A DNA stretch of 64,000 bases from positions 1 to 64,000 of the forward strand of contig JAVHLP010000011.1 of assembly GCA_031082145.1 (NCBI GenBank), in the 5' to 3' direction. The notes beneath the pieces are model-generated. The model was not told the origin of the DNA. It ran no database searches and saw only the letters and a program-made list of their open reading frames with translations. A program made the position numbers and the translations under genes. This DNA is from a bacterium. Its GTDB lineage: Bacteria > Bacillota > Sulfobacillia > UBA995. Below, in pieces: positions 1 through 64,000 of the stretch; within the stretch, counting starts at the first letter, position 1; the number at the start of each line of letters is the position of its first letter.

Positions 1-7
1 CTCGAGG

Positions 8-178
8 GTCAAGAACCGGTGACAGTGCTGCACCTATTCGGTGCAACCCCAGCCCGGCGGCCCGGCCGGCCGTCCGGACTTCGGCGGGTTCCCCTTTCAC
101 CGGGTTCTCGGGGTGCCACCCTCCCCCGGGTACTCCTGGAACTCCGCGCCTCTACCTCACTTCGCGAGAAGTGAGGCG
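8..178 (-). ncRNA. Lysine riboswitch (L box), reading leftward
   Basis: Read on the minus strand, the conserved core of the lysine aptamer appears in order: AGAGGCGCG (153-145), GAGTA (135-131), GTGAAAGGGG (100-91), CGCCGAAG (86-79), a hairpin TGCACC/GGTGCA with loop GAATA (45-29) and CTGTCA (25-20). Family knowledge: this order and spacing are diagnostic of RF00168, which represses lysine biosynthesis or uptake genes when lysine binds. The controlled gene and the expression platform lie left of base 1, so the target (lysC, asd/dap or a lysine transporter are usual) cannot be named. An inverted repeat CCTCACTT/AAGTGAGG (155-176) sits at the 5' end of the aptamer. Exact P1 boundaries are uncertain. 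Confidence 0.86.
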
Positions 179-211
179 TCGTCGCTATGAGGTTATGTCG
201 TCTTGGCGTAG

Positions 212-240
212 ATGGTACCATCACCGGGCCTTCCTGTCAA
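212..240 (-). promoter_or_regulatory. Promoter of the lysine-riboswitch transcript
   Basis: On the minus strand a perfect -35 TTGACA (240-235) is followed after 17 bp by TACCAT (217-212), which matches the -10 consensus at four of six positions. It lies about 35 bp upstream of the riboswitch, which is the expected place. A 12-bp perfect palindrome GATGGTACCATC (211-222) overlaps the -10 and could be an operator. The rest of 241-374 carries no gene that I can recognise; it is the divergent leader of the M23 gene. Confidence 0.6.
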
Positions 241-374
241 CCTTTTCATCCCTGCTTGGAAGCATGGCCTAACCCCGCCGGGCCGCTACCGGCCCCTCAA
301 TGGCCGAAGTTGCCTGTTGTAACCGGGAAGGCTTTTGGCTACGGTTGTGGTAAACACCGGGAAGGAGGTGCCGG

Positions 375-1331
375 ATGCGACTCTGCCGCCTCGCCTGGTG
401 GCTGGCCCTGGTCACCGTCGCCGTGGCGGTAGTTATGGCCGCCGTCACCTGGCCCTGGCCCGAGGACCCTCCGGACGGCTTCAGCCTGGAGCTCAGCTTC
501 CACCCGGAAGTGGTCCTCCCCGGCGACCTCCTCGCCATAAGAGTGAGCGGTGAGTCCCCCCTCTACCGGGTGACGGCCGCGACCGGCCAGGTGCTGGGGC
601 GGGAGATCCACTTCTACCCCCTGGAGCGGTCACTGGTGGCCCTGGTGGGAATCCCCTCCAGCACTCCCGCCGCCCGCTACTACCTTAGAGTTGAGGTGAC
701 CCGCTCCGACGGTGAGGTCTACGGGCTTGGCTCCGTCGTCGAGGTTGGCAGCCGCGAGTTCCCCGTCCAGCACCTGCGGGCGGGGACGGCCCTGACCGGG
801 CTCCTGACCGCGGCCAATCTGGCCAGCGACCGGGCGCGGACCACCGCGGCCCGGGCGAACCCGGTGCCCCGGCCGCTGTGGGACGGCCCCTTCCTGATGC
901 CGGTGGAGGGCCGGCTGACCACCGACTACGCCGAGCTGCGCTACGTCAACCAGGCTCCCAGTGGCAGTCCCCACTCGGGGCTGGACATCGCCGCCCCCCC
1001 GGGAACGCCAGTGCTGGCGGCGGCGGCGGGGGTAGTCGTATTCAGCGGCGACCTGCACCTGAGCGGCACGACGGTGATCCTGGATCACGGCCTGAACCTG
1101 TTCACGCTTTACCTGCACCTCTCGGCCACTCTGGTTCAGGTAGGCGAAGAAGTGGAACGGGGAAAGTTGATCGGCATGGTGGGGTCGACCGGGTTCTCCA
1201 CCGGGCCCCACCTCCACTGGACGGTGAGTTGGGGCCTGGTCCCGGTGAACCCCTGGCCGCTCCTGGAGACCGACCCCCTGGCCCCGTTCCTGGAGCACTC
1301 CTTCGAGGATAGCCCACCGGCCTCGCCCTGA
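375..1331 (+). CDS. M23 family metallopeptidase, membrane-anchored
   Basis: A 318-residue protein with an N-terminal signal anchor (residues 7-27), a middle beta-rich region of unknown type and a C-terminal LytM/M23 domain from about residue 170. The zinc and catalytic residues are visible: HSGLD (H200, D204), YLHL (H248) and GPHLH (H279, H281). These enzymes cut peptide cross-bridges in peptidoglycan outside the membrane. In spore formers relatives include SpoIIQ and SpoIVFA-like proteins, but the complete HxxxD/HxH set implies an active hydrolase, unlike B. subtilis SpoIIQ. The start ATG follows a strong ribosome-binding site GGGAAGGAGG. It stands alone, transcribed away from the lysine riboswitch. 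Confidence 0.88.
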   Translation: MRLCRLAWWLALVTVAVAVVMAAVTWPWPEDPPDGFSLELSFHPEVVLPGDLLAIRVSGESPLYRVTAATGQVLGREIHFYPLERSLVALVGIPSSTPAARYYLRVEVTRSDGEVYGLGSVVEVGSREFPVQHLRAGTALTGLLTAANLASDRARTTAARANPVPRPLWDGPFLMPVEGRLTTDYAELRYVNQAPSGSPHSGLDIAAPPGTPVLAAAAGVVVFSGDLHLSGTTVILDHGLNLFTLYLHLSATLVQVGEEVERGKLIGMVGSTGFSTGPHLHWTVSWGLVPVNPWPLLETDPLAPFLEHSFEDSPPASP

Positions 1332-1397
1332 CCCTCAGTCGGGGATCATCCCGGCTCTGCCTTCTATGGTGGTCTGGTGAAGAACATGACCCACCCG

Positions 1398-1427
1398 TTG
1401 CCTCCTGGAGGCAGGACATGGTATTAT
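1398..1427 (+). promoter_or_regulatory. Candidate promoter of the ABC exporter operon
   Basis: TTGCCT (1398-1403) and TATTAT (1422-1427) are separated by 18 bp, matching the vegetative -35 and -10 at 4/6 and 5/6 positions. The site lies 58 bp upstream of the GTG start of the permease gene in an otherwise gene-free gap (1332-1485). Confidence 0.5.
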
Positions 1428-1485
1428 TGGAGGCGGCCCGCCACGCCCCGGACCCACCCAGACCCCAGACCGGAGGCGACCACCG

Positions 1486-3987
1486 GTGGCCCCACGCCCC
1501 GCCCGGCCTGGCCCGATGGGAACCCGCAGCCTCACCCTGACAGCCCTGTGTTTCGCTTTCTCCGCCGCCCTGTTGGTGAGCGCCTTCGGCGTACAGGGAG
1601 GTCTGCGGGGGCAGATCGAGAGGGTGACCGAAGAGACCGCCACCGACGTCTTCGTGGTCACGCGGTCGCCGTCAGCACCCACCGGGTACCCCGGGCCTTC
1701 GATGTTCCCTCTCGAGGTGCTAGAGACCATCCGGCAGCTTCCCGAGGTGGCCGATGTGGCCGCCCAGGGGCATCACCATTGGTTTGAGTACAATGTGACG
1801 GCCATGCCGGCTTCTCAAGGTTCATTCGTTTACCAGTTCAACATACGGATGGCCATGGCGATTACCCCGAACTACTTCGCGGTGAGGGGAGTGCCGCTGT
1901 CGGAGGGGAGGAGCTTCACCTCCGGCGAAGCCGCCACCGGCGCCCCTGTCGCCGTCGTGGGATGTGACGCCTTCGCCGTCGACGGGCCGTCACCAGAAGC
2001 GGGAGAGTGGACGCCGAGGGCCGGGACCTCCAGCGGATCGCTACCGGCAGTAGGGGACCGGTTCGCCCTCTTCTGCCAAGCGGGGCCGTCGCCGGAATAC
2101 GTGATCGTAGGCGTCCTTCCCCGCACCGGAATCCGAGGCTTTGACCAGGGGATATTCGTTCCCCCGGGCGCCGAGCCTTTTGCTGAGCTTGAGCCAGACT
2201 TGGTGACGGTCATCCGCCCGCGAACTGAACCCGTTGTCCAGTCCCCGTCAAGCATGGGGTTCGCCCTGTGGGTGCAACCCCAAGCCGGGCGCTTGGAAGA
2301 AGCCATGGTCAGGGTGGCGGCCGCGCTGGCGGAATGGAACACGGCGGAAGCGTCTGTCCGCTGCGACCCGTACTCCACCGGTCAAGTTGTCCACCAGCGA
2401 ACCAGGGAGACCATCGGCACGGCCATGTACGCGACGGCCGGCCTGACTCTCTTGATCAGCTCCTTCAACGCCGCCGTGTTGCTCTTTGTCTTGGCAGCGA
2501 AACACGTGCGCCAACTGGGGGTGAAGCGGAGCCTGGGGGCCACCCGGGGAGAGGTGTTCCTGGAGATCATCGTGAAGGCGCTGGCCCTGGCCTTCCTGCC
2601 CGCGACCATCGGGAGCGTCGCCGGGCTGCTGGCGGCGCCCTTCCTGGGCCGGGCGGTGGGGCAAACCTTGGCTCCCACCGTGTGGACTGGCCTGGCCGCG
2701 GTGGGCGCCACAACCATCTCCGCCAGCCTTGCCGGGCTCTACCCGGCGGCGGTCACGGCCGCCATCTCGCCCGCCCGGGCGATGCGGGGGCAGGTGCCCT
2801 GGACGGCCGCCCCGGTCTGGAGAGACCCCCGGGTTGTCCTGGTGAGCCTGGCCATTGCCGTCGGCGTCACCGGCGTCCTCTGCACCCTCGGCATCGGGCG
2901 GAGTGTGGACGCCAAGGTGGCGGCCGTTCTCGAGCAGGCTGGGGAGGACCTTCTGGTAGTGGAAGCAGGCTCCCCGTTTGAGGTGGCCTCAACCGGCGAA
3001 CGGCTGTCGGTTGACCCCCGTCTGGCCAGTGAGCTGTTGGCCATACCGGGAGTGACGGGAACAAGCTACTTGCGGGTCATCCCTGTCTCCGCCCCCGCCC
3101 GGGGAGACCCCCCTAGCCGGGCGGGGAACTGGTCGCTGGCGGCCGTGGAGCCGGATTACTTCGCCGCCGCCGGCCTCGGCTTCGCGGCCGGCCAGCAGTG
3201 GACCGACGATGACGGGAACGAACCAGTGGTGGTACTGGGCTCTACGGTGGCGGGAACGCAGGAGGCAGCCCGAAGGCTGATCGGGGAGACCGTGGATGTC
3301 GGCGGAACCGCTTTCCGGGTCATCGGTGTACTGGAGCCACGCCCTCGCGATGTCGTTGACCCGGTGCTCAACCGCAATCAGACCCTCTTCATCCCCGCCG
3401 GGGCCTGGTCGCTGGTGGAGGATACCCGGTACCAGGTCACCCGGCACGTCATCCTGGTGCGGGCCGGTGACGAGGCCGCCGCGGGTAGCCTGCTGGCCGA
3501 CATCCCCGAGGTTCTCGCCAATGCCCACCCAGGCCTGCAACTGCCCCTGGTGCGCCGCCCCGCCGGTGATCTGAGCCGCCTGCGGGCCATTCACAGTCGC
3601 CTGAACCCAGTCTTCTCCCTGATCGCGGGGCTGGCCTTTCTCCTGGCCACCGTCGGTCTGGGAAACGTCGCCATGCTACGGGCAGCCGAGCGCGCCCGCT
3701 CGATCGGGATCCGCCGGGCCCTGGGCGCCACCCAGGCCGAGATCAGGAGGCAGTTGCTGGTCGAGACAATGGTCCTGGCCATGACCGGAACCGGGTTGGG
3801 GGTGGGCGGCGCCCTCGCCGTCCTGGGAGCCATCGCTCGAACCGCCGCCTGGCCGATGCTCTTCCTGCCCTCCTGGATCGCCGCCGGCTCGGCTCTGGGC
3901 CTGGCGTCGGGGATCCTGGGCGGGGTTGTCCCCGCAACCTTCGTGGCTGCCCAACCTCCCGGGTCGCTCATCCGGGGGAGGCTATGA
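1486..3987 (+). CDS. MacB/FtsX-type ABC transporter permease
   Basis: An 833-residue permease built as a tandem of two FtsX-like units. One membrane segment lies near residue 20, then a large extracytoplasmic domain and three segments around 315-430. A second unit starts near residue 450 with its own extracytoplasmic domain and ends in three segments at about 710-825. This is the MacB_PCD/FtsX fold of LolCE, MacB and antimicrobial-peptide exporters that extrude hydrophobic substrates rather than import them. The GTG start has GGAGG nine bases upstream; an ATG at 1516 is a less supported alternative. The ATPase gene follows 22 bp downstream, so the two form a complete exporter. The substrate is unknown. 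Confidence 0.85.
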   Translation: MAPRPARPGPMGTRSLTLTALCFAFSAALLVSAFGVQGGLRGQIERVTEETATDVFVVTRSPSAPTGYPGPSMFPLEVLETIRQLPEVADVAAQGHHHWFEYNVTAMPASQGSFVYQFNIRMAMAITPNYFAVRGVPLSEGRSFTSGEAATGAPVAVVGCDAFAVDGPSPEAGEWTPRAGTSSGSLPAVGDRFALFCQAGPSPEYVIVGVLPRTGIRGFDQGIFVPPGAEPFAELEPDLVTVIRPRTEPVVQSPSSMGFALWVQPQAGRLEEAMVRVAAALAEWNTAEASVRCDPYSTGQVVHQRTRETIGTAMYATAGLTLLISSFNAAVLLFVLAAKHVRQLGVKRSLGATRGEVFLEIIVKALALAFLPATIGSVAGLLAAPFLGRAVGQTLAPTVWTGLAAVGATTISASLAGLYPAAVTAAISPARAMRGQVPWTAAPVWRDPRVVLVSLAIAVGVTGVLCTLGIGRSVDAKVAAVLEQAGEDLLVVEAGSPFEVASTGERLSVDPRLASELLAIPGVTGTSYLRVIPVSAPARGDPPSRAGNWSLAAVEPDYFAAAGLGFAAGQQWTDDDGNEPVVVLGSTVAGTQEAARRLIGETVDVGGTAFRVIGVLEPRPRDVVDPVLNRNQTLFIPAGAWSLVEDTRYQVTRHVILVRAGDEAAAGSLLADIPEVLANAHPGLQLPLVRRPAGDLSRLRAIHSRLNPVFSLIAGLAFLLATVGLGNVAMLRAAERARSIGIRRALGATQAEIRRQLLVETMVLAMTGTGLGVGGALAVLGAIARTAAWPMLFLPSWIAAGSALGLASGILGGVVPATFVAAQPPGSLIRGRL

Positions 3988-4009
3988 CCGGAGAGGAGGA
4001 ACGGCTGCG

Positions 4010-4693
4010 GTGAGCGTCCCCGCTGACAGTCTGGTAGTCCTGGAGAGTGTGACCAAGGTGTATCACAAAGGCTCGCAGGCGATCACCGCCTTGCGCGGGG
4101 TCAGTCTTACCGTCGCCCGGGGGGAAGGGGTCGCCATAATGGGGCCGAGCGGCTCGGGCAAGACGACCCTGCTCAACATCGTCGGCGGCCTCGAGTCGCC
4201 TTCATCGGGAAGCTGCCTGGTGGACGGCCGCGACCTGGGGAGCCTGACCGACTACCAGTTGTCCGTCTTCAGGAACCGGTTTGTCGGTTTCGTGTTCCAG
4301 TCTTATAACCTGCTGCCCGAACTCCCCGCCTGGCGCAACGTCGCCTTGCCCTTGACCTACGCCGGCGTGCCGCCCCGCGAACGCCGCCGGCGGGCGATGG
4401 CGGCTCTGGCCGAGGTCGGGCTGGCCGGCCGGGCCGACCACCTGCCCAATGAACTCAGTGGCGGCGAGGAGCAGCGGGTGGCCATTGCCCGGGCCCTCGT
4501 CATCCAGCCTCGGTTGGTGCTGGCCGACGAACCAACCGGCAATCTCGACTCCACTGCCCAGGCCGACGTGCTCACCTGCTTCAGCAGGCTCAACCAGACC
4601 GGCGCGACCGTGGTTGTGGTCACCCATAACCCGGCGGTGGCCGAGGACATGCAGCGCACGGTAACCCTCCACGACGGCCAGATCGCGGGCTGA
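4010..4693 (+). CDS. ABC transporter ATP-binding protein (LolD/MacB-type)
   Basis: A 227-residue ATPase with Walker A GPSGSGKTT, the signature LSGGEEQR, Walker B LVLADEP followed by TGNLD, and the switch histidine in VVTHNP. The TGNLD ending and short length are typical of the LolD/MacB/FtsE group. It powers the permease encoded directly upstream. The GTG start at 4010 is chosen because AGGAGG (3994-3999) lies ten bases before it; the longer upstream open frame overlaps the permease and has no ribosome-binding site. The signature has GGEEQR rather than the usual GGQQQR, a conservative variation. Confidence 0.9.
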   Translation: MSVPADSLVVLESVTKVYHKGSQAITALRGVSLTVARGEGVAIMGPSGSGKTTLLNIVGGLESPSSGSCLVDGRDLGSLTDYQLSVFRNRFVGFVFQSYNLLPELPAWRNVALPLTYAGVPPRERRRRAMAALAEVGLAGRADHLPNELSGGEEQRVAIARALVIQPRLVLADEPTGNLDSTAQADVLTCFSRLNQTGATVVVVTHNPAVAEDMQRTVTLHDGQIAG

Positions 4694-4703
4694 CGCCCAC
4701 CGG

Positions 4704-5447
4704 CTAGGGCGGCGGGGACAGGGGTGCACCGGCCGTCACGACACCGCCGGCGTACACGGGGACGACCTGGTAGAGGTCGGCCCGCGCGGCGTGCTCGAGA
4801 TCAGCCGTGAACCCCAGCTGGCAGAGACGGCGGCCGTGGTGGGTGTCCCGCAGGGCCCGGGCCAGATCATCCCGGTTGGCCAGGTACAGCTGACGGGCGG
4901 CCCGGGCCAGGTCGGAACTGTCGACGTCGCCGTCCACGGTCTCAACCACCGCGTCAACCACCTGCCCGGCGCAGAGAACGTCGTCCAGGCTGAATTCCCC
5001 TCTGGTACCCGCGCAGAGGATGCTCACCTCCAGGCCTGTCTTGGCCACCCAGGCGCCCACGGCGCGTCCGTTGACCAGGGCGGCGGCCAGGGCCAGACGG
5101 CCGGCGCTGGCCAGGCGGATGGTTCCGGTGCCGTTGGTGGTGGTTAGGACGAGCCACTTCCCCGCCACCAGCGCCGGGACGTACTCCAGCGGCGAGTTGC
5201 CCAGATCGTAGCCGGGGAGGCGAAAACTCCCTCTCTCGCCTCCCTTGAGGAAACTGCCGGGTTCAAGACCGGCAGCCAGGACCTCGGCGGCGGCCGGGTC
5301 GCCAGCCGGCCAGACTCCCCTGGCCCCGTGGGCCAGCGCCGTCACCACGGTGGTAGTAGCCCGCAGGACGTCGACCGCCACGACGGCGCGGCCGGCCAGA
5401 TGATCCGGCCGGGCCGCCTCGACGGTGGGAAAGACCTCCAGCCGCAC
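4704..5447 (-). CDS. comB: 2-phosphosulfolactate phosphatase (ComB family)
   Basis: A 247-residue protein with the ComB hallmarks: DVLRATTT near residue 26, KGGERGS, GNSPLEY, TTTNGT, and a CAGT-GEFSLDD block. ComB removes phosphate from 2-phosphosulfolactate in coenzyme M or sulfolactate synthesis; in spore formers sulfolactate can be a spore component, so a sporulation role is possible but not shown here. The GTG start follows a GAGG-type ribosome-binding site. A -10-like TATTAT lies upstream at 5504-5499 on the same strand. It converges on the ABC exporter operon with only ten bases between the stop codons. Confidence 0.85.
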   Translation of the reverse strand: MRLEVFPTVEAARPDHLAGRAVVAVDVLRATTTVVTALAHGARGVWPAGDPAAAEVLAAGLEPGSFLKGGERGSFRLPGYDLGNSPLEYVPALVAGKWLVLTTTNGTGTIRLASAGRLALAAALVNGRAVGAWVAKTGLEVSILCAGTRGEFSLDDVLCAGQVVDAVVETVDGDVDSSDLARAARQLYLANRDDLARALRDTHHGRRLCQLGFTADLEHAARADLYQVVPVYAGGVVTAGAPLSPPP

Positions 5448-5549
5448 GGGATCGCCCCCCTCGCCGCCGGGCCGGCTTCCTCCGGCGAACTACTCACCAT
5501 AATACGGTGCGGGGGCGGGATTGCCTTCCCCGGCCGGGGCGAGTGCCCG

Positions 5550-5825
5550 CTACTCTTCCCGCCGCTTGGTGCCCTTGACGCCCAGGCGCAGGCGCCGGAT
5601 CAGCCGGTCGTAGGCTTCTACGTGGCGGTGCTCCTGGTGACGCTGGCGTTCGAAGATCAAGTCGCTGATGAGCGCTTCTCGCCGCGGTCCCGGATCCGGC
5701 GCTCCCCGCCGGGCTCGCCGGTAAACTGCCCAGCGGTCGCCGCCGGCCTGCCCGATCATCCGGCCGAACCAGCTGGCCACGCTGCGCCAGAGGCCACCGA
5801 GCCCGGCCCTCCCCTTCCCAGCCAT
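5550..5825 (-). CDS. Hypothetical protein, basic, 91 residues
   Basis: The reading frame begins at ATG 5825 immediately after an excellent ribosome-binding site (GGAGGTGAGGGCG), which is why the upstream in-frame ATG at 5870 is not used. The product is small and strongly basic, with many Arg and His residues in the second half and a helical RQRHQEHRHVEAYDRL stretch near residues 60-75. I recognise no domain. It is divergent from the gerA operon, sharing a 57-bp gap, so a sporulation link is possible on context alone. Confidence 0.6.
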   Translation of the reverse strand: MAGKGRAGLGGLWRSVASWFGRMIGQAGGDRWAVYRRARRGAPDPGPRREALISDLIFERQRHQEHRHVEAYDRLIRRLRLGVKGTKRREE

Positions 5826-5882
5826 CGCCCTCACCTCCGCCGAGGCTAGTCTGCCCGGCCATAAAGCCACGGGAGAAGGGCC

Positions 5883-7688
5883 ATGCTACAGGCATGGTCC
5901 TCGGGGAAGGAGCCTGGGCGGCTATTGGCCAAGCTGTGGTGGGAGAGACTCTTGCGCGTCTTCCGGCCTTCCCGCAACCTGGCAAGCCGGACTTTCTCAC
6001 TGGGCCGGCGGGAACCATTCCGCGCCCGCCGGAGCCGTCAGGCTGAGAAGGGACCCCCACCGCCACGCTCGACCCGCCAGCCGGCGGGCCCGCCGGGAGC
6101 ACCCACCGCCCGCATCGAGCATGAGAAGGTCAGCTCCCGGCTGGAGGACAACCTGCGCCGGGTGCGCGAGGTTTTCAACCTCCCCCGGAATTCCGACGTG
6201 GTGGTGCGGGAATTCCGCTTCGGCAACTCGCCGGCCATCCGGGCCGGCCTGGTCTTCATTGAGGGGTTAACCGACAAGAACCACCTGCACGGGGCGGTGC
6301 TGCAGCCCTTGATGGTGCTCTCCCGCCTGGGCCGGCCCCTGCCGCGGCGAGAGCGCGTGAAGATGGTCTCGGAAGCCCTGCTGCCCCACAACCAGGTCCA
6401 GGAGGAGAAGGAACTGGCGCCCTTGGTGGAAGGAGTGTTGGCAGGCCACACCGCCCTCTTCGTGGACGGCGAGGCCGCGGGCCTGGTGGTGCAGACGCGG
6501 GGCTTCGAATTCCGGGCGGTGGAGCAGCCCACCGCTGAGCAGGTGGTGCGCGGCCCCAAGCACGCGTTCACCGAGAACTTGCGGGTCAACACCTCGCTGG
6601 TGCGCCGGTCCTTCCGCTGCGCCGCCCTGGTGGTGGAGAGCTGGCGGCTGGGCCGGCTGACCCGCACCGAGACGGCCCTACTGTACGTGGACGGGCTGAC
6701 CAACCCGCGGCTCATCCAGGAGACCCGCCGGCGACTGGCGGCCATCGACGTCGATCGCATCCTGGATTCCGGCCAGGTAGAGCAGTACCTGGAAGACGCC
6801 CCGGCCCTGCTGCCCACCGTCCTGGCCACCGAGCGGCCCGACCGGGTGGCCGCGTTCCTGGCCGACGGTCACGTGGCCCTGCTGGTAGGCGACTCCCCCT
6901 TCGCCCTCATCGCCCCGGCCACTTTCGAGACTTTCTACCACAACCCGGAGGATGTTTACCTCCGCTGGCCGCTGGGCACCATGTTGCGTCTGATACGCCT
7001 GGCGGGCGTCTTCGTCACCCTCCTCCTCCCCGCCGCCTACGTGGCCCTGATAAACTTCCACCAGGAGATGATCCCCACCGAACTTACCCTGGCCATCAGC
7101 GCGGCCCGGGAAGCGGTCCCCTTCCCCTCCTTCGTGGAGTTGTTCTTCCTGGAAGCGGGCTTCGAACTCATCCGCGAGGCCGGCGTGCGGATACCGAGCG
7201 TGATCGGCCCCACCATCGGCATTGTGGGCGCGGTCATCCTGGGCCAGGCGGCGGTGGCCGCCAACCTGATCAGCCCAGTACTGATTATCATCGTGGCCGT
7301 CACCGCCCTGGGCTCCTTTGCCGTCCCCAACTACTCCGCAGCCATGCTGCTCCGGGCTTACCGCATTCCTTTTGCGCTGCTGGGCCTCATCCTGGGTTTC
7401 TTCGGCATCGCCGCCGGGTTGTACGCCATGGCCCTGCTCCTGTGCAGCACCAAATCCTTCGGCGTTCCCTATATGAGCCCCATCGCCCCCTACCGCGGGG
7501 GGCCGCCCGACGTCGTGGTCCGCGGCCAGTTGACCCGGCTGAGCCGGCGGCCCGTTTACCTGCGGCCGCTGGACGCGATAAGCCAGCGCCGCCTCCTCCG
7601 GAAGTGGGATCCCCACTCCGCCGAGCTCGAGCGCCCGCCCTCGGCGGAGCCGGGTGAGGGGTCGGGGCCCCGGCCGCCGGGGAGGTGA
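5883..7688 (+). CDS. gerAA: Spore germination protein GerA family (GerAA-type)
   Basis: A 601-residue germinant-receptor A subunit. After a basic variable N-terminus (1-70), the soluble GerA domain starts at about residue 75 (SSRLEDNLRRVREVF) and the membrane part occupies about 368-520. The family motif FHQEMIPTELTLAI follows the first membrane helix, and FLEAGFELIREAG follows it. The hydrophilic tail holds the conserved SPIAPYR and RRPVYLRPLD region. A subunits form oligomeric channels in the spore inner membrane. The start ATG lies inside a small perfect hairpin CCATGC/GCATGG (5881-5897); a TTG at 5925 is an alternative. It begins the operon gerA-gerB-gerC, in which all genes overlap or abut. 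Confidence 0.93.
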   Translation: MLQAWSSGKEPGRLLAKLWWERLLRVFRPSRNLASRTFSLGRREPFRARRSRQAEKGPPPPRSTRQPAGPPGAPTARIEHEKVSSRLEDNLRRVREVFNLPRNSDVVVREFRFGNSPAIRAGLVFIEGLTDKNHLHGAVLQPLMVLSRLGRPLPRRERVKMVSEALLPHNQVQEEKELAPLVEGVLAGHTALFVDGEAAGLVVQTRGFEFRAVEQPTAEQVVRGPKHAFTENLRVNTSLVRRSFRCAALVVESWRLGRLTRTETALLYVDGLTNPRLIQETRRRLAAIDVDRILDSGQVEQYLEDAPALLPTVLATERPDRVAAFLADGHVALLVGDSPFALIAPATFETFYHNPEDVYLRWPLGTMLRLIRLAGVFVTLLLPAAYVALINFHQEMIPTELTLAISAAREAVPFPSFVELFFLEAGFELIREAGVRIPSVIGPTIGIVGAVILGQAAVAANLISPVLIIIVAVTALGSFAVPNYSAAMLLRAYRIPFALLGLILGFFGIAAGLYAMALLLCSTKSFGVPYMSPIAPYRGGPPDVVVRGQLTRLSRRPVYLRPLDAISQRRLLRKWDPHSAELERPPSAEPGEGSGPRPPGR

Positions 7689-7695
7689 GCGGACG

Positions 7696-8805
7696 CTGAA
7701 GCCACGGGCCGGTCACGTCGACGGCACTCACCTGGCGATAGTGCTGATCGTCGCCATGTCGGCCAACGGCTTCCTGGCCCTGCCCCGTTTCGTGGCCCTG
7801 CGGGCCGGCGGCGCGGGGTGGCTGGCCATGGGCCTGGGCGCCTTGGTCGCGCTGGCAGGCCTGACCCTGCTGGTGACCGCCCTGGCCCGCTTCCGCGGTC
7901 AGGGCCTGGTGGGAGTGGCCGCCGAGGTGGCCGGACCCGTCGTCGGCCGACTGCTGGTGCTACCTCTCTTTCTTTACTTCCTCGCCGACACCGCTCTCAC
8001 CGGCCGCGAGTTCGCCGAGAACCTGTACCTCGCCCTCCTGCCGAACACCCCGGTGCCGGTCACCGCGGCGGTGCTGCTGGGCCTGGCCGGCGCCACGGCC
8101 AGCCTGGGGCTGGAGACCCTGGTCCGGGCCGCCATGCTCTGGAGCCTGATCATCGCCCTCTTCCTGGTCCCCCTGCTGGCAAGCTTTGTGACCCTGGCCG
8201 ACTTCTCGAACCTCACCCCGCTGTGGGGCCCGGGCCTGGGTTCGCTGGCGATCCAGGGATGGAAGGACAGCGGCCTATACCCCGAGTATCTCTTGCTGGG
8301 AGTGGTGGCGCCGCTGGTTCGCCGTCGCCAGGAACTGTGGCGGGCCGGCGCCCTGGCCATCGGCGGGACCTGGCTGGTGCTCGCCAGCCTGTCGGTCCTG
8401 ACCGTGGCGGTGCTCTCGCCGGAGGGCGCGGCCCGTCTCTCCTTCCCCGTCTTCGTCCTGGCCCGCTCGGTCGCCCTGGGGAGGTTCCTGGAGCGAGTGG
8501 AGGCGGTTTTCGTCTTCCTCTTCTTCCTGGCCCTCACCCTGAGGAAGAGCGTTACCCTGCTGGGCGCCGCTTTCCTACTGGCCGGCAGCCTGGACCTGGG
8601 CCACCACCGGCCGCTCGTGCCCGCCCTGACCGTCCTCGCCTACGGGCTGTCCTTCGTCCCCCTCTCCGTGACCGAGGCGGCCGCCCTGGATTTCACCGTC
8701 ATCCGCGAGGTGCTTTGGGTGCTGGTGGTCGGCTTGCCCCTGGCCTTGCTGGCGCTGGCGGCAGGGCGGCGGAAGGGGGGTGGCGGCGCTGCCCGGAGCC
8801 GGTGA
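7696..8805 (+). CDS. gerAB: Spore germination protein GerB family (amino-acid permease type)
   Basis: An integral membrane protein of about 370 residues with some ten hydrophobic segments, belonging to the spore permease branch of the APC superfamily. B subunits bind the nutrient germinant. The first helix has the family-typical layout with FLALPRFVA at its end, followed by GGAGWLA. The frame is open from a GTG at 7654 that overlaps gerA, but a perfect GGAGGTGA (7681-7688) sits seven bases before CTG 7696, and families of this type start about ten residues before the first helix. I therefore favour the CTG start. It overlaps gerC by 26 bp. Confidence 0.88.
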   Translation: MKPRAGHVDGTHLAIVLIVAMSANGFLALPRFVALRAGGAGWLAMGLGALVALAGLTLLVTALARFRGQGLVGVAAEVAGPVVGRLLVLPLFLYFLADTALTGREFAENLYLALLPNTPVPVTAAVLLGLAGATASLGLETLVRAAMLWSLIIALFLVPLLASFVTLADFSNLTPLWGPGLGSLAIQGWKDSGLYPEYLLLGVVAPLVRRRQELWRAGALAIGGTWLVLASLSVLTVAVLSPEGAARLSFPVFVLARSVALGRFLERVEAVFVFLFFLALTLRKSVTLLGAAFLLAGSLDLGHHRPLVPALTVLAYGLSFVPLSVTEAAALDFTVIREVLWVLVVGLPLALLALAAGRRKGGGGAARSR

Positions 8806-10048
8806 CCGGCCCGCTCTGAGCCTGCGGGTAGCCCTGGCCGTGGCCCTGGCCGTCCTCCTCCCCCTGTCGGCCGCCGGTTGCTGGGATCTCGAGGAACTCG
8901 ACGACCTCGCCCTGGTAGTAGCCCTGGGGCTGGACACGGCGGGCCCGGGAGAGATCGAGGCCGTCTTCCAGATCGCGGTGCCGCGGAACCTGGTAGCTTC
9001 GCCCGGGGGAGGCGGGGGCGGGGGCGCCGGCGGAAGCGGGGGCGGACCGGGGATGGACGGGTACGAGACCGTGAGCGTCCGGGCCCGTGACCTGACCGAG
9101 GCGATGGCCATCCTGACCACCAACTACGCCCGGCGGCCCACCTTGATCCACAACGAGCTGCTGGTGCTGGGGGAGGAACTGGCCCGCCAGGGCGTTGCCA
9201 CTTTGCTGGGTAGCCTGAAGGACCTGCCCGAGTTCCGGGGCAACGTGGTCGCCGTCGTGGCCCGGGGGAGAGCCTCCGACCTCCTCACCATACGGCCCCT
9301 GGTGGATCCCCGCCCCTCGCGGTACCTGGAAGGCCTGGTGCGGCAGAACAACGCCGCCGGCCAGGGTCTTGTCACCCGGGTCACCGACATCCTGCTGGCC
9401 CTGGACAGCCGCAGCCTGGCTCCCCTGCTCCCCCTCCTGGAGCGGCAGGAGGCCGGTCCCACCGGCCCCGACCCACGCATCCTGGCGGGAGCGCCCAGCA
9501 AGGCCCGCCTGGTGGGGGCGGCCGCCTTCCGCGGCGACGCCATGGTGGGCGAACTGGACCTGGAGGAGACCAGGCTGACGTTGATGCTTCGGGGTGAAGG
9601 GAGGGATGGCACCTTCACCCTCCCCGACCCCCGGGACCCCCGCAGGCCGGTCTCGGTCAGGATCTCCCGCTCCCGGCCGCTTATCGGCGCCCGCCGTCCG
9701 GCCGGCGGGCCGGTCGAGATCGATGTGACGCTCCGCCTGGAGGCCGAGGTGGTGGAGATCGGCGGCCCGCACCTCACCTCGGCCGGGCGCGAGACCTTCC
9801 GGGAGCTTGCCCGGGGGCTGGAGGCCTGGCTGACCCCCCGGTTGGACGACCTGGTGCGGCGCAGCCAGGAAGAGCTGCGGGCGGACAGCTTCGGCTTCGG
9901 GCGCCGGGTGCGGCGGACCTTCGCCACCCTGCCCCAGTGGGAGAGATTCGCCTGGGAGAAGCAGTACCCCGGGGCCACCGTGCGGGTGCGGACGGAGGTG
10001 GTATTCCGCCAGGACGGCCTGCTGTACTGGCTGCCGGCGCCACCCTAG
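8780..10048 (+). CDS. gerAC: Spore germination protein GerC family, lipoprotein
   Basis: A 422-residue Ger(x)C lipoprotein. The signal peptide ends in a lipobox LSAAGC (C34) followed by WDLEELDDLALV, the family signature. The C-terminal GerC domain (about 240-420) ends in the usual amphipathic helix with SFGFGRR and W near residues 375-400. C subunits are anchored to the outer face of the spore inner membrane and are needed for receptor function. An unusual Gly/Ser-rich stretch lies at about residues 75-91, where most homologues have a short loop. The GTG start is preceded by GGAAGGGG. It ends the ger operon, and its stop codon shares the tetranucleotide CTAG with the convergent small gene. 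Confidence 0.92.
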   Translation: MAALPGAGDRPALSLRVALAVALAVLLPLSAAGCWDLEELDDLALVVALGLDTAGPGEIEAVFQIAVPRNLVASPGGGGGGGAGGSGGGPGMDGYETVSVRARDLTEAMAILTTNYARRPTLIHNELLVLGEELARQGVATLLGSLKDLPEFRGNVVAVVARGRASDLLTIRPLVDPRPSRYLEGLVRQNNAAGQGLVTRVTDILLALDSRSLAPLLPLLERQEAGPTGPDPRILAGAPSKARLVGAAAFRGDAMVGELDLEETRLTLMLRGEGRDGTFTLPDPRDPRRPVSVRISRSRPLIGARRPAGGPVEIDVTLRLEAEVVEIGGPHLTSAGRETFRELARGLEAWLTPRLDDLVRRSQEELRADSFGFGRRVRRTFATLPQWERFAWEKQYPGATVRVRTEVVFRQDGLLYWLPAPP

Positions 10049-10215
10049 AAACCTCTCCAGAGCAGGTAGACCGGCACCGCCACCGCCGCCGCCGCCAGCA
10101 CCAGCACCCCCACCCCGGCGAGGCGGTTGCCGTCGCGCCACTGCAAGACGGCGAACCAGGTGGTGTGAATGGCCGTACCGAGGGCCACCAGTAGGAGTAG
10201 CCAGAACCAGAACAG
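10045..10215 (-). CDS. Small two-helix membrane protein, 56 residues, CTG start
   Basis: The minus strand encodes a 56-residue, very hydrophobic peptide with two predicted membrane helices (about residues 1-24 and 34-53) joined by a short polar turn, LQWRDGNR. The only possible start in the open frame after an in-frame TGA is CTG 10215, and it has GGGAGGG seven bases upstream, so the start is well placed although unusual. It converges with gerC and the two stop codons overlap within CTAG (10045-10048). Small two-helix membrane proteins encoded beside ger operons are known in clostridia (for instance the CLC_0170 type), which makes a germination role possible; I cannot confirm homology. Confidence 0.55.
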   Translation of the reverse strand: MFWFWLLLLVALGTAIHTTWFAVLQWRDGNRLAGVGVLVLAAAAVAVPVYLLWRGF

Positions 10216-10307
10216 GAATCGTCCCTCCCGCCCTCAAGTCTCCCCCCCGATCGGCGGCATCAACCCGGGGTCCCGGCCGTAGGCTGGATGGGAACGGGGG
10301 CTCTGCC

Positions 10308-11612
10308 TTGCGCCGAGCAAGCTGGCCGGTCCTGGGCTTGCTGGTAGCGCTTTCCGGAGCCGCCCTCGCGCCGGCGGCTGAGGTCCGCCGTCATGCCCTG
10401 GCCACGGTCGAGATCGACCTGGCCGGCCCGCCGGGCCACTCCACCCTGGTCGTCCGCTTCGCCCTCCCGGCCGGCCGTTACCAGTGGCGGCCGCGGGTGA
10501 CGGTCACCGCCGATCCCCCGGAACCCGCCCCGCGCGTGGCCGAGACCTGGGTCGATCCCTACCTGCTGGTGGTGACGGTGGTCGAACCGGAGCCGCCTTT
10601 CGGCCGGGAACTGCGCTACCGCATCCGGGCCGGCGGCGGCTGGGCCTTCCGGCTGGGACCGGATCTGACGGGGAGCTACCGCCAGCCGGTCACACCGGCC
10701 ATTCTGGGCGTGGAGCCGGAGGAGCCGGTGCCGACGCGGGGCCCAGTCTTCCTCCGGTTCAGCACGGAGGTGGATCCGGACCAGACGCGGGTGCGACTGG
10801 AACCTGAGACCGGAGGTACCCTGGGCCCGGTCCCCGGCGACCCCACCCGCTGGCGTTTTGATCCCCGTCCACCGCTGGCCAACGCGACGACCTACCGTTT
10901 CCTGGTTGAACCCGGCCTGACCGGGCCGGGCGGCACGGAGTCGGGGCCCTTGGAGATCTCCTTCCGTACCGCCGAGGCGGTGCGGTGGCTCAGCTATCCC
11001 CGCGGCCCCCTACCCCTGTACCCGGGACTGGAGGCGGTGGCCGACAGGGAACTCGACGAAGCTTATCTCGCGCTGGTGGGAGTGCCGGGGCAGACGGTCC
11101 ACGAGGGATCCCGGGTCGCTTTCCGGCCCGCCCGGGCCCTCCTGCCCGGCACCCGGTACGTCGCCCAACTCCGGGGGGTGGCCGGCGGTGAGCAGGCCCC
11201 CGATCTGTGGCTGTCCCTGGAGACGGAAGAGCTGCCAGGCTACTGGCTGGAGGTCTGCCTGACGCCACCCCAGGTGGTGCGAGTCCACCACGGGCGGGAG
11301 CTGATCCGGGTCATGGCGGCCTCGGCGGGCGGGGCCGACAAACCCACCCCGGCAGGAGTCTTCCGCGTCGGCGGCCGGGGGGAGTCCTTCTGGAATCCCC
11401 GTTACGGCGAGGGCGCCTACTACTGGGTGCGCTTTCAGGGATCCTACCTTTTCCACTCCGTACCCTTCGACGCCACGGGCGACATCATCGCCCTTGAAGA
11501 GCTCAAGTTGGGCTGGCCGGCCAGCCACGGCTGCGTGCGCCTGGATCTGGTGAACGCCAGGTGGCTCTATGAGAACGTGCCTGACGGCTCGCCGGTGATC
11601 ATCCACCCCTGA
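10308..11612 (+). CDS. L,D-transpeptidase with Ig-like domains
   Basis: A secreted 434-residue protein with a signal peptide ending near AAE (residues 24-26), about 280 residues of beta-rich Ig-like repeats (including a Big_5-type segment near 140-215), and a C-terminal YkuD domain from about residue 310. The catalytic motif is complete: FHSVPFD followed by SHGCVRLD, with the nucleophilic Cys near residue 407. The enzyme forms or edits 3-3 peptidoglycan cross-links or attaches proteins to the wall. In spore formers such enzymes often act on cortex or coat. The TTG start follows GGGGG. Its last 14 bases overlap the convergent niaX-like gene. Confidence 0.87.
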   Translation: MRRASWPVLGLLVALSGAALAPAAEVRRHALATVEIDLAGPPGHSTLVVRFALPAGRYQWRPRVTVTADPPEPAPRVAETWVDPYLLVVTVVEPEPPFGRELRYRIRAGGGWAFRLGPDLTGSYRQPVTPAILGVEPEEPVPTRGPVFLRFSTEVDPDQTRVRLEPETGGTLGPVPGDPTRWRFDPRPPLANATTYRFLVEPGLTGPGGTESGPLEISFRTAEAVRWLSYPRGPLPLYPGLEAVADRELDEAYLALVGVPGQTVHEGSRVAFRPARALLPGTRYVAQLRGVAGGEQAPDLWLSLETEELPGYWLEVCLTPPQVVRVHHGRELIRVMAASAGGADKPTPAGVFRVGGRGESFWNPRYGEGAYYWVRFQGSYLFHSVPFDATGDIIALEELKLGWPASHGCVRLDLVNARWLYENVPDGSPVIIHP

Positions 11613-12102
11613 CCCGGCCGGGACGGGGGAAGTAGGACAGCAGCAGGGGGTAGATCAGGAGGGTGATGGACATGTCCAAGAGGTGGTGCACGGCCGTACC
11701 CCACGCCACCAGCCAGGCTGCCGGCAAGGCGAAGCCCAGGGGGATCACGACCAGCCCCTCGCCCCCGGCATGCAGGGGGATCGCGAGGAGGAGCACGGCG
11801 AGGGGGTGCAGGCCCCGGCGGTAGAGAATGGCCCCCAGGAAGGCCCAGCCGATGTGGATGGAGGCCCGGGCGGCCACGACCGCCCCCAGGGTAACCAGGA
11901 AGCCCAGCGTGGAGGCAAGGCCGACCATGGCCGCCACGACCGGCGAGATGAACATGGCCAGCATCACCGGGACATGGGAGGCCAGGGTGGCGCTGAAGGG
12001 CGGGATCACTATCTGCAGCCAACCCCGGAAGAAGAGAGGAATCACGAGCGCCATGGCGGCCAGCAGCGCGCCGGTCACCAGTTCCTTGACGGTCATCCGC
12101 AT
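11599..12102 (-). CDS. ECF transporter S component, niacin (NiaX)-like
   Basis: A 167-residue membrane protein with five to six hydrophobic segments. The block SATLASHVPVMLAMFISP (residues about 37-54) and the following GLASTLGFL match the niacin-specific S components that plug into a shared EcfAAT energising module. It therefore probably captures nicotinate or nicotinamide at the membrane. No ECF ATPase or T subunit is in the window, as expected for group II systems. An inverted repeat (12119-12138) lies 17 bp upstream and may be an operator or leader hairpin. Substrate assignment rests on motif memory only. Confidence 0.72.
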   Translation of the reverse strand: MRMTVKELVTGALLAAMALVIPLFFRGWLQIVIPPFSATLASHVPVMLAMFISPVVAAMVGLASTLGFLVTLGAVVAARASIHIGWAFLGAILYRRGLHPLAVLLLAIPLHAGGEGLVVIPLGFALPAAWLVAWGTAVHHLLDMSITLLIYPLLLSYFPRPGRVRGG

Positions 12103-12118
12103 GCTCCATTCCCCCTGT

Positions 12119-12138
12119 GGCTGACGGAACGGTCAGCC
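12119..12138. repeat. Inverted repeat upstream of the niaX-like gene
   Basis: GGCTGAC and GTCAGCC flank a six-base centre, a perfect 7-bp dyad located between the start codon of the S-component gene and the end of the solute-binding protein gene. In the minus-strand transcript it would fold just ahead of the ribosome-binding site. It could be a repressor site for NAD-related control or a simple leader hairpin; it has no T tract, so it is not an obvious terminator. Confidence 0.45.
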
Positions 12139-12162
12139 ATTCGGCGCCAGCAGCCCCAACAC

Positions 12163-13434
12163 CTACCGCCGGGGGGCGAACACGGGAAGGAGCATTCCCA
12201 GCCGTTCCTCCAGTTCGCCGTCGGTCAGTTCGCCGGCCCACCAGCGGGCGAGGGGACCGCGAGCCGCCTGAGCCGCCTGGAACTCTTCGGGAGAGGACCG
12301 GGAGCCGGGGTAGAGTCCGGGGTTAGGACCGCGGGCCGCCTCGAGGAGGCGGGCGCTCACCTCCCCGGCGGTAGCCCCCCAGGCCGGTATACCCAAGAGC
12401 AATTCCCCGGGAAACAGCTCCCCGGCCCGGCTCAGCCAGCGAGCCAGTTCCACGGCAGCCCGGGTGTGTTCCAGTCCCTTGAAGTCACGCTGCCGGAAGA
12501 CCACCAGGTGGGCGGCGCCCACCGGCGTCGCCGCGGCGGCTTCGGCAAACCGGGGGACAGGCAGGGCGACGACCGTGGGGTCGGCTAGCAGGCGCCGGGC
12601 CAGGGCCGGATTGACCCCCAGCAGGAAGGCGGCCCGGCCGGAGGCGAACAGGTATACCGCCTGATCGTCGGCCTCCTTCCCGGTGAGCAGGGCCCCACCT
12701 TCCACGGCCTGGCGGACCCAGCCCAGGGCCCGGGGCAGTTCGGGGCCCCGGCCGAAGAGCCCGGCCCCCTGGCTCGCCAAGAGCCAGCCCAGGGCGGATT
12801 CGCCGCTGGCAGCGGCCAGCCCGTAGCGGGCCGTCCCCCGGCGCGCGGCCCCGGCGGCCTGGGCCAGGAGATCCGCCCACTCCCAGCCCGACTCCCACCG
12901 GCCGGCGGGGTCGCCTTCCAGGGCCGCCGTCCTCGCCAGGATGGGTAGGGGGAAGAGCCAGCGCGGCCAGGCGCCCGCCCCGGCCAGTTGCCAGGCCAGG
13001 GGGTGATAGGCGGCGGCTTCCTCCGGGTCCAGGTACGGTTCCACGGGAACCACGAGTTCGTGGTCGGGCCGGGGGTACTGCCACCAACTGGCGAACACGT
13101 CGGGGGGGTCGCCGGCGGCCAAGGCCTCCAGCAAGGCCTGGTCGCCCCCTTCGAAATCCAGCAGGGTGACCTCCACCCGCACGTTCGGGAAGGAGGCGGT
13201 GAAGGCGTCCAGGACGGCCTGCAGGCTCTCCCGGTAGCGCTCGCCCCCTTCCTCGTAGGGGAGGACCGGTCCCACCGGGTAACGGAAGTCCCAGAGCCGC
13301 ACGGCATACTCCTCATTCGGGTCCAGGGGGACGGGCCGGAAGCGGATCGGTGGCGCCTCGCCGGGCGGGCCGGGGCGGCAGGCGCCCACGGCCAGGGCCA
13401 GGACGAGCGCCACCAGGCAGAGCCGCCGGCTCAC
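12163..13434 (-). CDS. Extracellular solute-binding lipoprotein (ABC family 1-like)
   Basis: A 423-residue lipoprotein: the signal peptide ends in the lipobox AVGAC (C19), and the body resembles sugar-type solute-binding proteins (FPNVRVEVTLLDFEGGDQ, then ALAAGDPPDVF, then an aromatic FASWWQY). The GTG start overlaps the stop of the upstream L,D-transpeptidase gene in GTGA (13431-13434), so the two are translationally coupled. No permease or ATPase accompanies it. It may therefore use a remote transporter, or act as a cell-surface sensor or wall-associated binding protein, as the pairing with a peptidoglycan enzyme suggests. Confidence 0.75.
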   Translation of the reverse strand: MSRRLCLVALVLALAVGACRPGPPGEAPPIRFRPVPLDPNEEYAVRLWDFRYPVGPVLPYEEGGERYRESLQAVLDAFTASFPNVRVEVTLLDFEGGDQALLEALAAGDPPDVFASWWQYPRPDHELVVPVEPYLDPEEAAAYHPLAWQLAGAGAWPRWLFPLPILARTAALEGDPAGRWESGWEWADLLAQAAGAARRGTARYGLAAASGESALGWLLASQGAGLFGRGPELPRALGWVRQAVEGGALLTGKEADDQAVYLFASGRAAFLLGVNPALARRLLADPTVVALPVPRFAEAAAATPVGAAHLVVFRQRDFKGLEHTRAAVELARWLSRAGELFPGELLLGIPAWGATAGEVSARLLEAARGPNPGLYPGSRSSPEEFQAAQAARGPLARWWAGELTDGELEERLGMLLPVFAPRR

Positions 13435-14264
13435 GGCACCGTCACCCCCGGGAGGAGGCCGATCAGCGCCTGGACGCTGCGAGTTCCCCGTCCATCCACC
13501 GCCAGCCCGTAGAAAGCCTGGACCTCGCAGACCGCCCGCTCGGTGCGCGGCCCCAGGCGGCCATCGGCCCAGTCAGGCGAGAATCCGGTCTCCTTCAGCT
13601 TGAGCTGGAACAGCACCACGTCCCGGCCACTGCCCCGGGCGGGGAAGACTTCGCGGGGGCGGACCGAGGGCCAGGGGCCGACCATCTTGACCGGCGTCCC
13701 TACCTGGACCAGCCGGAACAACTCCTCGACGTCCCGGTTGAGCATCCGGATACAGCCCCCGCTGACATTGCGGCCGATCGACCAGTTCTTGTTGGTGCCG
13801 TGAATGCCGTAGATCCCCCAGGGGACGTTGAGTCCCAGCCAGCGCGATCCGAAGCCCCCGCCCCAGTTGTAGCTCTTGCTGACGATCTTCCACTCGCCGA
13901 CCGGGCTGGGAGTGCTGGGCTTGCCGACCGCGCAGGGGTAGACGTGAAGCGGCTCGCCGTCCACGAAGAGGGTCAACTGCCGCCGGTCCGCGTCGATGAC
14001 GATGAGAGGCTGGCCGGATACGATCTCGGCCGCGGCGGCAAAGGGGTGAGCTTGCGCCTGCAGGAGCCACCAGGTCCCCAGGCGGACGACGGGGACCCGC
14101 GCCGCTATCTCATCCGGATCACCGGCCGGGGCCCCGCCCGCGAACAGGCGGTACTCGGGCACGGTCCAGCCCCCGAGCACCGCCATCGCCAGCAGCGAAA
14201 GGATACCGGCCCAGCCTGATAGCTTCCTTCCCGGCAGGACCATGAAGCACCGGGGTCGGGCCAC
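13431..14264 (-). CDS. L,D-transpeptidase with peptidoglycan-binding domain
   Basis: A membrane-anchored enzyme of about 277 residues. A hydrophobic segment near residues 16-35 is followed by a YkuD domain, with IVIDADRRQLTLFVDG at its start and the catalytic motif HGTNKNWSIG...SGGCIRM, and by a C-terminal peptidoglycan-binding (PG_binding_1) helix bundle with GRLGPRTERAVCEVQ. The layout resembles YkuD/ErfK enzymes of spore formers. I place the start at GTG 14264, which has GAGGTG six bases before it; an upstream TTG at 14294 has no spaced ribosome-binding site. It is coupled to the downstream solute-binding lipoprotein by a four-base overlap. Confidence 0.87.
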   Translation of the reverse strand: MARPRCFMVLPGRKLSGWAGILSLLAMAVLGGWTVPEYRLFAGGAPAGDPDEIAARVPVVRLGTWWLLQAQAHPFAAAAEIVSGQPLIVIDADRRQLTLFVDGEPLHVYPCAVGKPSTPSPVGEWKIVSKSYNWGGGFGSRWLGLNVPWGIYGIHGTNKNWSIGRNVSGGCIRMLNRDVEELFRLVQVGTPVKMVGPWPSVRPREVFPARGSGRDVVLFQLKLKETGFSPDWADGRLGPRTERAVCEVQAFYGLAVDGRGTRSVQALIGLLPGVTVP

Positions 14265-14318
14265 GGGGGACACCTCGCCTGGCCAATCTGCCAATCCCCT
14301 ATGCGCCCGGTCCCGCCC

Positions 14319-15470
14319 TCATACCTGGTTCTCGATCTCGATGATGGTGGCGGTGGCCATGCCGTGCCCGATGCACATCACCTGCAGGCCCCGGCGGCCG
14401 CCCCTGCGCTCCAGTTCGTGCAGCAGGGTGCACATGATCCTGGCTCCGCTGGCCCCCAGCGGGTGCCCCAGGGCGATGGCTCCCCCGTTGGGGTTGACCC
14501 GCTCCAGGTCCGGGTCCAGCTCGCGCTGCCAGGCCAGCACCACCGAGGCAAACGCCTCGTTGACCTCGATGACGTCCATGGCCTCCAGGCCGAGCCCGGC
14601 CCGGGCCAACACCTTGCGGGTGGCGGGGATAACTCCGGTCAGCATGATGACCGGTTCGACGGCGGCCACCGCCCGGGCCACGACCCGGGCCCTCGGTCGC
14701 AGCCCCAGTTCCGCCGCCCGTTCGCGCGAGGCCAGCATGACCGCGGCGGCGCCGTCGGAGATTTGAGAGGAGTTGCCGGCGGTGATCACCCCGTCGACCT
14801 TGAAGGCCGGCTTGAGGCCGGCCATCTTGTCAACCGAGGTGTCCGGCCGGGGCCCCTCGTCCCGGTCCAGGGTCACCGTGGAGCCGTCGGCGGTGGTGAC
14901 CGTGACCGGCATGATCTCCCGCTCGAACGCCCCTTCGGCGGTCGCCCGCAAGGCCCTGGAGTGACTCTGGAAGGAGAACTCGTCGAGTTCCCCGCGGCCG
15001 ATCCCCCAGCGCTCGGCGATCATCTCCGCCGATATGCCTTGCGGCACCAGCGGCCAGCGCCGGATGAGCTCGGGGCTGAGGGGGCCCCCGTCGGACCCCA
15101 TGGTCACCCGGCTCATGCTCTCCACCCCGGCGGCGATCACCAGGTCCATGTCGCCGGCCACTATGGCCTGGGCCGCGAAGTGGATCGCCTGCTGGCTCGA
15201 GCCGCACATCCGGTTGACGCTGACGGCGGGGACCTCGACCGGCAAGCCGGCGATCAACGCGGCCACCCGTCCAATGTTAAAGCCCTGCTCGCCGACTTGG
15301 GTGACACACCCCATGATGATGTCGTCCACCGCCTCCGGGGGAACGCCGGCCCGGCGAACGATCTCGGCCAGGTTCAAGGCGGCCAGCTCGTCGGGCCGGA
15401 TGTGACTCAGGGTACCGTTGCGCCGGCCGACGGGGGTGCGGACGGCCTCCACGATAACCGCATCGCGCAA
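14319..15470 (-). CDS. Acetyl-CoA C-acyltransferase (thiolase)
   Basis: A 383-residue thiolase, full length for the family. The acyl-accepting Cys is C89 in NRMCGSSQQA, the catalytic His is H336 in GGAIALGHPLGASG, NEAF is present, and the second Cys is C366. The last motif reads CIGHGMA instead of the usual CxGGGMG, a substitution next to the active site. The enzyme performs the final thiolytic step of beta-oxidation or the reverse condensation. The TTG start follows GAGGAGGTG. It is last in the minus-strand operon TetR-SCP2-CoA transferase-thiolase, 12 bp after the preceding gene. Confidence 0.9.
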   Translation of the reverse strand: MRDAVIVEAVRTPVGRRNGTLSHIRPDELAALNLAEIVRRAGVPPEAVDDIIMGCVTQVGEQGFNIGRVAALIAGLPVEVPAVSVNRMCGSSQQAIHFAAQAIVAGDMDLVIAAGVESMSRVTMGSDGGPLSPELIRRWPLVPQGISAEMIAERWGIGRGELDEFSFQSHSRALRATAEGAFEREIMPVTVTTADGSTVTLDRDEGPRPDTSVDKMAGLKPAFKVDGVITAGNSSQISDGAAAVMLASRERAAELGLRPRARVVARAVAAVEPVIMLTGVIPATRKVLARAGLGLEAMDVIEVNEAFASVVLAWQRELDPDLERVNPNGGAIALGHPLGASGARIMCTLLHELERRGGRRGLQVMCIGHGMATATIIEIENQV

Positions 15471-15482
15471 GGGGGCACCTCC

Positions 15483-16610
15483 TCAATCCTCGAGCTCAAT
15501 CACTCTACCGGCCGCCAGATCGTCGATGGCCGGGCCGGGTAGGCCCAAGCCCTCGAGCACCTCCCGCGTGTGCTCCCCCCGGCGGGGAGGGTGGCGCCGC
15601 TGATCCAGGGCGATGCCGCCGGCCGCGAAAGGCAGCCCCGGTCCCCCATCCGTCCCCGCCTCGATGGGATCCAGGACCGGGGTCAGGCAGAGATCCTTCC
15701 CGGCGGCCAACCGGGTCCACTCCTCGCGGCTACGCCCCTTGAAGAGTCCCGCCAACTCGGCCCAGGCCGGATCCGAGGCCCGGCTGAACTGCGCCGGCAG
15801 TAGGTCCTCCCGCCCCGCCGCCCGGCAGAAGTTCTCCCAGAAGCGGGGCTCCAGGGCGGCCAGGGCGACGTGACGGCCGTCTCCGGTCTCCCAGACGGTG
15901 TAACAGGCATACTGGCCGGCCAGGGGGAAACCGGCGCGATCTCGAACTCCCGGCGGCAACCAGGAGGCCACGACGCCGGCCAGGGGTACGTCAAGGTAGG
16001 AGCCCTGGCCGGTCCGTTCCCGGGCGGCCAGACCGGCCAGGATACCCAGCGCGGCCATGGCTCCTCCCGCCAGGTCGGCCAGCAAGGTCGGGAGCAGGAC
16101 GGGGGCCTGGCCGGGATTGGCGGTGAGGCTGAGCAGGCCGGTGACGGCCAGGTAGTTCAGGTCATGGCCGGCCTCCCCGGCCCGGGCGCCGGTCTGCCCG
16201 TACCCGGTCAGAGAACAGTAGACGAGCCGCGGACAGCTCCCGGCCAGGTCTCGATAGCCCAGGCCCAGCCGGGCGGCCACGCCGGGCCGGAAGCCCTCTA
16301 GCAAAACGTCGGCCGTCCCCGCAAGCTCCCGTACCAGGGCAGCACCGCGAGGGTGCTTCAGGTTCACGGCCAGGCTTCTCTTGCCACCGTCCAGGGCCTG
16401 ACTGACGGCCGGGGCCCAGCCCCCCAGGGAAGGAAAAGGCGCCGGCGACGGGCGTTCCAGCTTGAGCACATCGGCGCCGAGGTCGGCCAGCAGCCGCGTG
16501 GCATAGGCGCCGGGTACAAGCGAGGTGAGGTCCAGGACCCGGGTTCCGGCCAGGGCCCCGGGACCCCCGGTGCCGGCCGCCCGGGCCGGCACCGGCTCTC
16601 CCCCGCTCAC
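15483..16610 (-). CDS. CaiB/BaiF family CoA-transferase or 2-methylacyl-CoA racemase
   Basis: A 375-residue family III CoA-transferase fold protein. RVLDLTSLVPGAYATRLLAD and LGADVLKLERP open the Rossmann part, and AGHDLNY (D150) is the segment holding the catalytic Asp. The wording GHD-LNYLAVTG is closest to alpha-methylacyl-CoA racemases, which invert the 2-methyl centre so that branched acyl-CoAs can enter beta-oxidation; a true CoA-transferase role cannot be excluded. The GTG start overlaps the SCP2 stop (16607-16610). Its operon partners SCP2 and thiolase support a role in degrading branched or bulky acids. Confidence 0.8.
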   Translation of the reverse strand: MSGGEPVPARAAGTGGPGALAGTRVLDLTSLVPGAYATRLLADLGADVLKLERPSPAPFPSLGGWAPAVSQALDGGKRSLAVNLKHPRGAALVRELAGTADVLLEGFRPGVAARLGLGYRDLAGSCPRLVYCSLTGYGQTGARAGEAGHDLNYLAVTGLLSLTANPGQAPVLLPTLLADLAGGAMAALGILAGLAARERTGQGSYLDVPLAGVVASWLPPGVRDRAGFPLAGQYACYTVWETGDGRHVALAALEPRFWENFCRAAGREDLLPAQFSRASDPAWAELAGLFKGRSREEWTRLAAGKDLCLTPVLDPIEAGTDGGPGLPFAAGGIALDQRRHPPRRGEHTREVLEGLGLPGPAIDDLAAGRVIELED

Positions 16611-16927
16611 ATGAGGACGTTCTGCAGCTTCATGGCCAGGCCCATGTCGCCCTGCAGCTTGAGCCGGCCGGTCATGAAAGCCTGGGTGGGATTGAGCTTG
16701 CCGCCCACCATCTCCTTGAAATCCTCGCTGCTCATGACGATGGTCACCCCCGGGGTGTGGGGCGTCCCCTCACTGAACTCGGCCTTGCCCCCCTCGGTCT
16801 TGACCTGCCAGGTCCCCGCCTCGGCGCCGGACAGGGTGAACTGGAAGACGGCGTTCAGACCCTGGATCTTGGCCGGGTTAGCCGCCAGCCGCTTCTCGAT
16901 CTCCTCAAAGATCTCCTTGACGGTCAC
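16607..16927 (-). CDS. SCP2 sterol-carrier domain protein
   Basis: A 106-residue stand-alone SCP2 domain: VKEIFEEIEKRLAANP at the N-terminus, VFQFTLSG, and the conserved tail LNPTQAFMTGRLKLQGD near residues 80-97. These small proteins bind acyl-CoAs or other lipids in a hydrophobic tunnel and commonly accompany acyl-CoA degradation genes. The GTG start at 16927 has GGAGGGATT upstream; the longer frame to 16993 lacks one. It sits between the TetR regulator and the CoA-transferase/racemase in the same operon. Confidence 0.88.
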   Translation of the reverse strand: MTVKEIFEEIEKRLAANPAKIQGLNAVFQFTLSGAEAGTWQVKTEGGKAEFSEGTPHTPGVTIVMSSEDFKEMVGGKLNPTQAFMTGRLKLQGDMGLAMKLQNVLM

Positions 16928-16949
16928 GCCAATCCCTCCTCGGCATGAA

Positions 16950-17564
16950 TTATCCGGAGCGTTCCCTCTCGCTTGCCGCGTCCCCTCCACCACCTCCCCG
17001 CTCCAGCCCCCTCAGGAACAAGTCCAGGAACGCCTCGGCGATCTCGGTCGCCGACAACCTTCCCTCGGGCGAGAACCACTGGTAAAGCCAATTGCCGGCG
17101 CCGAGCATGAGCATGGCCGCCAGGCGAGGCGACACCGCCCGGAACTCCCCCTGCTCGATCCCTTCCTCAACCGTTCTCTCGAACAGGGCCTGGTATCGCC
17201 GCATGCTCTCGGCCACCAGCTTCTGCTGCTCGGGCGTCAGGGCGTGCCGCTCCCGCAGGAACACGGTGTAAATGCCCAGGTTCTCGGCGATCATCGCCAC
17301 GTGGTGGCGCACCGCCCGGGCCAGCCGCTCCCGGGCGGGGAGAGGCTGGGCCACGATCTCCTCCAGGACCTGGGCGTACCCCTGCATGCCCTCGGCTATG
17401 ATGCGGGCCAAGAGCTCCTCCTTGCCCGTGATATAGTGGTAGAGGCTGCCCTTCTGGAGACCCACCGCGTCGGCGATGTCCTGCACCGAAGTGGCGTGGT
17501 AACCCTGCTTGCGGAACAGCCGGACGGCCGTCTCCAGGATCTCCTGGCCCTTGCCGTTGCCCAC
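16950..17564 (-). CDS. TetR/AcrR family transcriptional regulator of the acyl-CoA regulon
   Basis: A 204-residue TetR repressor. The helix-turn-helix lies at residues about 5-50 (ILETAVRLFRKQGYHATSV, then DIADAVGLQKGSLYHYITGK), and the ligand-binding half is helical. TetR proteins of this type usually sense acyl-CoA and repress beta-oxidation genes. The start is placed at GTG 17564 with AGAGGGGG upstream. The palindromic operator CCAACCAAACGGTTGG lies at 17582-17597, just upstream, and an almost identical site lies before the acyl-CoA dehydrogenase gene at 20558, so it very likely controls both arms and itself. Confidence 0.9.
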   Translation of the reverse strand: MGNGKGQEILETAVRLFRKQGYHATSVQDIADAVGLQKGSLYHYITGKEELLARIIAEGMQGYAQVLEEIVAQPLPARERLARAVRHHVAMIAENLGIYTVFLRERHALTPEQQKLVAESMRRYQALFERTVEEGIEQGEFRAVSPRLAAMLMLGAGNWLYQWFSPEGRLSATEIAEAFLDLFLRGLERGGGGGDAASERERSG

Positions 17565-17581
17565 GGGATCCCCCTCTTTGC

Positions 17582-17597
17582 CCAACCAAACGGTTGG
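17582..17597. promoter_or_regulatory. TetR operator, copy 1 (autoregulatory)
   Basis: CCAACC-AAAC-GGTTGG is a perfect 6-bp dyad with a four-base centre, 18 bp upstream of the tetR start codon. The second copy at 20558-20573 shares AACC-(A/G)AAC-GGTTGG. The position covers the region where the tetR mRNA should start, as expected for autorepression. Confidence 0.72.
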
Positions 17598-17729
17598 TAA
17601 TATCTTAGCAGGCGCCGGACAGGTCTGTCAACGACCGCTCCGGGCACGGCGAAGGGGCGACACCTGCTGCCGGCGAATAAGGCCGGGAGGCTCCCGGCCC
17701 CGGCCGGCAGCCACCGGGAGGAGACGGCG

Positions 17730-18587
17730 ATGGTTAGGCGACCGGAGAGATCTCCCCTCGCAGAACGCGTCCCGGCAGGCGCCGGGCCGGTCAGGGGACC
17801 GGGGCGGTCCGAGTATCCAACAGCCCAGCACGCGAGAGCAGCCGCGGCCACTACCGCCTTCTTCCGCGGCCGGGCAGACATTCAGGCCGTGCTGCTGGTT
17901 GGATCCTGCGCTCGCGGCAAGGCCACAGCCGACAGCTGCCTCGACCTGGCCGTCCTGGTGGATCCAGGCCTATCCCCGGCCGGACGGGAGGCCCTGGCCG
18001 GCGAGTGGCGGGCATGGCGAGACAAGGAGCCGACCTTGCTGGAGATGGGGGCGGTAGGCCGCTACGCCCATGTCGACCTCGACCTCACCGACGGCCGGTT
18101 TGCCCCTGAGCCCCGGGGCTGGACGTCGGGGCCGGACTCTTTTGAGCTGGAAATAGGCAACCTGCTGGTGTACGGCGAGCCACTCTGGGAGGGCGCCGAT
18201 TACCTCCAGCTGCTGAAGCGGCAATGGCTCCCCTATTACGCCGAGACCTTGCGACGGGAGAGGCTGGCCGCGGTCCGGCGTTATTGCCTCAACAACCTGG
18301 ATCACATTCCCCTCTTCGTGCGGCGGGGGCTCTACTTCCAGGCCTTCCACCGGCTCTGTGACGCTTTCCAGGAATTCCTCCAAGCCCTCTTCATCGCCCG
18401 CCGTACCTACCCTATAGCCTACGACAAGTGGATCCGCGAGCAGGTGGTGGAGATTCTGGGCGAACCCGAAGTTTACCGGGAGCTCACACGCCTGCTGGCC
18501 GTACCCTCGGTTGAGAGCCGGGCCGTAGCCCGCCGGGCAAGGCGCCTGGGACAGCTCCTGGAGATCCACGCCCCGGATCCGGGCTAG
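17730..18587 (+). CDS. Nucleotidyltransferase-fold protein with degenerate active site
   Basis: A 285-residue protein with a disordered basic start (1-35), a nucleotidyltransferase fold at about 40-120 and a helical C-terminal half. The P-loop LLVGSCARGKA is intact, but where active enzymes have S-D-x-D the protein has S-C-L-D (TGC codon at 17937-17939), so the first metal-binding Asp is replaced by Cys; the second Asp and a later DLDL strand remain. It may be a binding protein rather than an enzyme. The ATG follows GGGAGGAGACGGCG. It converges with the radical SAM gene, the stop codons overlapping in CTAG (18584-18587). Confidence 0.7.
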   Translation: MVRRPERSPLAERVPAGAGPVRGPGRSEYPTAQHARAAAATTAFFRGRADIQAVLLVGSCARGKATADSCLDLAVLVDPGLSPAGREALAGEWRAWRDKEPTLLEMGAVGRYAHVDLDLTDGRFAPEPRGWTSGPDSFELEIGNLLVYGEPLWEGADYLQLLKRQWLPYYAETLRRERLAAVRRYCLNNLDHIPLFVRRGLYFQAFHRLCDAFQEFLQALFIARRTYPIAYDKWIREQVVEILGEPEVYRELTRLLAVPSVESRAVARRARRLGQLLEIHAPDPG

Positions 18588-19714
18588 GAGATGCGGCAGC
18601 CGGTGCAGGGCAGATCGGGATCGGAAGCGTGGGGCAGTTCACCGTGCAGAGCGGCTACCGCCGCGCAGCCCCCCCGGCAGAGGTCGGCGTTTGGGCAGCC
18701 GGAGCACCCGGCGGGGAGGCGCTCTCGCAGACCGGCCAGGCGGGGACTGTCCTGCCACAGCCCGGGCAGGTCCTCCAGCCGGCCGATGGGCGGGAGGTGG
18801 CTGCAAGGGGCCACCATGCCGGCGGCGTCCACCGTCAGCAGGAGGTCGCCGGCGATGCAGCCTCTCGCGCCCAGGTAGACCAGGCGAGGCCGGGAGACCG
18901 GCCTGGAGATGAGCAGCGGGGCCAAGGCGCAATCCAGGTGGAAGTGCAGCCGGTGCCTGACGGCCAGCCGGCCCAGCCGGCCGAGGAGGGTCCGGGCCTG
19001 CTCGAGGGAGAGCGCCAGGCCGGGGTAGGTGGCCGTCCCCCGGCCGCCCGGCTTGGGACGGAGGACGAGCAGGCTGTCGGCCCCGGCCTGCCGGGCAAGC
19101 CGGAAGACCTCGCCCAGCCGGTCCAGGTTCCGGCGGGTGACCACGTAGTTAACGCCAGCGGTCACCCCTTCCCGCCGTAACCGCCGCACCGCCGCCCAGG
19201 CGGAGTTCACAGCGCGCCCGTCCCGGGGGCCGCCGGGCAGGTCGACGCTGACGTTCACCCGGGCGAAGACGGTGGCCGCCGCCCGCGCCCAATTGGGGTC
19301 GACCAGGGTCCCGTTGGTGGTCAGGGAAGGCAGGAGGCCGAGCTCCCGGGCCCGGCGGGCGAGATCGAGCAGTTCCGGATGGAGGAGGGGCTCGCCGCCC
19401 CCGAAGGCCACATGGAAGACCCCCAGGCCGGCGGCTGCCTCCAGGGCCGCTTCCACGCGGAAGGTGGGGACCTCTCCGCCGCCGGGCCGGGCATCGGTAT
19501 AGCAGCACCCACAAGCCAGGTTACAGCGGGTGGTGACGGCGATCTCCATCTCAACCGGCCCGCTGAGCCCCGGGGAAGCCGGACCTGCCCATGCCGCCCC
19601 CCCGTGGTAACCGCGCTCCTGGAGGTACGGGCGGTCCACCCAGTAGAGCCCGGGAGGGTCGGCGGTGCCGACGATGCCACCGAAGCCCTCGAACCTGACC
19701 TTATGCACGCGCAC
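18584..19714 (-). CDS. Radical SAM/SPASM domain protein (peptide-maturase type)
   Basis: A 376-residue protein. Residues 1-50 form an N-terminal segment (VRFEGFGGIVGTADPPGLYW), the radical SAM core follows with TRCNLACGCCY (CxxxCxxC), FGGGEPLLHPE and TTNGTL, and the C-terminus holds a SPASM domain with many Cys: CIAGD, APCSH, CSGCPNADLCRGGC and CTGC, enough for two auxiliary iron-sulfur clusters. SPASM enzymes usually modify ribosomal peptides or protein side chains. GTG 19714 is chosen because the longer frame lies inside the upstream membrane-protein gene; the overlap is 14 bp and no strong ribosome-binding site is visible. No precursor peptide gene was found next to it. Confidence 0.82.
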   Translation of the reverse strand: MRVHKVRFEGFGGIVGTADPPGLYWVDRPYLQERGYHGGAAWAGPASPGLSGPVEMEIAVTTRCNLACGCCYTDARPGGGEVPTFRVEAALEAAAGLGVFHVAFGGGEPLLHPELLDLARRARELGLLPSLTTNGTLVDPNWARAAATVFARVNVSVDLPGGPRDGRAVNSAWAAVRRLRREGVTAGVNYVVTRRNLDRLGEVFRLARQAGADSLLVLRPKPGGRGTATYPGLALSLEQARTLLGRLGRLAVRHRLHFHLDCALAPLLISRPVSRPRLVYLGARGCIAGDLLLTVDAAGMVAPCSHLPPIGRLEDLPGLWQDSPRLAGLRERLPAGCSGCPNADLCRGGCAAVAALHGELPHASDPDLPCTGCRIS

Positions 19715-20447
19715 GGCGGCCGGCCAGGGCGGCCAGGGCCATTCCGGCCGGGGCCCAGGCCCCCCAGAACACGAACAAGGCCCCCACCGGGTTGTAGCTG
19801 TCCGCCGGGAGGGGCGGGAACGGAAGGACCAGGAAGGCGCCAACGACGACGAAAATAAGCGCCGACGGGGCCAGACCGAGAGAGTCCCCGGGGCGGCCGA
19901 GTCGCCAGGCGGTACCGGCCAGGCCCAGGGCCAGGGGTGGCAACAGGCAGTACAGGAAAAGCAGGATGCGCCCGGCCAGATCGTCGAGGTGAATCACCGG
20001 CGTGAGGAGATGATTGAGGAGCAGGGCCAGGGCAGCCGCTCCGGCCACGGCCAGCCAGGTAGCACGCCTCCAGGCGGGCATCGCCAGCCTGCGCCAGGCC
20101 AGGGCAACTACCCCCAGGGCCGGCAGCCCCAGGAGGGTTGCCCAACCGGCGTGGGGCCAGAAGCCGTGCGTCTGCGTGACCACGCTCGCGAAGACAGTCC
20201 AGCCGGCAGCATAAGCTGACCAGGCCAGAAGCCATGTGAGCCAGGCGGCCACTTGCGGCCCCCGGCGAGTCCTGCCCGGGACCTCCACCGGCATCGCCGC
20301 TGCCAGCCGCCGTTCGAGCCAGGCGGCCAGCAATCCACCGGCCACGGCCGGGGGCAGGAAGAACAGGAGCCCCCACATGACCCCGTGACCGCTCGAATTG
20401 GGGTTGATCCCCGGTCGCGCCTGAATGACCCGCCCCCGCCCACCCAA
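19701..20447 (-). CDS. Integral membrane protein of unknown function paired with radical SAM
   Basis: A protein of up to 248 residues with about six or seven hydrophobic segments and Arg-rich loops; HGFWPHAGW near residue 94 and HLLTPVIHLDDLAGR near 146 are polar stretches between helices. I recognise no family. A TTG start at 20447 has a good GGGGGAGGG seven bases upstream; an ATG at 20378 lies just before the first helix and is the alternative. It is co-transcribed with, and overlaps, the radical SAM/SPASM gene, so it may anchor or export that enzyme's product or be its target. Confidence 0.6.
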   Translation of the reverse strand: MGGRGRVIQARPGINPNSSGHGVMWGLLFFLPPAVAGGLLAAWLERRLAAAMPVEVPGRTRRGPQVAAWLTWLLAWSAYAAGWTVFASVVTQTHGFWPHAGWATLLGLPALGVVALAWRRLAMPAWRRATWLAVAGAAALALLLNHLLTPVIHLDDLAGRILLFLYCLLPPLALGLAGTAWRLGRPGDSLGLAPSALIFVVVGAFLVLPFPPLPADSYNPVGALFVFWGAWAPAGMALAALAGRRARA

Positions 20448-20542
20448 GCCGATCCCTCCCCCGGCGAGGCTTCACCCTCCGCCCCGGCGTTTCCTTTTTG
20501 GTCCGCCCCCTCTCCACGGTGAAGGAATCTTCGCGCGAGGAG

Positions 20543-20573
20543 TAGAATCACTTCGGGCTAACCGAACGGTTGG
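20543..20573 (+). promoter_or_regulatory. TetR operator copy 2 and -10 region of the acyl-CoA dehydrogenase operon
   Basis: CTAACC-GAAC-GGTTGG (20558-20573) matches the operator before tetR (17582-17597) at 14 of 16 positions. A -10-like TAGAAT lies at 20543-20548, ten bases upstream of the operator, so bound repressor would cover the transcription start. The -35 is weak. The start codon follows at 20605 after AAAGGTGG. Confidence 0.7.
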
Positions 20574-20604
20574 TAGGACAACCCCCTGAAAGGTGGCTGA
20601 GGGA

Positions 20605-21780
20605 ATGGTCGACTTCACCCTTACCGATGAGCAGAGGGATTTTCAGAAGCTCGCCCACGATTTCGCGGTCAAGGAGATCCGGCCGGTGGCTGAGCACCAT
20701 GACGAGACGGAGGAGATGCCCTGGGAGGTAATGCGGAAGGCCCACCGGCTGGGGCTAACCACCTTCTACTTCCCCGAGGAGTACGGGGGTGGCGGGGTCC
20801 AGGATCCGATCACCCATTTCATCATCAACGAGGAACTGGCCTGGGGTTGCGGGGGCATTCAGACCTGCATTTCCAGCACCGGCCTGGCGGCGGCAGCGAT
20901 CATGGGCATGGGGACGGAGGCGCAGAAAGAACAGTGGATCCCCATGTTCTGCGGGGATGAACTCCGGATCGGAGCCATGGCCCTGACCGAGCCGGAAGCC
21001 GGCTCGGACGCCCAGGCCATCAAGACCGTCGCCCGGCGGGAGAACGACTCCTGGGTGCTGAACGGCAAGAAGTGCTTCATAACCAACGGAGGCATTGCCG
21101 ACCTGCACGTGGTCTTCGCCACCACCGATCCCAGCCTGGGCTGGGCCGGGCTGGCGGGCTTTGTGATCGAGAAGGACACGCCGGGCCTGGTCATGGGCAA
21201 GAAAGAGAAGAAGCTTGGGGTCAGGGCTTCTCACACTTCAGAGCTCTTCCTGGACGACTGCCGCATCCCGGTCGAGAATCAGCTGGGCTTCGATCCGTCC
21301 GGCGGGGCCGGCTTTGGGGCCCTGGGAGCCCTCAAGATGTTGGAGTACACCCGGCCAGGCGTCGGGTCGGCGGCGGTGGGCATCGCCCGGGCCGCCTACG
21401 AGTTCGCGCTGGAATATGCCCAGCAGCGAGTGCAGTTCGGCAAGCCCATCCTGACCAAGCAGGCCATCTCCTTCCCGCTGGCGGACATGGCCACCGCCAT
21501 CGATGCCGCCCGCCTGCTGTGCTGGCGGGCCGGCTGGATGCAGCGGCAGAACCTCCCCTTCAAGAACGCCGAGGGTAGCATGGCCAAGCTCTTTGCGGGA
21601 GACACGGCCATGTGGGTGACCACCCAGGCGGTGCAGATCCTGGGGGGTTACGGCTACATGAAGGACTTCCCGGTGGAGAGATGGATGCGGGACGCGAAGA
21701 TATACCAGATCTGGGAGGGCACCGCCGAGATACAGCGGCTGGTAATCTCCCGGGCCGTTGCCGGCCGGGGATTCTTCTAG
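20605..21780 (+). CDS. Acyl-CoA dehydrogenase
   Basis: A 391-residue flavoprotein, full length for the family. Visible signatures are ALTEPEAGSDA, the FAD-binding QRVQFGKPI, QILGGYGYMKDFPVERWMRD and the catalytic Glu E371 in IWEGTAEIQ. It oxidises acyl-CoA to 2-enoyl-CoA, passing electrons to ETF, which is not encoded here. ATG 20605 is preferred over GTG 20593, because AAAGGTGG lies eight bases before it. It leads the plus-strand operon with MBL hydrolase, SDR and enoyl-CoA hydratase and is preceded by the TetR operator. Confidence 0.93.
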   Translation: MVDFTLTDEQRDFQKLAHDFAVKEIRPVAEHHDETEEMPWEVMRKAHRLGLTTFYFPEEYGGGGVQDPITHFIINEELAWGCGGIQTCISSTGLAAAAIMGMGTEAQKEQWIPMFCGDELRIGAMALTEPEAGSDAQAIKTVARRENDSWVLNGKKCFITNGGIADLHVVFATTDPSLGWAGLAGFVIEKDTPGLVMGKKEKKLGVRASHTSELFLDDCRIPVENQLGFDPSGGAGFGALGALKMLEYTRPGVGSAAVGIARAAYEFALEYAQQRVQFGKPILTKQAISFPLADMATAIDAARLLCWRAGWMQRQNLPFKNAEGSMAKLFAGDTAMWVTTQAVQILGGYGYMKDFPVERWMRDAKIYQIWEGTAEIQRLVISRAVAGRGFF

Positions 21781-21864
21781 ACCGGGGCCGCCGGGGCCGC
21801 CCGGCCGGATAAGCCGGCAGGGCAGCCCCGGCCATCCCTACAGCCCGCACCGGAGGTGCCGGCC

Positions 21865-22851
21865 TTGGGCGACCTGCACCGACTGGCCTTACCCACACCC
21901 TTCCCGGTCGGCCCGGTCAACGCCTACCTGTTGGAGGGGGATCCGCTGACCCTGGTGGACCCGGGGCCCGCTTATGGCCCGGCCTGGCGGGCCTTGCGGT
22001 CATCCCTGGACCGGCTCGGGCACCGGCTGGAGGACGTCCGCCGGCTCCTGATCACCCACCCCCACCTGGACCACTTCGGCGCCGCGGCGTCGGTGGTGGC
22101 CATCTCCGGGGCCGAAGTGCTGGCCCACCACCTGGCCTTGCCCTGGCTGACGAGCCTGGACGGCGAATGGGTGCGGCGAGCCGGCTTCCTGCGGGCCGAG
22201 TTCGCCCGGCTCGGCGCGCCCGGACCCGCTATCCAGGGGCTGGAGGCGAGCATGCGACGCCTGGGCCGGTATGCCCGACCAGTCTCCGAGGCCCGCGGGC
22301 TGGAGGACGGCGACGAGTTGGAGTTGGGGGGAAAGGTCTGGCGAGTCTTGCACACGCCGGGCCACAGCTCGGGCTGCGTGTGCCTGTATGACCCCTTGAC
22401 TAGGCGGCTCCTGTCCGGAGACTACCTCCTCCAGGGCATATCGAGCAACGCCTTGCTGGAGCCGCCGCAGGAGACGGGCCGGCCTCGCGAGCGCAGCCTG
22501 CTCACCTACCTCGCTTCCCTCCGCCGGGGCGGGGAATGGGACGTCGAACGGGTCTTCCCCGGCCACGGGCGTGCCTTCGGCGATCACCGGGGGGTCATCG
22601 ACCGCCGCTTCCGTCACTACGACCGGCGGCAAGCCAGACTGGCCCGGCTGCTGGCGGCGGCCGGGGACCGGGGGCTGACCGCCCACGCGATTTGCCGGCT
22701 CCTGTTCCCCTCGCTCGGGCCGGACGGGCTCTTTCTCGGTCTCTCGGAGGTGGTCGGCCATCTGGATCTCCTGGCCGCCGGGGGCCGGCTGGAGGAGCGC
22801 CCGGACGGGGAGGTAAGCCGTTTTGTCCTGAGTGCGAGAGAGGAGGAGTGA
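21865..22851 (+). CDS. MBL-fold metallo-hydrolase (hydroxyacylglutathione hydrolase-like)
   Basis: A 328-residue metallo-beta-lactamase-fold hydrolase. The metal-binding motif is THPHLDH (H65, H67, D69, H70), followed by HTPGHSSGC, SGDYLL and FPGHG, and a C-terminal helical winged part. Enzymes of this shape in acyl-CoA operons are often thioesterase-like, but the substrate is unknown. The TTG start at 21865 has GGAGGTG correctly spaced; the GTG inside that Shine-Dalgarno is not used. It lies between the dehydrogenase and the SDR gene in the regulon's plus-strand arm. Confidence 0.85.
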   Translation: MGDLHRLALPTPFPVGPVNAYLLEGDPLTLVDPGPAYGPAWRALRSSLDRLGHRLEDVRRLLITHPHLDHFGAAASVVAISGAEVLAHHLALPWLTSLDGEWVRRAGFLRAEFARLGAPGPAIQGLEASMRRLGRYARPVSEARGLEDGDELELGGKVWRVLHTPGHSSGCVCLYDPLTRRLLSGDYLLQGISSNALLEPPQETGRPRERSLLTYLASLRRGGEWDVERVFPGHGRAFGDHRGVIDRRFRHYDRRQARLARLLAAAGDRGLTAHAICRLLFPSLGPDGLFLGLSEVVGHLDLLAAGGRLEERPDGEVSRFVLSAREEE

Positions 22852-22854
22852 GCG

Positions 22855-23613
22855 ATGGACTTGGGGATCACTGGCAAGGTGGCGGTGGTGACCGGGGCGA
22901 TCCGGGGAATCGGCAAGGCCACCGCCTTGGAGCTGGCCCGGGAAGGTGCCGAGGTGGCCGTGATCGACGTCCTGGACGAGGGCATTGAGCAGGTGGTCGC
23001 CGAGATCCGGGCCGGCGGCCGGCGGGCGGCCGGCTACAACTGCGATGTGGGTGATGTCGAGCAGGTGAACGCCACCTTCGAGCGGATTGCAGCCGATCTG
23101 GGAGGCGTACAGATCCTTGTCAACAACGCGGCGGTCCTGGACAATGTCTCCAAGATCGAGGGTATGGCCCAGGCCATGTGGGAGCGGGACCTCCGGGTGA
23201 ACCTGACCGGTGTCTTCAACTGCACCCGGGCCGCCCTGTCGCCGATGCAGCGGGCCGGTTGGGGTCGCATCATCAGCATCTCCTCGGTTGCCGGCATGCT
23301 GGGCGGGTTTGGCCAGGCCGGCTACTCCTCAACCAAGGCGGCCATCACCGGCCTCATGAAGACCGTTGCCTTGGAGCAGGGCCGGTACGGGATCACCGCG
23401 AACGTCTTATTCCCGGGGATCGTCGGGACAGAGATGTTCCAGTTCATGCGGGAGGACATGAAGAACCGCATCCGGGCCCGGACCGTCCTGCGGCGGGAGG
23501 CCGAGCCGGCCGACATCGCCTGGGCGATCTGCTTTCTGTGCTCGGAGCGGGCCCGGTACATCAGCGGCATCTGCCTGGACGTCTCCAACGGCATAACCCT
23601 GTTCACGTTCTAG
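22855..23613 (+). CDS. Short-chain dehydrogenase/reductase (3-hydroxyacyl-CoA dehydrogenase-like)
   Basis: A 252-residue SDR. The cofactor motif is TGAIRGIGKA near residue 13, NNAAV follows near 88, and the catalytic Ser, Tyr and Lys are visible in SISSVAG and GYSSTKAA (about residues 139-159). The acidic residue after the second strand (VIDVLDE) favours NAD. In this operon it most likely oxidises 3-hydroxyacyl-CoA, the third step of beta-oxidation; FabG-type reduction is the alternative. ATG follows GAGGAGGAGTGAGCG, three bases after the previous stop. Confidence 0.88.
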   Translation: MDLGITGKVAVVTGAIRGIGKATALELAREGAEVAVIDVLDEGIEQVVAEIRAGGRRAAGYNCDVGDVEQVNATFERIAADLGGVQILVNNAAVLDNVSKIEGMAQAMWERDLRVNLTGVFNCTRAALSPMQRAGWGRIISISSVAGMLGGFGQAGYSSTKAAITGLMKTVALEQGRYGITANVLFPGIVGTEMFQFMREDMKNRIRARTVLRREAEPADIAWAICFLCSERARYISGICLDVSNGITLFTF

Positions 23614-23631
23614 GAAGGAGTGTGATCCGCG

Positions 23632-24432
23632 ATGGGCTACGAGTTCTTCCAGATCACCCGGGACGAGGCGGTGGCGGTGGCGGTGATGAACCGCCCGCCG
23701 GTCAACGCCTTGTCGGCCGCCCTCATGGCCGATCTGGCCGCCGTTCTTGACGAGCTCGAGGGCGATGGCACGGTGCGCGCCGTCCTGCTCACCGCCGGCG
23801 AGGACATCCGCACCCGGGCGGCCAAGTTCTTCTGCGCCGGGGCGGACATCAAGGAGTTCGGCGAGACCTTCTTCGGGGGCGGGGCGCGGGACGCCGTCGC
23901 CGGCGGTTCCCGTATCGTCACCCGGCTGCAGCGTTTCCCCAAGCCGGTGGTGGTCGCCATCAACGGCAACGCCCTGGGCGGAGGCTGCGAACTCGTGATG
24001 GCGTGCCACGTCAGGATCCTGGCCGCCGAGGCGGTCCTGGGACAGCCCGAGATCAAGCTGGGCATCATCCCCGGTTACGGCGGGACCCAGCGGTTGCCCC
24101 GGCTGATGGGCCGGGGCCTGGCCCTGGAGTATCTTCTGACCGGAGACAACATCCCCCCCGAGCTGGCCCTCCACACCGGGCTGGTCAACCACGTGGTGCC
24201 CCTGGCCGAATGCGTGGACAAGGGGCTGGCGATCGCCCACAAGCTGTCGCGACAGGCGCCGCTGGCCCTCCGCTACATCATCGAGGCGGTCAACGAGGGG
24301 CTGGACTCCGGGGTCGACACCAGCATGGCGGTGGAGCTGGACCGGATGCTGCGCGTGCTGGCGACCGAGGATGCCGTGGAAGGCGGCATGGCCTTTGTGC
24401 AGAAGCGCCCCCCCGAGTTCAAGGGGAGATAG
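23632..24432 (+). CDS. Enoyl-CoA hydratase/isomerase family protein
   Basis: A 266-residue crotonase-fold enzyme. The oxyanion-hole region reads FFCAGADIKEF and both catalytic glutamates are present, in GGGCELVMAC and QPEIKLGIIPGYGGTQRLP, so it should be a true hydratase. It adds water to 2-enoyl-CoA, supplying the SDR encoded immediately upstream. An insertion of about seven residues (EDIRTRAAK) precedes the FFCAGAD motif. ATG follows AAGGAGTG. It is the last clear member of the regulated plus-strand arm. Confidence 0.92.
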   Translation: MGYEFFQITRDEAVAVAVMNRPPVNALSAALMADLAAVLDELEGDGTVRAVLLTAGEDIRTRAAKFFCAGADIKEFGETFFGGGARDAVAGGSRIVTRLQRFPKPVVVAINGNALGGGCELVMACHVRILAAEAVLGQPEIKLGIIPGYGGTQRLPRLMGRGLALEYLLTGDNIPPELALHTGLVNHVVPLAECVDKGLAIAHKLSRQAPLALRYIIEAVNEGLDSGVDTSMAVELDRMLRVLATEDAVEGGMAFVQKRPPEFKGR

Positions 24433-24534
24433 AGCCGGGCCCCGCAGGGTGGTGAACCTGGCCCCGGTCAGTGATCCCCCCGCCGGCATAGGGATAGAGG
24501 ACCGGGGAACTCCCGGGGAGAAACCGGTGAGTTG

Positions 24535-25401
24535 ATGAGCGCGAGGTTGGTGACCATTCTTGAGGGGGCCGGACGGAGCGTCACCATCGGCGGCGGTCCG
24601 GTGGTCATCATCGGCGAGCGCATCAACCCCACCGGGCGAAGGTTCCTGGCCCGGGCCCTGGGCGAGGGCAACCTGGAGCCCTTGCTGAGGGAGGCGCGGG
24701 CGCAGGTGGAGGCGGGAGCCGCCGTCCTCGACGTGAACGTGGGGGTCCCCGGCCTGGATCAGGTCGAGTGGTTGCCGCGGGTCGTGGAGGCCGTCCAGGC
24801 GGTCGTGGACGTACCCCTCTGCCTGGATAGCCCTGAGCCGGAGGCTCTGGCCGCCGGGCTGCGCGTCTACCGGGGAAAGGCCCTTCTCAACTCGACCACC
24901 GCCGACCCCGCCCTGTTGGACCGCCTGGTCCCCCTGGCCCGTGAGCACGGGGCCGCCCTGGTGGGCCTGCTAACCGACGAGGGGGGGATCCCCGGAACGG
25001 CGGACGGACGACTCCAACTGGCCGATCGCATCGTCCGGCGGGCCGAGCGGGAAGGCCTGCCACCGTCCGACCTGGTGCTCGACCCGGTCGTCCTGGCCGT
25101 CGCCGCCGACACCGGGGCGGCCGCGGTGACGCTGGCGACCATAGCCGGGATCGCGGCCACCTACGGCGTCAACATCACCCTGGGGGCCAGCAACGTGTCT
25201 TTCGGCCTGCCCGGCCGGGCCGAGTTGAACGCCGCCTTCCTGGCCCTGGCCATCGGCCAGGGCGTGACCTGCCCCATCGCCGATCCCACCCACCCTGCCG
25301 TGCGCCGGGCCGTCCTGGCGGCCGGCCTGCTGCTCGGCCGCGACCCCTACGCCCGGCGGTGGATCGGCGACCATCGCCGCCGCCCGGGCGGGCCGGCCTG
25401 A
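24535..25401 (+). CDS. Methyltetrahydrofolate methyltransferase / pterin-binding domain protein (AcsE-like)
   Basis: A 288-residue TIM-barrel pterin-binding protein. Features are VIIGERINPTGRR at the start, AAVLDVNVG with the catalytic-type Asp, LCLDSPEPEAL, NSTT and NITLGASNVSFGLP. This pattern fits the methyltransferases that move a methyl group between tetrahydrofolate and a corrinoid protein (AcsE or MtrH-like, MetH module) better than folate-synthesising FolP. No corrinoid protein or CO dehydrogenase/acetyl-CoA synthase gene is in the window, so its partner is remote. It lies 102 bp after the hydratase gene; the ATG start has GGTGAG before it. Confidence 0.82.
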   Translation: MSARLVTILEGAGRSVTIGGGPVVIIGERINPTGRRFLARALGEGNLEPLLREARAQVEAGAAVLDVNVGVPGLDQVEWLPRVVEAVQAVVDVPLCLDSPEPEALAAGLRVYRGKALLNSTTADPALLDRLVPLAREHGAALVGLLTDEGGIPGTADGRLQLADRIVRRAEREGLPPSDLVLDPVVLAVAADTGAAAVTLATIAGIAATYGVNITLGASNVSFGLPGRAELNAAFLALAIGQGVTCPIADPTHPAVRRAVLAAGLLLGRDPYARRWIGDHRRRPGGPA

Positions 25402-25416
25402 GAGGATAGTCGGAGC

Positions 25417-25447
25417 GCAGCGGAGAATAGGCTCAGGCTGCTTTTTT
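25417..25447 (+). terminator. Candidate intrinsic terminator before khtT
   Basis: GCAGC (25417-25421) and GCTGC (25437-25441) can pair across a 15-base loop and are followed directly by six T residues (25442-25447). The stem is short, so it is a weak terminator of the acyl-CoA/methyltransferase operon or an attenuator ahead of the antiporter genes. Confidence 0.4.
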
Positions 25448-25463
25448 GTGGAGGGATGACACC

Positions 25464-25964
25464 GTGGCCGAGATGCGCCAGGCCGATCTGCCAGGGGTGG
25501 GGCGCAAGTACTGCCTGAAAACCCACGACGGCGGGCAACTGGTGCTGATCCTGCACCATGACGGCAGACGCGAGATCTACATCGTGGATCAGGACGAGGA
25601 GCCGCTGGCTTCCGTCACCCTCCACGACGATGAGGCCCGGCAGGCAGGAGCCATCCTGGGCGGGGCTTTCTTCATGCCCCAGGCCCTGGCGAACCTGCAG
25701 GTTAGACTCAAGGGCATCCGGATCGAGTGGTTCCCGGTGAGTCCGGACTCGCCGGTGGCCGGCCGGACCATCGGCGGCCTGGGAGTGCGCCAGGCGGCCG
25801 GCGTGTCGGTGATCGCCGCCTTACGGGAAGAGGAGTGCCTGCCCAACCCCGGCCCGGACTACCGCATCCAGGCCGGCGACATCCTGGTGGTGGCCGGCAC
25901 CCGCGAAGGCGTGGCGGCCTTCGACGCTCTGGTCTCCCCCGCCCCCGGCAGCCCGATGGAGTAA
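25464..25964 (+). CDS. khtT: K+/H+ antiporter regulatory subunit, TrkA-C domain (KhtT-like)
   Basis: A 166-residue cytosolic protein with an N-terminal beta-rich half and a C-terminal TrkA_C (RCK_C) domain at about 80-160, marked by SPVAGRTIGGLGVRQAAG and YRIQAGDILVVAGT. It matches the KhtT regulatory subunits that gate the KhtU antiporter; in Bacillus KhtT binds cyclic di-AMP, which may hold here by homology. The GTG start at 25464 has GGAGGG nine bases before it. The antiporter gene follows three bases after its stop. Confidence 0.85.
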   Translation: MAEMRQADLPGVGRKYCLKTHDGGQLVLILHHDGRREIYIVDQDEEPLASVTLHDDEARQAGAILGGAFFMPQALANLQVRLKGIRIEWFPVSPDSPVAGRTIGGLGVRQAAGVSVIAALREEECLPNPGPDYRIQAGDILVVAGTREGVAAFDALVSPAPGSPME

Positions 25965-25967
25965 CCG

Positions 25968-27230
25968 TTGGACACTGCTTTCCTCGCTCACCTCAGCTGG
26001 ATCTTCCTGCTGGCGGGGCTGGCGGCCCTGGTCTTCATCCGCCTGGGCCAGTCCGCCCTGGTAGGCTATCTCCTGCTCGGCGCCCTCATAGGCCCTCACG
26101 GGCTCGGCCTGGTGACCGATCCGGCGGCGGTGGAGGCATTCGCCGGCCTGGGCGTACTCTTCCTCATGTTCTTCCTGGGCCTGGAGTTCTCCGTGGAGCG
26201 GTTCGCCAGAGTCCGCCGGCCGGTGTTGTGGGTCGGCGGGCTCGAGCTGGCCGGCAACCTCCTGGCCGGGTACGGGCTGGCCTGGCTGGCGGGTTTCGGG
26301 CTCCTGGAGCGGCTGTTCCTCGCCGGCATAATGGCCATGAGTTCCAGCGCGATCGCCGCCAAGCTCCTGTTCGAGCTCCGGCGCACCGCCTCCCGGGAAG
26401 CCGAAGTCCTGATGGGAGTCGTGGTCTTTGAGGACTTCGCCGCCGTGATCCTCCTGGCCGTGCTCACGGCCATGGCCGGGGCGGCCGTGGTCAAGGCCGG
26501 CGCCGTCAGCCTGGCCTTGCTCAAGGTGGCCTCCTTCTACGCTATAGCCTTGCTCCTGGGACCCCGGTTGATGGCCTGGCTGGCCCCCCGGCTGGAGAGC
26601 GTGGACTCCGACGAGGTCTTCGTGGCCCTGATCTTCGGCCTGGTGCTGCTGGCGAGCGGCGTGGCGGCGCTGGCCGGCCTGGCCCCGGCGGCGGGAGCCT
26701 TCGTGCTGGGCATGGTGCTCACTCAGCCTGGCCTCGTACAGCGAATCAGCGCCCGGGTCGCCCCCCTCCGGGACGCCTTCCTAATCCTCTTCTTCGTGAC
26801 CTTTGCCATGCTGGTGGACCCCCGGGGAGCGGCGGGGGTGCTGCGACTCGTGGCCATAGCGGTGCCCGTCTCGGTGGCGACGGAGCTGGTGGTGACTTCG
26901 GGCGCGGCCTGGCTCAGCGGGCTGCGGGGGCGCACCGCGGTCGCCGTGGGAACCGGCATGATCGCCCGGGGCGAGTACGCACTCATCTACGCCCAGGTGG
27001 GAGCGGCGGCGGGTGTCGTCTCGGCCGAGCTCTACAACTTCACCGGGCTGTACGTATTCGCCATGACCCTGCTGGCCCCGTTCTTCATGCGGAACGCCCG
27101 CGTCCTCCATTCCAGAATGGCCCGGCTGCTACCCCGGTGGACCCGAAGGGCTGCCGCCCGCGCAACGGCCCGGCTGCGGCCCATCCTCTACCGCGACGAC
27201 GACGGTAAGGACGGGCAGGACGTGGCCTGA
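25968..27230 (+). CDS. khtU: CPA2 family cation/proton antiporter (KhtU/KefB-like)
   Basis: A 420-residue membrane protein with about twelve helices of the Na+/H+ exchanger fold (PF00999). Recognisable parts are GYLLLGALIGPHGL, FFLGLEFSVERF, MSSSAIAAKLL and FEDFAAVILL (discontinuous transport helix with Asp), and GTGMIARGEYALI. With KhtT it should expel K+ (or another monovalent cation) in exchange for H+ under alkaline or osmotic stress. The TTG start has GGAG six bases upstream and sits three bases after the khtT stop, so the genes form an operon. Confidence 0.88.
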   Translation: MDTAFLAHLSWIFLLAGLAALVFIRLGQSALVGYLLLGALIGPHGLGLVTDPAAVEAFAGLGVLFLMFFLGLEFSVERFARVRRPVLWVGGLELAGNLLAGYGLAWLAGFGLLERLFLAGIMAMSSSAIAAKLLFELRRTASREAEVLMGVVVFEDFAAVILLAVLTAMAGAAVVKAGAVSLALLKVASFYAIALLLGPRLMAWLAPRLESVDSDEVFVALIFGLVLLASGVAALAGLAPAAGAFVLGMVLTQPGLVQRISARVAPLRDAFLILFFVTFAMLVDPRGAAGVLRLVAIAVPVSVATELVVTSGAAWLSGLRGRTAVAVGTGMIARGEYALIYAQVGAAAGVVSAELYNFTGLYVFAMTLLAPFFMRNARVLHSRMARLLPRWTRRAAARATARLRPILYRDDDGKDGQDVA

Positions 27231-27270
27231 CCGGCGGCGAAACCGGCACCAACCTGAAGGGGGGAATCGC

Positions 27271-28032
27271 ATGGCCCAAGCCGGTCTCCATGGCGTGGCA
27301 GGCATCTGTTTGTCGAGACACCTGGCCCCGGTCGTCATCCGGGGCGACGCGGCCCGGAAAGCCTTTGTCTTCGGGTTCGTGCTGGGCAACCTGCTTCCCG
27401 ATACCGACTTCTTCCTGCTCGGCCCCTGGTTCCTGGTGAACGCCCGGCAGGCCCTGACCCTGCATCGCACCTGGTCCCACAGCATCCTGGTCATCGCCCT
27501 GGTCACGCTACTCCTGTGGGCCTGGCGGCGGAGGGAGCCGGGCGGGGCCGGCCTGGCCCTCGGCGCCGGCCTGGGCATGCTGCTGCACAGCCTGGTGGAC
27601 ATGCTGGTCTGGTTCAGCGCCGTCGACTTCCTGTGGCCCTTGGGCTACCTGGGGGTATCCGGGGTGGTCTACCTTTGGAGCGGGATCCACGTGCCGGCGC
27701 TGGTCAAGAACTTCATGGGGGCTGCCGACTATCTGGCCTTCGCCCTCTTCTTCCTCTACCTGGGGGCCCTGGCCCGCCGCGCGGGCACCGACACCGCCTT
27801 CCTGCCCCGGCTAAGGCTGTTCACCAATCTGAACTGGATCTTCCTCGCCGTCTTCACCGCCCTGGGAGTAACCCTGACCCGGAGCCAGTTCGTGTTTGAG
27901 GTCGCCCACTACGCGTTCTTCATCCTCGTCTTCTTCCCCATTTCGCTGTACGTAGTAGTCAAGATGCAGAGAACCATCGAGCAATTGGCCTTTCCCGTCC
28001 CCCGGGCCGGCCGGCCCGCTGCCGTTAGCTAG
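27271..28032 (+). CDS. Membrane-bound metal-dependent hydrolase-like protein (DUF457/YdjM type)
   Basis: A 253-residue protein with about six hydrophobic segments and the scattered metal-binding pattern of this family: GNLLPDTDF (near residue 43), LHRTWSHS (near 70) and LLHSLVDM (near 110). The biochemical role of the family is not established; members are thought to hydrolyse membrane-embedded substrates. ATG follows AGGGGGGAATCGC. It lies 40 bp after khtU and may be in the same transcript, which ends at the strong hairpin 28040-28063. Confidence 0.75.
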   Translation: MAQAGLHGVAGICLSRHLAPVVIRGDAARKAFVFGFVLGNLLPDTDFFLLGPWFLVNARQALTLHRTWSHSILVIALVTLLLWAWRRREPGGAGLALGAGLGMLLHSLVDMLVWFSAVDFLWPLGYLGVSGVVYLWSGIHVPALVKNFMGAADYLAFALFFLYLGALARRAGTDTAFLPRLRLFTNLNWIFLAVFTALGVTLTRSQFVFEVAHYAFFILVFFPISLYVVVKMQRTIEQLAFPVPRAGRPAAVS

Positions 28033-28039
28033 GGCCTCC

Positions 28040-28063
28040 GGGGCGCCGGCTCCCCGGCGCCCC
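28040..28063. terminator. Bidirectional terminator hairpin between DUF457 gene and htpX
   Basis: GGGGCGCCGG (28040-28049) pairs perfectly with CCGGCGCCCC (28054-28063) across the loop CTCC. It lies eight bases after one stop codon and six before the convergent htpX stop. The T tract is poor (TCCCCTT), but the position between convergent genes supports a terminator. Confidence 0.65.
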
Positions 28064-28068
28064 TCCCC

Positions 28069-28968
28069 TTACAAAGCCTCCAACCTGCGGATGCGCTCCT
28101 GGATGGGCGGGTGGGTGTTGAAGAGGCCGTCGAGGCGATGCTTGCGGTCGAGTAACGGGTTGTAGATGTAGAGGTGGGCGGTGGCCGGGTTGGCGGCGCG
28201 GAGCGGCTGCGGGTCGGCGGCGATCTTGCGCAGGGCGGCGGCGAGCCCCGGCGGGTACCGGGTGAGCAGGGCGGCACTGGAGTCGGCCAGGTACTCCCGC
28301 TGGCGGGAGACGGCCAGCCGGAGCAACTGGGCCACCAAGGGGGCCACGATCGCCAGCAGCATGGCCGCCAGCAACAAGAATCCCGCACCCCGCTCGCCAC
28401 CCCGCGAGGAAGAGCGGCGACTCCCCCGGTGTCCGTAGAAGACGGCTCGGGCCATCCAGTCCCCCAGCAAGGCGACAATGCCCACCATGGTCACGGCCAG
28501 GGTGGCGACCAGGATGTCGTAGTTCGCGATGTGGGAGATCTCGTGGCCCACGACCCCCTCCAACTCGGCCCGGTCGAGTTTGGCCAGGAGACCGGTGGTC
28601 ACCGCAACTACCCCCTGCTTGGGGTTGCGGCCGGTGGCGAAGGCGTTGGGGGCGTCATCGTCGATCACGTAGATGCGGGGGGCGGGGATGCCGGCGCCCA
28701 GGGCCAGGGCCTCGGTGATGTTGACCAGGTAGGGAAACTCGTCCTTGCGGGCCGGCCGGGCCCCGCTGACCGCCAGCGCCAGGCGGTCGGAGTAGAAGTA
28801 GCCGCCCCATGCGCTGACCAGGGCCGCCACCACCGCGAAGGCTACCCCCAGTTCACCCAGTTCCAGCAGGGCGGCAAAGGCGTAGGCCACCAGGCCTACG
28901 AAGACGGCAAAAACGAGGATGATCAGCCAACTGCGGCGCACGTTCGCCGCAACCGCGTCGTGCAACAC
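28069..28968 (-). CDS. htpX: Zinc metalloprotease HtpX
   Basis: A 299-residue M48 membrane protease. Two membrane helices lie at about residues 14-65, the zinc motif is HEISHIANYD near residue 141, and two more hydrophobic segments follow at about 155-175 and 195-220; the third metal ligand Glu is in REYLADSSA. HtpX degrades misfolded membrane proteins. The GTG start follows GGAGGGTGA. An Arg/Ser/Gly-rich loop sits between the last helices. The lemA gene is immediately upstream, an arrangement seen in many bacteria. Confidence 0.93.
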   Translation of the reverse strand: MLHDAVAANVRRSWLIILVFAVFVGLVAYAFAALLELGELGVAFAVVAALVSAWGGYFYSDRLALAVSGARPARKDEFPYLVNITEALALGAGIPAPRIYVIDDDAPNAFATGRNPKQGVVAVTTGLLAKLDRAELEGVVGHEISHIANYDILVATLAVTMVGIVALLGDWMARAVFYGHRGSRRSSSRGGERGAGFLLLAAMLLAIVAPLVAQLLRLAVSRQREYLADSSAALLTRYPPGLAAALRKIAADPQPLRAANPATAHLYIYNPLLDRKHRLDGLFNTHPPIQERIRRLEAL

Positions 28969-28986
28969 GAGAGCTCACCCTCCAGG

Positions 28987-29535
28987 TCAGAACTCAACCC
29001 GCACCGGTTCGCGGTCGGCTGCCTGGACTTCGAAGTAATCGCGGCGCCGGATCCCGAAGATGCCGGCCACCAGGTTGGTCGGGAAGCGCTCGGTCGCGGC
29101 GTTGAGTCCCAGCACGTTATCATTGTAGTGCTGGCGGGCATACGCGATCTTGTTCTCAATGCCGGAGAGTTCCTCCTGGAGCAGGAGGAAGTTGCGGTCC
29201 GCCTTGAGTTGTGGGTAGGCCTCGGCCACGGCGAAAACCGTGCGCAGGGCCTCGCTGAGCATGTTGTTCGCCTGCGCCTGCTCACCCACACTGCCGCCGC
29301 GAGTCAGGCGGGCCCGCGCCTCGGTGACCGCCTCCAATGTCCGGCGTTCGTGCTGCATGTAGCCCTTTACGGTCTCGACCAGATTGGGCACCAGGTCGGC
29401 GCGGCGCTTGAGCTGGACATCGATCTGGGCCCAGGCGTTGTCCACCCGGTGCTTGAGGGTGATGAGCCGGTTGTACATGCCGGCCAGGACGATGAGCACG
29501 AAGGCGGCAATCGCCAAGAACAGTACAATCTCCAC
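28987..29535 (-). CDS. lemA: LemA family protein
   Basis: A 182-residue protein with an N-terminal membrane helix (residues 3-22) and the long helical LemA domain: YNRLITLKHRVDNAWAQID, VQLKRRADLVPNLVE and, near the end, VAGIFGIRRRDYFEVQ. The function is unknown; LemA proteins occur with HtpX or TPM-domain proteins and are implicated in envelope stress. The GTG start has GGGGGGG upstream. It lies 18 bp before htpX and downstream of the tRNA-Arg gene. Confidence 0.93.
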   Translation of the reverse strand: MEIVLFLAIAAFVLIVLAGMYNRLITLKHRVDNAWAQIDVQLKRRADLVPNLVETVKGYMQHERRTLEAVTEARARLTRGGSVGEQAQANNMLSEALRTVFAVAEAYPQLKADRNFLLLQEELSGIENKIAYARQHYNDNVLGLNAATERFPTNLVAGIFGIRRRDYFEVQAADREPVRVEF

Positions 29536-29556
29536 GGCGACCCCCCCAAAAGGAAA

Positions 29557-29632
29557 TGGTGCGCCTAGCAGGACTCGAACCTGCGCACCCGGCTCCGGAG
29601 GCCGGTGCTCTGATCCACTGAGCTATAGGCGC
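29557..29632 (-). tRNA. tRNA-Arg, anticodon CCG
   Basis: A 76-base cloverleaf on the minus strand: acceptor GCGCCTA/TAGGCGC, D stem GCTC/GAGC, anticodon stem CCGGC/GCCGG with loop CTCCGGA (anticodon CCG, reads CGG), a four-base variable loop GTGC, T stem GCAGG/CCTGC with loop TTCGAGT, discriminator A and an encoded CCA end. All stems pair perfectly. Confidence 0.97.
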
Positions 29633-29651
29633 ACGCCGTTCGTCGTAGAAC

Positions 29652-29680
29652 ATTATAGATCAAATCCGGTATCGCCGCAA
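29652..29680 (-). promoter_or_regulatory. Promoter of tRNA-Arg
   Basis: On the minus strand TTGCGG (29680-29675) and a perfect -10 TATAAT (29657-29652) are separated by 17 bp. The -10 lies 19 bp upstream of the mature tRNA 5' end. Confidence 0.72.
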
Positions 29681-29707
29681 AGGAGTTCAACTGTCGGTCC
29701 GGCGAGC

Positions 29708-30088
29708 TCAGCGCTTCAGCAGTTCCTGCATCCAGTACTCGCCGGCGAAGATGACGGTACCCGGCAGGAGGTGCCCGCCGAATGCATGGCCCTCGGCATC
29801 GCCGAGGGTGACGTGCGCGTGGAGTTCCGGTTCCTCGCCGCTCCAGCTCACGCGGCCGGTCAGGTTCAGCAGCTCCAGATTCTCGTTGAGGTGGACCGTC
29901 TGGTAACGGCGGCTATGCTGGTCCAGGAAGGCGAAGGCGGCGCGCTCCACCGCGCCCAGGGCCAGCACGGTGCCCAACCGAACTCCGTGCCTGGCGGCCA
30001 CACCTTCCAGGAACTCCCGCAGGTCCACTCCGGCGGGGAGCTTGCCCAGCAAGACCCGCCCGCCAGAGTGGATCGTCTCCCCGGCCAT
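29708..30088 (-). CDS. PPC/DUF296 domain protein
   Basis: A 126-residue protein made of a single PPC (DUF296) domain: LLGKLPAGVDLREFLEGVA at the start, VLALGAVERAAFAFLD, and HAHVTLGDAEGHAFGGHLL, which carries the His residues typical of the metal-binding bacterial version. In plants this domain is joined to an AT-hook; free-standing bacterial copies have no settled function. ATG follows GGGGGGCGCGCG. It lies 12 bp downstream of the GGDEF gene and probably shares its transcript. Confidence 0.85.
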   Translation of the reverse strand: MAGETIHSGGRVLLGKLPAGVDLREFLEGVAARHGVRLGTVLALGAVERAAFAFLDQHSRRYQTVHLNENLELLNLTGRVSWSGEEPELHAHVTLGDAEGHAFGGHLLPGTVIFAGEYWMQELLKR

Positions 30089-30100
30089 CGCGCGCCCCCC

Positions 30101-31006
30101 TCAACCGGCCCCGACCTGGTTGCGCCCGTTCAGCTTGGCCCGGTAACAAGCCCGATCCGCCTGGCCCACGAGCGTCTCGTGGCCCCGGACCCCCTCGCCC
30201 GGAAAAGTCGCCACGCCCGCGCTCACGGTCACGTTCAGGACTTCCTCGCCAACCGAAAACTGGTGCATCTCCACCACCCGGCACAACCGCTCGCCGAGGA
30301 CCACGGCTTCACCCCGGTTGGTCTCGGGGAGAATCAAGAGGAACTCCTCCCCGCCGTACCGGCCGACGATGTCGGAGGCCCGGGTGGCACTCTTGAGCAA
30401 TCCCCCCAGTTCAGCCAGGACGGCGTTACCGGCGGGGTGGCCGTACGAGTCGTTGACCCGCTTGAAGTTGTCCACGTCCAGAAACAGGCAGGACACGGAG
30501 TGCTGGTGGCGCTTGGCCCGGGTGATCTCTTCCCGGCAGCGGTGCTGCAGGTACCAGCTGTTGTACAGTCCGGTCAAGGGGTCGGTGATGGACATCGTCT
30601 CCAGCCGCCGGTTGAGCTGCCTGGCCTCGTCCAGGACGGCCCTTGTCCGGCGCACCAGGGTGATCCGCATCGCCAAGTCGTCCCGGCTATAGGCTGGTCC
30701 CAGGTAGTCGACCAACCCTCCTTCGAGCCGGGACAGCCAACGCTCGGCGCCATCCTCTCCGGTCAAGAGAACAACCGGGGTCTCCCGGGTGGGCTCCATG
30801 CCCCGCAGGCGGGTCAAGATGCGCTCGCCTTCGACGGGTGAGCCCTCCACGTCCAGAAGGATGACGTGAGGCGTACCGGTGGCGGTGAACTCTCCCGCCG
30901 CCACGACATCAAACTCATAGCCCGGCGAGTCGAGCATCTGCCCGATCCGGGTTACCGTCCCCGCCCTATCGCTGATGAGCAGCACCTTGAGCGGACAGTC
31001 GAGCAG
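30101..31006 (-). CDS. Response regulator with GGDEF domain (diguanylate cyclase)
   Basis: A two-domain protein of about 301 residues: a receiver-like domain at 1-125 (KVLLISDRAG, phospho-acceptor region ILLDVEGSP) and a GGDEF domain from about 140. The catalytic motif GGEEF is intact, and RASD five residues before it is the inhibitory I-site, so it should make c-di-GMP under product control. The frame is open to TTG 31102, but no ribosome-binding site fits there; CTG 31006 has GGGGGGGA six bases upstream and places the receiver at the N-terminus. GTG 31048 is an alternative. No partner kinase is nearby. Confidence 0.83.
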   Translation of the reverse strand: MLDCPLKVLLISDRAGTVTRIGQMLDSPGYEFDVVAAGEFTATGTPHVILLDVEGSPVEGERILTRLRGMEPTRETPVVLLTGEDGAERWLSRLEGGLVDYLGPAYSRDDLAMRITLVRRTRAVLDEARQLNRRLETMSITDPLTGLYNSWYLQHRCREEITRAKRHQHSVSCLFLDVDNFKRVNDSYGHPAGNAVLAELGGLLKSATRASDIVGRYGGEEFLLILPETNRGEAVVLGERLCRVVEMHQFSVGEEVLNVTVSAGVATFPGEGVRGHETLVGQADRACYRAKLNGRNQVGAG

Positions 31007-31122
31007 CTTCGGTCCCCCCCGGCCAACTCCCCCTGCAAGCTCCGCCACGTTCTTGCATGGTTCGCCAGGCCGGGGGATAATCCTCCCGCCCCCGGCCCCC
31101 AAGCGGCCTGGGGCTCAGCCTG

Positions 31123-31614
31123 TCAGTCGTTCCGTTCTTCCTCCAGGCCGGGCGCCCACTCGCTCCCGGTCTCACCGGCGGGCCTGGCCTGCACTTCTCC
31201 CCCGGTGGCCGGCCGGTCATCGATGCCCAGGGATTCGGTCGGGTAGGTGGTCCCGGCGCCGGGGAGGTTGCCCGGCCCGCCGGGGATCTGAGGTCCTTGT
31301 TGCGGGTAGCCTGGGGGACCGTAGAAGCCCGGCCGCGGCCGCAGTCCCGGACGGCCGCGGTCGCACTCCGGCGCTCCTGCCGGGGGGCGGAGCGGCGAGC
31401 CAAGGCCTTCCAGGTAGCTGCCTATTTCCCGCAACTGCGCCTGCTCGTTTTCATGGGCGATCATGAACAGGCGGTGGAGGTCGGGATGGCGCGATTCGGC
31501 GGCGCACCGGCTGTAGACCTGGGAGCTATGCAGCTTGTCGCGCCGGGCGTCCTCGAGCATCTCCCGGGCCCCGAAGTCCCGCTGGAAACCGTACGTTCTC
31601 TCCTCTTCGTACAA
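31123..31614 (-). CDS. Ferritin-like domain protein with Pro/Gly-rich tail
   Basis: A 163-residue protein. Residues about 12-70 form two ferritin-like helices (REMLEDARRDKLHSSQVY and MIAHENEQAQLREIGSYL) with the acidic and His residues of the fold, and residues 75-135 are a Pro/Gly/Tyr-rich low-complexity tail (PGFYGPPGYPQQGPQIPGGP). The TTG start at 31614 has AGGAGGTG six bases upstream; the in-frame GTG lies within that site. The tail resembles spore-coat or surface proteins, which is only a suggestion. It follows three bases after a second, smaller ferritin-like gene once start choice is considered. Confidence 0.6.
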   Translation of the reverse strand: MYEEERTYGFQRDFGAREMLEDARRDKLHSSQVYSRCAAESRHPDLHRLFMIAHENEQAQLREIGSYLEGLGSPLRPPAGAPECDRGRPGLRPRPGFYGPPGYPQQGPQIPGGPGNLPGAGTTYPTESLGIDDRPATGGEVQARPAGETGSEWAPGLEEERND

Positions 31615-31626
31615 GACCCGCACCTC

Positions 31627-31830
31627 CTATCCGACAATGCCTGGCGTCCACTCCAGCCAGCGCTGGAGTTCTGCCGCCAGCCGCCCCTCGTCATCGGCCA
31701 GCCGGCGGAACAACCCGGTGACCCCGGGGTCATCAGCCTGGGCGGCCCAGTGGGCATGCTTGGCGGCCAGATGGCGCGCTTGAGCCGCCGCCTCAACGAC
31801 CAGATGCCGTCGCCCGTCCCGATCGATCAC
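31627..31830 (-). CDS. Small ferritin-like helical protein, 67 residues
   Basis: A 67-residue, mostly helical protein: HLVVEAAAQARHLAAKHAHW, then a loop DDPGVT, then LFRRLADDEGRLAAELQRWL. The two-helix pattern with Glu and His spaced along the faces parallels the first half of the neighbouring ferritin-like protein, so the pair could assemble into a four-helix unit. The GTG start has AGGAGGTGATG upstream. It is the first gene of this two-gene unit; the region 31831-31991 beyond it holds no recognisable gene. Confidence 0.55.
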   Translation of the reverse strand: MIDRDGRRHLVVEAAAQARHLAAKHAHWAAQADDPGVTGLFRRLADDEGRLAAELQRWLEWTPGIVG

Positions 31831-31991
31831 CCATCACCACCTCCTCGCGGGTTAGTATTGCCTGCCAGCGGAGGATAAGATACGGTGGCCGGGGCCAAGC
31901 CGATGGCGAGCGTGGCGGGGAGGGAAATAGCGGAAAGCAGGAGAATGGCGCCATACCCGGGCGTCCCGGTGTCCCGGGACGCCCGCTCGGC

Positions 31992-32210
31992 TCAGACCGA
32001 TTCCACCGTCTTGACCCCTTGTACCTGGGCCTTGAGGTGACGCTCGATGCCGTTCTTGAGCGTGATTTGGGCCATGGGGCAGCCTCCGCACGCTCCGGTC
32101 AGCTTTACCTTGACCACGCCGTCCTCGACGGCAACCAGTTCCACGTCGCCCCCGTCCTGCTGCAGGCGGGGGCGGATCTGCTCCAGGGCCTTGGCAACCG
32201 CTTCGCGCAA
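31992..32210 (-). CDS. NifU C-terminal domain protein (Fe-S scaffold)
   Basis: A 72-residue stand-alone NifU_C domain: ALEQIRPRLQQDGGDVELV, the cluster-binding GACGGCPMAQITL (CxxC) and IERHLKAQV. It carries or delivers [4Fe-4S] clusters. The TTG start at 32210 has AGAGGAGGTCC before it; the longer frame upstream is non-coding. A perfect -10 TATAAT lies on the minus strand at 32247-32242, so it has its own promoter. Confidence 0.92.
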   Translation of the reverse strand: MREAVAKALEQIRPRLQQDGGDVELVAVEDGVVKVKLTGACGGCPMAQITLKNGIERHLKAQVQGVKTVESV

Positions 32211-32241
32211 GCTCGGACCTCCTCTCCCGTGCTCTTCCGCT

Positions 32242-32247
32242 ATTATA
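32242..32247 (-). promoter_or_regulatory. -10 element of the nifU-like gene
   Basis: TATAAT on the minus strand, 32 bp upstream of the TTG start codon, in the 71-bp gap after the PHP hydrolase gene. I do not see a convincing -35. Confidence 0.45.
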
Positions 32248-32281
32248 CCGGGGAACCCGGCCGCCGAACAGGGGCCGACCG

Positions 32282-33304
32282 CTATCGCAGGTAGATGGGA
32301 TTGGAGAAGATCCAGGGGCGGGCCCGGCCTGCCCACCGGCGATGGACCTCCACGCGGTAGACTCCGGGGCCGGCGGACGGGCACTCCAGGCGCCGTCCCC
32401 GGACCCGTACGTAGGGCCGGCCGTCCTTCAGCAGGCTGATGCCGGCTGCAGCCGGCAGGCTCACCTCGAAGCGGGCTTCTTCCCGGAGCTCGGCTCCCTG
32501 GTGGTGGACGTGCCCTCCAGCCTGGGCGGTGAAGCGGAACCCCCGCCGCGGCGGCCAGGGCCCGGCTTGGATGAAACAGCGCCCCTCGCCCATGGCCGCC
32601 AGGAGGCGGGCGGAGTCCAGACCGGCATCGCCGCTGAAGGGGCTCTCGAGCAGGACGTGCGTGCGGACGGTGCGGAACATGCGGTGGTAGGGCAACAGGC
32701 GGGTGCTGAGCACCGGCGAGCCGTGGGCATCCACCGCGCCCACACCGGGCAGGCGGCGGGAGCGGCCCAGCTCATCCCAGCGGGCCAGATCCTCGGGTTC
32801 CGGTCCGGGGACCAGGCAGTAGGGGTTCAGGATACCGCGGACCAGTGAGACCGGCCCCCGGATGCGACCCAACCACCGGGAGAAGAAGTTCCAGACCTCC
32901 AGGCCCTGGATCGGGAGATCAGTGGCGTTCCACTCGAAACTGGGGATACCCAGAAAGGGGCTACCGCGGTCGGAGGGGTGGGCGGCCAGGCCCAACCCTC
33001 CTTGCTTCTGGACCGCCTCCACGTAGACGCGGGCGTTCTCATCCGCCGGCACGGGCTGCTTCACGCCCAAGGCCAGGTAGTGGTTATGGCGGGGGGTGAT
33101 CTCCATCCCTACCAGGAGCAGCACACCGTCCCGCCAGCCCTCTCCCTCGACGTCGCGGGCGGCCAGGGTACTATGGTCGGTCAGGATCAGGAAGTCCAGC
33201 CGGCTGCGGCGGGCCGCCGCGACCAGTTCGGGCACCGTTCCCGACCCATCGGAGTAGCGGGAGTGCGCGTGCAGCACTCCCGCATACTCCCACAGGCCGG
33301 CCAT
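32282..33304 (-). CDS. CehA/McbA-like PHP-domain metal-dependent hydrolase
   Basis: A 340-residue protein with a PHP phosphoesterase domain: LHAHSRYSDGSG (H12, H14), ILTDHS, GMEITPRHNHYL and AAHPSDRG supply the metal ligands, and VGAVDAHG is the C-terminal ligand pair. The last 80 residues look beta-rich, like a carbohydrate-binding tail. CehA/McbA relatives hydrolyse phosphoesters or carbamates, but the substrate here is unknown. The ATG is two to five bases after the stop of the FBPase gene, so the genes are co-transcribed. Confidence 0.82.
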   Translation of the reverse strand: MAGLWEYAGVLHAHSRYSDGSGTVPELVAAARRSRLDFLILTDHSTLAARDVEGEGWRDGVLLLVGMEITPRHNHYLALGVKQPVPADENARVYVEAVQKQGGLGLAAHPSDRGSPFLGIPSFEWNATDLPIQGLEVWNFFSRWLGRIRGPVSLVRGILNPYCLVPGPEPEDLARWDELGRSRRLPGVGAVDAHGSPVLSTRLLPYHRMFRTVRTHVLLESPFSGDAGLDSARLLAAMGEGRCFIQAGPWPPRRGFRFTAQAGGHVHHQGAELREEARFEVSLPAAAGISLLKDGRPYVRVRGRRLECPSAGPGVYRVEVHRRWAGRARPWIFSNPIYLR

Positions 33305-33309
33305 CCTGG

Positions 33310-34404
33310 TCAGTCCACTTCCCGGAAGCGGCCCTGGAGCTTCGTCATCACCTGGGGCATGGTTGTGTACTCCATCTGCTCCAGGCCCAGGCGGTGGGGC
33401 TCAAAGGGGCCCAGCCGCCGGAGGTAGTCGGCGATCTCGTTGGCCACCTGGCGGGCCCGGTCATAGGAGGGGTCGGCGAAGAAGTCCTGGGGCCCGATGA
33501 GTTTGCCCTGGCAGAGTTGGAAGCCCAGAGCTATCACCCGGGGCGGCCCGTCGAAGCGGGTCGGGTGAGCCTGCTTGTGGCTGACCGGCATCAAGGGTCC
33601 GGAGTGCGACCCCCGCATCCACCCCGAGACCAAGTGGGGCAGGGCGAAGGGTTCGAGCGCCTCACCCACGGCGGGGAAACCGCTCTGGCAGCGGACCATG
33701 CAGACCGGGTCGTCCTTGCCGACGTACCTGCCGGCCAGCAAGTTGAGCTTCTGGGTGGAGGAAGTCGCACCGATCCACCCCGTCTCCCGGGAGAAGATCG
33801 ACTTGATGGCGAAGCGGCCGGGGGCTCCGATGAAGACCAGCAGGTCGTACATCTCCTCGGGCAGGTTGAAGTCCACCGCCTTGTGCTCCATCAGGTCATG
33901 AACCTCAAACCGGAAGCCACCGTGCAGCTTGGGGTCGATGACCAGGCCGGCGGTGTTGAACGGATCGGCAAACATCTTGAAGAGGGGGTAGTTCCAGGCG
34001 CCCGGCTCCGTCTTGTCGGCCATGAAGACGATAACCGGCTCGCTCTCCCGTTCCTCCAGTTCCATCTCCGCCACTCCCGGCCCCATTCCCTTGACGTTGC
34101 CGGAGAAGGCATCCTTGAGCAGATCCTGGCCGGCCCCGTAGAGCTTCAGCTTGCGGGCGATGCCGGTGCAGGCCACGAAGGTATCCCAGGCCAGGCGGTG
34201 AACTCCCTCGTGCTCAACCCCATGCCGGTGGGTCATGATCAGGTTGATGTCGTCTCCGACCGAGGTCACGTGGAAGTCCAGCAGAAGCTCGGACTCGGCG
34301 AGCCGCTGCCGGGCTTCGTCGAGCAAGTCGGGGTGCACCCCGCAGTGCCCGACGAAGCCGCCAACATCAGCCTTGATGGTGGAAAGCGTCAGCTTGTCAC
34401 CCAA
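33310..34404 (-). CDS. fbp: Fructose-1,6-bisphosphate aldolase/phosphatase, archaeal type
   Basis: A 364-residue class V FBPase. LTLSTIKADVGGFVGH at the N-terminus, DFHVTSVGDDINLIMTH, FMADKTEPGAWNYP, GWIGATSS and SGWMRGSHSGPLMPV match the bifunctional enzyme that both condenses triose phosphates and removes the 1-phosphate. It makes gluconeogenesis one-way and is typical of archaea and deep-branching, often autotrophic thermophiles. The TTG start has GAGGGATCGG upstream and overlaps the end of the carboxypeptidase gene by 16 bp. Confidence 0.93.
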   Translation of the reverse strand: MGDKLTLSTIKADVGGFVGHCGVHPDLLDEARQRLAESELLLDFHVTSVGDDINLIMTHRHGVEHEGVHRLAWDTFVACTGIARKLKLYGAGQDLLKDAFSGNVKGMGPGVAEMELEERESEPVIVFMADKTEPGAWNYPLFKMFADPFNTAGLVIDPKLHGGFRFEVHDLMEHKAVDFNLPEEMYDLLVFIGAPGRFAIKSIFSRETGWIGATSSTQKLNLLAGRYVGKDDPVCMVRCQSGFPAVGEALEPFALPHLVSGWMRGSHSGPLMPVSHKQAHPTRFDGPPRVIALGFQLCQGKLIGPQDFFADPSYDRARQVANEIADYLRRLGPFEPHRLGLEQMEYTTMPQVMTKLQGRFREVD

Positions 34405-35693
34405 TGCCGATCCCTCCCCAGACCGGATTGCCTACCGGCGGCCACTTCGGCGACTGCGGGGGTGGTTCCTTCCCCCGGCAGGGGCTCCAGGCGGCGGGTG
34501 AAGCGCAGCCAGAAGAAACGCAGGGTGTCGGTTGCCATCTTCCACCAGCCGCCGCGCTCAACGTCCTCCTCGGCCCGGAGGACGATCCGTCTGAGTTCCA
34601 TGCCGTCGAGGCGGATGACGGCGTCGGCCACCGCCTGGCCGCGGCGGACGGGAGCGAAGAGGTGCTCCCGGGGATGCACGTCCACTTCGACCATTCCCGC
34701 CTGGCGCCGGGGCACGGTCACCCGGGTGATGTCGTCCGGCGCCACGCGCACCCAGTTCTCCTTGCCCCGCCACACCCGGGCCAGCCCGTGCGGCTCCAGC
34801 TGCCTCCCCACGTCCAGCAGGGTGAAGTTGGCAAACCCGTAGTCCAGCAGGGTCGCCGCCTGGGCTTCGCGGGCCGCCTCGCTGGGCGCACCCAGGATGA
34901 CTGCGACCAGGCGCATCCCCTCCCGTTCGGCGGTGGCCACCAGGTGGTACCCGGCCTCGGCGATGAACCCGGTCTTGAGCCCGTCCACCCCTTCGTACCG
35001 CCAGAGTAGCCGGTTGCGGTTCTCCTGGGTGATGGGGATCCCCCCGGGGGAGAGGCCGTAGGTGACGCGGCGGGTGGAGTGGAGTTCCAGGCTCTGGGGG
35101 TGGTCGCGCAGGTACTGGACGGCCAGCCGGGCCACGTCGAGGGCGGTGGTTGCCGCTCCCGCCTCCGTCCCCGCCAGCCCGTGGGAGTCGGCAAAGCGGG
35201 TGTCGGCCAGGCCCAGCCGGGCTGCCTCGGCGTTCATGCGGGCGACGAAAGCCTCTTCCGTCCCCGCCAGCCGCTCGGCCAGGGCCACGGCGGCGTCGTT
35301 GCCGGAGGCGATGGCGATGCCTCGGAGCAGGTCGGCCACGCTAACCCGCTCGCCGACCTCGATGAACATACGACTGCCGGGGGTGCGCCAGGCGTTCTCG
35401 CTGACAATGACCAACTCGCCGGGCTCGATCTCCCCCCGGGTCAGGGCTTGCCAGGCCAGGCGCAAGGTCATGAGCTTGGCCAGGCTGGCCGGTGGGCGGC
35501 TCTCGTCGGGATCCTGGAGAGCCAGGATCTGGCCGGACACCGCCTCGGCCAGGACCGCTCCGGCCGCCTCCACCCGGGGCGCGGGCAGCAATTCGGCCAG
35601 TCCCGGCGGGGGGCCCTCGAGCGGTCGAGCCCATACCCCGGCCGCGGGTCCCAACATGAGTAGCAGCAGCCACCCGGCCGCACGGCGCCGCAG
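34389..35693 (-). CDS. dacF: D-alanyl-D-alanine carboxypeptidase (DacF/PBP5 type)
   Basis: A secreted penicillin-binding protein of about 434 residues. A signal peptide (1-22, ending VWARP) precedes the S11 peptidase domain with SLAK (S70, K73), SGN (S130-N132) and KTG (K240); a PBP5-C-like beta domain follows and a hydrophobic helix lies near residue 385 as membrane anchor. It trims D-Ala from stem peptides and controls cross-linking; in Bacillus DacF is made in the forespore. CTG 35693 is chosen because GGAGGG lies six bases upstream and a sporulation-type promoter is at 35724-35753. A GTG at 35780 would overlap the upstream stop but lacks a ribosome-binding site. Confidence 0.88.
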   Translation of the reverse strand: MRRRAAGWLLLLMLGPAAGVWARPLEGPPPGLAELLPAPRVEAAGAVLAEAVSGQILALQDPDESRPPASLAKLMTLRLAWQALTRGEIEPGELVIVSENAWRTPGSRMFIEVGERVSVADLLRGIAIASGNDAAVALAERLAGTEEAFVARMNAEAARLGLADTRFADSHGLAGTEAGAATTALDVARLAVQYLRDHPQSLELHSTRRVTYGLSPGGIPITQENRNRLLWRYEGVDGLKTGFIAEAGYHLVATAEREGMRLVAVILGAPSEAAREAQAATLLDYGFANFTLLDVGRQLEPHGLARVWRGKENWVRVAPDDITRVTVPRRQAGMVEVDVHPREHLFAPVRRGQAVADAVIRLDGMELRRIVLRAEEDVERGGWWKMATDTLRFFWLRFTRRLEPLPGEGTTPAVAEVAAGRQSGLGRDRHWVTS

Positions 35694-35723
35694 AGAAATC
35701 CCTCCCCCTGCCAGACCTGGGAG

Positions 35724-35753
35724 TATAATGCCGCCCGGGATGGGCCGGCATTC
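35724..35753 (-). promoter_or_regulatory. Candidate sigma-G/sigma-F promoter of dacF
   Basis: On the minus strand GAATG (35753-35749) and CATTATA (35730-35724) are separated by 18 bp, matching the forespore consensus GHATR / CATNMTA. Transcription would start near 35717, giving a 24-base leader that holds the GGAGGG site and the CTG start. It lies within the end of an otherwise untranslated gap. Confidence 0.5.
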
Positions 35754-35776
35754 GGGGCCGGTGGCCCCCCCGGGCC

Positions 35777-36856
35777 TCACCGGGCCGGCGGCGGGAGTTG
35801 CAGCGCGGCCAGCAGCCGTTCAAGGTCGCAGTGGTGCTCGAAGTTGCCCCGGGCCAGGGCGATCCCCTGGGCGTCGGCGGGCTTGATCCTCCGTGAGACC
35901 TCCTGCAACTTGGACAGGGCGGTGTAGGTGTCGTAGTGGACCAGGATGATGGGGACTCCCTTGTCCCCCGCCCGGGAGATGACCCTGACGTCGGGGTACA
36001 GCCCACCGGTCAGGATCAGGGCGGAGGTGCTGGTCTCCAGCGCGGCCAGGGCGATGTCGGCCCGATCGCCCCCGGTGATCACCACCTTGTTGGTGCCCCG
36101 CCTGAGGTAGCTCAGCGCGCTCTCGACGGTCATGGCACCAACCAGCACATCCTCTACCAGGCGATCGAGATGCTCCTCGCCGACCAGGATCTCCCCGCCC
36201 AGCACGTCGTAGTACTCGGATACGGTGGGGACGGCCACCTCCAGGTGCTTGGGGATGACCCCCAGGACGGGAAAGCCCCGGGCCTCCATAATCGGTGCGT
36301 AGATCCCCTTCACCTTGTCCAGCAGGGTCCGCGGAACGTTGTTGAAGACCGTCCCCAGGATCCCCATCTCCCTGGCCCGCAGATGCTCGTTGAAGAGCAA
36401 GGTGGTGTCCAGGCTGAAGTCGTTCTCCACCCGGGCCACGAAGAGGCCGGGGGCCGCCAGTTCACGGCACAGGCTGACCGTATCCAGGTTCAGGCTCATC
36501 ATGATGTGCGGGGAGGCTCCCTCCAGCACCACCACGTCCGCCTTGCGGGCGACCCGGCCGAAAGCCTCCAGGACGGCCTGCCGGTCCGCCTCCGGCCGCT
36601 CGTACTTCTGCAGGTAGTGAGGACTGGTGAGGAGGACCGAGATGCCTTCGACCGGTTCCGCCATGCCGAGCACTGCCCGCATCAGGGTGGCGTCGTCGTC
36701 AACGGCCGGACGGGCCAGGCCACCCGGGTTCCACATCGGCTTCAAGAAGGCCACCCGGTACCCCCGGTCCTTGAGGGAGAGGGCCAGCCCCAGGCAGACG
36801 GCCGTCTTGCCGCTGCCGAAGCCCCCCATGACGCAAATCGCTTTCACCGGCTTCAC
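35777..36856 (-). CDS. BioD-like P-loop / DRTGG domain protein (phosphotransacetylase family N-terminus)
   Basis: A 359-residue protein. The N-terminal P-loop domain (GGFGSGKTAVCLGLA at 11-25, VVVLEGASPH near 108) resembles dethiobiotin synthetase/CobB folds, and residues about 215-325 form a DRTGG domain (VGAMTVESALSYL, VVITGGDRADIALAAL). This is the same pairing found at the N-terminus of long phosphotransacetylases but without the catalytic Pta domain. Its start is only seven bases after the stop of the ADP-forming acyl-CoA synthetase gene, so it probably regulates or supports that enzyme. Confidence 0.82.
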   Translation of the reverse strand: MKPVKAICVMGGFGSGKTAVCLGLALSLKDRGYRVAFLKPMWNPGGLARPAVDDDATLMRAVLGMAEPVEGISVLLTSPHYLQKYERPEADRQAVLEAFGRVARKADVVVLEGASPHIMMSLNLDTVSLCRELAAPGLFVARVENDFSLDTTLLFNEHLRAREMGILGTVFNNVPRTLLDKVKGIYAPIMEARGFPVLGVIPKHLEVAVPTVSEYYDVLGGEILVGEEHLDRLVEDVLVGAMTVESALSYLRRGTNKVVITGGDRADIALAALETSTSALILTGGLYPDVRVISRAGDKGVPIILVHYDTYTALSKLQEVSRRIKPADAQGIALARGNFEHHCDLERLLAALQLPPPAR

Positions 36857-36863
36857 CTCGTCT

Positions 36864-38996
36864 CTACTCGCTCAGGGTGATCTTCACGTCCAGGGCACAA
36901 ACCCCTTCCCCTCGCTCGTAGGCGAAGAGGGGGTTGACATCCAGCTCGGCGATTTCGGGGAAATCCAGTACCAGCGCGGCGACCCGGCCCAGGGTATCGA
37001 TCACTGCGTCCACGTCGGCCGGACGCTTGCCACGGTAACCCTTGAGGAGCGCGAAGGCCTTGGTGTCGGCCAGCATCGCCTCAATCTCGCCCCAGGTCAA
37101 GCCCCGGGCCAACCGGAAGCTGACATCCCGGAACAGGTTGACGTAGATGCCGCCCAGGCCGAACATTAGGAGCGGTCCGAAATGGACGTCCCGGCTCATG
37201 CCCACGATCAACTCGGTGCCGGGAGGCATCATCTTCTGCACCTCCACCCCGTAGATGGAAGCGCGGGGGAGGTGACGCTGGGTGTCCTCCACGATCTCGA
37301 AGAAGGCTTGCATGGTCTCTTTCGGGCTCTTGATCCCCAGCCGGACACCGCCGAAGTCCGTCTTGTGCAGGATCTGCGGTGACGCCACCTTGAGGGCAAC
37401 CGGGTAGCCCAGTTGCTTGGCCAGGACCACCGCCTCCTCGGGGCCCCGGGCCAGCCCGGAGGGGACCACGGCCACGCCGTAGGCTCGCATGACCTCCATG
37501 GTCTCATCGGCGAGCAGTACCACCCGCCGATCCTCCCGGGCCCGGTCCAGGGCGGCGGCCGCCCGCCCGCGGTCCACTCCCTTCACCGTGAGCGGGTGGT
37601 GCGCTTCCCGATCCCGCTCCCGGAACCCGCGGTAGCGGGCCAGGCCGGAGAGCGCGGTGACGGCCCGCTCGGGGAAGCTGAAGCAGGGCACGCCCGCCGC
37701 CACCAGCTCCCGCGAGGCCTCGGCAACGTTCTCGCCGCCCAGGAAGGCGGCGACGACCGGCTTGGCCGGGTGCTCACGGCGCCGGGCCACGATGGCGCGG
37801 GCGACCAGCGCCGGGTTGATCACCGCGGGCCGGGTCAACAGGCAGACCACGCTGTCCACCCCGGGATCGGCCAGCACGTGGGACAGGGCGAAGTCGTAGC
37901 GGCGGTCGTCGGCGTCGCCGATGACGTCAACGGGGTTGTAGAAGCTGGCCGTGGGCGGCAAACCCTGACGCAAGGCCTCGACCGTCTCCCGGGCCAGTTC
38001 GGCCATCTTCAGGCCCCGAGCCTCGACGGCATCGGTGGCGATGATGCCGGGACCGCCGGAGTTGGTCACGATGCCGACCCGGTCCCCGACCGGCAGTGGC
38101 TGGGTGGTGAAGGCGATGGCCAGGTCAAACAGTTCCTCCATGGTGCGGGCCCGCAGCACACCGGCCTGGCTGAACGCCACCTCATAGGCCAGATCGCTTC
38201 CCGCCAGGGCGCCGGTGTGGGAAGAGGCCGCCCTGGCCCCGGCCTGGCTGGAACCTGATTTCAGGATCACCACCGGGGTCCGGGCCCCCACCTGTCGCGC
38301 CGTCTCCAGGAAGGCTTCCCCGTCCACCACATCCTCGATGTAGCAGAGGATCACCTTGGAGTAGGTATCGAGGGCGGCGTCGCGGATGAAGTCGGTCTCA
38401 GTGAGGTCGGCCTTGTTGCCCAGGCTCACGAACTTCGAGAAACCCAGGCCCACCGAGAGGCTCCAGTCCAGGATGGCGGCGCATACGGCGCCGCTCTGGG
38501 ACAGGAAAGCGATGTCCCCCTTCAGCGGAAAACCGGCGGCGAAGGAGGCGTTCAGGGGAGTATGGGTGTCCATGAGCCCCAGGCAGTTGGGGCCCAGCAT
38601 CCGCATGCCGTGGCGCCTGACGGTGGCCAGGAGTTCCTTCTCCCGGGCCAGTCCTTCACGGCCGATCTCCTTGTAGCCGGCGGTGATCACCACCAGCGAC
38701 TTGACCCCTTGACATCCGCATTCCTCGGCCACCGCAGCGACGGCGGCGGCCGGCACGGCGATCACCGCCAGGTCCACCGGCCCCGGGCAATCGGCCAGGC
38801 TGGCGTAGCACCGGCGGCCCAGGATCTCGTCCTCGTTGGGGTTGATCGGGTAGAGCTCTCCCCCGTAGCCGGAGTCGATGACGTTCCTCAGGATAGAGTA
38901 GCCTATCTTGCCCTCCTTGCGCGAAGCTCCCACTATCGCTACCGCCGAGGGGGCAAACAGACCCTTGAGGGGGGTTGGCTGGTCTGCTTGGGCCAT
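36864..38996 (-). CDS. acdA: ADP-forming acetyl-CoA/acyl-CoA synthetase (Acd), fused alpha-beta
   Basis: A 710-residue fusion of both Acd subunits: CoA-binding (SAVAIVGASRKEGKIGYS), succinyl-CoA-ligase-like domains with the phospho-His in SSHTGALAGSD (H260), then an ATP-grasp half from about residue 480 (GYPVALKVASPQILHKTDFG). It converts acyl-CoA, ADP and phosphate to the free acid, CoA and ATP, an energy-conserving step in acid-producing anaerobes. ATG 38996 is used here; GTG 39017 overlaps the upstream stop as GTGA and is possible. A DRTGG protein follows directly. Confidence 0.93.
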   Translation of the reverse strand: MAQADQPTPLKGLFAPSAVAIVGASRKEGKIGYSILRNVIDSGYGGELYPINPNEDEILGRRCYASLADCPGPVDLAVIAVPAAAVAAVAEECGCQGVKSLVVITAGYKEIGREGLAREKELLATVRRHGMRMLGPNCLGLMDTHTPLNASFAAGFPLKGDIAFLSQSGAVCAAILDWSLSVGLGFSKFVSLGNKADLTETDFIRDAALDTYSKVILCYIEDVVDGEAFLETARQVGARTPVVILKSGSSQAGARAASSHTGALAGSDLAYEVAFSQAGVLRARTMEELFDLAIAFTTQPLPVGDRVGIVTNSGGPGIIATDAVEARGLKMAELARETVEALRQGLPPTASFYNPVDVIGDADDRRYDFALSHVLADPGVDSVVCLLTRPAVINPALVARAIVARRREHPAKPVVAAFLGGENVAEASRELVAAGVPCFSFPERAVTALSGLARYRGFRERDREAHHPLTVKGVDRGRAAAALDRAREDRRVVLLADETMEVMRAYGVAVVPSGLARGPEEAVVLAKQLGYPVALKVASPQILHKTDFGGVRLGIKSPKETMQAFFEIVEDTQRHLPRASIYGVEVQKMMPPGTELIVGMSRDVHFGPLLMFGLGGIYVNLFRDVSFRLARGLTWGEIEAMLADTKAFALLKGYRGKRPADVDAVIDTLGRVAALVLDFPEIAELDVNPLFAYERGEGVCALDVKITLSE

Positions 38997-39013
38997 GAGC
39001 ACCTGTTCTCTCC

Positions 39014-39907
39014 TCACTGACCGGAATCGGCCGGCCCAGGGGCGAGCACCTTCAGCCGGCCGGGCAATAACTCGAAGCTCGCCGGAGTCTCCCCCACCAC
39101 GTCCCCGTCCAGGTGTACCAGCAAGGGAACATCGGCGGTGACCGCCACCCGGCGGGCGCGATAGGCGTGCACCAGCGGGTGCTCGGCCACCCTGCCCAGG
39201 ATCAGCAGCGAGAACAGGGCGGCGATCTCGGCCAGGTTGGCCTCTTCCACCAGGTACACGTCGAACCGGCCGTCGGCCGGGTCGGCCCGGCGGGCGAAGC
39301 GTACGCCCTTCCCGTAGTAACCCCCGTTCCCGATCAGGGCCAGCATCCCCTGCAAGGTCTGAGCCGTGTCATCCAGGGTCACCGTCAGCCGCGAGGGGTG
39401 GAAGCCCGGCAGCGACCGCAGGGCGGCCGCCGCGTAACCGGGCAGTCCGGGCGGGTACGGCCCCAGCCGGTACTCCTGGGTGATGCGGGCGTCCAGTCCC
39501 ACCCCGGCGACGTTCAGGAACAACCCCAGCGGCGAGCTCCCGACGTCGACCGGCCGGGGGACGCCGCGGGCCGCCACGCGGCAGGCCCTTTCCAGGTCCG
39601 CTGGCAAACCCAGTGACTGGGCGGTGCCGTTGCCGGTGCCGGCGGGGATGATGGCCAGCGAGGCCCCGGTTCCGGCGAGGCCCCGGGCCACCTCCCGCAC
39701 CGTCCCATCACCGCCCATCGCCACCACCGTCGCGTACCCGCTCGCCGCCTTGTCGCGAGCCAGTCCCGCCAAGCCCGGCAGACCGTCATGGCGGACCAGG
39801 TCGAAGCGGAACCCTTCCCTGACCAGGCGGCCCCGGGCCTCGGGCCATAGCCGGCCCGCCCGGCCGGAGCCGGATGACGGGTTCAGTACGACCAGGCCCT
39901 CCCTCAA
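39014..39907 (-). CDS. Diacylglycerol/lipid kinase family protein
   Basis: A 297-residue DAGK_cat kinase: VLNPSSGSGRAG near the start, VAMGGDGTVREVARGL (active-site GGDGT), IIPAGTGNG, and a beta-rich C-terminal lobe with FDVYLVEEAN and LVHLDGDVVGETP. It phosphorylates a lipid hydroxyl or, in related enzymes, a sphingoid-like base. The TTG start at 39907 has GAGGA upstream and overlaps the stop of the PcrB gene in TTGA (39904-39907); the longer frame runs antisense to nothing useful and is rejected. Coupling to PcrB suggests a common glycerolipid substrate. Confidence 0.87.
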   Translation of the reverse strand: MREGLVVLNPSSGSGRAGRLWPEARGRLVREGFRFDLVRHDGLPGLAGLARDKAASGYATVVAMGGDGTVREVARGLAGTGASLAIIPAGTGNGTAQSLGLPADLERACRVAARGVPRPVDVGSSPLGLFLNVAGVGLDARITQEYRLGPYPPGLPGYAAAALRSLPGFHPSRLTVTLDDTAQTLQGMLALIGNGGYYGKGVRFARRADPADGRFDVYLVEEANLAEIAALFSLLILGRVAEHPLVHAYRARRVAVTADVPLLVHLDGDVVGETPASFELLPGRLKVLAPGPADSGQ

Positions 39908-40632
39908 GGCGGTGTCCTCGCCGGGGTTGACCGGACGGCAGCCACCACCTGGGCCAGGAGGCGGGGATCGCCTTCGTAGACGAGGTTCCCAACCACGACG
40001 GTGTCGGCCAGGGCGGCCATCTCCCGCGCGCGTGCCGGGGAGTCGATGCCGCCACCGTAAAAGAGCCGGGCCCGCCCGAGGATCGCCCCCACCGCCCGGA
40101 CCACCCGGGGATCGCCATAGCAGCCACTGTACTCGAGATAGAGGACGGGCAGGCCTAGGAGTTCCTCGGCGCAACGCGCGTAAGCCACCACTTCCTCCGC
40201 CGACAGGCCGGCGGTGGCGGCGGTGAGCTGGGCCACCGCGGAGGCCGGGTTGAGGATCACGTACCCCTCGGCGACGACGAGGTCCCAGAGCTCCCGGGTC
40301 CACTCACCAACGGCTCTGACCGCCTGCTGGTGGGCTCCGACTATCCAGAAAGGATCGCCGGCGTTGAGAACCACCGGCACCAGGTAGAGGTCGGCCCCCG
40401 GAACCAGCGCGGAGAAGGAGGACACCTCGATGGCCACCGGCAGGCCCTGGCCCGCGACGCGCCGGAGCAGGGACTGGACCCGCGCCGAGGTGATGCCCTG
40501 GGTTCCCCCCAGCACCAGGGCGTCGGTCCCGCTGCCCAGCACCGCCTCCAACCGCCGGTCGTCCAGCAGCCGGTCGGGGTCCAGCTTGGTGAGGTGTCGC
40601 CAGTTGCCCAAGCGCTGCCGCCAGGTCTCCAC
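39904..40632 (-). CDS. pcrB: Heptaprenylglyceryl phosphate synthase (PcrB / GGGP synthase family)
   Basis: A 242-residue TIM barrel of the GGGP synthase family: HLTKLDPD near residue 13, ALVLGGTQGI, YLVPVVLNAGDP, ILNPASAVA, LYLEYSG and the phosphate-binding YGGGI. In Bacillus PcrB couples heptaprenyl diphosphate to glycerol-1-phosphate to make an archaeal-style ether lipid. The GTG start has GGGAGAAG before it, and a promoter (TTTACT-17-TATAAT) lies at 40697-40669. It heads a two-gene unit with the lipid kinase. Confidence 0.88.
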   Translation of the reverse strand: METWRQRLGNWRHLTKLDPDRLLDDRRLEAVLGSGTDALVLGGTQGITSARVQSLLRRVAGQGLPVAIEVSSFSALVPGADLYLVPVVLNAGDPFWIVGAHQQAVRAVGEWTRELWDLVVAEGYVILNPASAVAQLTAATAGLSAEEVVAYARCAEELLGLPVLYLEYSGCYGDPRVVRAVGAILGRARLFYGGGIDSPARAREMAALADTVVVGNLVYEGDPRLLAQVVAAVRSTPARTPP

Positions 40633-40668
40633 CGTCTTCTCCCGTCCCGGCCGGGCTCAGCCGATATG

Positions 40669-40697
40669 ATTATAGGCCGCGCCGGGAGGCAAGTAAA
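40669..40697 (-). promoter_or_regulatory. Promoter of the pcrB-lipid kinase operon
   Basis: On the minus strand TTTACT (40697-40692) and a perfect TATAAT (40674-40669) are spaced by 17 bp, 37 bp upstream of the pcrB start codon. It separates this operon from the AAA ATPase operon that ends at 40743. Confidence 0.65.
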
Positions 40698-40742
40698 GGC
40701 GACGGGAGAAGCCGCAATGGTCCGACTTCCCGCGGGGGCCCG

Positions 40743-42425
40743 CTAGTCCTCTTCCCCGACCTCCATCTCCTGCTCAATGGCGTCCAGGAATCCCTGGTCG
40801 TCGGTCAGGCGACGGGCCTGGGCCAGGCAGCCGGCAATGGTCCGCTGGCGGTGACCATGGTCCACCCGGAAGCTGCGCACGGCCGCCAGGAAGTCCTCGG
40901 CCCCGATGACCTCCGCTCCGCGGTCGAAGCCGAGCCGCCGGGCCCGGGTGACCACTTCCTCGAGTTCGGCCCCGGAGAAGGCGCCGGTGGCCGGCACCAC
41001 GTCCCGGGCCAGGAAGGTCACCAGCGCGTCGCCTTCCATGGCCAGGGGCGGCCGGCGGTGGCGGGTTCCCGCCCCGAGGCCAAGGTGCACCTTCAGGATA
41101 TCCAGGCGGGCGGCCGGTCCCGGGTAGAGGAAGGGTATCTTGTAATCGAAGCGGCCGGTGCGGGTGAAGGCCTCGTCCAAGTGCTCGGGAACGTTGGTGG
41201 TGCCCACGATGATGGCCTCGCGGTCGGGCCGGCCCAGCCACTCCAGGAACTGGGAGAAGACCCGTCGGGTCTCTTCCCCGGCAGAGTCGGCGGCCACCCC
41301 CCGGCGGCCAAAGCGGTCGATCTCGTCCACAAAGACGATGGCGGGCGACATCTTCTCTGCCAGCCGAATGGCGCTCTTCATCTTCTGACCCGACTCGCCC
41401 AGCCACTTGGAGTAGATGTTCTCGGTGACCAGGTTGATGAAGGGGAGCCCGATCTCGCTGGCCAGGGCGTTGGCGAAGAGACTCTTGCCGGTGCCGGGAG
41501 GACCAAAGAACAGTATGCCCTTGGGGAGGGGAACCCCGAAACGCCCCGCCCGCTCGGGGTGACGCAGCACGTTCACAATGTACTTCCTGACGAAGTCCTT
41601 CAGGATCGCGTAGCCCCCGATGTCATCGAACCCGGCCCGGGGATCGGAGACCTCCAGCACCCCGGATTTCCGGACGAGCTCCGACTTGAGGGTCTTCAGC
41701 CGCATGGGGTCGAACCGCCGGGTCGTGAAGTAGGACTCCAGGAGGATGCTCTCCAGCTGGTGCAGGTTGAGCCCGGCGGTGGCCACCACCAGTTGAAACC
41801 GCAGTTCATCGTCTAGTGGAACCTCCAGTTCGCGGGCGGTGGACTCGATGATCGCCTCCCGCTCGGAGGCCAGGGAGGGATCAACCTCGATGATGACCGC
41901 CAGCTCGCGGGTGAACTCGTCGAGGATCCGTCCCGCGTCGGCGGTCAGTATGAACACCGTTGATCCCCTGGCAACCACCCCCTGGTCGATGGCCCAGGCC
42001 TTGATGGCGCTCTCGAGGCCCGACTCGCTCTCGCGATGCTCGGACACATTCTGGATGATGAAGATGGTGTTGCCCTTCCGGAGGTAAGGATCGACTTCCT
42101 TGAGGGCGGCCTTGAAGGCGTGCAGGGAGACGCCCTCTTCCCGCAGCCGCTGGCCCAGCGGCGAGGCGGGGGCGGTCTTGCGGTACGGCTCCGTCCGGGG
42201 TGGGCCGTCCCCCCGGATCAGCCGCTCGAGGCCGTTCCACTGGTCGTAGACGAAGACTTGCTCGTAGCGGGCGAACTCCGGCTGCCAACTCAGGTAGCTC
42301 TTGAGCTGGTGCAGCCGCCGGGGGTCGGTAGTCTCAAAGCAGACGACCGGTGAGTGGTTAGACCGCCGCTTGAGGAGCCCGCGTTCGATCCATCCGGTGT
42401 CGAGTTCCTTGAGGGAGGAGGCCAC
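40743..42425 (-). CDS. AAA+ ATPase, Ycf46-like
   Basis: A 560-residue AAA+ protein. The N-terminal 240 residues are a divergent domain of Ycf46 type (NTIFIIQNVSEH, then STVFILTADAGRILDEF and a proline-rich switch to EVDPSLASEREAII). The AAA module follows: DIGGYAILKDFV, Walker A GPPGTGKS (308-315), Walker B VFVDEID (D367, E368), and the arginine-finger GRFD. Ycf46 proteins of cyanobacteria and plastids have no agreed biochemical role. GTG 42425 is preferred because GAGGTGA lies five bases before it; GTG 42434 lies within that site. It is the last gene of a five-gene operon with DUF1257 and DUF2997 proteins. Confidence 0.85.
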   Translation of the reverse strand: MASSLKELDTGWIERGLLKRRSNHSPVVCFETTDPRRLHQLKSYLSWQPEFARYEQVFVYDQWNGLERLIRGDGPPRTEPYRKTAPASPLGQRLREEGVSLHAFKAALKEVDPYLRKGNTIFIIQNVSEHRESESGLESAIKAWAIDQGVVARGSTVFILTADAGRILDEFTRELAVIIEVDPSLASEREAIIESTARELEVPLDDELRFQLVVATAGLNLHQLESILLESYFTTRRFDPMRLKTLKSELVRKSGVLEVSDPRAGFDDIGGYAILKDFVRKYIVNVLRHPERAGRFGVPLPKGILFFGPPGTGKSLFANALASEIGLPFINLVTENIYSKWLGESGQKMKSAIRLAEKMSPAIVFVDEIDRFGRRGVAADSAGEETRRVFSQFLEWLGRPDREAIIVGTTNVPEHLDEAFTRTGRFDYKIPFLYPGPAARLDILKVHLGLGAGTRHRRPPLAMEGDALVTFLARDVVPATGAFSGAELEEVVTRARRLGFDRGAEVIGAEDFLAAVRSFRVDHGHRQRTIAGCLAQARRLTDDQGFLDAIEQEMEVGEED

Positions 42426-42435
42426 CGGGATCACC

Positions 42436-42609
42436 TCACCCGCAGGGAGATTCGAAGCGGCGGCCGGTCCTCACGCCGAGGTCTTCCAGGACCCGGACCA
42501 GCCGCGATGCCAGACCCGTGCCTTCCCGATCGTTGACTTCCAGCCGGCCTGCGAACACGCGGATCTCCACCTGCTCCCGGGGGACGGCCTTGGGGCGGAC
42601 GGACTTCAC
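42436..42609 (-). CDS. Small protein of unknown function, 57 residues
   Basis: Starts at GTG 42609 with AGGAGGTGGG upstream and overlaps the DUF2997 stop in GTGA (42606-42609). The product is basic, with a beta-type stretch VEIRVFAGRLEVN (residues 14-26) and a helix LASRLVRVLEDLGV (33-46). I recognise no domain. Its tight coupling to both neighbours and clear ribosome-binding site make it a real gene and probably part of the ATPase complex. Confidence 0.65.
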   Translation of the reverse strand: MKSVRPKAVPREQVEIRVFAGRLEVNDREGTGLASRLVRVLEDLGVRTGRRFESPCG

Positions 42610-42833
42610 CGGTGTCCCACCTCCTCTCCTGCCTCTTCCCCCGCCAGCCCAAGCTCGGCGGCAATGACTCCCGGTTCCTTGGGCCTGACGCTGGCGGTGG
42701 CCATCGCCAATCCCAGTCCAGCCAGCAATCGCCGTAGCTTCTCCTCCTCTTCGCGGCAGTCCTCGCCCGCAAACCCCGAGAAGTCAGCCTTGACCCGACC
42801 CCGGGGGTCGACTTCGAACTTGATCCGGCGCAC
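42606..42833 (-). CDS. DUF2997 domain protein
   Basis: A 75-residue protein whose first half fits DUF2997: RRIKFEVDPRGRVKADFSGF, then AGEDCREEEEKLRRLL. Free-standing DUF2997 proteins are usually found next to DUF1257 (Ycf35) genes, as here. The C-terminal 35 residues are longer than usual and Glu/Ala-rich. The GTG start follows GGGGGTGGGAGA. Its function is unknown; the small acidic-basic strand-helix design suggests an adaptor or substrate. Confidence 0.8.
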   Translation of the reverse strand: MRRIKFEVDPRGRVKADFSGFAGEDCREEEEKLRRLLAGLGLAMATASVRPKEPGVIAAELGLAGEEAGEEVGHR

Positions 42834-42847
42834 TCTCCCACCCCCCT

Positions 42848-43285
42848 CTACAGGGCTCCCCGCACTACCACCCGCTTCTCCGGCCCGCCCGCAATCCTCT
42901 CTTCCTCCATCTCCACCTCGTAGTTCAGGGTTCTGAGGGCCTCGGCAACCGCCAGGGCGGTGTAGTTCTGGGTGAGGGAGTCCCGGAGCCGGTTGGCGTG
43001 CCGCTCGTAGCCGCCGTAGGGGTCGTAGAGGAAGCGGACCTCACCGGTGGCGGGGGACACCTTCACCCCCAGGCCTCGGGGAAAGATGGGTGTGACCAGC
43101 GCGAAGTCGCAGGCCTGGTAGTTCCCGTAATAGTCGACAACGCCCTCCTTGAGCTCGCCCGCGAACTCCTCCGCCGTGACCTGAAGGGCCTGCTCGAGCA
43201 GCCGCCAGGTAGGGTGGGAGCGGGTCTCGGGGCCGGTGTAGGGCGCCACCCGGATCTGAGTCGAATACGCAGTGAGCAGGCTCAT
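42848..43285 (-). CDS. DUF1257 (Ycf35-like) protein
   Basis: A 145-residue protein with the family pattern: ILTAYST-like start, LLEQALQ, VVDYYGNYQACDFALVTP, LGVKVSPATGEVRFLYDPYGG and a C-terminal tail LNYEVEMEEER. Ycf35 is conserved in cyanobacteria, red-algal plastids and scattered bacteria without known function. ATG follows AAGGGGTGAGGGT. It lies between the membrane coiled-coil gene (19-bp gap) and the DUF2997 gene (14-bp gap). Confidence 0.84.
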   Translation of the reverse strand: MSLLTAYSTQIRVAPYTGPETRSHPTWRLLEQALQVTAEEFAGELKEGVVDYYGNYQACDFALVTPIFPRGLGVKVSPATGEVRFLYDPYGGYERHANRLRDSLTQNYTALAVAEALRTLNYEVEMEEERIAGGPEKRVVVRGAL

Positions 43286-43304
43286 ACCCTCACCCCTTCT
43301 CCCC

Positions 43305-44111
43305 TCAATCCAGGCTGATATCCTTGGCCAGGAAATCCCGGCGCCGGGCTTCCCACTCCCTGAGGCTGTCCTGGGTCTCCGCCAGTTCCCGCTCCAACTG
43401 CCGGCGTTCCTCTGACAGCTCCAGGATACGCTGGTCGAGGTGACGGATCTGACGGCCGGGGTCGTCTCCCGGGCGCGCCCGCTCGCTCAGTTCGAGCAGT
43501 GCGACCTGGACCCGGATCGCTTCCGAGCGTTCCCGGTCCGGGCCCGCCCCCTCAAGTTCCCGCTCCAGCCGCTGCCGGTGCCCGGCCAGAGCCGCCAGGT
43601 CCATGGCGGCCAGTTGCTCCCGCCACTCCTGAACCTTGAGGCTGCGGACCCGGGCCAGGCCCTCTTCTTGCAGCCAGCCATCGACCTGGGCATTCAGGCG
43701 CTTGGACTCGGGCAGGTGATCGCCGCCACTCGCCTCCAGCCCGCGCTGGCGCTGGACGAGGTCCTGCATGGCCTCCTTGATGCGGCCGATCCGGTTCCGG
43801 CAGGCCTGCTCCCGGCGGACCAGGGCCACGATCGCCTCGTCGTAGGTCTTCCGCCTGCTCTTGGCCAGGAACTCCACCAGGACCAGGGCCAGCAGCACAA
43901 ATAGGGGGATGCTCAGCCCGGCCGCCGCGAGCAGCCGCAGCACCCCCCGGGTTCCCGGGAACACCAGGACGGCGAGCAGCAGTCCGGCCGCGGCCGCGGC
44001 CAGCGCCGTCCCGACCAGGGCCCGTGAGCTGCGAGGTCCATACAGGTAACGGGCGGTCAGGCGGTGAATGCCGGCCAGCACCAGGATTACCGTGACCACC
44101 ACCAGCCCCAA
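43305..44111 (-). CDS. Membrane protein with long cytoplasmic coiled coil
   Basis: A 268-residue protein with three hydrophobic helices (about 2-16, 32-50 and 58-83) followed by about 180 charged, heptad-rich residues (for example LDQRILELSEERRQLEREL near 225-243), predicted as a coiled coil in the cytoplasm. No family is recognised. The TTG start has GGAGGTGA six bases upstream, and a perfect -10 (TATAAT, 44139-44134) precedes it. As first gene of the ATPase operon it could tether the AAA+ protein and its partners to the membrane. Confidence 0.75.
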   Translation of the reverse strand: MGLVVVTVILVLAGIHRLTARYLYGPRSSRALVGTALAAAAAGLLLAVLVFPGTRGVLRLLAAAGLSIPLFVLLALVLVEFLAKSRRKTYDEAIVALVRREQACRNRIGRIKEAMQDLVQRQRGLEASGGDHLPESKRLNAQVDGWLQEEGLARVRSLKVQEWREQLAAMDLAALAGHRQRLERELEGAGPDRERSEAIRVQVALLELSERARPGDDPGRQIRHLDQRILELSEERRQLERELAETQDSLREWEARRRDFLAKDISLD

Positions 44112-44133
44112 GCCCGGTCACCTCCCAGTCCCT

Positions 44134-44139
44134 ATTATA
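44134..44139 (-). promoter_or_regulatory. -10 element of the Ycf46/Ycf35 operon
   Basis: TATAAT on the minus strand, 22 bp upstream of the TTG start. TTGTCA occurs further upstream but at 22 bp spacing, which is too far for a normal -35, so a regulator may be needed. Confidence 0.5.
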
Positions 44140-44202
44140 AGGCGATAGACTCCGGGCTACTTGACAAGACGACGGACCGAGAGCCCTGGTTTCCATTCCC
44201 AA

Positions 44203-44233
44203 GAAACGGGGGCCGGCGCCCCGCGCCGGCCCC
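44203..44233 (-). terminator. Terminator of the oligopeptide transporter operon
   Basis: On the minus strand GGGGCCGGCGC (44233-44223) pairs perfectly with GCGCCGGCCCC (44219-44209) across a three-base loop, followed by CGTTTCTT. It lies 23 bp after the oppF stop codon. Confidence 0.75.
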
Positions 44234-44255
44234 AAGCCTCCCCGGAACAGGGCGG

Positions 44256-45284
44256 CTACTGTTTCTCCCTGGTCTTGCGCAGGTGGCAGGCGACGAAGTG
44301 CTCGTCCCCCACGTCCACGAACGGGGGGTTCTCGTCTCTGCAGATCGGCTGGACCCAACGGCAGCGGGTGTGGAAGTGGCACCCTGAGGGAGGGTTGAGG
44401 GGGCTGGGCACGTCGCCTTCCAGGATGATCCGATCCCGCTTGAGCTCCGGATCCGGCAACGGGATGGCCGACAACAAGGCCTCGGTATAGGGGTGCAAGG
44501 GATTGGCGAACAACTCCTCCGCCCCGCCGAGCTCGACGACTTGCCCCAGGTACATGACGCCGACGCGGTCGGATATATGCTTGACGACCGACAGGTTGTG
44601 GGCTATGAAGAGGTAGGTGAGGTTGAACTCGGCCTGGAGATCCTCCAGCAGGTTAAGGATCTGGGACTGGATGGACACATCCAGGGCGCTCACCGGTTCG
44701 TCGCAGATGATGAGCTTGGGGTTGAGGGCCAGGGCCCGGGCCACGCCGATACGCTGGCGCTGACCGCCGGAGAACTCGTGGGGGTAACGGCGAATATGCT
44801 GGGGGTTCAGACCCACCACATCCAGCAGCTCCCTAACCCTCTTTTCCTTGGATCTCCCCCGGGCCACACCGTGGATCTCCAGGGCCTCGCCCACGATGTC
44901 GCCCACCGTCATCCGAGGGTTGAGTGAGCTGTAGGGATCCTGGAAGACGATCTGCATCTGTCGGCGGAGCCGCCGCATCTGCTCCCGGTTCAGGTCGAAG
45001 ATGTTGGCGCCCTCAAAGTAGACCGCACCCTCGGTCGGTTCCAGCAGGCGCAGGATCACCCGGCCGGTGGTGGTCTTGCCACAGCCGGATTCTCCCACCA
45101 GGCCCAGGGTCTCGCCGGGCTTGATGTAGAAGCTGACCCCGTCGACCGCCTTGACATGGCCGACCAGACGCCCGAAGACACCGCCGGTCACCGGAAACCA
45201 CTTTTTGAGGTCTTTGACCTCTACCAGGACGTCACCCCGGGGCTCCTCCCCGCTGACGGCAACCTGGCGTCTCTTCCCCGGCAT
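44256..45284 (-). CDS. oppF: Oligopeptide ABC transporter ATP-binding protein (OppF/DppF)
   Basis: A 342-residue ATPase with Walker [10 protein letters not shown], signature [15 protein letters not shown], Walker [13 protein letters not shown] and the OppF-specific C-terminal domain with [19 protein letters not shown]. The last part can hold an iron-sulfur cluster in some relatives (Cys residues at the end are present: CHFHTRC, C in RWVQPIC and VACHL). It powers uptake together with OppD. ATG 45284 directly follows the oppD stop codon with GGAGGTGGCC before it. Confidence 0.93.
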
Positions 45285-46274
45285 CTAGGCCACCTCCGCT
45301 CGCGAGCCGCCGGCCCTCACCCAGCAGCTGACCAGCCGGCCCCCACCGGTGTCCACCAGTTCCGGTTCCCGCTGGAGACAGATGTCCTCGGTGTACGGGC
45401 AGCGGGGGTGGAAACGGCACCCCGGAGGCAGGTTCACCGGGTTGGGTACCTGGCCGGTGATGACGTGCAGCCTCCCCTGGGGCCGGTTCAGGCGGGGTAT
45501 CGAGCTCAGCAGTCCCTCGGTATAGGGGTGCAGGGGTTTCCGGAATAGGCCGGCCACGTCTGCCTCCTCGACCACCTTGCCGGCGTACATGACGACCACC
45601 CGCTTCGCCATCTCGGCGATGACGCCTAGGTCGTGGGTGATCAGCATGATGGCCATGCCCAGTTCCTGCTTCAGGTCTTTCATGAGCTCCAGGATCTGGG
45701 CCTGGATGGTCACGTCAAGGGCGGTGGTGGGCTCGTCGGCCATCAGCAACTTGGGGTTGCACGACAGGGCCATGGCGATCATGACCCGTTGCCGCATCCC
45801 GCCTGACAACTGGTGAGGGTATTCCCGCACTCTCCGCTCGGGTCCGGGGATCCCCACCAACTTGAGCATGTCCACGGCCTTCTCCAGGGCCTCCCGTTTG
45901 CGCAGGCCCTGATGCAGCTCGATAGCCTCCGCTATCTGCTCGCCACAGGTGTAGACCGGATTGAGCGACGTCATGGGCTCCTGGAAGATCATCGCGATGT
46001 CGTTACCCCGGAGGTCGCGCATCTGGGCCTCGGTCTTGCGCAGGATGCTCTGACCCTCGAAGAGGATGTCGCCACCGATGATCCTCCCGGGCGGGTTGGG
46101 GACCAGCCGCAGGATGGACAGCGCGGTCACGCTCTTGCCACATCCCGACTCTCCCACCACGCCGAGCGTCTCTCCCCGCTCAATGTGGAAGGATACGCCG
46201 TCAACCGCCAGAACCACGCCTTCCTCCGTGTAGAAGTATGTCTTGAGCTTATCAAGCTCCAACAGCCTGCTCAC
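45285..46274 (-). CDS. oppD: Oligopeptide ABC transporter ATP-binding protein (OppD/DppD)
   Basis: A 329-residue ATPase: Walker [12 protein letters not shown]-loop QEPMTSLNP, signature [15 protein letters not shown], Walker [13 protein letters not shown] and a C-terminal [17 protein letters not shown] motif with the four-Cys pattern of the OppD/F family. The GTG start has GGTGG upstream. A 110-bp gap separates it from dppC; a 29-codon frame there is not convincing. It is the fourth gene of the five-gene transporter operon. Confidence 0.93.
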
Positions 46275-46384
46275 CGTGATCCACCCACCTCGCCGGGGTT
46301 AGTCTGGGCCCCGTATCCTGGGAGCTTTTTTTACTTGGCCATCTTCCCGTGGATTTCCTGCAGGTCTGACCGGACTTTTCGTTG

Positions 46385-47236
46385 TCACCCGGGGAAATCG
46401 CTCCGCCGGGGATCCAGGGCATCCCGCAAGCCATCCCCCAGCAGGTTGAACCCGAAGACGGCCAGGGCAATGGCCAGGCCGGGGAAGATCACCAGGTGAG
46501 GCGCAAGGTGCAGGTAGGGCCGGCCCAGGTTCAGCATGCTCCCCCAGCTGGGCGTGGGCGGCTGGGCTCCCAGTCCCAGGAAGGAGAGACTGGCCTCGGC
46601 CATGATACACGCCGCCATGCCGCCGGTGACGGCGATGATGACCGGCGAGAGGCAATTGGGGAACAGGTGTCCCCACAGCACGCGCACCGGCCCGGTGCCG
46701 GTCGCCCGGGCGGCCTCCAAGAACTCCCGATCCCGCAGGGCCAGGGCCTCGCCTCGCACCAGACGGGCCATGCCGGGCCAGCCGACCAGCCCCAGGGCCA
46801 GGAAGAGGGTGTAGGGTCCGGGTCCCAGGGCTACCGTGAGCCCCACCGCCAGCAGGAGATCGGGGAAACACAGCATCAACTCCACCAGCCGCATGATCAC
46901 GAGATCGGTCCACCCGCCACAGTAGCCCGCAACCAGTCCCAGGGTGACTCCCACCGTTGCCGACAGCGACTGGGCCACCACTCCCACCGTCAGCGATACC
47001 CTCGCCCCGTAGATGAGGCGGGAGAGCATATCCCGCCCGAAGTAGTCGGTGCCCAGCGGGTGGCCGGGACCGGGCGGCAGGAGCACCCGGTCAAGGTCCA
47101 TGCGGCCGGGCGGCTGGGGGGCCAACACCGGGGCCAGCAAGGCGGCCACGGCCAGCGTCCCGACGATGACCAGGCCCGCCCTGGCACCGCGGTTGCGCCC
47201 GAGGCGCCGGCGGGCCCGGGCCCAGAGCCCGTCCAT
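46385..47236 (-). CDS. dppC: Oligopeptide ABC transporter permease (DppC/OppC)
   Basis: A 283-residue inner-membrane permease with an N-terminal cytoplasmic tail, six hydrophobic segments, HPLGTDYFGRDMLSRLIYGAR after the first helix, and the EAA loop EFLEAARATGTGPVRVLWGH contacting the ATPases. The start is either ATG 47236 or TTG 47248, the latter having the better-spaced GGGGGGTGA; the difference is four residues. It pairs with DppB encoded just upstream. Confidence 0.93.
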   Translation of the reverse strand: MDGLWARARRRLGRNRGARAGLVIVGTLAVAALLAPVLAPQPPGRMDLDRVLLPPGPGHPLGTDYFGRDMLSRLIYGARVSLTVGVVAQSLSATVGVTLGLVAGYCGGWTDLVIMRLVELMLCFPDLLLAVGLTVALGPGPYTLFLALGLVGWPGMARLVRGEALALRDREFLEAARATGTGPVRVLWGHLFPNCLSPVIIAVTGGMAACIMAEASLSFLGLGAQPPTPSWGSMLNLGRPYLHLAPHLVIFPGLAIALAVFGFNLLGDGLRDALDPRRSDFPG

Positions 47237-47261
47237 CCCGTACCCCAACGGCTCACCCCCC

Positions 47262-48188
47262 TCAGTCGAAGCGAATGCGCGGGTTCGCCCAGGCGTAGGC
47301 CATATCCATGGCCAGATTGGTGAAGCTGAGGACCACGGCCTGAAAGAGAAAGCAGCCCATGACCACCGGGAAGTCGCGGGCGTAAACGCCATCGATCTGC
47401 AGCTTGCCGATGCCGGGGAGACCGAAGACAGTCTCCGTGAGCACCGAGCCGACCAGCAATGCCGACAGTCCGGCGCCGAGCACCGTCACCACCGTAACCA
47501 TGGCGTTCTTGAGCGCGTGCCGGTAGATCACGACGCGCTCCGAAAGGCCCTTGGCCCGGGCGGTGCGGATGTAGTCCTGACGCAGCACTTCGAGCATTGC
47601 CGAGCGCGTCATGCGAGCCTTGTAGACCGAGGTATAGAGCCCCAAGGCTCCCGCCGGCAGCAGGAAGTAGCGGATGCTCCCGTCACCCAGACCGGAGACG
47701 GGGGTGAGGCGAAGCCACACCCCGAAGACGTACATGAAGACGAGGCAGAGGTAGATGATGGGCACCGACTGACCCCCGAGCAGCGCCCAGCGGGCCAGGT
47801 GGTCACCTCCCGCCTCCTCGCGCACCGCGGTGGCCACTCCCACCGTGACCCCCAGCAGTGTCGACAGGGCGAAGGCGAGAACCGATAGCTTCAGGGTGAT
47901 GGGGAAACGGTCGATCAGTGACACCATGACCGGCCGGTGGGTGGCCCAGGAGCGGCCCAGGTCGCCCCTGACGGTGCGGGCCAGCCACCGCCCGTAACGC
48001 AGGTGCAGCGGGAGATCCAGTCCCAGTTCACGCCGGATGCTCTCGACCATCTGGGGTGTGGCTCTCTCGCCCACCAGCGACTGCACCGGATCGCCGGGCA
48101 CGAGGTAAAGGAGAGTGAAGGTAACCAGGCTCACCCCCACCAGCAGGGGAACCATGAGCGCCAGGCGGCGAACGATATACGCGGTCAA
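47262..48188 (-). CDS. dppB: Oligopeptide ABC transporter permease (DppB/OppB)
   Basis: A 308-residue permease with six hydrophobic segments. The N-terminus TAYIVRRLALMVPLLVGVSL and LVPGDPV, then IRRELGLDLPL, are typical of DppB, and the EAA loop reads DYIRTARAKGLSERVVIYRH. The TTG start has GGGGGAGAGA before it. It forms the transmembrane pore with DppC. Confidence 0.94.
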   Translation of the reverse strand: MTAYIVRRLALMVPLLVGVSLVTFTLLYLVPGDPVQSLVGERATPQMVESIRRELGLDLPLHLRYGRWLARTVRGDLGRSWATHRPVMVSLIDRFPITLKLSVLAFALSTLLGVTVGVATAVREEAGGDHLARWALLGGQSVPIIYLCLVFMYVFGVWLRLTPVSGLGDGSIRYFLLPAGALGLYTSVYKARMTRSAMLEVLRQDYIRTARAKGLSERVVIYRHALKNAMVTVVTVLGAGLSALLVGSVLTETVFGLPGIGKLQIDGVYARDFPVVMGCFLFQAVVLSFTNLAMDMAYAWANPRIRFD

Positions 48189-48226
48189 AGCTCTCTCCCC
48201 CGCAAGCCTATTCCCGCCCCCAACCC

Positions 48227-49831
48227 CTAATCAGCCGCCGGTGGCGGGGCCAGCCAGACCCCGGTCATTTTCTGGGCATTGGCGATGGAGCAGGCGACAA
48301 ACCCGCCCACCTCGGGCCGGCAGGCCAGGTAGTTGATGGGGAAGTAGAGCGGCACCCACGGCGCCTGGCTGAAGACCAGCCGCTGTGCGTCCCGGTAGAG
48401 TTCCGATCGCTCGGCCGCGCCGAGGGTGAGCCGCGCCCGGTCCAGGATCGCGTCGACGGCGGGGTCGGAGAAGCGCGCCCGGTTCCCCCCACCCCCCCGG
48501 TTGCGGCTATGAAACAAGGGATACAGGAAGTTCTCGGCATCGGGAATGTCGGCCCACCAGGACACGAAGAAGCAGTCGGGGTTGCCTTGGTCGCCGATGG
48601 TGGCGAAGAAGGCCCCGCTCTCGAGCTGAACCAGCCGGGCCTCAACGCCCACCTCGGCCAGCATGCGCTGGATGGGCTCGGTGATCTGCAGCACGCCGGG
48701 CGAGGAAGTCTGCACGATCTCCATGCGGAAACCCCGGGGATAGCCGGCCGCGGCCAGCAGCCGCCGGGCCAGGGCCGGGTCATAACGGTAGCCCTCGAGA
48801 TGGGGGTCGTGACCATCCAGGCCGGGAGGGATCGACCCGTTGGCCAGCACGTAGCGCCCGGGCAGCACCGCCTCCAGGATGGCCTGCCGGTCGATGGCAT
48901 GGTTGACGGCCTGGCGCACCAGCACGTTGTCAAAGGGTTCTTTCTCGCAGTTGAGGGCCAGGTAGTAGACGGCCAGGTCGGGAGCCCCGACCAGGAAGCC
49001 CTCCCAGCGAGGGTCGCGCTGGAAGACCGCGTGCTCAACCGGTCCCAGGCGCAGGAGGTGCAGGTTCCCGGCCCGGAACTCAGCCACGGCGGTGGCGCCG
49101 TCCTCGATGATGCGGTAGTCCAGGGCGTCAAGGTGAGGGCGACCTTCGAAGTAGTCGGGGTTAGCCCTGAGCCGCAGGTAGGCCCCTGGCACCCAGCTCT
49201 CCAGTACCCAGGGCCCGGTGCCCACGGGGTGGAAACCATAGTCCCGCGGGTCGGTGTGCCGCTCCACTTCGTTGCGGTCCACCACGTACCCGGCCGGCAT
49301 GGCCAGCAGACTGAGGAAATGGGCCAGGGGCCAGGCGAGGGTGATAACCACCCGGTGGCTGCCTTCCGCCCGCACCCCGGGCAGGTCGGTCCGCTCGTCG
49401 CGGTTGAAGGCGACGGCGCCCTCGACCGCCTCGAACACCCAGGACCGGCGGGAGATGGTGGCCGGGTCCAGTATCCGGCGGAAGGAGTAGACAACGTCCT
49501 CCGCCGTCAACTCCCTGCCATTGTGGAATCGCACGCCCCGGCGCAGCTCAAAGGTGTAGGTCAGGCCATCGGCGGATACGTCGGGCATGGTCCGGGCCAG
49601 ATCCGGCACCACCCGGCCGCTCTCGTCGAAGCGGACCAGACCATTGTACAGGAGGGCGCAGATCGACGAGTCGAGCAGGGTCACCACATAGGCTGGATCA
49701 AGGGTGACCGGGTTACGGTTGAGGCAACCTCTCCACACGCCGCTCCCTTCGGGGATCGCCGCCGGCAGCCTCGCGCAGCCGGCTGCGAGCAGCACTAGCA
49801 GGGCCAGGAAGGCGGCCGGGTGCCGGGCCAT
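48227..49831 (-). CDS. dppA: Peptide/oligopeptide-binding lipoprotein (DppA/OppA, SBP family 5)
   Basis: A 534-residue substrate-binding lipoprotein. The lipobox is LLAAGC (C19). SBP_bac_5 signatures follow: NRNPVTLDPAYV, ELRRGVRFHNGRELTAEDVVYSF, HPVGTGPWVLESW, and near the end the WADIPDAENFLYPLF region typical of peptide binders. ATG 49831 has GGGAGGTG eight bases before it; the in-frame GTG 49843 lies within that site. It is the first gene of the operon dppA-dppB-dppC-oppD-oppF. Confidence 0.93.
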   Translation of the reverse strand: MARHPAAFLALLVLLAAGCARLPAAIPEGSGVWRGCLNRNPVTLDPAYVVTLLDSSICALLYNGLVRFDESGRVVPDLARTMPDVSADGLTYTFELRRGVRFHNGRELTAEDVVYSFRRILDPATISRRSWVFEAVEGAVAFNRDERTDLPGVRAEGSHRVVITLAWPLAHFLSLLAMPAGYVVDRNEVERHTDPRDYGFHPVGTGPWVLESWVPGAYLRLRANPDYFEGRPHLDALDYRIIEDGATAVAEFRAGNLHLLRLGPVEHAVFQRDPRWEGFLVGAPDLAVYYLALNCEKEPFDNVLVRQAVNHAIDRQAILEAVLPGRYVLANGSIPPGLDGHDPHLEGYRYDPALARRLLAAAGYPRGFRMEIVQTSSPGVLQITEPIQRMLAEVGVEARLVQLESGAFFATIGDQGNPDCFFVSWWADIPDAENFLYPLFHSRNRGGGGNRARFSDPAVDAILDRARLTLGAAERSELYRDAQRLVFSQAPWVPLYFPINYLACRPEVGGFVACSIANAQKMTGVWLAPPPAAD

Positions 49832-49938
49832 GGCGGTTGACACCTCCCGGTCGAGCCTATGCGGGGGAGCACGGGCCTACCGCCCCCAGGGAGGAAAAAG
49901 CGAAGCGGCCCGCCGAATACCCAGCCGAGGTGCGGGAG

Positions 49939-50181
49939 ATGCGGATCAGCGTCTGCGGGATAGCCTGCGAGGTGTGCCCGCGCCGCCGGCGGGGCGCCTG
50001 CCCGTCCGGCGACGTTGGTTGCCGGCCCCGGGAGAACGCCCGCTGCCCGGTTGCCGCCTGCGCCCACGCCAAGGGCAGCGAGTTCTGCTTTGACTGCGAG
50101 GAGTTCCCGTGTGCCACCCTGCGGGAGCACGGGCCCATTGTTCATGAACTGTGCTTGTTCCTGGCGGAAAGAGAGGGCTAA
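49939..50181 (+). CDS. DUF3795 cysteine-rich protein
   Basis: An 80-residue protein with ten Cys residues: ISVCGIACEVCPRR, RGACPSGDVGC, CPVAACAHAKGSEFCFDC and EEFPC. The CGxxCxxC start followed by GxEFCFDCEEFPC is the DUF3795 pattern, a likely zinc- or Fe-S-binding protein of unknown role. ATG 49939 has GAGGTGCGGGAG before it; the longer frame to 49837 covers only the dppA promoter region. It is divergent from the transporter operon. Confidence 0.85.
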   Translation: MRISVCGIACEVCPRRRRGACPSGDVGCRPRENARCPVAACAHAKGSEFCFDCEEFPCATLREHGPIVHELCLFLAEREG

Positions 50182-50220
50182 CGCCCCCATCCGCTGGAGG
50201 ATAAGGCCGGGATCAGGCGC

Positions 50221-50606
50221 CTACTCCCTGTCCCCGCCCAGCGACTTCCACGTCTCCTCCAGCTCCCACCCTGTCAGCAGGTCGAGGCCGGGCCGGTGGG
50301 TGAGATCGATGTGAATGGGGGTGATGGAGACCAACCCTTCCGCCACGGCGGCATGGTCGGTGCCCGGCTCGTCCACCACACCGTCGGGTCCCGTGGCCAG
50401 CCAGTAGTGGGCCCGGCCGGTATCGTCGACCCGCCGCTCCACCTGGTTCATCCAGACCGCTCCCCCCAGGCGGGTGACCGCAAACCCCGTGATCTCCTCC
50501 CGCCGGCGGCCGGGAACGTTCAGATTCAGCACCGTCCCGGCGGGCAAGCCTTCAGGCCGGCGGCCTGGATGCCATCGTCATTGGTGAGCAGTACGGTTGC
50601 GGTCAC
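50221..50606 (-). pseudogene. surE: surE (5'-nucleotidase) with internal deletion
   Basis: Two parts of SurE are joined. A GTG start at 50606 with GGGAGTGAAC upstream opens the first 19 residues, including the metal-binding LLTNDDGI. At about 50548 the sequence jumps, in another frame, to the C-terminal region (LPAGTVLNLNVPGRR to the end, including the SITPIHIDLT strand). About 125-135 codons are missing, including the Ser and Asn metal ligands, and the frame changes at the joint, so no full enzyme can be made. Active SurE is about 250 residues. The gene lies five bases after DUF3006 and would have been its operon partner. Confidence 0.82.
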
Positions 50607-50611
50607 CCTGT

Positions 50612-50848
50612 TCACTCCCGGTCCTGGCGCGACCGGCGGGCCAGGTCGTCAATGAGTCCTTGCACCCGCCGGCGCACCCGCTCGGTCTCGCCCTCGTCCA
50701 CCCTGGCCTCCAGGTCAAGGATGGCGCCCTCGCGGGTACCGGCGGGCAGTAGTTCGAGCGGCCAGTGGATGGCCGCCGGCGGGCCTTCACGGGGGATGAG
50801 CACGGCCGTGTTCCCCTCCACTCTATCCACGGCAACCCGCAAGCGCAA
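50612..50848 (-). CDS. DUF3006 protein
   Basis: A 78-residue protein: LRLRVAVDRVEGNTAVLI, then HWPLELLPAGTREG and a helical end ETERVRRRVQGLIDDLA. This beta-rich small domain is regularly encoded after ComEC-like metallo-hydrolases, as it is here, but its function is unknown. The TTG start at 50848 has GGAGGGACATG upstream; the longer frame is the shadow of the hydrolase gene. Confidence 0.85.
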   Translation of the reverse strand: MRLRVAVDRVEGNTAVLIPREGPPAAIHWPLELLPAGTREGAILDLEARVDEGETERVRRRVQGLIDDLARRSRQDRE

Positions 50849-50861
50849 GTCATGTCCCTCC

Positions 50862-51704
50862 CTAGCGGTCGGTCCGCACCCGGTAGCCCCGGCCGTCGCT
50901 GAACACCGAGATAGTGCCCCGGTCCCGCGTCGAGTAAACGTCGGCACCGGCGGCCCTGAGCCGGTCGAGCACCTCGGGGTGAGGATGCCCGTAGGGGTTG
51001 ACGCCGCACATGATCACCGCCACCCGCGGCCCTACCTGGGCCAGGAAGCCGGCGCCGGTCGACGAGCGGCTGCCGTGATGGCCCACCTTGAGGACGGTGG
51101 CCGTCAGGTCGAGGCCGGATGCCACGAGGGCTTCCTCCACCTCGGTCTCGGCGTCTCCGGGGAGCAAGAAAACAACCTGGCCGTGGGTGAGCTTCAGGAC
51201 CACCGAGCAGTTGTTCACGCTTATACCGGCCACGTCATCGCCGGGATGGAGCACCTCGATCGTCACCGCGGGATCGAGGTCGATCCGCATGCCCGCCCGG
51301 GCCAGGATGAACCGGGTCCGCCCGGCCTCGACTTCGAGCTCGACGGCCTCCAGCAGGCTCTCATAGGTCCGACTGGTGTGAGCCTTGCCGCTATCGTACA
51401 CGGTGGCTACCGGGATATCGGCCAGGACCGCCCGGGCGCCACCGATGTGATCCTGGTGGGGATGCGTCAGCACCAGGACGTCCAATCGCCGTACGCCATG
51501 CCGGCGCAGGTGGTCCAGGATGGAGGGAGCGTCAGGACCGGTGTCGATGAGGAGATGGAGGCCGGCGGGAGTTCGTACCAGGATGGCGTCCCCCTGGCCG
51601 ACGTCCAGGAAGTGCAGAACCAGTTGGCCCCGGGCAGGACCACAGCCCGGCAGGATAGCCAAGACAAGAGTGACGGCCAGGAAAAGCACGACGAGCCGGC
51701 GCAA
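50862..51704 (-). CDS. ComEC/Rec2-like MBL-fold hydrolase, lipoprotein
   Basis: A 280-residue secreted hydrolase. The signal peptide ends in the lipobox ILPGC (C21), and the MBL domain has LDVGQGDAILV, the metal motif THPHQDHIGG, LPGDAETEVEEAL and KVGHHGSRSS. It corresponds to the soluble hydrolase domain of the DNA-uptake protein ComEC, but without the membrane channel. Such free enzymes may cut extracellular DNA or other phosphoesters. The TTG start has GGGTGG upstream. DUF3006 and the broken surE follow in the same operon. Confidence 0.87.
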   Translation of the reverse strand: MRRLVVLFLAVTLVLAILPGCGPARGQLVLHFLDVGQGDAILVRTPAGLHLLIDTGPDAPSILDHLRRHGVRRLDVLVLTHPHQDHIGGARAVLADIPVATVYDSGKAHTSRTYESLLEAVELEVEAGRTRFILARAGMRIDLDPAVTIEVLHPGDDVAGISVNNCSVVLKLTHGQVVFLLPGDAETEVEEALVASGLDLTATVLKVGHHGSRSSTGAGFLAQVGPRVAVIMCGVNPYGHPHPEVLDRLRAAGADVYSTRDRGTISVFSDGRGYRVRTDR

Positions 51705-51735
51705 GCATTACCACCCGGCAGCCTTATTCCCCGGC

Positions 51736-51764
51736 GAATGCTTCCCAACCTTCCCGGCAGACTA
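51736..51764 (+). promoter_or_regulatory. Possible sigma-G promoter of the SASP gene
   Basis: GAATG (51736-51740) and CAGACTA (51758-51764) are spaced by 17 bp and match the forespore consensus GHATR / CATNMTA at all and six of seven positions. The predicted start point is only about 12 bases before the start codon, which is tight for the GGAGGG site, so the call is tentative. Confidence 0.35.
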
Positions 51765-51782
51765 AGCCCGGAGGGATGACAC

Positions 51783-51983
51783 GTGGCGGAGACAATGTCT
51801 GAACAACTGCGGGCCGACCTCGCCCGGGAGATGGGCGTCGCCGAAGTCGTAAGCAGGGAGGGCTGGGGCGCCGTATCCTCCCGGACCTGCGGGAGCCTGG
51901 TGCGAGCGGCCCTGATCCGGGCCCAGCGCCAGATCTCAGGATCTCCCGCGCCGGTGCCGCCGGAAGCCCCCAGACCCCAGTAA
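51783..51983 (+). CDS. Small acid-soluble spore protein, alpha/beta type
   Basis: A 66-residue protein. LRADLAREMGVAEVV, EGWGAVSSRTCGSLV and RAALIRAQRQI follow the alpha/beta SASP pattern (helix, G-W-G, (T/S)-S-R-x-C-G, helix), in which SASPs coat and protect spore DNA against UV and heat. The GTG start has GGAGGG upstream. It differs from the consensus in lacking a clear GPR protease site, and the last 15 residues are Pro-rich. A hairpin terminator follows at 52006. Confidence 0.82.
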   Translation: MAETMSEQLRADLAREMGVAEVVSREGWGAVSSRTCGSLVRAALIRAQRQISGSPAPVPPEAPRPQ

Positions 51984-52005
51984 CCGATTGCGTCCTGGCG
52001 TGGCC

Positions 52006-52040
52006 AACCCGAGGGGGAGGCTCCGGCCTCCCCCAGGGTT
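52006..52040. terminator. Bidirectional terminator between SASP and FMN-binding lipoprotein genes
   Basis: AACCC-GA-GGGGGAGG (52006-52020) folds back on CCTCCCCC-A-GGGTT (52027-52040) with the loop CTCCGG. The stem has 13 pairs and the site lies between two convergent stop codons (51983 and 52058). Confidence 0.68.
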
Positions 52041-52057
52041 ATCCAACGGTCCGCGGG

Positions 52058-52828
52058 CTAGCGCCGGGCGGCTTCCATTGCCCGCTCGACGGCCTGCATC
52101 CACTGCCGTGAACTGCTCGTGGCGCCGGTAAAGGTGTCCACGCGAGCGCCCTGCGAGTCAACCAGGGCCCTGGCGATGGCAATCTTGCCCTCATGGTAAG
52201 GCGGGTGGGGATAGGCTTCATCCTTGAGCGCCCAGGTGGGGTTCCCCCAGCCGTCCATAACCGGTTGACCCTCGGCGTCACGCCGCGGCTGGGTGCCGGC
52301 CAGCTTGATCTCCGTGATCTTGCCGTCCTTGATCGTAACCCAGGCCAATCCCCAACCCCTGGCGGTCCGATCCGACATGCCCATGAAGGTGCCGTCGAAG
52401 TGGACGCCGGTCCCCGGCCTGTCCACCAGGGCCTTGTCCAGGGCCCGCCGGACGGCCTCTTTGACCTTGTCGGAAGTGCTGGTGGCGCCGGTGAAGGCCT
52501 CCACGTCCCAGGTCGCCGCGTCCATCATGCGCCGGGCCAGGGTATCGTGGGACTCCTGGAGCACGGTGAAGCGGTCGCCGCCGTAAAGCGCGTATACCTT
52601 GGCCAGGCCGGTGCCGTCGTGCTCCACCACATCGATGCCCAGGATCTCGTCCCCGGCGATGAACACCTTCGCCTGGACATAACCCGTCGTTGCGCCGTCC
52701 GACACCCCCGTGTAGACCCCGTCCCGGTACACGTAGGCATCTTGGGCGGCCCCGCCTGGCCGGCAGCCGGCCGCCAGAACCAGGACAAAGAGAATGCCGG
52801 CCACTGCAAACAGCCTGTTCTTCTGCAC
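52058..52828 (-). CDS. FMN-binding lipoprotein with two FMN_bind domains (PplA-like)
   Basis: A lipoprotein of about 256 residues. The signal peptide ends in the lipobox LAAGC (C22). Two FMN_bind domains follow, each ending in a flavinylation motif: EAFTGATSTS (flavin-accepting Thr near 116) and DTFTGATSSS (Thr near 237). ApbE attaches FMN covalently to such threonines outside the cell. The layout matches Listeria PplA, which carries electrons to external acceptors. GTG 52828 has GGGGGA nine bases upstream; GTG 52837 touches that site. It is the last gene of an ApbE / Gx-transporter cluster. Confidence 0.87.
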   Translation of the reverse strand: MQKNRLFAVAGILFVLVLAAGCRPGGAAQDAYVYRDGVYTGVSDGATTGYVQAKVFIAGDEILGIDVVEHDGTGLAKVYALYGGDRFTVLQESHDTLARRMMDAATWDVEAFTGATSTSDKVKEAVRRALDKALVDRPGTGVHFDGTFMGMSDRTARGWGLAWVTIKDGKITEIKLAGTQPRRDAEGQPVMDGWGNPTWALKDEAYPHPPYHEGKIAIARALVDSQGARVDTFTGATSSSRQWMQAVERAMEAARR

Positions 52829-52887
52829 TCTGCTCACTCCCCCAGTAACTAGTGTAGTCTCCCAGGATGGTAGTTAGGACCCAGGCA

Positions 52888-53451
52888 TCACCGCCCGCCC
52901 GGCCGGCCGCCGACCCCCAGGGGGGTCTCGGGGAGCGTCGCCGCCCCGGCGCGAACCAAGGCCATGACTACCAGACCGACGAAGAACCCGGTGGGCAGGG
53001 CAAACAGGAGCAGGTAAGGGAGATACGCCAGCACGCCCAGGTGGCCGATCAGAAGCGCGGCCATCAGAACTTGGGCCAGGTTGTGGGTGAAGGCGCCGGC
53101 CAGGCTGATGCCCACCACGCTCAGCCGGCCGGCACCGCGGTGTAACAGCCCCATGATCAACGCGCTGCTGACGCCTCCGGCCAGCGCGAGGAAGAAGGAC
53201 GTGCTGAGAAAGGCGCCCGTGAGCAGTGTTCCCAGCACTATCCGCAATCCGTTGACCAGAAGGGCGTCCCGCAAGCCGAACCGGATCAGGCACCACAGGA
53301 TGATCACGTTAACCAGGCCCAGCTTGGCGCCGGGGATGGCGAAGGGAATGGGTATGGCCATCTCCACCACCCAGACGATCAGCCCCATGGCTACCAGTAG
53401 GGCCAACCTTGCCAGTCGTCCGGTACTTCTTCCTCTCACCTGCGCCGGCAA
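52888..53451 (-). CDS. Gx transporter family protein (heptaprenyl diphosphate synthase component I-like)
   Basis: A 187-residue membrane protein with five hydrophobic segments. EMAIPIPFAIPGAKLGLVN after the first helix and LAGGVSSALIMGLLHR and VGISLAGAFTHNLAQV later are typical of the Gx/Hpre_diP_synt_I family, which resembles ECF substrate-binding components and is repeatedly found with FMN_bind and ApbE genes. It may import flavin or a precursor or act in quinone supply. The start TTG 53451 is weakly supported; GTG 53439 is an alternative. Confidence 0.78.
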   Translation of the reverse strand: MPAQVRGRSTGRLARLALLVAMGLIVWVVEMAIPIPFAIPGAKLGLVNVIILWCLIRFGLRDALLVNGLRIVLGTLLTGAFLSTSFFLALAGGVSSALIMGLLHRGAGRLSVVGISLAGAFTHNLAQVLMAALLIGHLGVLAYLPYLLLFALPTGFFVGLVVMALVRAGAATLPETPLGVGGRPGGR

Positions 53452-53549
53452 CCCCCTACTTGTTCCGACAAAGACTATCTAGCTCGGTTTCAGACATTGG
53501 AGGGCTATTCGAGGCCGGTGGTTTCACTCCTCCAACCATGCCGGCCTGG

Positions 53550-54587
53550 CTAGTCCTCGAAGAAAGGTTCGGGCCGATCCCGGAGTCCCGAGCTGACCCG
53601 GACGCCACCGTCCTTGTCGACGATGATGCCCTCAATCCCCGGCAACCCTTCCAGCACCTCGAGCCCCCATTCGGGTCCCATCAGGAACAAGGCTGTGGAG
53701 AGAATGTCAACCTCGGCTACGCTGGGGCCGACAACGGTGGCCAACTGGGCCTGGCGGCCGGGCCGCCCGGTCCGGGGGTCCAGGATGTGGTGGTAGCGCT
53801 CGCCGCCCTCCATGAAGAAGCGCTGGTAGTCGCCTGAAGTGGCCACCGCCCCCTCCCAGAGGTGGATGCGGCCCAGCATCTCGCCGCCATGGCGGGGGTG
53901 CTCCACTCCAACCCGCCAGGGCCGGTCGCCGGATCGGCCGCCAAAGAGGTATATATCGCCGCCGACCTCTACCAGGCCGTAGTCCACACCCCGGTCCCGC
54001 AGCACCCGGGCGGCCCGGTCGATGGCGTAACCCTTGGCCACCCCGCCCAGGTCGATGACCATGCCCTGCCGGGCCAGGCGAACCCGACCACCGGCCCGGT
54101 CCAGCTCAACGAGACGACCGCCAACCAGATCGAGCGCCCGGGCGAGTTCGGCCGGTCCCGGCACGCGCGCGGTCTCACCGCCGAACCCCCACAGCTCCAG
54201 CAGCGGCCCCACCGTGACGTCAAAGAGACCTCCGGTCACGGCGGCCATGTCCTCCACTAAGGCCAGCACTTCCATGACCTCGGGGCCGACCGCCACCCAA
54301 TCGCCGGCGCCGGCGTTGACCCGCGCCACCTCGCTCGCCGGGTCGTGGCGGTCGAAGATGCGCTCCAGGCGGTTGAGCTCGGCCAGCGCTTGCCGGGCCG
54401 CCGGCTCGTGACCGGCGGGCACCCGGATGGCCACCACGGTGTCCATGGCGAAGCCGCGGATCACGACATCTTCCCGACCCCGGCCCGGCCCCGACCGCCA
54501 CAGGTAGACGCCCAGGACGCCGGCCAGCAGAACGACGGCCAGCAACCCGGCGGGCACCCGGCGACCAATGGTCTTGGCCAACAGCAA
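53550..54587 (-). CDS. apbE: FAD:protein FMN transferase (ApbE)
   Basis: A 345-residue exported enzyme: one N-terminal membrane anchor (residues 11-30), then the ApbE domain with GFAMDTVVAIRV, VDLGGVAKGYAID-like segment (MVIDLGGVAKGYAID), GLVEVGGDIYLFG and HILDPRTGRPGR. It moves FMN from FAD to the threonine of FMN_bind proteins, here most likely the lipoprotein encoded two genes downstream. The start lies in a run of TTG/CTG codons behind GGAGGAGC, so the exact first residue is uncertain. Confidence 0.92.
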   Translation of the reverse strand: MLLAKTIGRRVPAGLLAVVLLAGVLGVYLWRSGPGRGREDVVIRGFAMDTVVAIRVPAGHEPAARQALAELNRLERIFDRHDPASEVARVNAGAGDWVAVGPEVMEVLALVEDMAAVTGGLFDVTVGPLLELWGFGGETARVPGPAELARALDLVGGRLVELDRAGGRVRLARQGMVIDLGGVAKGYAIDRAARVLRDRGVDYGLVEVGGDIYLFGGRSGDRPWRVGVEHPRHGGEMLGRIHLWEGAVATSGDYQRFFMEGGERYHHILDPRTGRPGRQAQLATVVGPSVAEVDILSTALFLMGPEWGLEVLEGLPGIEGIIVDKDGGVRVSSGLRDRPEPFFED

Positions 54588-54670
54588 GCTCCTCCGCAGG
54601 ACAGAATGCCTTCTTGATTATCTCTGACCGCGACTTGCCGGTCAAGGAAGGGCGGCTGGGGATCGGAGGA

Positions 54671-55402
54671 TCAGTCCGGGGGTGGCCGCTCGTGCCCCAG
54701 CCGGCGGGCGAAGAAATGGTTCATGGCCTGGCGGGCCGCGGCGGCGTCCACCCAGGGTCCCCGCATTCGCTGCTGGACAGCTGCCGGTATGTGCCGTGCG
54801 ACCGCGAATCCCTCGCCCGCCCGGGCGGCCAGGTCCAGCACTTCCTGGCGGCGGCCGGCCGGATCCAGGAAGCCGGCGCCGGCGACCAGCAGGCTTCCCC
54901 CCTCGTCCCAGGAGGCGTTCCGGCAGATCGCTCGGAAGTGCTCCTCCAGCGGGGCGAAGTTGGCCAGCTCGGGGAAGCCGCAGGTGGAGATCAACACCGC
55001 CGCCTGCCGGCTGCCGCCGGCCAGGAGGCGGTTCGAGCGATGAACCGAACGACCCTGGCGGTCGACCGAGAAGTACGGCTCAACCCCGCAGACACAGCGG
55101 TCCAGCAAGGTCTTCACCGGGCCGGGCAACCCGTCAAAGTAGAGCGGCGCGGCCAGGATCACGGCGTCCGCCCGGTCCAGGCTGGCGGCCACCCGGGGGA
55201 AGTCATCTTCCTGGGCGCAGCGGCCGGGAGTAACGAACCAGCAGGCAAAACAACCTTGGCAGGCGTTGATCTTCAGTTCCCGCAAGTCGAAGCGCTCCAC
55301 CGCCGTCCCTTCCCCAGTACCCTCCAGGAAGGCCTCCAGTAGCCGGTGGGTGAAGGAGCGGGCACGGGGCGAACCGGCCAACGCGACCACGTTCAGGCTC
55401 AC
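54671..55402 (-). CDS. NAD(P)H-dependent FMN reductase / flavodoxin-fold oxidoreductase
   Basis: A 243-residue flavodoxin-fold protein: ALAGSPRARSFTHRLL, CQGCFACWFVTPGRC and then LAAPLYFDGLPGPVKTLLDR. The CxxC-type cluster after the second strand is typical of iron-sulfur-free flavodoxin oxidoreductases of anaerobes. It reduces FMN or quinone with NAD(P)H. The GTG start has GGAGGTGGCCCC upstream. It lies 83 bp before apbE and may provide the electrons or be an independent gene. Confidence 0.83.
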   Translation of the reverse strand: MSLNVVALAGSPRARSFTHRLLEAFLEGTGEGTAVERFDLRELKINACQGCFACWFVTPGRCAQEDDFPRVAASLDRADAVILAAPLYFDGLPGPVKTLLDRCVCGVEPYFSVDRQGRSVHRSNRLLAGGSRQAAVLISTCGFPELANFAPLEEHFRAICRNASWDEGGSLLVAGAGFLDPAGRRQEVLDLAARAGEGFAVARHIPAAVQQRMRGPWVDAAAARQAMNHFFARRLGHERPPPD

Positions 55403-55449
55403 GGGGCCACCTCCTCTCCACGTCCCGGTGGCGGCGCTTGTGCACGCAT

Positions 55450-55830
55450 CTACTCGTCCTCACCAAGGAGTTCCTCAGCGGCCCGGATGAACTCCTCCGC
55501 CCAACCACACACCAGTTCAGCCTGTTCCCGGGAGACATGCGCTTCGACGCCATAGTCACCGACATTCCTGAAGTTCTGGGCGGCGATCAGCCCTCGGTGA
55601 AACTTGGGATCCATCCTGGCCGTCTTGGCGAACTCCCGTCCGAACGCAGAGATGATCGCCGAATGGCTGCTGTATGACTGGCCACGGTGAGCCAACAGGG
55701 CCTGGGCTACGTAGAACATCGCATAGTACGCCCGTGCGGCGGCGAAGTCAGGAAAGCCGTCCCGCAAGGTGCCGCGGGCGGCCGCCAGACTGTCTTTGGC
55801 CCTGTTAATCAGCGCTTCGATTGCACTCAT
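55450..55830 (-). CDS. HEPN domain protein (toxin of MNT/HEPN pair)
   Basis: A 126-residue all-helical HEPN protein: ARAYYAMFYVAQALLAHRG (residues about 32-50), R49-x6-H57 in RGQSYSSHS as the putative RNase motif, and a C-terminal helix with WAEEFIRAAEELL. HEPN proteins of this kind are RNases blocked by their nucleotidyltransferase antitoxin, which AMPylates a tyrosine. ATG overlaps the MNT stop in ATGA (55827-55830). The local base composition is less GC-rich than its neighbours. Confidence 0.85.
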   Translation of the reverse strand: MSAIEALINRAKDSLAAARGTLRDGFPDFAAARAYYAMFYVAQALLAHRGQSYSSHSAIISAFGREFAKTARMDPKFHRGLIAAQNFRNVGDYGVEAHVSREQAELVCGWAEEFIRAAEELLGEDE

Positions 55831-56153
55831 ATAGTCAGCGCCTCCCGTCGCACGTTTAGTAGGAAAGGGGTGTTTCGGGTGTCAAAGTCCCTCCGCGTGG
55901 CAAAAGCAGTGGAGACAACGACATCGTACTTCAGGCTGACGGCCGCGGAAGCCTCGGCTGTCATGAGAATCAGTTCTCCGTAGTTGAACGGCCGCTTCAT
56001 GACACAGAGGACATCGATGTCAGATTCCGCACTGGCGTCTCCGCGCGCTTGAGAACCGTAGAGGACTACGGAATCGAGATCTTCTCCCAGAATCTCAAGG
56101 AGATGGTCGCGATACTCGGCCACGATCCATTGGGCGCGATTGTGCGCTCGCAT
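55827..56153 (-). CDS. Nucleotidyltransferase domain protein (MNT antitoxin)
   Basis: A 108-residue minimal nucleotidyltransferase: VVLYGSQARGDASAESDIDV shows the intact GSxARG...SDID motif, and KYDVVV gives the third acidic strand. MNT proteins neutralise HEPN toxins by adding AMP. ATG 56153 has GAAGGTGATCGCC before it; the longer frame to 56234 is not supported. It precedes the HEPN gene by a four-base overlap, the usual order for this pair. Confidence 0.86.
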   Translation of the reverse strand: MRAHNRAQWIVAEYRDHLLEILGEDLDSVVLYGSQARGDASAESDIDVLCVMKRPFNYGELILMTAEASAAVSLKYDVVVSTAFATRRDFDTRNTPFLLNVRREALTI

Positions 56154-56258
56154 GGCGATCACCTTCCTACCCGGAAGAATGATTGCGTCTCTTAGAGGCC
56201 CGGCCCCGGACGTGGATCTCCCGGCTCGCTGCACCTGCAGTCAGAGCCCTCCACCGTC

Positions 56259-59200
56259 TCAAGTCTGATCTTCGCCAGGAGGCAGGCTCTTTACCTGCCC
56301 GGCCAGGGACCGTACCTCCCAGGCAGTCAGACTGACTCCCCTGCCCCGCCGCTCGACCCGGCCCTCAAAGCCCAGGGGGCCGCTCTCCCCCCCGAACAGC
56401 AGGGCCCCGTACCGCTGGTAAGCCCGTTCGAAAATGGTGACATCCAGCAGGCCGCATTCATCCTCCAGGGTCAGGAAGACCACCGTCCGGCCGCTGCGGG
56501 TGGGCGGACGGTGAGGCCGGACGGGCAGGCCCGCCACCCGGACCGCCCGGCCCGCCGGTAGCCGCCGCGCCTCGGCGGTGGTCAGGTAACCGGCTCGCCG
56601 CAATCCGGCCCGGAGAAAGTCCATCAGGTGGCCCCCGGGGCTGAAGCTCAGAATCCCGAGTTCCAGGAGATACTTCTCCTCTTCCCGGTAGTCATCCACG
56701 CCGGGGGCAGCCTCTTCCCGGAACATCCCCGCCCCGCAGGGCCTGCCCAGTTCCCAGACCAGCCGGCGCCGGTTGGCGTGGATGCGGTCAAAGGCGCCCG
56801 CCAGGACCAGGTTCTCCAGGAGATCCCGATCGATCCGGACCCGGCGCCGGAAGTCGTCCAGGGAACGGAAGGGGGCTTCTTCCCTGGCGGCCAGAATGGC
56901 GGCCAGGGGCTCGGGACCCATCCCCTTGACCCGGGCCAGGGACACCCTTATCCCTCGCTTGCCTCCCATCTCCTCCACCGTGAAATCCGGGCCGCTGGCG
57001 TTGATGTCCAGGGGCAGGATGGGAACTCCCCGCCCGATGGCCTCCCGGCAGATGGTGGCGGGCGGGTAATAGCCCATGGGCTGCAGGCTCAGGACGGCGG
57101 CGTAGAATTCGGCCGGGTAGTGGCGAACCAGGTACGCTGTCTTGTAGGCGGTCACCGAGAAGGCGGCGGCATGAGCCTCGCAAAACCCGTAGCTGGCGTA
57201 ACCGGCCAGGCAGGAGAAGATGGCCCGGGCCGTCTCCCCGTCCACCCCGGCGCCGGCCGCCCGGGCCAGGAAGAGTTCCCCGATCGACTCCATCTCCTCC
57301 GCCGAGCGGGCGTGGGTCATCACCCGCCGCAGCCGGTCGGCCTCGCCGGGGCTGAACCCGGCCACGGCGGTGGCGATCTCGATCACCTGTTCCTGGAACA
57401 GCACCACGCCGTAAGTCTTCTGGAGGATGGGTTCCAGCCGGGGATGGGGATAACTCACCGGCTCTTCCCCCCGCCGGCGGGCGATGAAAGGCTCCACCAT
57501 GTTGCCCTTGATGGGGCCGGGCCGGATCAGGGCCAGGCTGGCCACGATATCTTCCAGGTGCCTGGCCCCTAGCCGGCTCTGCAGGGCCCGCTGGGCAGGG
57601 CTCTCCAGCTGGAAGACCCCCATGGTCTGGCCCCGGTTGATCATCCGGAAAGTCGCCCGGTCGTCCAGGGGTATCCGTTCGTAGTCGAAATCCGGGCTCC
57701 GCCGGGCGATGCTCCGGGCCGCTTCGTCCACCGCCCCCAGGGTGCGCAGGAAGAGTAGGTCCAACTTGACCAGGCCCAGATCCTCAACGTAATCCCGGTC
57801 GAACTGGCAGACCACCACTCCCTTGGCGGCCAACTGTAAGGGGGTGACCTCGGTCAGGGGTCGGTCACCGATGACCAGGCCGCCCAGATGGGTTCCCTGG
57901 TGCCGGGGAAACCCGGCCACGCCGGCGCAAGCCCGGAACAGTTCCCGGAACCGCTCCAGGGGAAGCCCGCTATCCCTCAACTCCGGCAGTTCCCTCACCG
58001 CCCGGTCGATCTCGTCCGCCCCGGTCCAGGGAAAGCGCCGGGCCAGGCGGTCGATCTCCTCCGGGGGGAACCCCATCGCCTTGCCGAAGTCCCGCAAGGC
58101 GGACCGGGCGTGATAAGTGTGGTAGGTGCAGACGGCGGCCACCCGTTCCCGCCCGTACTTCTCGTACACGTAGGCCGCCACCTCATCCCTTCGCCGGGCG
58201 TCGAGGTCCAGGTCGATGTCGGGTTTCTCCGCCCGCTCCCGGCTCATGAACCTCTCGAACAAGAGCCCCCGGGAGAAAGCGTCGACCTCGGTGATGCCCA
58301 GGCAGTAGGTGACGGCCGAGTCCGCCGCCGATCCCCGGCCGGCACAGCGGATGCCCCGTTCCCGGGCGTACCGCACCACGTCTTCCACCAAGAGGAAGTA
58401 GTCGGCGAAGCCCAGGGCGTTGATGACCCCCAACTCGTGCTCCAGCCGGGTGGCGGCCGCCGCCGGGAGGCGACCGTAACGCCGGCGGGCCCCGGCGTAT
58501 ACCAGTTCCCGCAGGTAAGCCTCGCTATCAACCTTCCCCGGGGGCAGGGAAAAGCGGGGGTGGCGCCGGGCTTCCAGGTCCAGCGCGGGCCGGCAGTTCT
58601 CCGCCAGGAACGCAGCGGTGGCCAGGGCCCGCGGGTGTTCCGCCAGGGCCGCCGCCATCTCGGCGGTGGAACGCAGGTAGTTGCCGGCGTTCAGCCTCCG
58701 CTCGGGATGCACCTGGTCCAGCCGGGTGAGCGTGCGAACGCAGGTCAGCAGGTCATGCAGTGGGAAGCCGGACCGGTCACGGTAGTGGACGTTACCCGTC
58801 GCCACCACACCGAGGCCCAGACGCCCGGCCAGGTCGGCCAGGGTCCGGTTCAGGGCCCGGGTTCCCGGCAAGGGCTCGGCCGACAACTCCAGGAAGAAGC
58901 TGGCCCGGCCGAACAACCGGGCGTAGCGGCGGGCCGCCGTCTGGGCCGCCGCGTACTGCCGCCGGAGCAGGAGGTGGGGCACTTCTCCCCGCCGGCACCC
59001 GGACAGGGCGTAGATATCGGTGAACAGCTCCCCGGGAACGGTCTCCAGCTTCAGTGCCGGCCGGCGCCGCTCGCTCCCCAAATGGGCCCGGGTCAACAGC
59101 GCGCAGAGATTGGCGTAGCCCCGCGGGTTCCGGGCCAGCAAGGTGAGGTGGTACCCACCCTCCAGGCTGATCTCGGCCCCCTGGATCGGCTTGAGACCCG

Positions 59201-59390
59201 CCGCGGTGGCCAGGCGGTGGAAGAGGACGGCTCCCGACACGTTGTCGTGGTCGGTCAAGGCCAGGGCCGGCTGCCCGTACCTCGCCGCTCCGGCCACCAG
59301 CTCCTCCAGCCGGGAGGCGCCGTCCAGGAAGGAAAAGGGCGAGTGCAGGTGCAAGTGGGCGAATCCCTTAGTCGTAGACCCGGTAGACAT
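56259..59390 (-). CDS. dnaE2: Error-prone DNA polymerase DnaE2 (ImuC)
   Basis: A 1043-residue C-family polymerase. The PHP domain begins at HLHLHS (H12, H14) with LTDHDN, the polymerase palm has PDIDLDLDARR near 391-401 for the catalytic aspartates, and an OB fold lies near the C-terminus (residues about 950-1020). The length and the absence of the clamp-binding tail of replicative DnaE fit DnaE2/ImuC, the translesion polymerase of the SOS mutasome. ATG 59390 overlaps the preceding small gene by 23 bp. It is the last gene of the LexA-controlled imuB operon. Confidence 0.92.
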   Translation of the reverse strand: MSTGSTTKGFAHLHLHSPFSFLDGASRLEELVAGAARYGQPALALTDHDNVSGAVLFHRLATAAGLKPIQGAEISLEGGYHLTLLARNPRGYANLCALLTRAHLGSERRRPALKLETVPGELFTDIYALSGCRRGEVPHLLLRRQYAAAQTAARRYARLFGRASFFLELSAEPLPGTRALNRTLADLAGRLGLGVVATGNVHYRDRSGFPLHDLLTCVRTLTRLDQVHPERRLNAGNYLRSTAEMAAALAEHPRALATAAFLAENCRPALDLEARRHPRFSLPPGKVDSEAYLRELVYAGARRRYGRLPAAAATRLEHELGVINALGFADYFLLVEDVVRYARERGIRCAGRGSAADSAVTYCLGITEVDAFSRGLLFERFMSRERAEKPDIDLDLDARRRDEVAAYVYEKYGRERVAAVCTYHTYHARSALRDFGKAMGFPPEEIDRLARRFPWTGADEIDRAVRELPELRDSGLPLERFRELFRACAGVAGFPRHQGTHLGGLVIGDRPLTEVTPLQLAAKGVVVCQFDRDYVEDLGLVKLDLLFLRTLGAVDEAARSIARRSPDFDYERIPLDDRATFRMINRGQTMGVFQLESPAQRALQSRLGARHLEDIVASLALIRPGPIKGNMVEPFIARRRGEEPVSYPHPRLEPILQKTYGVVLFQEQVIEIATAVAGFSPGEADRLRRVMTHARSAEEMESIGELFLARAAGAGVDGETARAIFSCLAGYASYGFCEAHAAAFSVTAYKTAYLVRHYPAEFYAAVLSLQPMGYYPPATICREAIGRGVPILPLDINASGPDFTVEEMGGKRGIRVSLARVKGMGPEPLAAILAAREEAPFRSLDDFRRRVRIDRDLLENLVLAGAFDRIHANRRRLVWELGRPCGAGMFREEAAPGVDDYREEEKYLLELGILSFSPGGHLMDFLRAGLRRAGYLTTAEARRLPAGRAVRVAGLPVRPHRPPTRSGRTVVFLTLEDECGLLDVTIFERAYQRYGALLFGGESGPLGFEGRVERRGRGVSLTAWEVRSLAGQVKSLPPGEDQT

Positions 59391-59598
59391 ACCAGCTTCC
59401 CGTTCCCGTGTCCCGGCATAGTTCTACCAAGGGGCCGGAGGTGAGTTCCACCCGGTAGAAGTTCTTCTCCCCCTCCCCCTCCCACCAAGCCCCGGCGTCT
59501 TCCCAGGCATCGAGGATCCGGGCCAGGAGAAAACGCCCCTCCCAGCGCACGGCCACCGGCCGGCCGCCGCCATCAGATCTCACCGCCAGCCGCTTCAT
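59368..59598 (-). CDS. DUF6504 small protein of the imuB-dnaE2 cassette
   Basis: A 76-residue protein: MKRLAVRSDGGGRPVAV, WEGRFLLARILDAWEDAG and FYRVELTSGPLVEL, ending WYVYRVYD. It matches the DUF6504 family regularly found between imuB and dnaE2 and sometimes fused to them; its function is unknown. ATG overlaps the imuB stop in ATGA (59595-59598), and its end overlaps the start of dnaE2, so all three genes are translationally coupled. Confidence 0.86.
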   Translation of the reverse strand: MKRLAVRSDGGGRPVAVRWEGRFLLARILDAWEDAGAWWEGEGEKNFYRVELTSGPLVELCRDTGTGSWYVYRVYD

Positions 59599-60707
59599 GG
59601 CCGCAGGCGGAAGGGGTCGAACAGTTCCAGGAGCTTCTCCCGCCGGCATCCGGGAACCGATCCCCGCCGGATCGCCTCGCCGTGACGCCGGCGCAGGCTC
59701 TCCAGCACCCGGTCCAGGTTCTCCCGCCGGTCTCCGGCCAGCGTCAGTTGACGCCAGCCACGGGCAACGCCGGTCACCGTCGCCCTCAGGCGGATGGGTT
59801 CCTCCCCCGCCAGCAGTTCGGCCATGGCTCCGGCCAGGGCGGCGGCGGACGCCAGGGGCCGGGCGAAGCGGCGAACACGCCGTTCAGGGCCGACCTCCAG
59901 GGTCAACTCGAGGGCCCCCTGCCCGGCCGCCGCCAACCGCTCCCCGAGACCCCGGGCCAGGCGCCCTACGGCCGATTCCAGCCCCTCTCCCCCTTCCCGC
60001 TCCACCTCCAGTTCCCAGCGAGGGGGAGGGTAGAGCGGCCGGACCGGCTCGTCGTCCCGGCCCCGGCTCCAGGCGGCCAACCGCCGGCCTTCGGGACCAA
60101 ACCGCCGGACCAGTTCGGACTCGGGGAAACCGGCCAGGTCGCCGATTTTGCGGAAGCCTAACCGCTCCAGTTCCTCCCGCCGGCGCTCATCCAGCCGCCA
60201 GAGCTCGCCCAGGGGCAGGGTGGCCAGGAAGGTCTCGACGGCCGCCGGAGGGACGACCCGGATCCGGTCCGGCCCGGCCCGGCCGGCGGCGATGCGGGCC
60301 ACCAACTTGCCCGGGGCCACCCCCGCCCGGGGGTCAAGTTCCAGAGTCTCCCGCACGGCGGCGAGGATATCCCCCACCTCCCCCCGGACGTCACCGTCCA
60401 GGAGCTCCAGGAAGGCACCGGCCGGACCATCCGGCTCCACCCGGGGAGTCCGGCGGGCATAGAGATCCCAGGCCCGTCCCGCCTCTTCCCGGTAGCTCTC
60501 CTCCCGGTAAGGACGGAAGACTACGTCCGGGCAGGTAGCCCGGGCCGCCGGCAGGGACAGGCCGGGTGACAGCCCCCGCCCGGTGGCGGCGGCCGAGACG
60601 TCCAGTACCCGGCCGTCTCGCACCACCGCTACCGGGCGGCCCCCCGCCGTCGCCGCCTCGACCCGGGCCGCCAGGCCGGGGAGAGTAATGTAAGCGACCC
60701 ACTTCAT
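59595..60707 (-). CDS. imuB: ImuB-like Y-family polymerase homologue (inactive)
   Basis: A 370-residue Y-family-like protein. The fold order is recognisable (VAYITLPGLAARVEAA at the start, the thumb RLGFRKIGDLAGFPESELV near 195 and the little-finger region after 240), but the catalytic acidic residues are absent: the first strand has YITLPGL where polymerases have DxDxF, and no S-I-D-E motif is seen. This is the ImuB pattern, an inactive hub that links DnaE2 to the clamp. ATG 60707 has GGAGGGGG upstream. It leads the SOS cassette and is preceded by a LexA site. Confidence 0.88.
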   Translation of the reverse strand: MKWVAYITLPGLAARVEAATAGGRPVAVVRDGRVLDVSAAATGRGLSPGLSLPAARATCPDVVFRPYREESYREEAGRAWDLYARRTPRVEPDGPAGAFLELLDGDVRGEVGDILAAVRETLELDPRAGVAPGKLVARIAAGRAGPDRIRVVPPAAVETFLATLPLGELWRLDERRREELERLGFRKIGDLAGFPESELVRRFGPEGRRLAAWSRGRDDEPVRPLYPPPRWELEVEREGGEGLESAVGRLARGLGERLAAAGQGALELTLEVGPERRVRRFARPLASAAALAGAMAELLAGEEPIRLRATVTGVARGWRQLTLAGDRRENLDRVLESLRRRHGEAIRRGSVPGCRREKLLELFDPFRLRP

Positions 60708-60734
60708 GGGGGGAACCCCCTCCGGCAAAAAAGG

Positions 60735-60748
60735 CGAACATGTGTTCG
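60735..60748. promoter_or_regulatory. LexA (SOS) operator
   Basis: CGAAC-ATGT-GTTCG is a perfect match to the Bacillus-type LexA box CGAAC-N4-GTTCG. It lies directly downstream of the -10 of the imuB promoter and 28 bp upstream of the imuB start. The flanking bases extend the dyad to GGCGAAC/GTTCGCC, and six T residues follow on the minus strand, so the RNA also resembles an intrinsic terminator. Confidence 0.93.
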
Positions 60749-60755
60749 CCTCTTC

Positions 60756-60784
60756 ATTATAAGGGGGAGGCCCTACGGCGTCAA
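60756..60784 (-). promoter_or_regulatory. Promoter of the imuB-DUF6504-dnaE2 operon
   Basis: TTGACG (60784-60779) and a perfect TATAAT (60761-60756) are spaced by exactly 17 bp on the minus strand, one of the best vegetative promoters in the window; LexA covers its start point. The stretch 60785-60999 beyond it holds no gene that I can support. Confidence 0.85.
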
Positions 60785-60999
60785 TTGGTGGTTACTGGGA
60801 GCGTGCCAGGGGGAGCGATATTGTCGCGCCGTAAGCGGGACGTAGCGATTGCAGCTTCACGATCCCGACAAACAAGACGGCAGCCCCGGAGGATCGTCCT
60901 GCCGATGCAGCGTGGCCCACGAGTCCATCAGGAACTGCACAAGATCCCTGCTTCGGAGTAGAGCGGGCGGATGCCGTCGCCGCTGGAGCCCGGCTGCTG

Positions 61000-62670
61000 C
61001 TAGTGTTCTCCTCCCACTGCCTCTCCGCGCTGGCCACCCCGCCTTCGTCGGTGGCCTACCTGCCGACCCCGCAAGGCGAATGCGAGTGCACCGAGGGCAC
61101 CGGCGATCACTCCCCCCCCGGCCAGCAGCCAGACTGACGGGCCAGAGGCGAAGGGAGCGGGCGGCCCGCCCGGCCCCTCCCCCTGGGGCTCCCCGGCCGC
61201 GCCGGGCGTCTCCTCCGGCAGCAGGTACTCCAAGACTCCGGTCGAACCGTGGTTCCCCTTCTGGTCATATGCGTCAACCCAGTACAACACGGGCACGCCG
61301 GGCCGGATCCATACATCGCCGAGGCTATGGATTTCACGGGTCGGCCCCACCAAGGCCTCTCCCCTGGCCGCCCGCTCGGAGTCGTCGCTGGGGTGCCACA
61401 CGGTCCACTCCAGCCGGACGAGGTCGGCGTCCGGGTCTTCAGCGTCGATCACCAGAGAGCAGAGGCGCAACCAGCCGCCCGACCCGTGAGTGATGTAGAT
61501 CGGAGGGCCTGGCTTGAGGACAGCACGGACAACCGGCGGCTGGCCAACCGTGAACTCCGGGGGGAGCAAAGACTCCATCCACCGAAGCAGCACCAGAGGT
61601 GGCGTGAGGCCCCCGGGGCTTGGCCTGCGCTTCAGCTGCTCGTATAGCTCCGCCACGCAGTCCTGGTCGCCGGCGGCGTGGGAGTGCCGCGCAAGTTGAT
61701 AGTAGGCCTCTTCCTGTGCCGGGTAGAGCCGCCAGTAGTCGTGGCCCTCGGGAAGCGTGAGATCCAGGATATGCTGCCAGTTCCGCACGGCGTCGCCCGT
61801 CCTGCCCAGAGCCAGTTGGCCTCTTGCCTCATAGAGGGGCACCAGGAAGGGGTTCAGCCCCAGACCCTCATCGTCCCGGTGTCTCTCGACCGCAGCCAGG
61901 AGTTCCTCGTGGTTGCCGGCCAGGCTGAGTTCTTCCCACTCCTTGGCGCGGTAGAAAACCGAGGTCCCAGGCCTGTCATATACGCTCTTGAGCAAGGAGA
62001 GCCCACTGAGGATGGCCGTCACCTGGTGCCACCGTTCGGAGTCTTGCCACTCCCAGACCAGAGCGTCCCCTTCGAAACGATAGCCGGCGGGCTGTGCGTT
62101 CGGGATGCTGTAGGGTGGGTATCCCAGTAGCTCAAGGACTACCCTGGCGGCACCTGTACTGTCATGCCACGCAGCGGCCGGTTCGAGGTTGTAAGCCACC
62201 AGCCGGCCCTCTTGGATCAGGGTGACCACGGACCAGCAGCTGTAACTCACCCGGCGGGTTTGCCCGGAGGCGAAATCGACTTCCCACGTGTGCCAGGCCG
62301 GAACCTCTCCGAGGGGGCGGGGTTCGGGAACCACGTCGGGGTCACGCTTGACGGGAACCTCCGACCCGTCCACCGAGACCCGAAGGTCGTGCATGCCGGT
62401 GCAGGGTTCCCCCTCTTCAGGTTGCCATTCGGCGAAGCCCATCAGCACGGTGGTGGCGGGCCCGGTGTTTCTCAGCGTGAAGGCTGCTTGCACCTCGGAG
62501 CGATCGGCCATGACGGTTACCCTCACGTCCAGGGCCTCAAGTGTCACCAGGGTGGGGTGTAATGGCTGGACGGCCGCCGCCGGTGGCGGTCCCTCCTCAC
62601 AAGCAAGCGTTGGAGCAGGAGAAAGGGTCATGGCAAGCAGGGCCAAGGCGACCCCAAGCCGCTTCCGCAC
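61000..62670 (-). CDS. Secreted, C-terminally anchored protein with TPR-like middle
   Basis: A 556-residue protein with a signal peptide (residues 1-23), an N-terminal beta-rich domain of about 200 residues (resembling the DUF4424-like domains that begin with a transmembrane-protein-type FAEWQPEEG segment, uncertain), a helical TPR-like middle at about 225-360 and a C-terminal beta domain. It ends in Pro/Gly-rich residues, a membrane helix (about 522-540) and an Arg-rich tail (RHRRRRGGQRG), as in cell-wall-anchored proteins. The GTG start at 62670 has GGAAGGAGG upstream. I do not recognise the function; it may be a surface or envelope sensor. Confidence 0.65.
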   Translation of the reverse strand: MRKRLGVALALLAMTLSPAPTLACEEGPPPAAAVQPLHPTLVTLEALDVRVTVMADRSEVQAAFTLRNTGPATTVLMGFAEWQPEEGEPCTGMHDLRVSVDGSEVPVKRDPDVVPEPRPLGEVPAWHTWEVDFASGQTRRVSYSCWSVVTLIQEGRLVAYNLEPAAAWHDSTGAARVVLELLGYPPYSIPNAQPAGYRFEGDALVWEWQDSERWHQVTAILSGLSLLKSVYDRPGTSVFYRAKEWEELSLAGNHEELLAAVERHRDDEGLGLNPFLVPLYEARGQLALGRTGDAVRNWQHILDLTLPEGHDYWRLYPAQEEAYYQLARHSHAAGDQDCVAELYEQLKRRPSPGGLTPPLVLLRWMESLLPPEFTVGQPPVVRAVLKPGPPIYITHGSGGWLRLCSLVIDAEDPDADLVRLEWTVWHPSDDSERAARGEALVGPTREIHSLGDVWIRPGVPVLYWVDAYDQKGNHGSTGVLEYLLPEETPGAAGEPQGEGPGGPPAPFASGPSVWLLAGGGVIAGALGALAFALRGRQVGHRRRRGGQRGEAVGGEH

Positions 62671-62753
62671 CGGGATCCTCCTTCCTGACAGCCAGGGCAA
62701 CAGGGCGGCACCCGCCCCCAGGGAACTACGCCCTCGGGCGGGCGCCACCCTGC

Positions 62754-64000
62754 CTAAGGCAACTGCCGGCTATCCGTCTCACTTGCTCGCCAGGGCTCGA
62801 TCGGGGAACCGGCCTCCGACTCACTGTATGGGAATGTGTCGGGTGGGGGCCATGGCACACCGCCACCGCCGCCTGGGGGTGGGTCGTCCGGCGGAGGCGG
62901 GTCGTCCGGCGGCGGAGGCTCATCCGGCGGGGGGTCTTGAGGCGGTGGAGAGTGCTCCGACCAACTGATGTTCCAGTATGTGGTCCCGCTGGTAGTCCAA
63001 ATATGAACCATGGCATAGTAGGTTCCGGCAGACTGACCGATTCGTTCGCCGTGCCACCCATGAACGACCACCCAACCGGGTCAAGGTTCGAGTTGTAGAC
63101 GTAGAGGTCTGGATCACCCCCGCTGATGGCACTAAGGGTTACCACTCCCGGCCCGGCCACGGAGAACCTATACCAGAGCACTTGACCTGCCAGATCGTAG
63201 TGACCCGCATATCTACCGGCCAACTCGTGCGGGTCACCAGGCCACTCGCCCCGACTCCTCGGCCACCAAGACCCGTGCTGGGTGTAGGGGATGAGGCTCG
63301 CCTGGAAGAAAGCCTTTGCTCCCTGGAAGTCGCCTGTAACCGTGGACTCAAGAGTGTGGATGCCGCCTAGGTCATAGTGCCTCTTAACGTAGTACAACGC
63401 GTGCGTGCTGCTAACCAGGAAGTTCATCGGCTGCAGGCCCAACAGGCTACCCCAGTCGTACCCCTGGGGTAACAGGTGTGACGTGTGTGGTTTTCGAGGG
63501 GAAGTCCCGCCCGGAAGCGGCGGCCACGAACCCGGAGCAGTCAACGCCTGCACCACCCTTGTACACCGGGCTGTTGGGAAGATAGTTATTAGGCAGCGTC
63601 CCGCACTTGCTGTCCGTATCACCCACCAGTGGACCCTGCTGTCCCCTGCTCCGATAGTACGTAAGAGATCCGCTCCAGCTTGACCAGCGCCCGGCTGCCC
63701 AATCACTCCTGGTCCACGGGCTATCGAAGCCGCCGAAGTAATAGGGGATTCCCGCTTGGGTCGACCCGTCGGCTGCCGAACGCAACTGCTTTGGAATTGG
63801 TGCGTCGTCTACCGGCCGCTCCTTGCCTCATTGTCCGCAAACCACTCGCGGTTAAACCAGTTGTAGCTGCCATACCACGTCCACGACACCGTGGTCATCT
63901 CCACGGCCCGGTTATAGACCTGGTAGCGCGGCATCCAGTCTGACTGGATGGTCGACTCACCAGACTCGGGCTTCTGCGAGAGCCCGCCTGCCGAGTCCAG
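62754..64000 (-). pseudogene. Frameshifted secreted NlpC/P60-like and PPC-domain protein, 5' end beyond window
   Basis: One protein is spread over three reading frames. From the right edge: a segment ending at TAG 63811-63809; then IPYYFGGFD and the catalytic-type GVDCSGFVAAA of an NlpC/P60 peptidase; a frame change near 63475-63494 into QGYDWGSLLGL and STHALYYV; a PPC domain (GGDPDLYVYNSNLDPVGW); and a third frame change near 63028-63032, where one missing base would restore V-S-L-A-G-T-Y-Y. The C-terminus is rich in Pro/Asp repeats. Each break looks like a single-base indel. Either the gene is decaying or the sequence has errors here; the start lies outside. Confidence 0.72.
62878..62947 (-). 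repeat. Pro/Asp-rich tandem repeat in the broken NlpC/PPC gene
   Basis: The minus strand encodes repeated PPPDDPP / PPPDEPP units, visible on the plus strand as repeated GGTCGTCCGGCGG and GGCGGAGG blocks. It is a linker or wall-spanning segment between the PPC domain and a Gly-rich tail. Confidence 0.7.

Follow-up and report, generated by a model that had tools for sequence, protein, structure and literature searches.

The window, a stretch of 64,000 nucleotides of bacterial DNA, carries five contiguous genes which are predicted to encode a membrane coiled-coil protein (CC), a divergent DUF1257 protein (Y35), a DUF2997 protein (D2997), a 57-residue protein (P57) and a Ycf46-like AAA+ ATPase (AAA). 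This locus is a class-specific variant of a ycf46-ycf35-DUF2997 module that is widespread and apparently undescribed. DUF1257 (Ycf35) and DUF2997 are orphan families that are mainly familiar from cyanobacteria and the plastids of algae. Comparative evidence supports well the central proposal of the earlier note, that the genes make up one functional unit. The trio of the ATPase, DUF1257 and DUF2997 probably works as one machine, since it turns up again in an archaeon, in other bacteria and in phages and plasmids. We consider it rather likely that the operon as a whole specifies a dedicated AAA+ remodelling machine together with its small partners.

As the earlier note on this DNA had described, all five open reading frames lie on the same strand, the minus strand, and are tightly spaced. 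The ORF calls place CC (268 aa, TTG start) at 43305..44111, Y35 (145 aa) at 42848..43285, D2997 (75 aa) at 42606..42833, P57 (57 aa) at 42436..42609 and AAA (563 aa) at 40743..42434, with successive spacings of 19, 14, -4 and 1 bp. The GTGA overlap that had been used to fix the 57-residue gene is the overlap of D2997 with P57. A ribosome-binding site, GGGAGGTGA (44126-44118, minus strand), stands ahead of CC, and a -10 element, TATAAT (44134..44139, minus strand), was read directly. The claim of a single -10 element is thus correct but weak, since no -35 at a distance of 16-18 nt came up in the promoter scan. Terminator-like hairpins are found on the minus strand on both sides of the operon, one ending the upstream oppF-like gene (44209..44233) and a weak one of 5 pairs right behind AAA (40699..40715). 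The downstream gene, pcrB, has a promoter-like site of its own. Because the five genes are contiguous, are preceded by a -10 element and a ribosome-binding site, are bounded by hairpins and are followed by this promoter-like site, the layout looks like that of one transcript.

Within the class to which the window belongs, a full-length relative of the ATPase is present in 29 of 61 genomes, at roughly 59-81% identity. In all 28 loci whose contig reaches far enough, the window counted in, the four partners precede the ATPase on its own strand and in an unchanged order; a CC homologue was found in every one of them (28/28). The flanking genes vary, the commonest occurring in 8 of the 28 loci, and in locus L045 P57 and AAA are separated by an insert that resembles a transposon and has a TnpB-like gene. 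Among the relatives that have names, most are MAGs of Candidatus Fermentithermobacillaceae, MAGs labelled Symbiobacterium or MAGs entered as "Bacillota bacterium". Surveys found the ATPase in 3/299 Bacillota genomes (four candidates scored per genome), all three from the window's class, and in 1/199 Planctomycetota genomes; absences are soft, as the two surveys scored only 4-7 candidates per genome. The window genome encodes Spo0A, which is consistent with its earlier description as a spore former.

AAA contains one complete AAA+ domain (PF00004, E 1.3e-31), the best PDB matches of which are Cdc48/p97. Walker A (311-318), a pore loop of the aromatic/hydrophobic-Gly type (340-348), Walker B (366-373), sensor 1 and the SRH arginines (Arg fingers) are all kept, and by these motifs the enzyme is predicted to be catalytically complete. 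In profile comparison its N-terminal 250 residues resemble Ycf46 (prob 90.8, E 1.2e-6, 195 columns), a match that needs diverse relatives in the alignment and is not significant with class rows alone (prob 5.7). In an unrooted tree of AAA domains the ATPases of the class form their own clade (99/96), and the Ycf46 clade is separate (100/99). Since it branches in its own clade, the window ATPase is best labelled Ycf46-like, outside Ycf46 proper, and for the same reason its function may differ from that of Ycf46 proper.

The family labels given in the earlier note hold to different degrees: that of D2997 by Pfam, that of Y35 via profile comparison only, and that of the ATPase for its Ycf46-like N-terminus but not for its place in the tree. 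Y35 itself has no direct Pfam match to PF06868, and among 28 relatives a single one matches, at 0.017. A profile of 46 Y35 relatives nevertheless aligned with a DUF1257 profile of seven proteins from phages, plasmids (including cyanobacterial) and locus L116, with prob 97.8 and E 8e-13 over 107 columns (hhalign), while unrelated control profiles gave E values of at least 0.08; most Y35 relatives also share the MSH start of the DUF1257 proteins. Likewise, a phage-derived DUF1257 HMM singled out Y35 among the five window proteins at 8.5e-9. As the Pfam cut-off failed whereas profile comparison and HMM passed, Y35 is classed from its sequence as a divergent DUF1257 homologue and not as a Pfam member. 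Its AF2 model is of good quality (pLDDT 89, pTM 0.81). In a viral structure search this model had one significant match, a 147-residue protein (E 1e-4), which we take to be the Rhizobium phage DUF1257 protein because of equal length. A fold search with Y35 brought up weak matches only, to RnlA and phosphopentomutase domains (best E 0.037). No solved structures resembling Y35 or D2997 by sequence were found. CC has hydrophobic segments in its N-terminal ~80 residues (hydropathy), as expected of the membrane anchor that had been proposed, followed by a coiled coil; in the alignment of its relatives W146, R154, R156 and W163 are invariant.

D2997 passes the curated cut-off of PF11211 (25.4 bits against 24.1, E 1.3e-5), and 23 of 28 relatives match this family at E <= 0.01. 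Its Cys26, in a GFxGxxC-type GxxC motif, is invariant in 28/28 class sequences, and GxxC is kept in 48 of 51 viral DUF2997 sequences. P57 has no match in Pfam. Compared with D2997 by hhalign it scores prob 91 and E 1.1e-6, and thus P57 resembles D2997. All 43 relatives of P57 end in Cys-Gly; of 2392 viral reading frames of similar size, 9 end in this way. The AF2 model of P57 (pLDDT 82) is a beta-beta-alpha arrangement with a low-confidence tail and shows no beta-grasp fold; a fold search with it gave no matches. A search for P57-like tails retrieved 49-aa proteins ending in WCG, encoded after DUF2997 in three related phage contigs. They were rejected as P57 relatives, as the profile comparison was not significant and a fresh scan recovered the query alone.

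Outside the class, the ATPase scan led to a Desulfobacca genome that has all five genes in the same order, with a P57 ending in SPCG. The scan also reached a planctomycete genome, the locus of which adjoins Cas6-RT-Cas1. In a Heimdallarchaeote Y35, D2997 and AAA occur together, and in an Acetothermia genome a single fused protein comprises Y35 and D2997. Natural DUF1257-DUF2997 fusions number two, in locus L102 and in locus L116, the latter mobile-element-like and with PRTRC genes. A joint alignment of a natural fusion with the Y35 and D2997 proteins was discarded, since it matched DUF2997 to the wrong region of Y35. Genes for a Ycf46-type ATPase, DUF1257 and DUF2997 lie within a few kilobases of each other in Rhizobium, Pseudomonas and Aeromonas phages, as they do in a Rhizobium plasmid-prophage, a Thermovibrio plasmid and a Geminocystis plasmid. 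These modules of phages and plasmids have other partners; CC was not found in them.

Eighty viral loci were collected with ATPase queries alone, although the query ATPases had been picked for DUF1257 adjacency. DUF1257 and/or DUF2997 are present in 57/80 of them and both in 48/80, and all 105 matches to the two families are on the strand of the ATPase (105/105). The first 22 loci, the closest relatives of the queries, contain both families throughout (22/22); of the 58 more distant ones, 35 carry one or both of the families and 26 carry the pair. With these HMMs, the surroundings of seven AAA genes that do not belong to the system yielded no matches. Co-occurrence of the families in other genomes, on which the earlier note had staked its proposal, was hence found in 28/28 class loci, in Desulfobacca and in phages, plasmids and viral contigs.

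Additional genes accompany the trio in a minority of relatives. Desulfobacca encodes, directly upstream of all five genes, an E1 (ThiF) protein whose N-terminus is JAB-like; the planctomycete locus holds an E1, an E2-like gene and a small Ubl-sized ORF; and ThiF and JAB-like genes adjoin the trio in 4/80 viral contigs. Taken with the invariant terminal -CG of P57 and the resemblance of the ATPase domain to Cdc48/p97, these neighbours would suit a ubiquitin-like tagging or sulfur-carrier system in which P57 and/or DUF2997 is the modifier and the ATPase a Cdc48-like processor. We regard such a system as quite improbable here, given that no E1, E2 or JAB gene lies within reach of the operon in the class loci, that the single ThiF-family gene of the window genome is located elsewhere, that the P57 model lacks a beta-grasp and that among the 80 viral contigs only those 4 have E1. 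E1/JAB/E2 as a core component was rejected for the window's class. A maturation chaperone for an Fe-S or radical enzyme, with the ATPase and the DUF proteins loading or repairing that enzyme, is unlikely. It would account for the radical-SAM (Fer4_12) gene that stands beside the trio, or beside some of its members, in 6/80 viral contigs and in the planctomycete, for the Cys conserved in DUF2997 and for the cyanobacterial fed7 (PMC4284462). Neither the window operon nor the other loci of its class contain radical-SAM/Fe-S genes or such an enzyme, however, and the planctomycete radical-SAM protein resembles DUF2997 only weakly (E about 1e-3). A DUF3150-type protein occurs in 21/80 viral loci; like the radical-SAM and E1/JAB neighbours, it is treated as a hint and not as a part of the system.

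That the operon is a domesticated phage or defence module is suggested by the frequency of the trio in phages and plasmids and by the Cas genes next to the planctomycete locus. This explanation is distinctly unlikely in view of flanks that share no mobile-element genes and a gene order that is stable across the class; the only defence families matched were generic AAA models (IetA, TRIP13), along with one weak match to a coiled coil. Least probable is a conserved operon whose products are co-regulated only and form no physical complex, as the natural fusions, the co-localisation in independent replicons and the overlapping reading frames all argue against it.

We thus favour the remodelling machine, and we infer that it is membrane-tethered, with three dedicated small partners in a physical complex whose substrate and purpose would be as follows. 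With its pore loop kept, the ATPase would pull a substrate as a hexamer through its central pore. DUF1257, DUF2997 and P57 would constitute the substrate-facing or regulatory portion, with reactive or docking points at the conserved DUF2997 cysteine and at the -CG tail of P57, which is flexible, and CC would hold the assembly at the membrane. The machine might rebuild or activate a thiol- or metal-bearing client under stress, with no protein degradation. This is the least certain step, and our confidence in any particular client is much less than, and well under, that in a remodelling complex. The thiol/metal theme is borrowed from relatives, since Fe-S genes are absent from the class loci. 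We give little credence to a more far-reaching idea, by which DUF2997 and P57 would be a pair of thiol proteins on which an AAA+ motor acts, with P57 as a minimal Cys-Gly carrier or tag that is activated, loaded or threaded. This would make the system a new machine, either for Fe-S maturation or for a modification of the thiol or ubiquitin-like type, with an ancestral ycf46-ycf35-DUF2997 core of which parts were kept in algal plastids.

Both ycf46 and ycf35 are retained in plastid genomes without an agreed function. If, together with DUF2997, they indeed make up a single AAA+ machine, their function could be tested in a phage or in a bacterium that does not photosynthesise, and photosynthesis would seem not to be the core function of the machine. 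New in this study are the linkage of the trio in phages, plasmids, viral contigs and a Heimdallarchaeote, the two natural fusions, the DUF2997-like P57 with its invariant C-terminal Cys-Gly, and the radical-SAM or E1/JAB additions in a minority of relatives. In Synechocystis, ycf46 (slr0374) is part of a stress-responsive operon and its loss lowers the activity of the carbonic anhydrase EcaB, as summarised in PMC7496141, which cites Jiang et al. 2015. The occurrence of ycf35 in the plastids of red algae tracks habitat, and that of ycf46 does so in like manner (PMC5940233); a 2026 preprint (PMC13131479) records DUF2997 from all three domains of life and from some viruses.

Among known systems, the cyanobacterial cluster in which DUF2997 and ycf35 adjoin the ferredoxin gene fed7 (PMC4284462) is alike in placing DUF2997 beside Ycf35, and unlike in containing a ferredoxin and in listing neither the ATPase nor CC or P57. 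The ycf35-DUF2997 pairing has hence been described already; a literature search, mostly outside subscription journals, found no paper that joins Ycf46, DUF1257 and DUF2997, and the trio was not found in the literature searched. PRTRC or E1-JAB cassettes adjoin the trio in a few relatives, but neither the window operon nor its relatives in the class have them. D2997 shares 35 matched profile positions with DUF2997 (PF11211), its C-terminal tail being outside the Pfam model. The Ycf46 ATPase of cyanobacteria, plastids and phages has the same N-terminal region, single AAA domain and linkage to DUF1257 and DUF2997; in contrast to it, the window ATPase belongs to a separate, well-supported clade and has CC and P57 as partners.

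Directly 3' of the five-gene operon, the window carries a PcrB/GGGPS-family gene (39904-40632), which scores above the cut-off of broad GGGPS subfamily models and adjoins a YegS/DAGK-type lipid kinase (39964-39014). In one class genome, the genes for the 57-residue protein and the Ycf46-like ATPase are separated from each other by a transposon-like insert (L045:7060-8718) containing resolvase-like and TnpB-like ORFs.

A Cys-Gly C-terminus (NPWCG) is also found on 49-residue proteins encoded immediately 3' of DUF2997 in three viral contigs related to one another (L207, L211, L212), the L207 copy being frameshifted. A DUF3150-type gene lies close to the Ycf46-type ATPase in 21 of the 80 viral loci (L134-L213); to our knowledge, DUF3150 has no known role.

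Immediately 5' of the Desulfobacca five-gene operon, JAB-like and ThiF (E1) parts are fused in one gene (L103:1077-2633), separated from the operon by a 72-residue ORF (L103:2696-2911). DUF1257 and DUF2997 form a single natural fusion protein at L116:7591-8256; the surrounding region resembles a mobile element and also holds PRTRC B-like and ThiF genes as well as one ribonucleotide-reductase-like gene. One island on planctomycete contig G354:C7 (L105/L131) combines the membrane coiled-coil and DUF1257 proteins with a radical-SAM protein, a HerA-like protein of 935 residues, NYN, a Ubl-sized ORF and E2-like and JAB-E1 genes, and is adjoined by a Cas6-RT-Cas1 fusion and CRISPR-like repeats.
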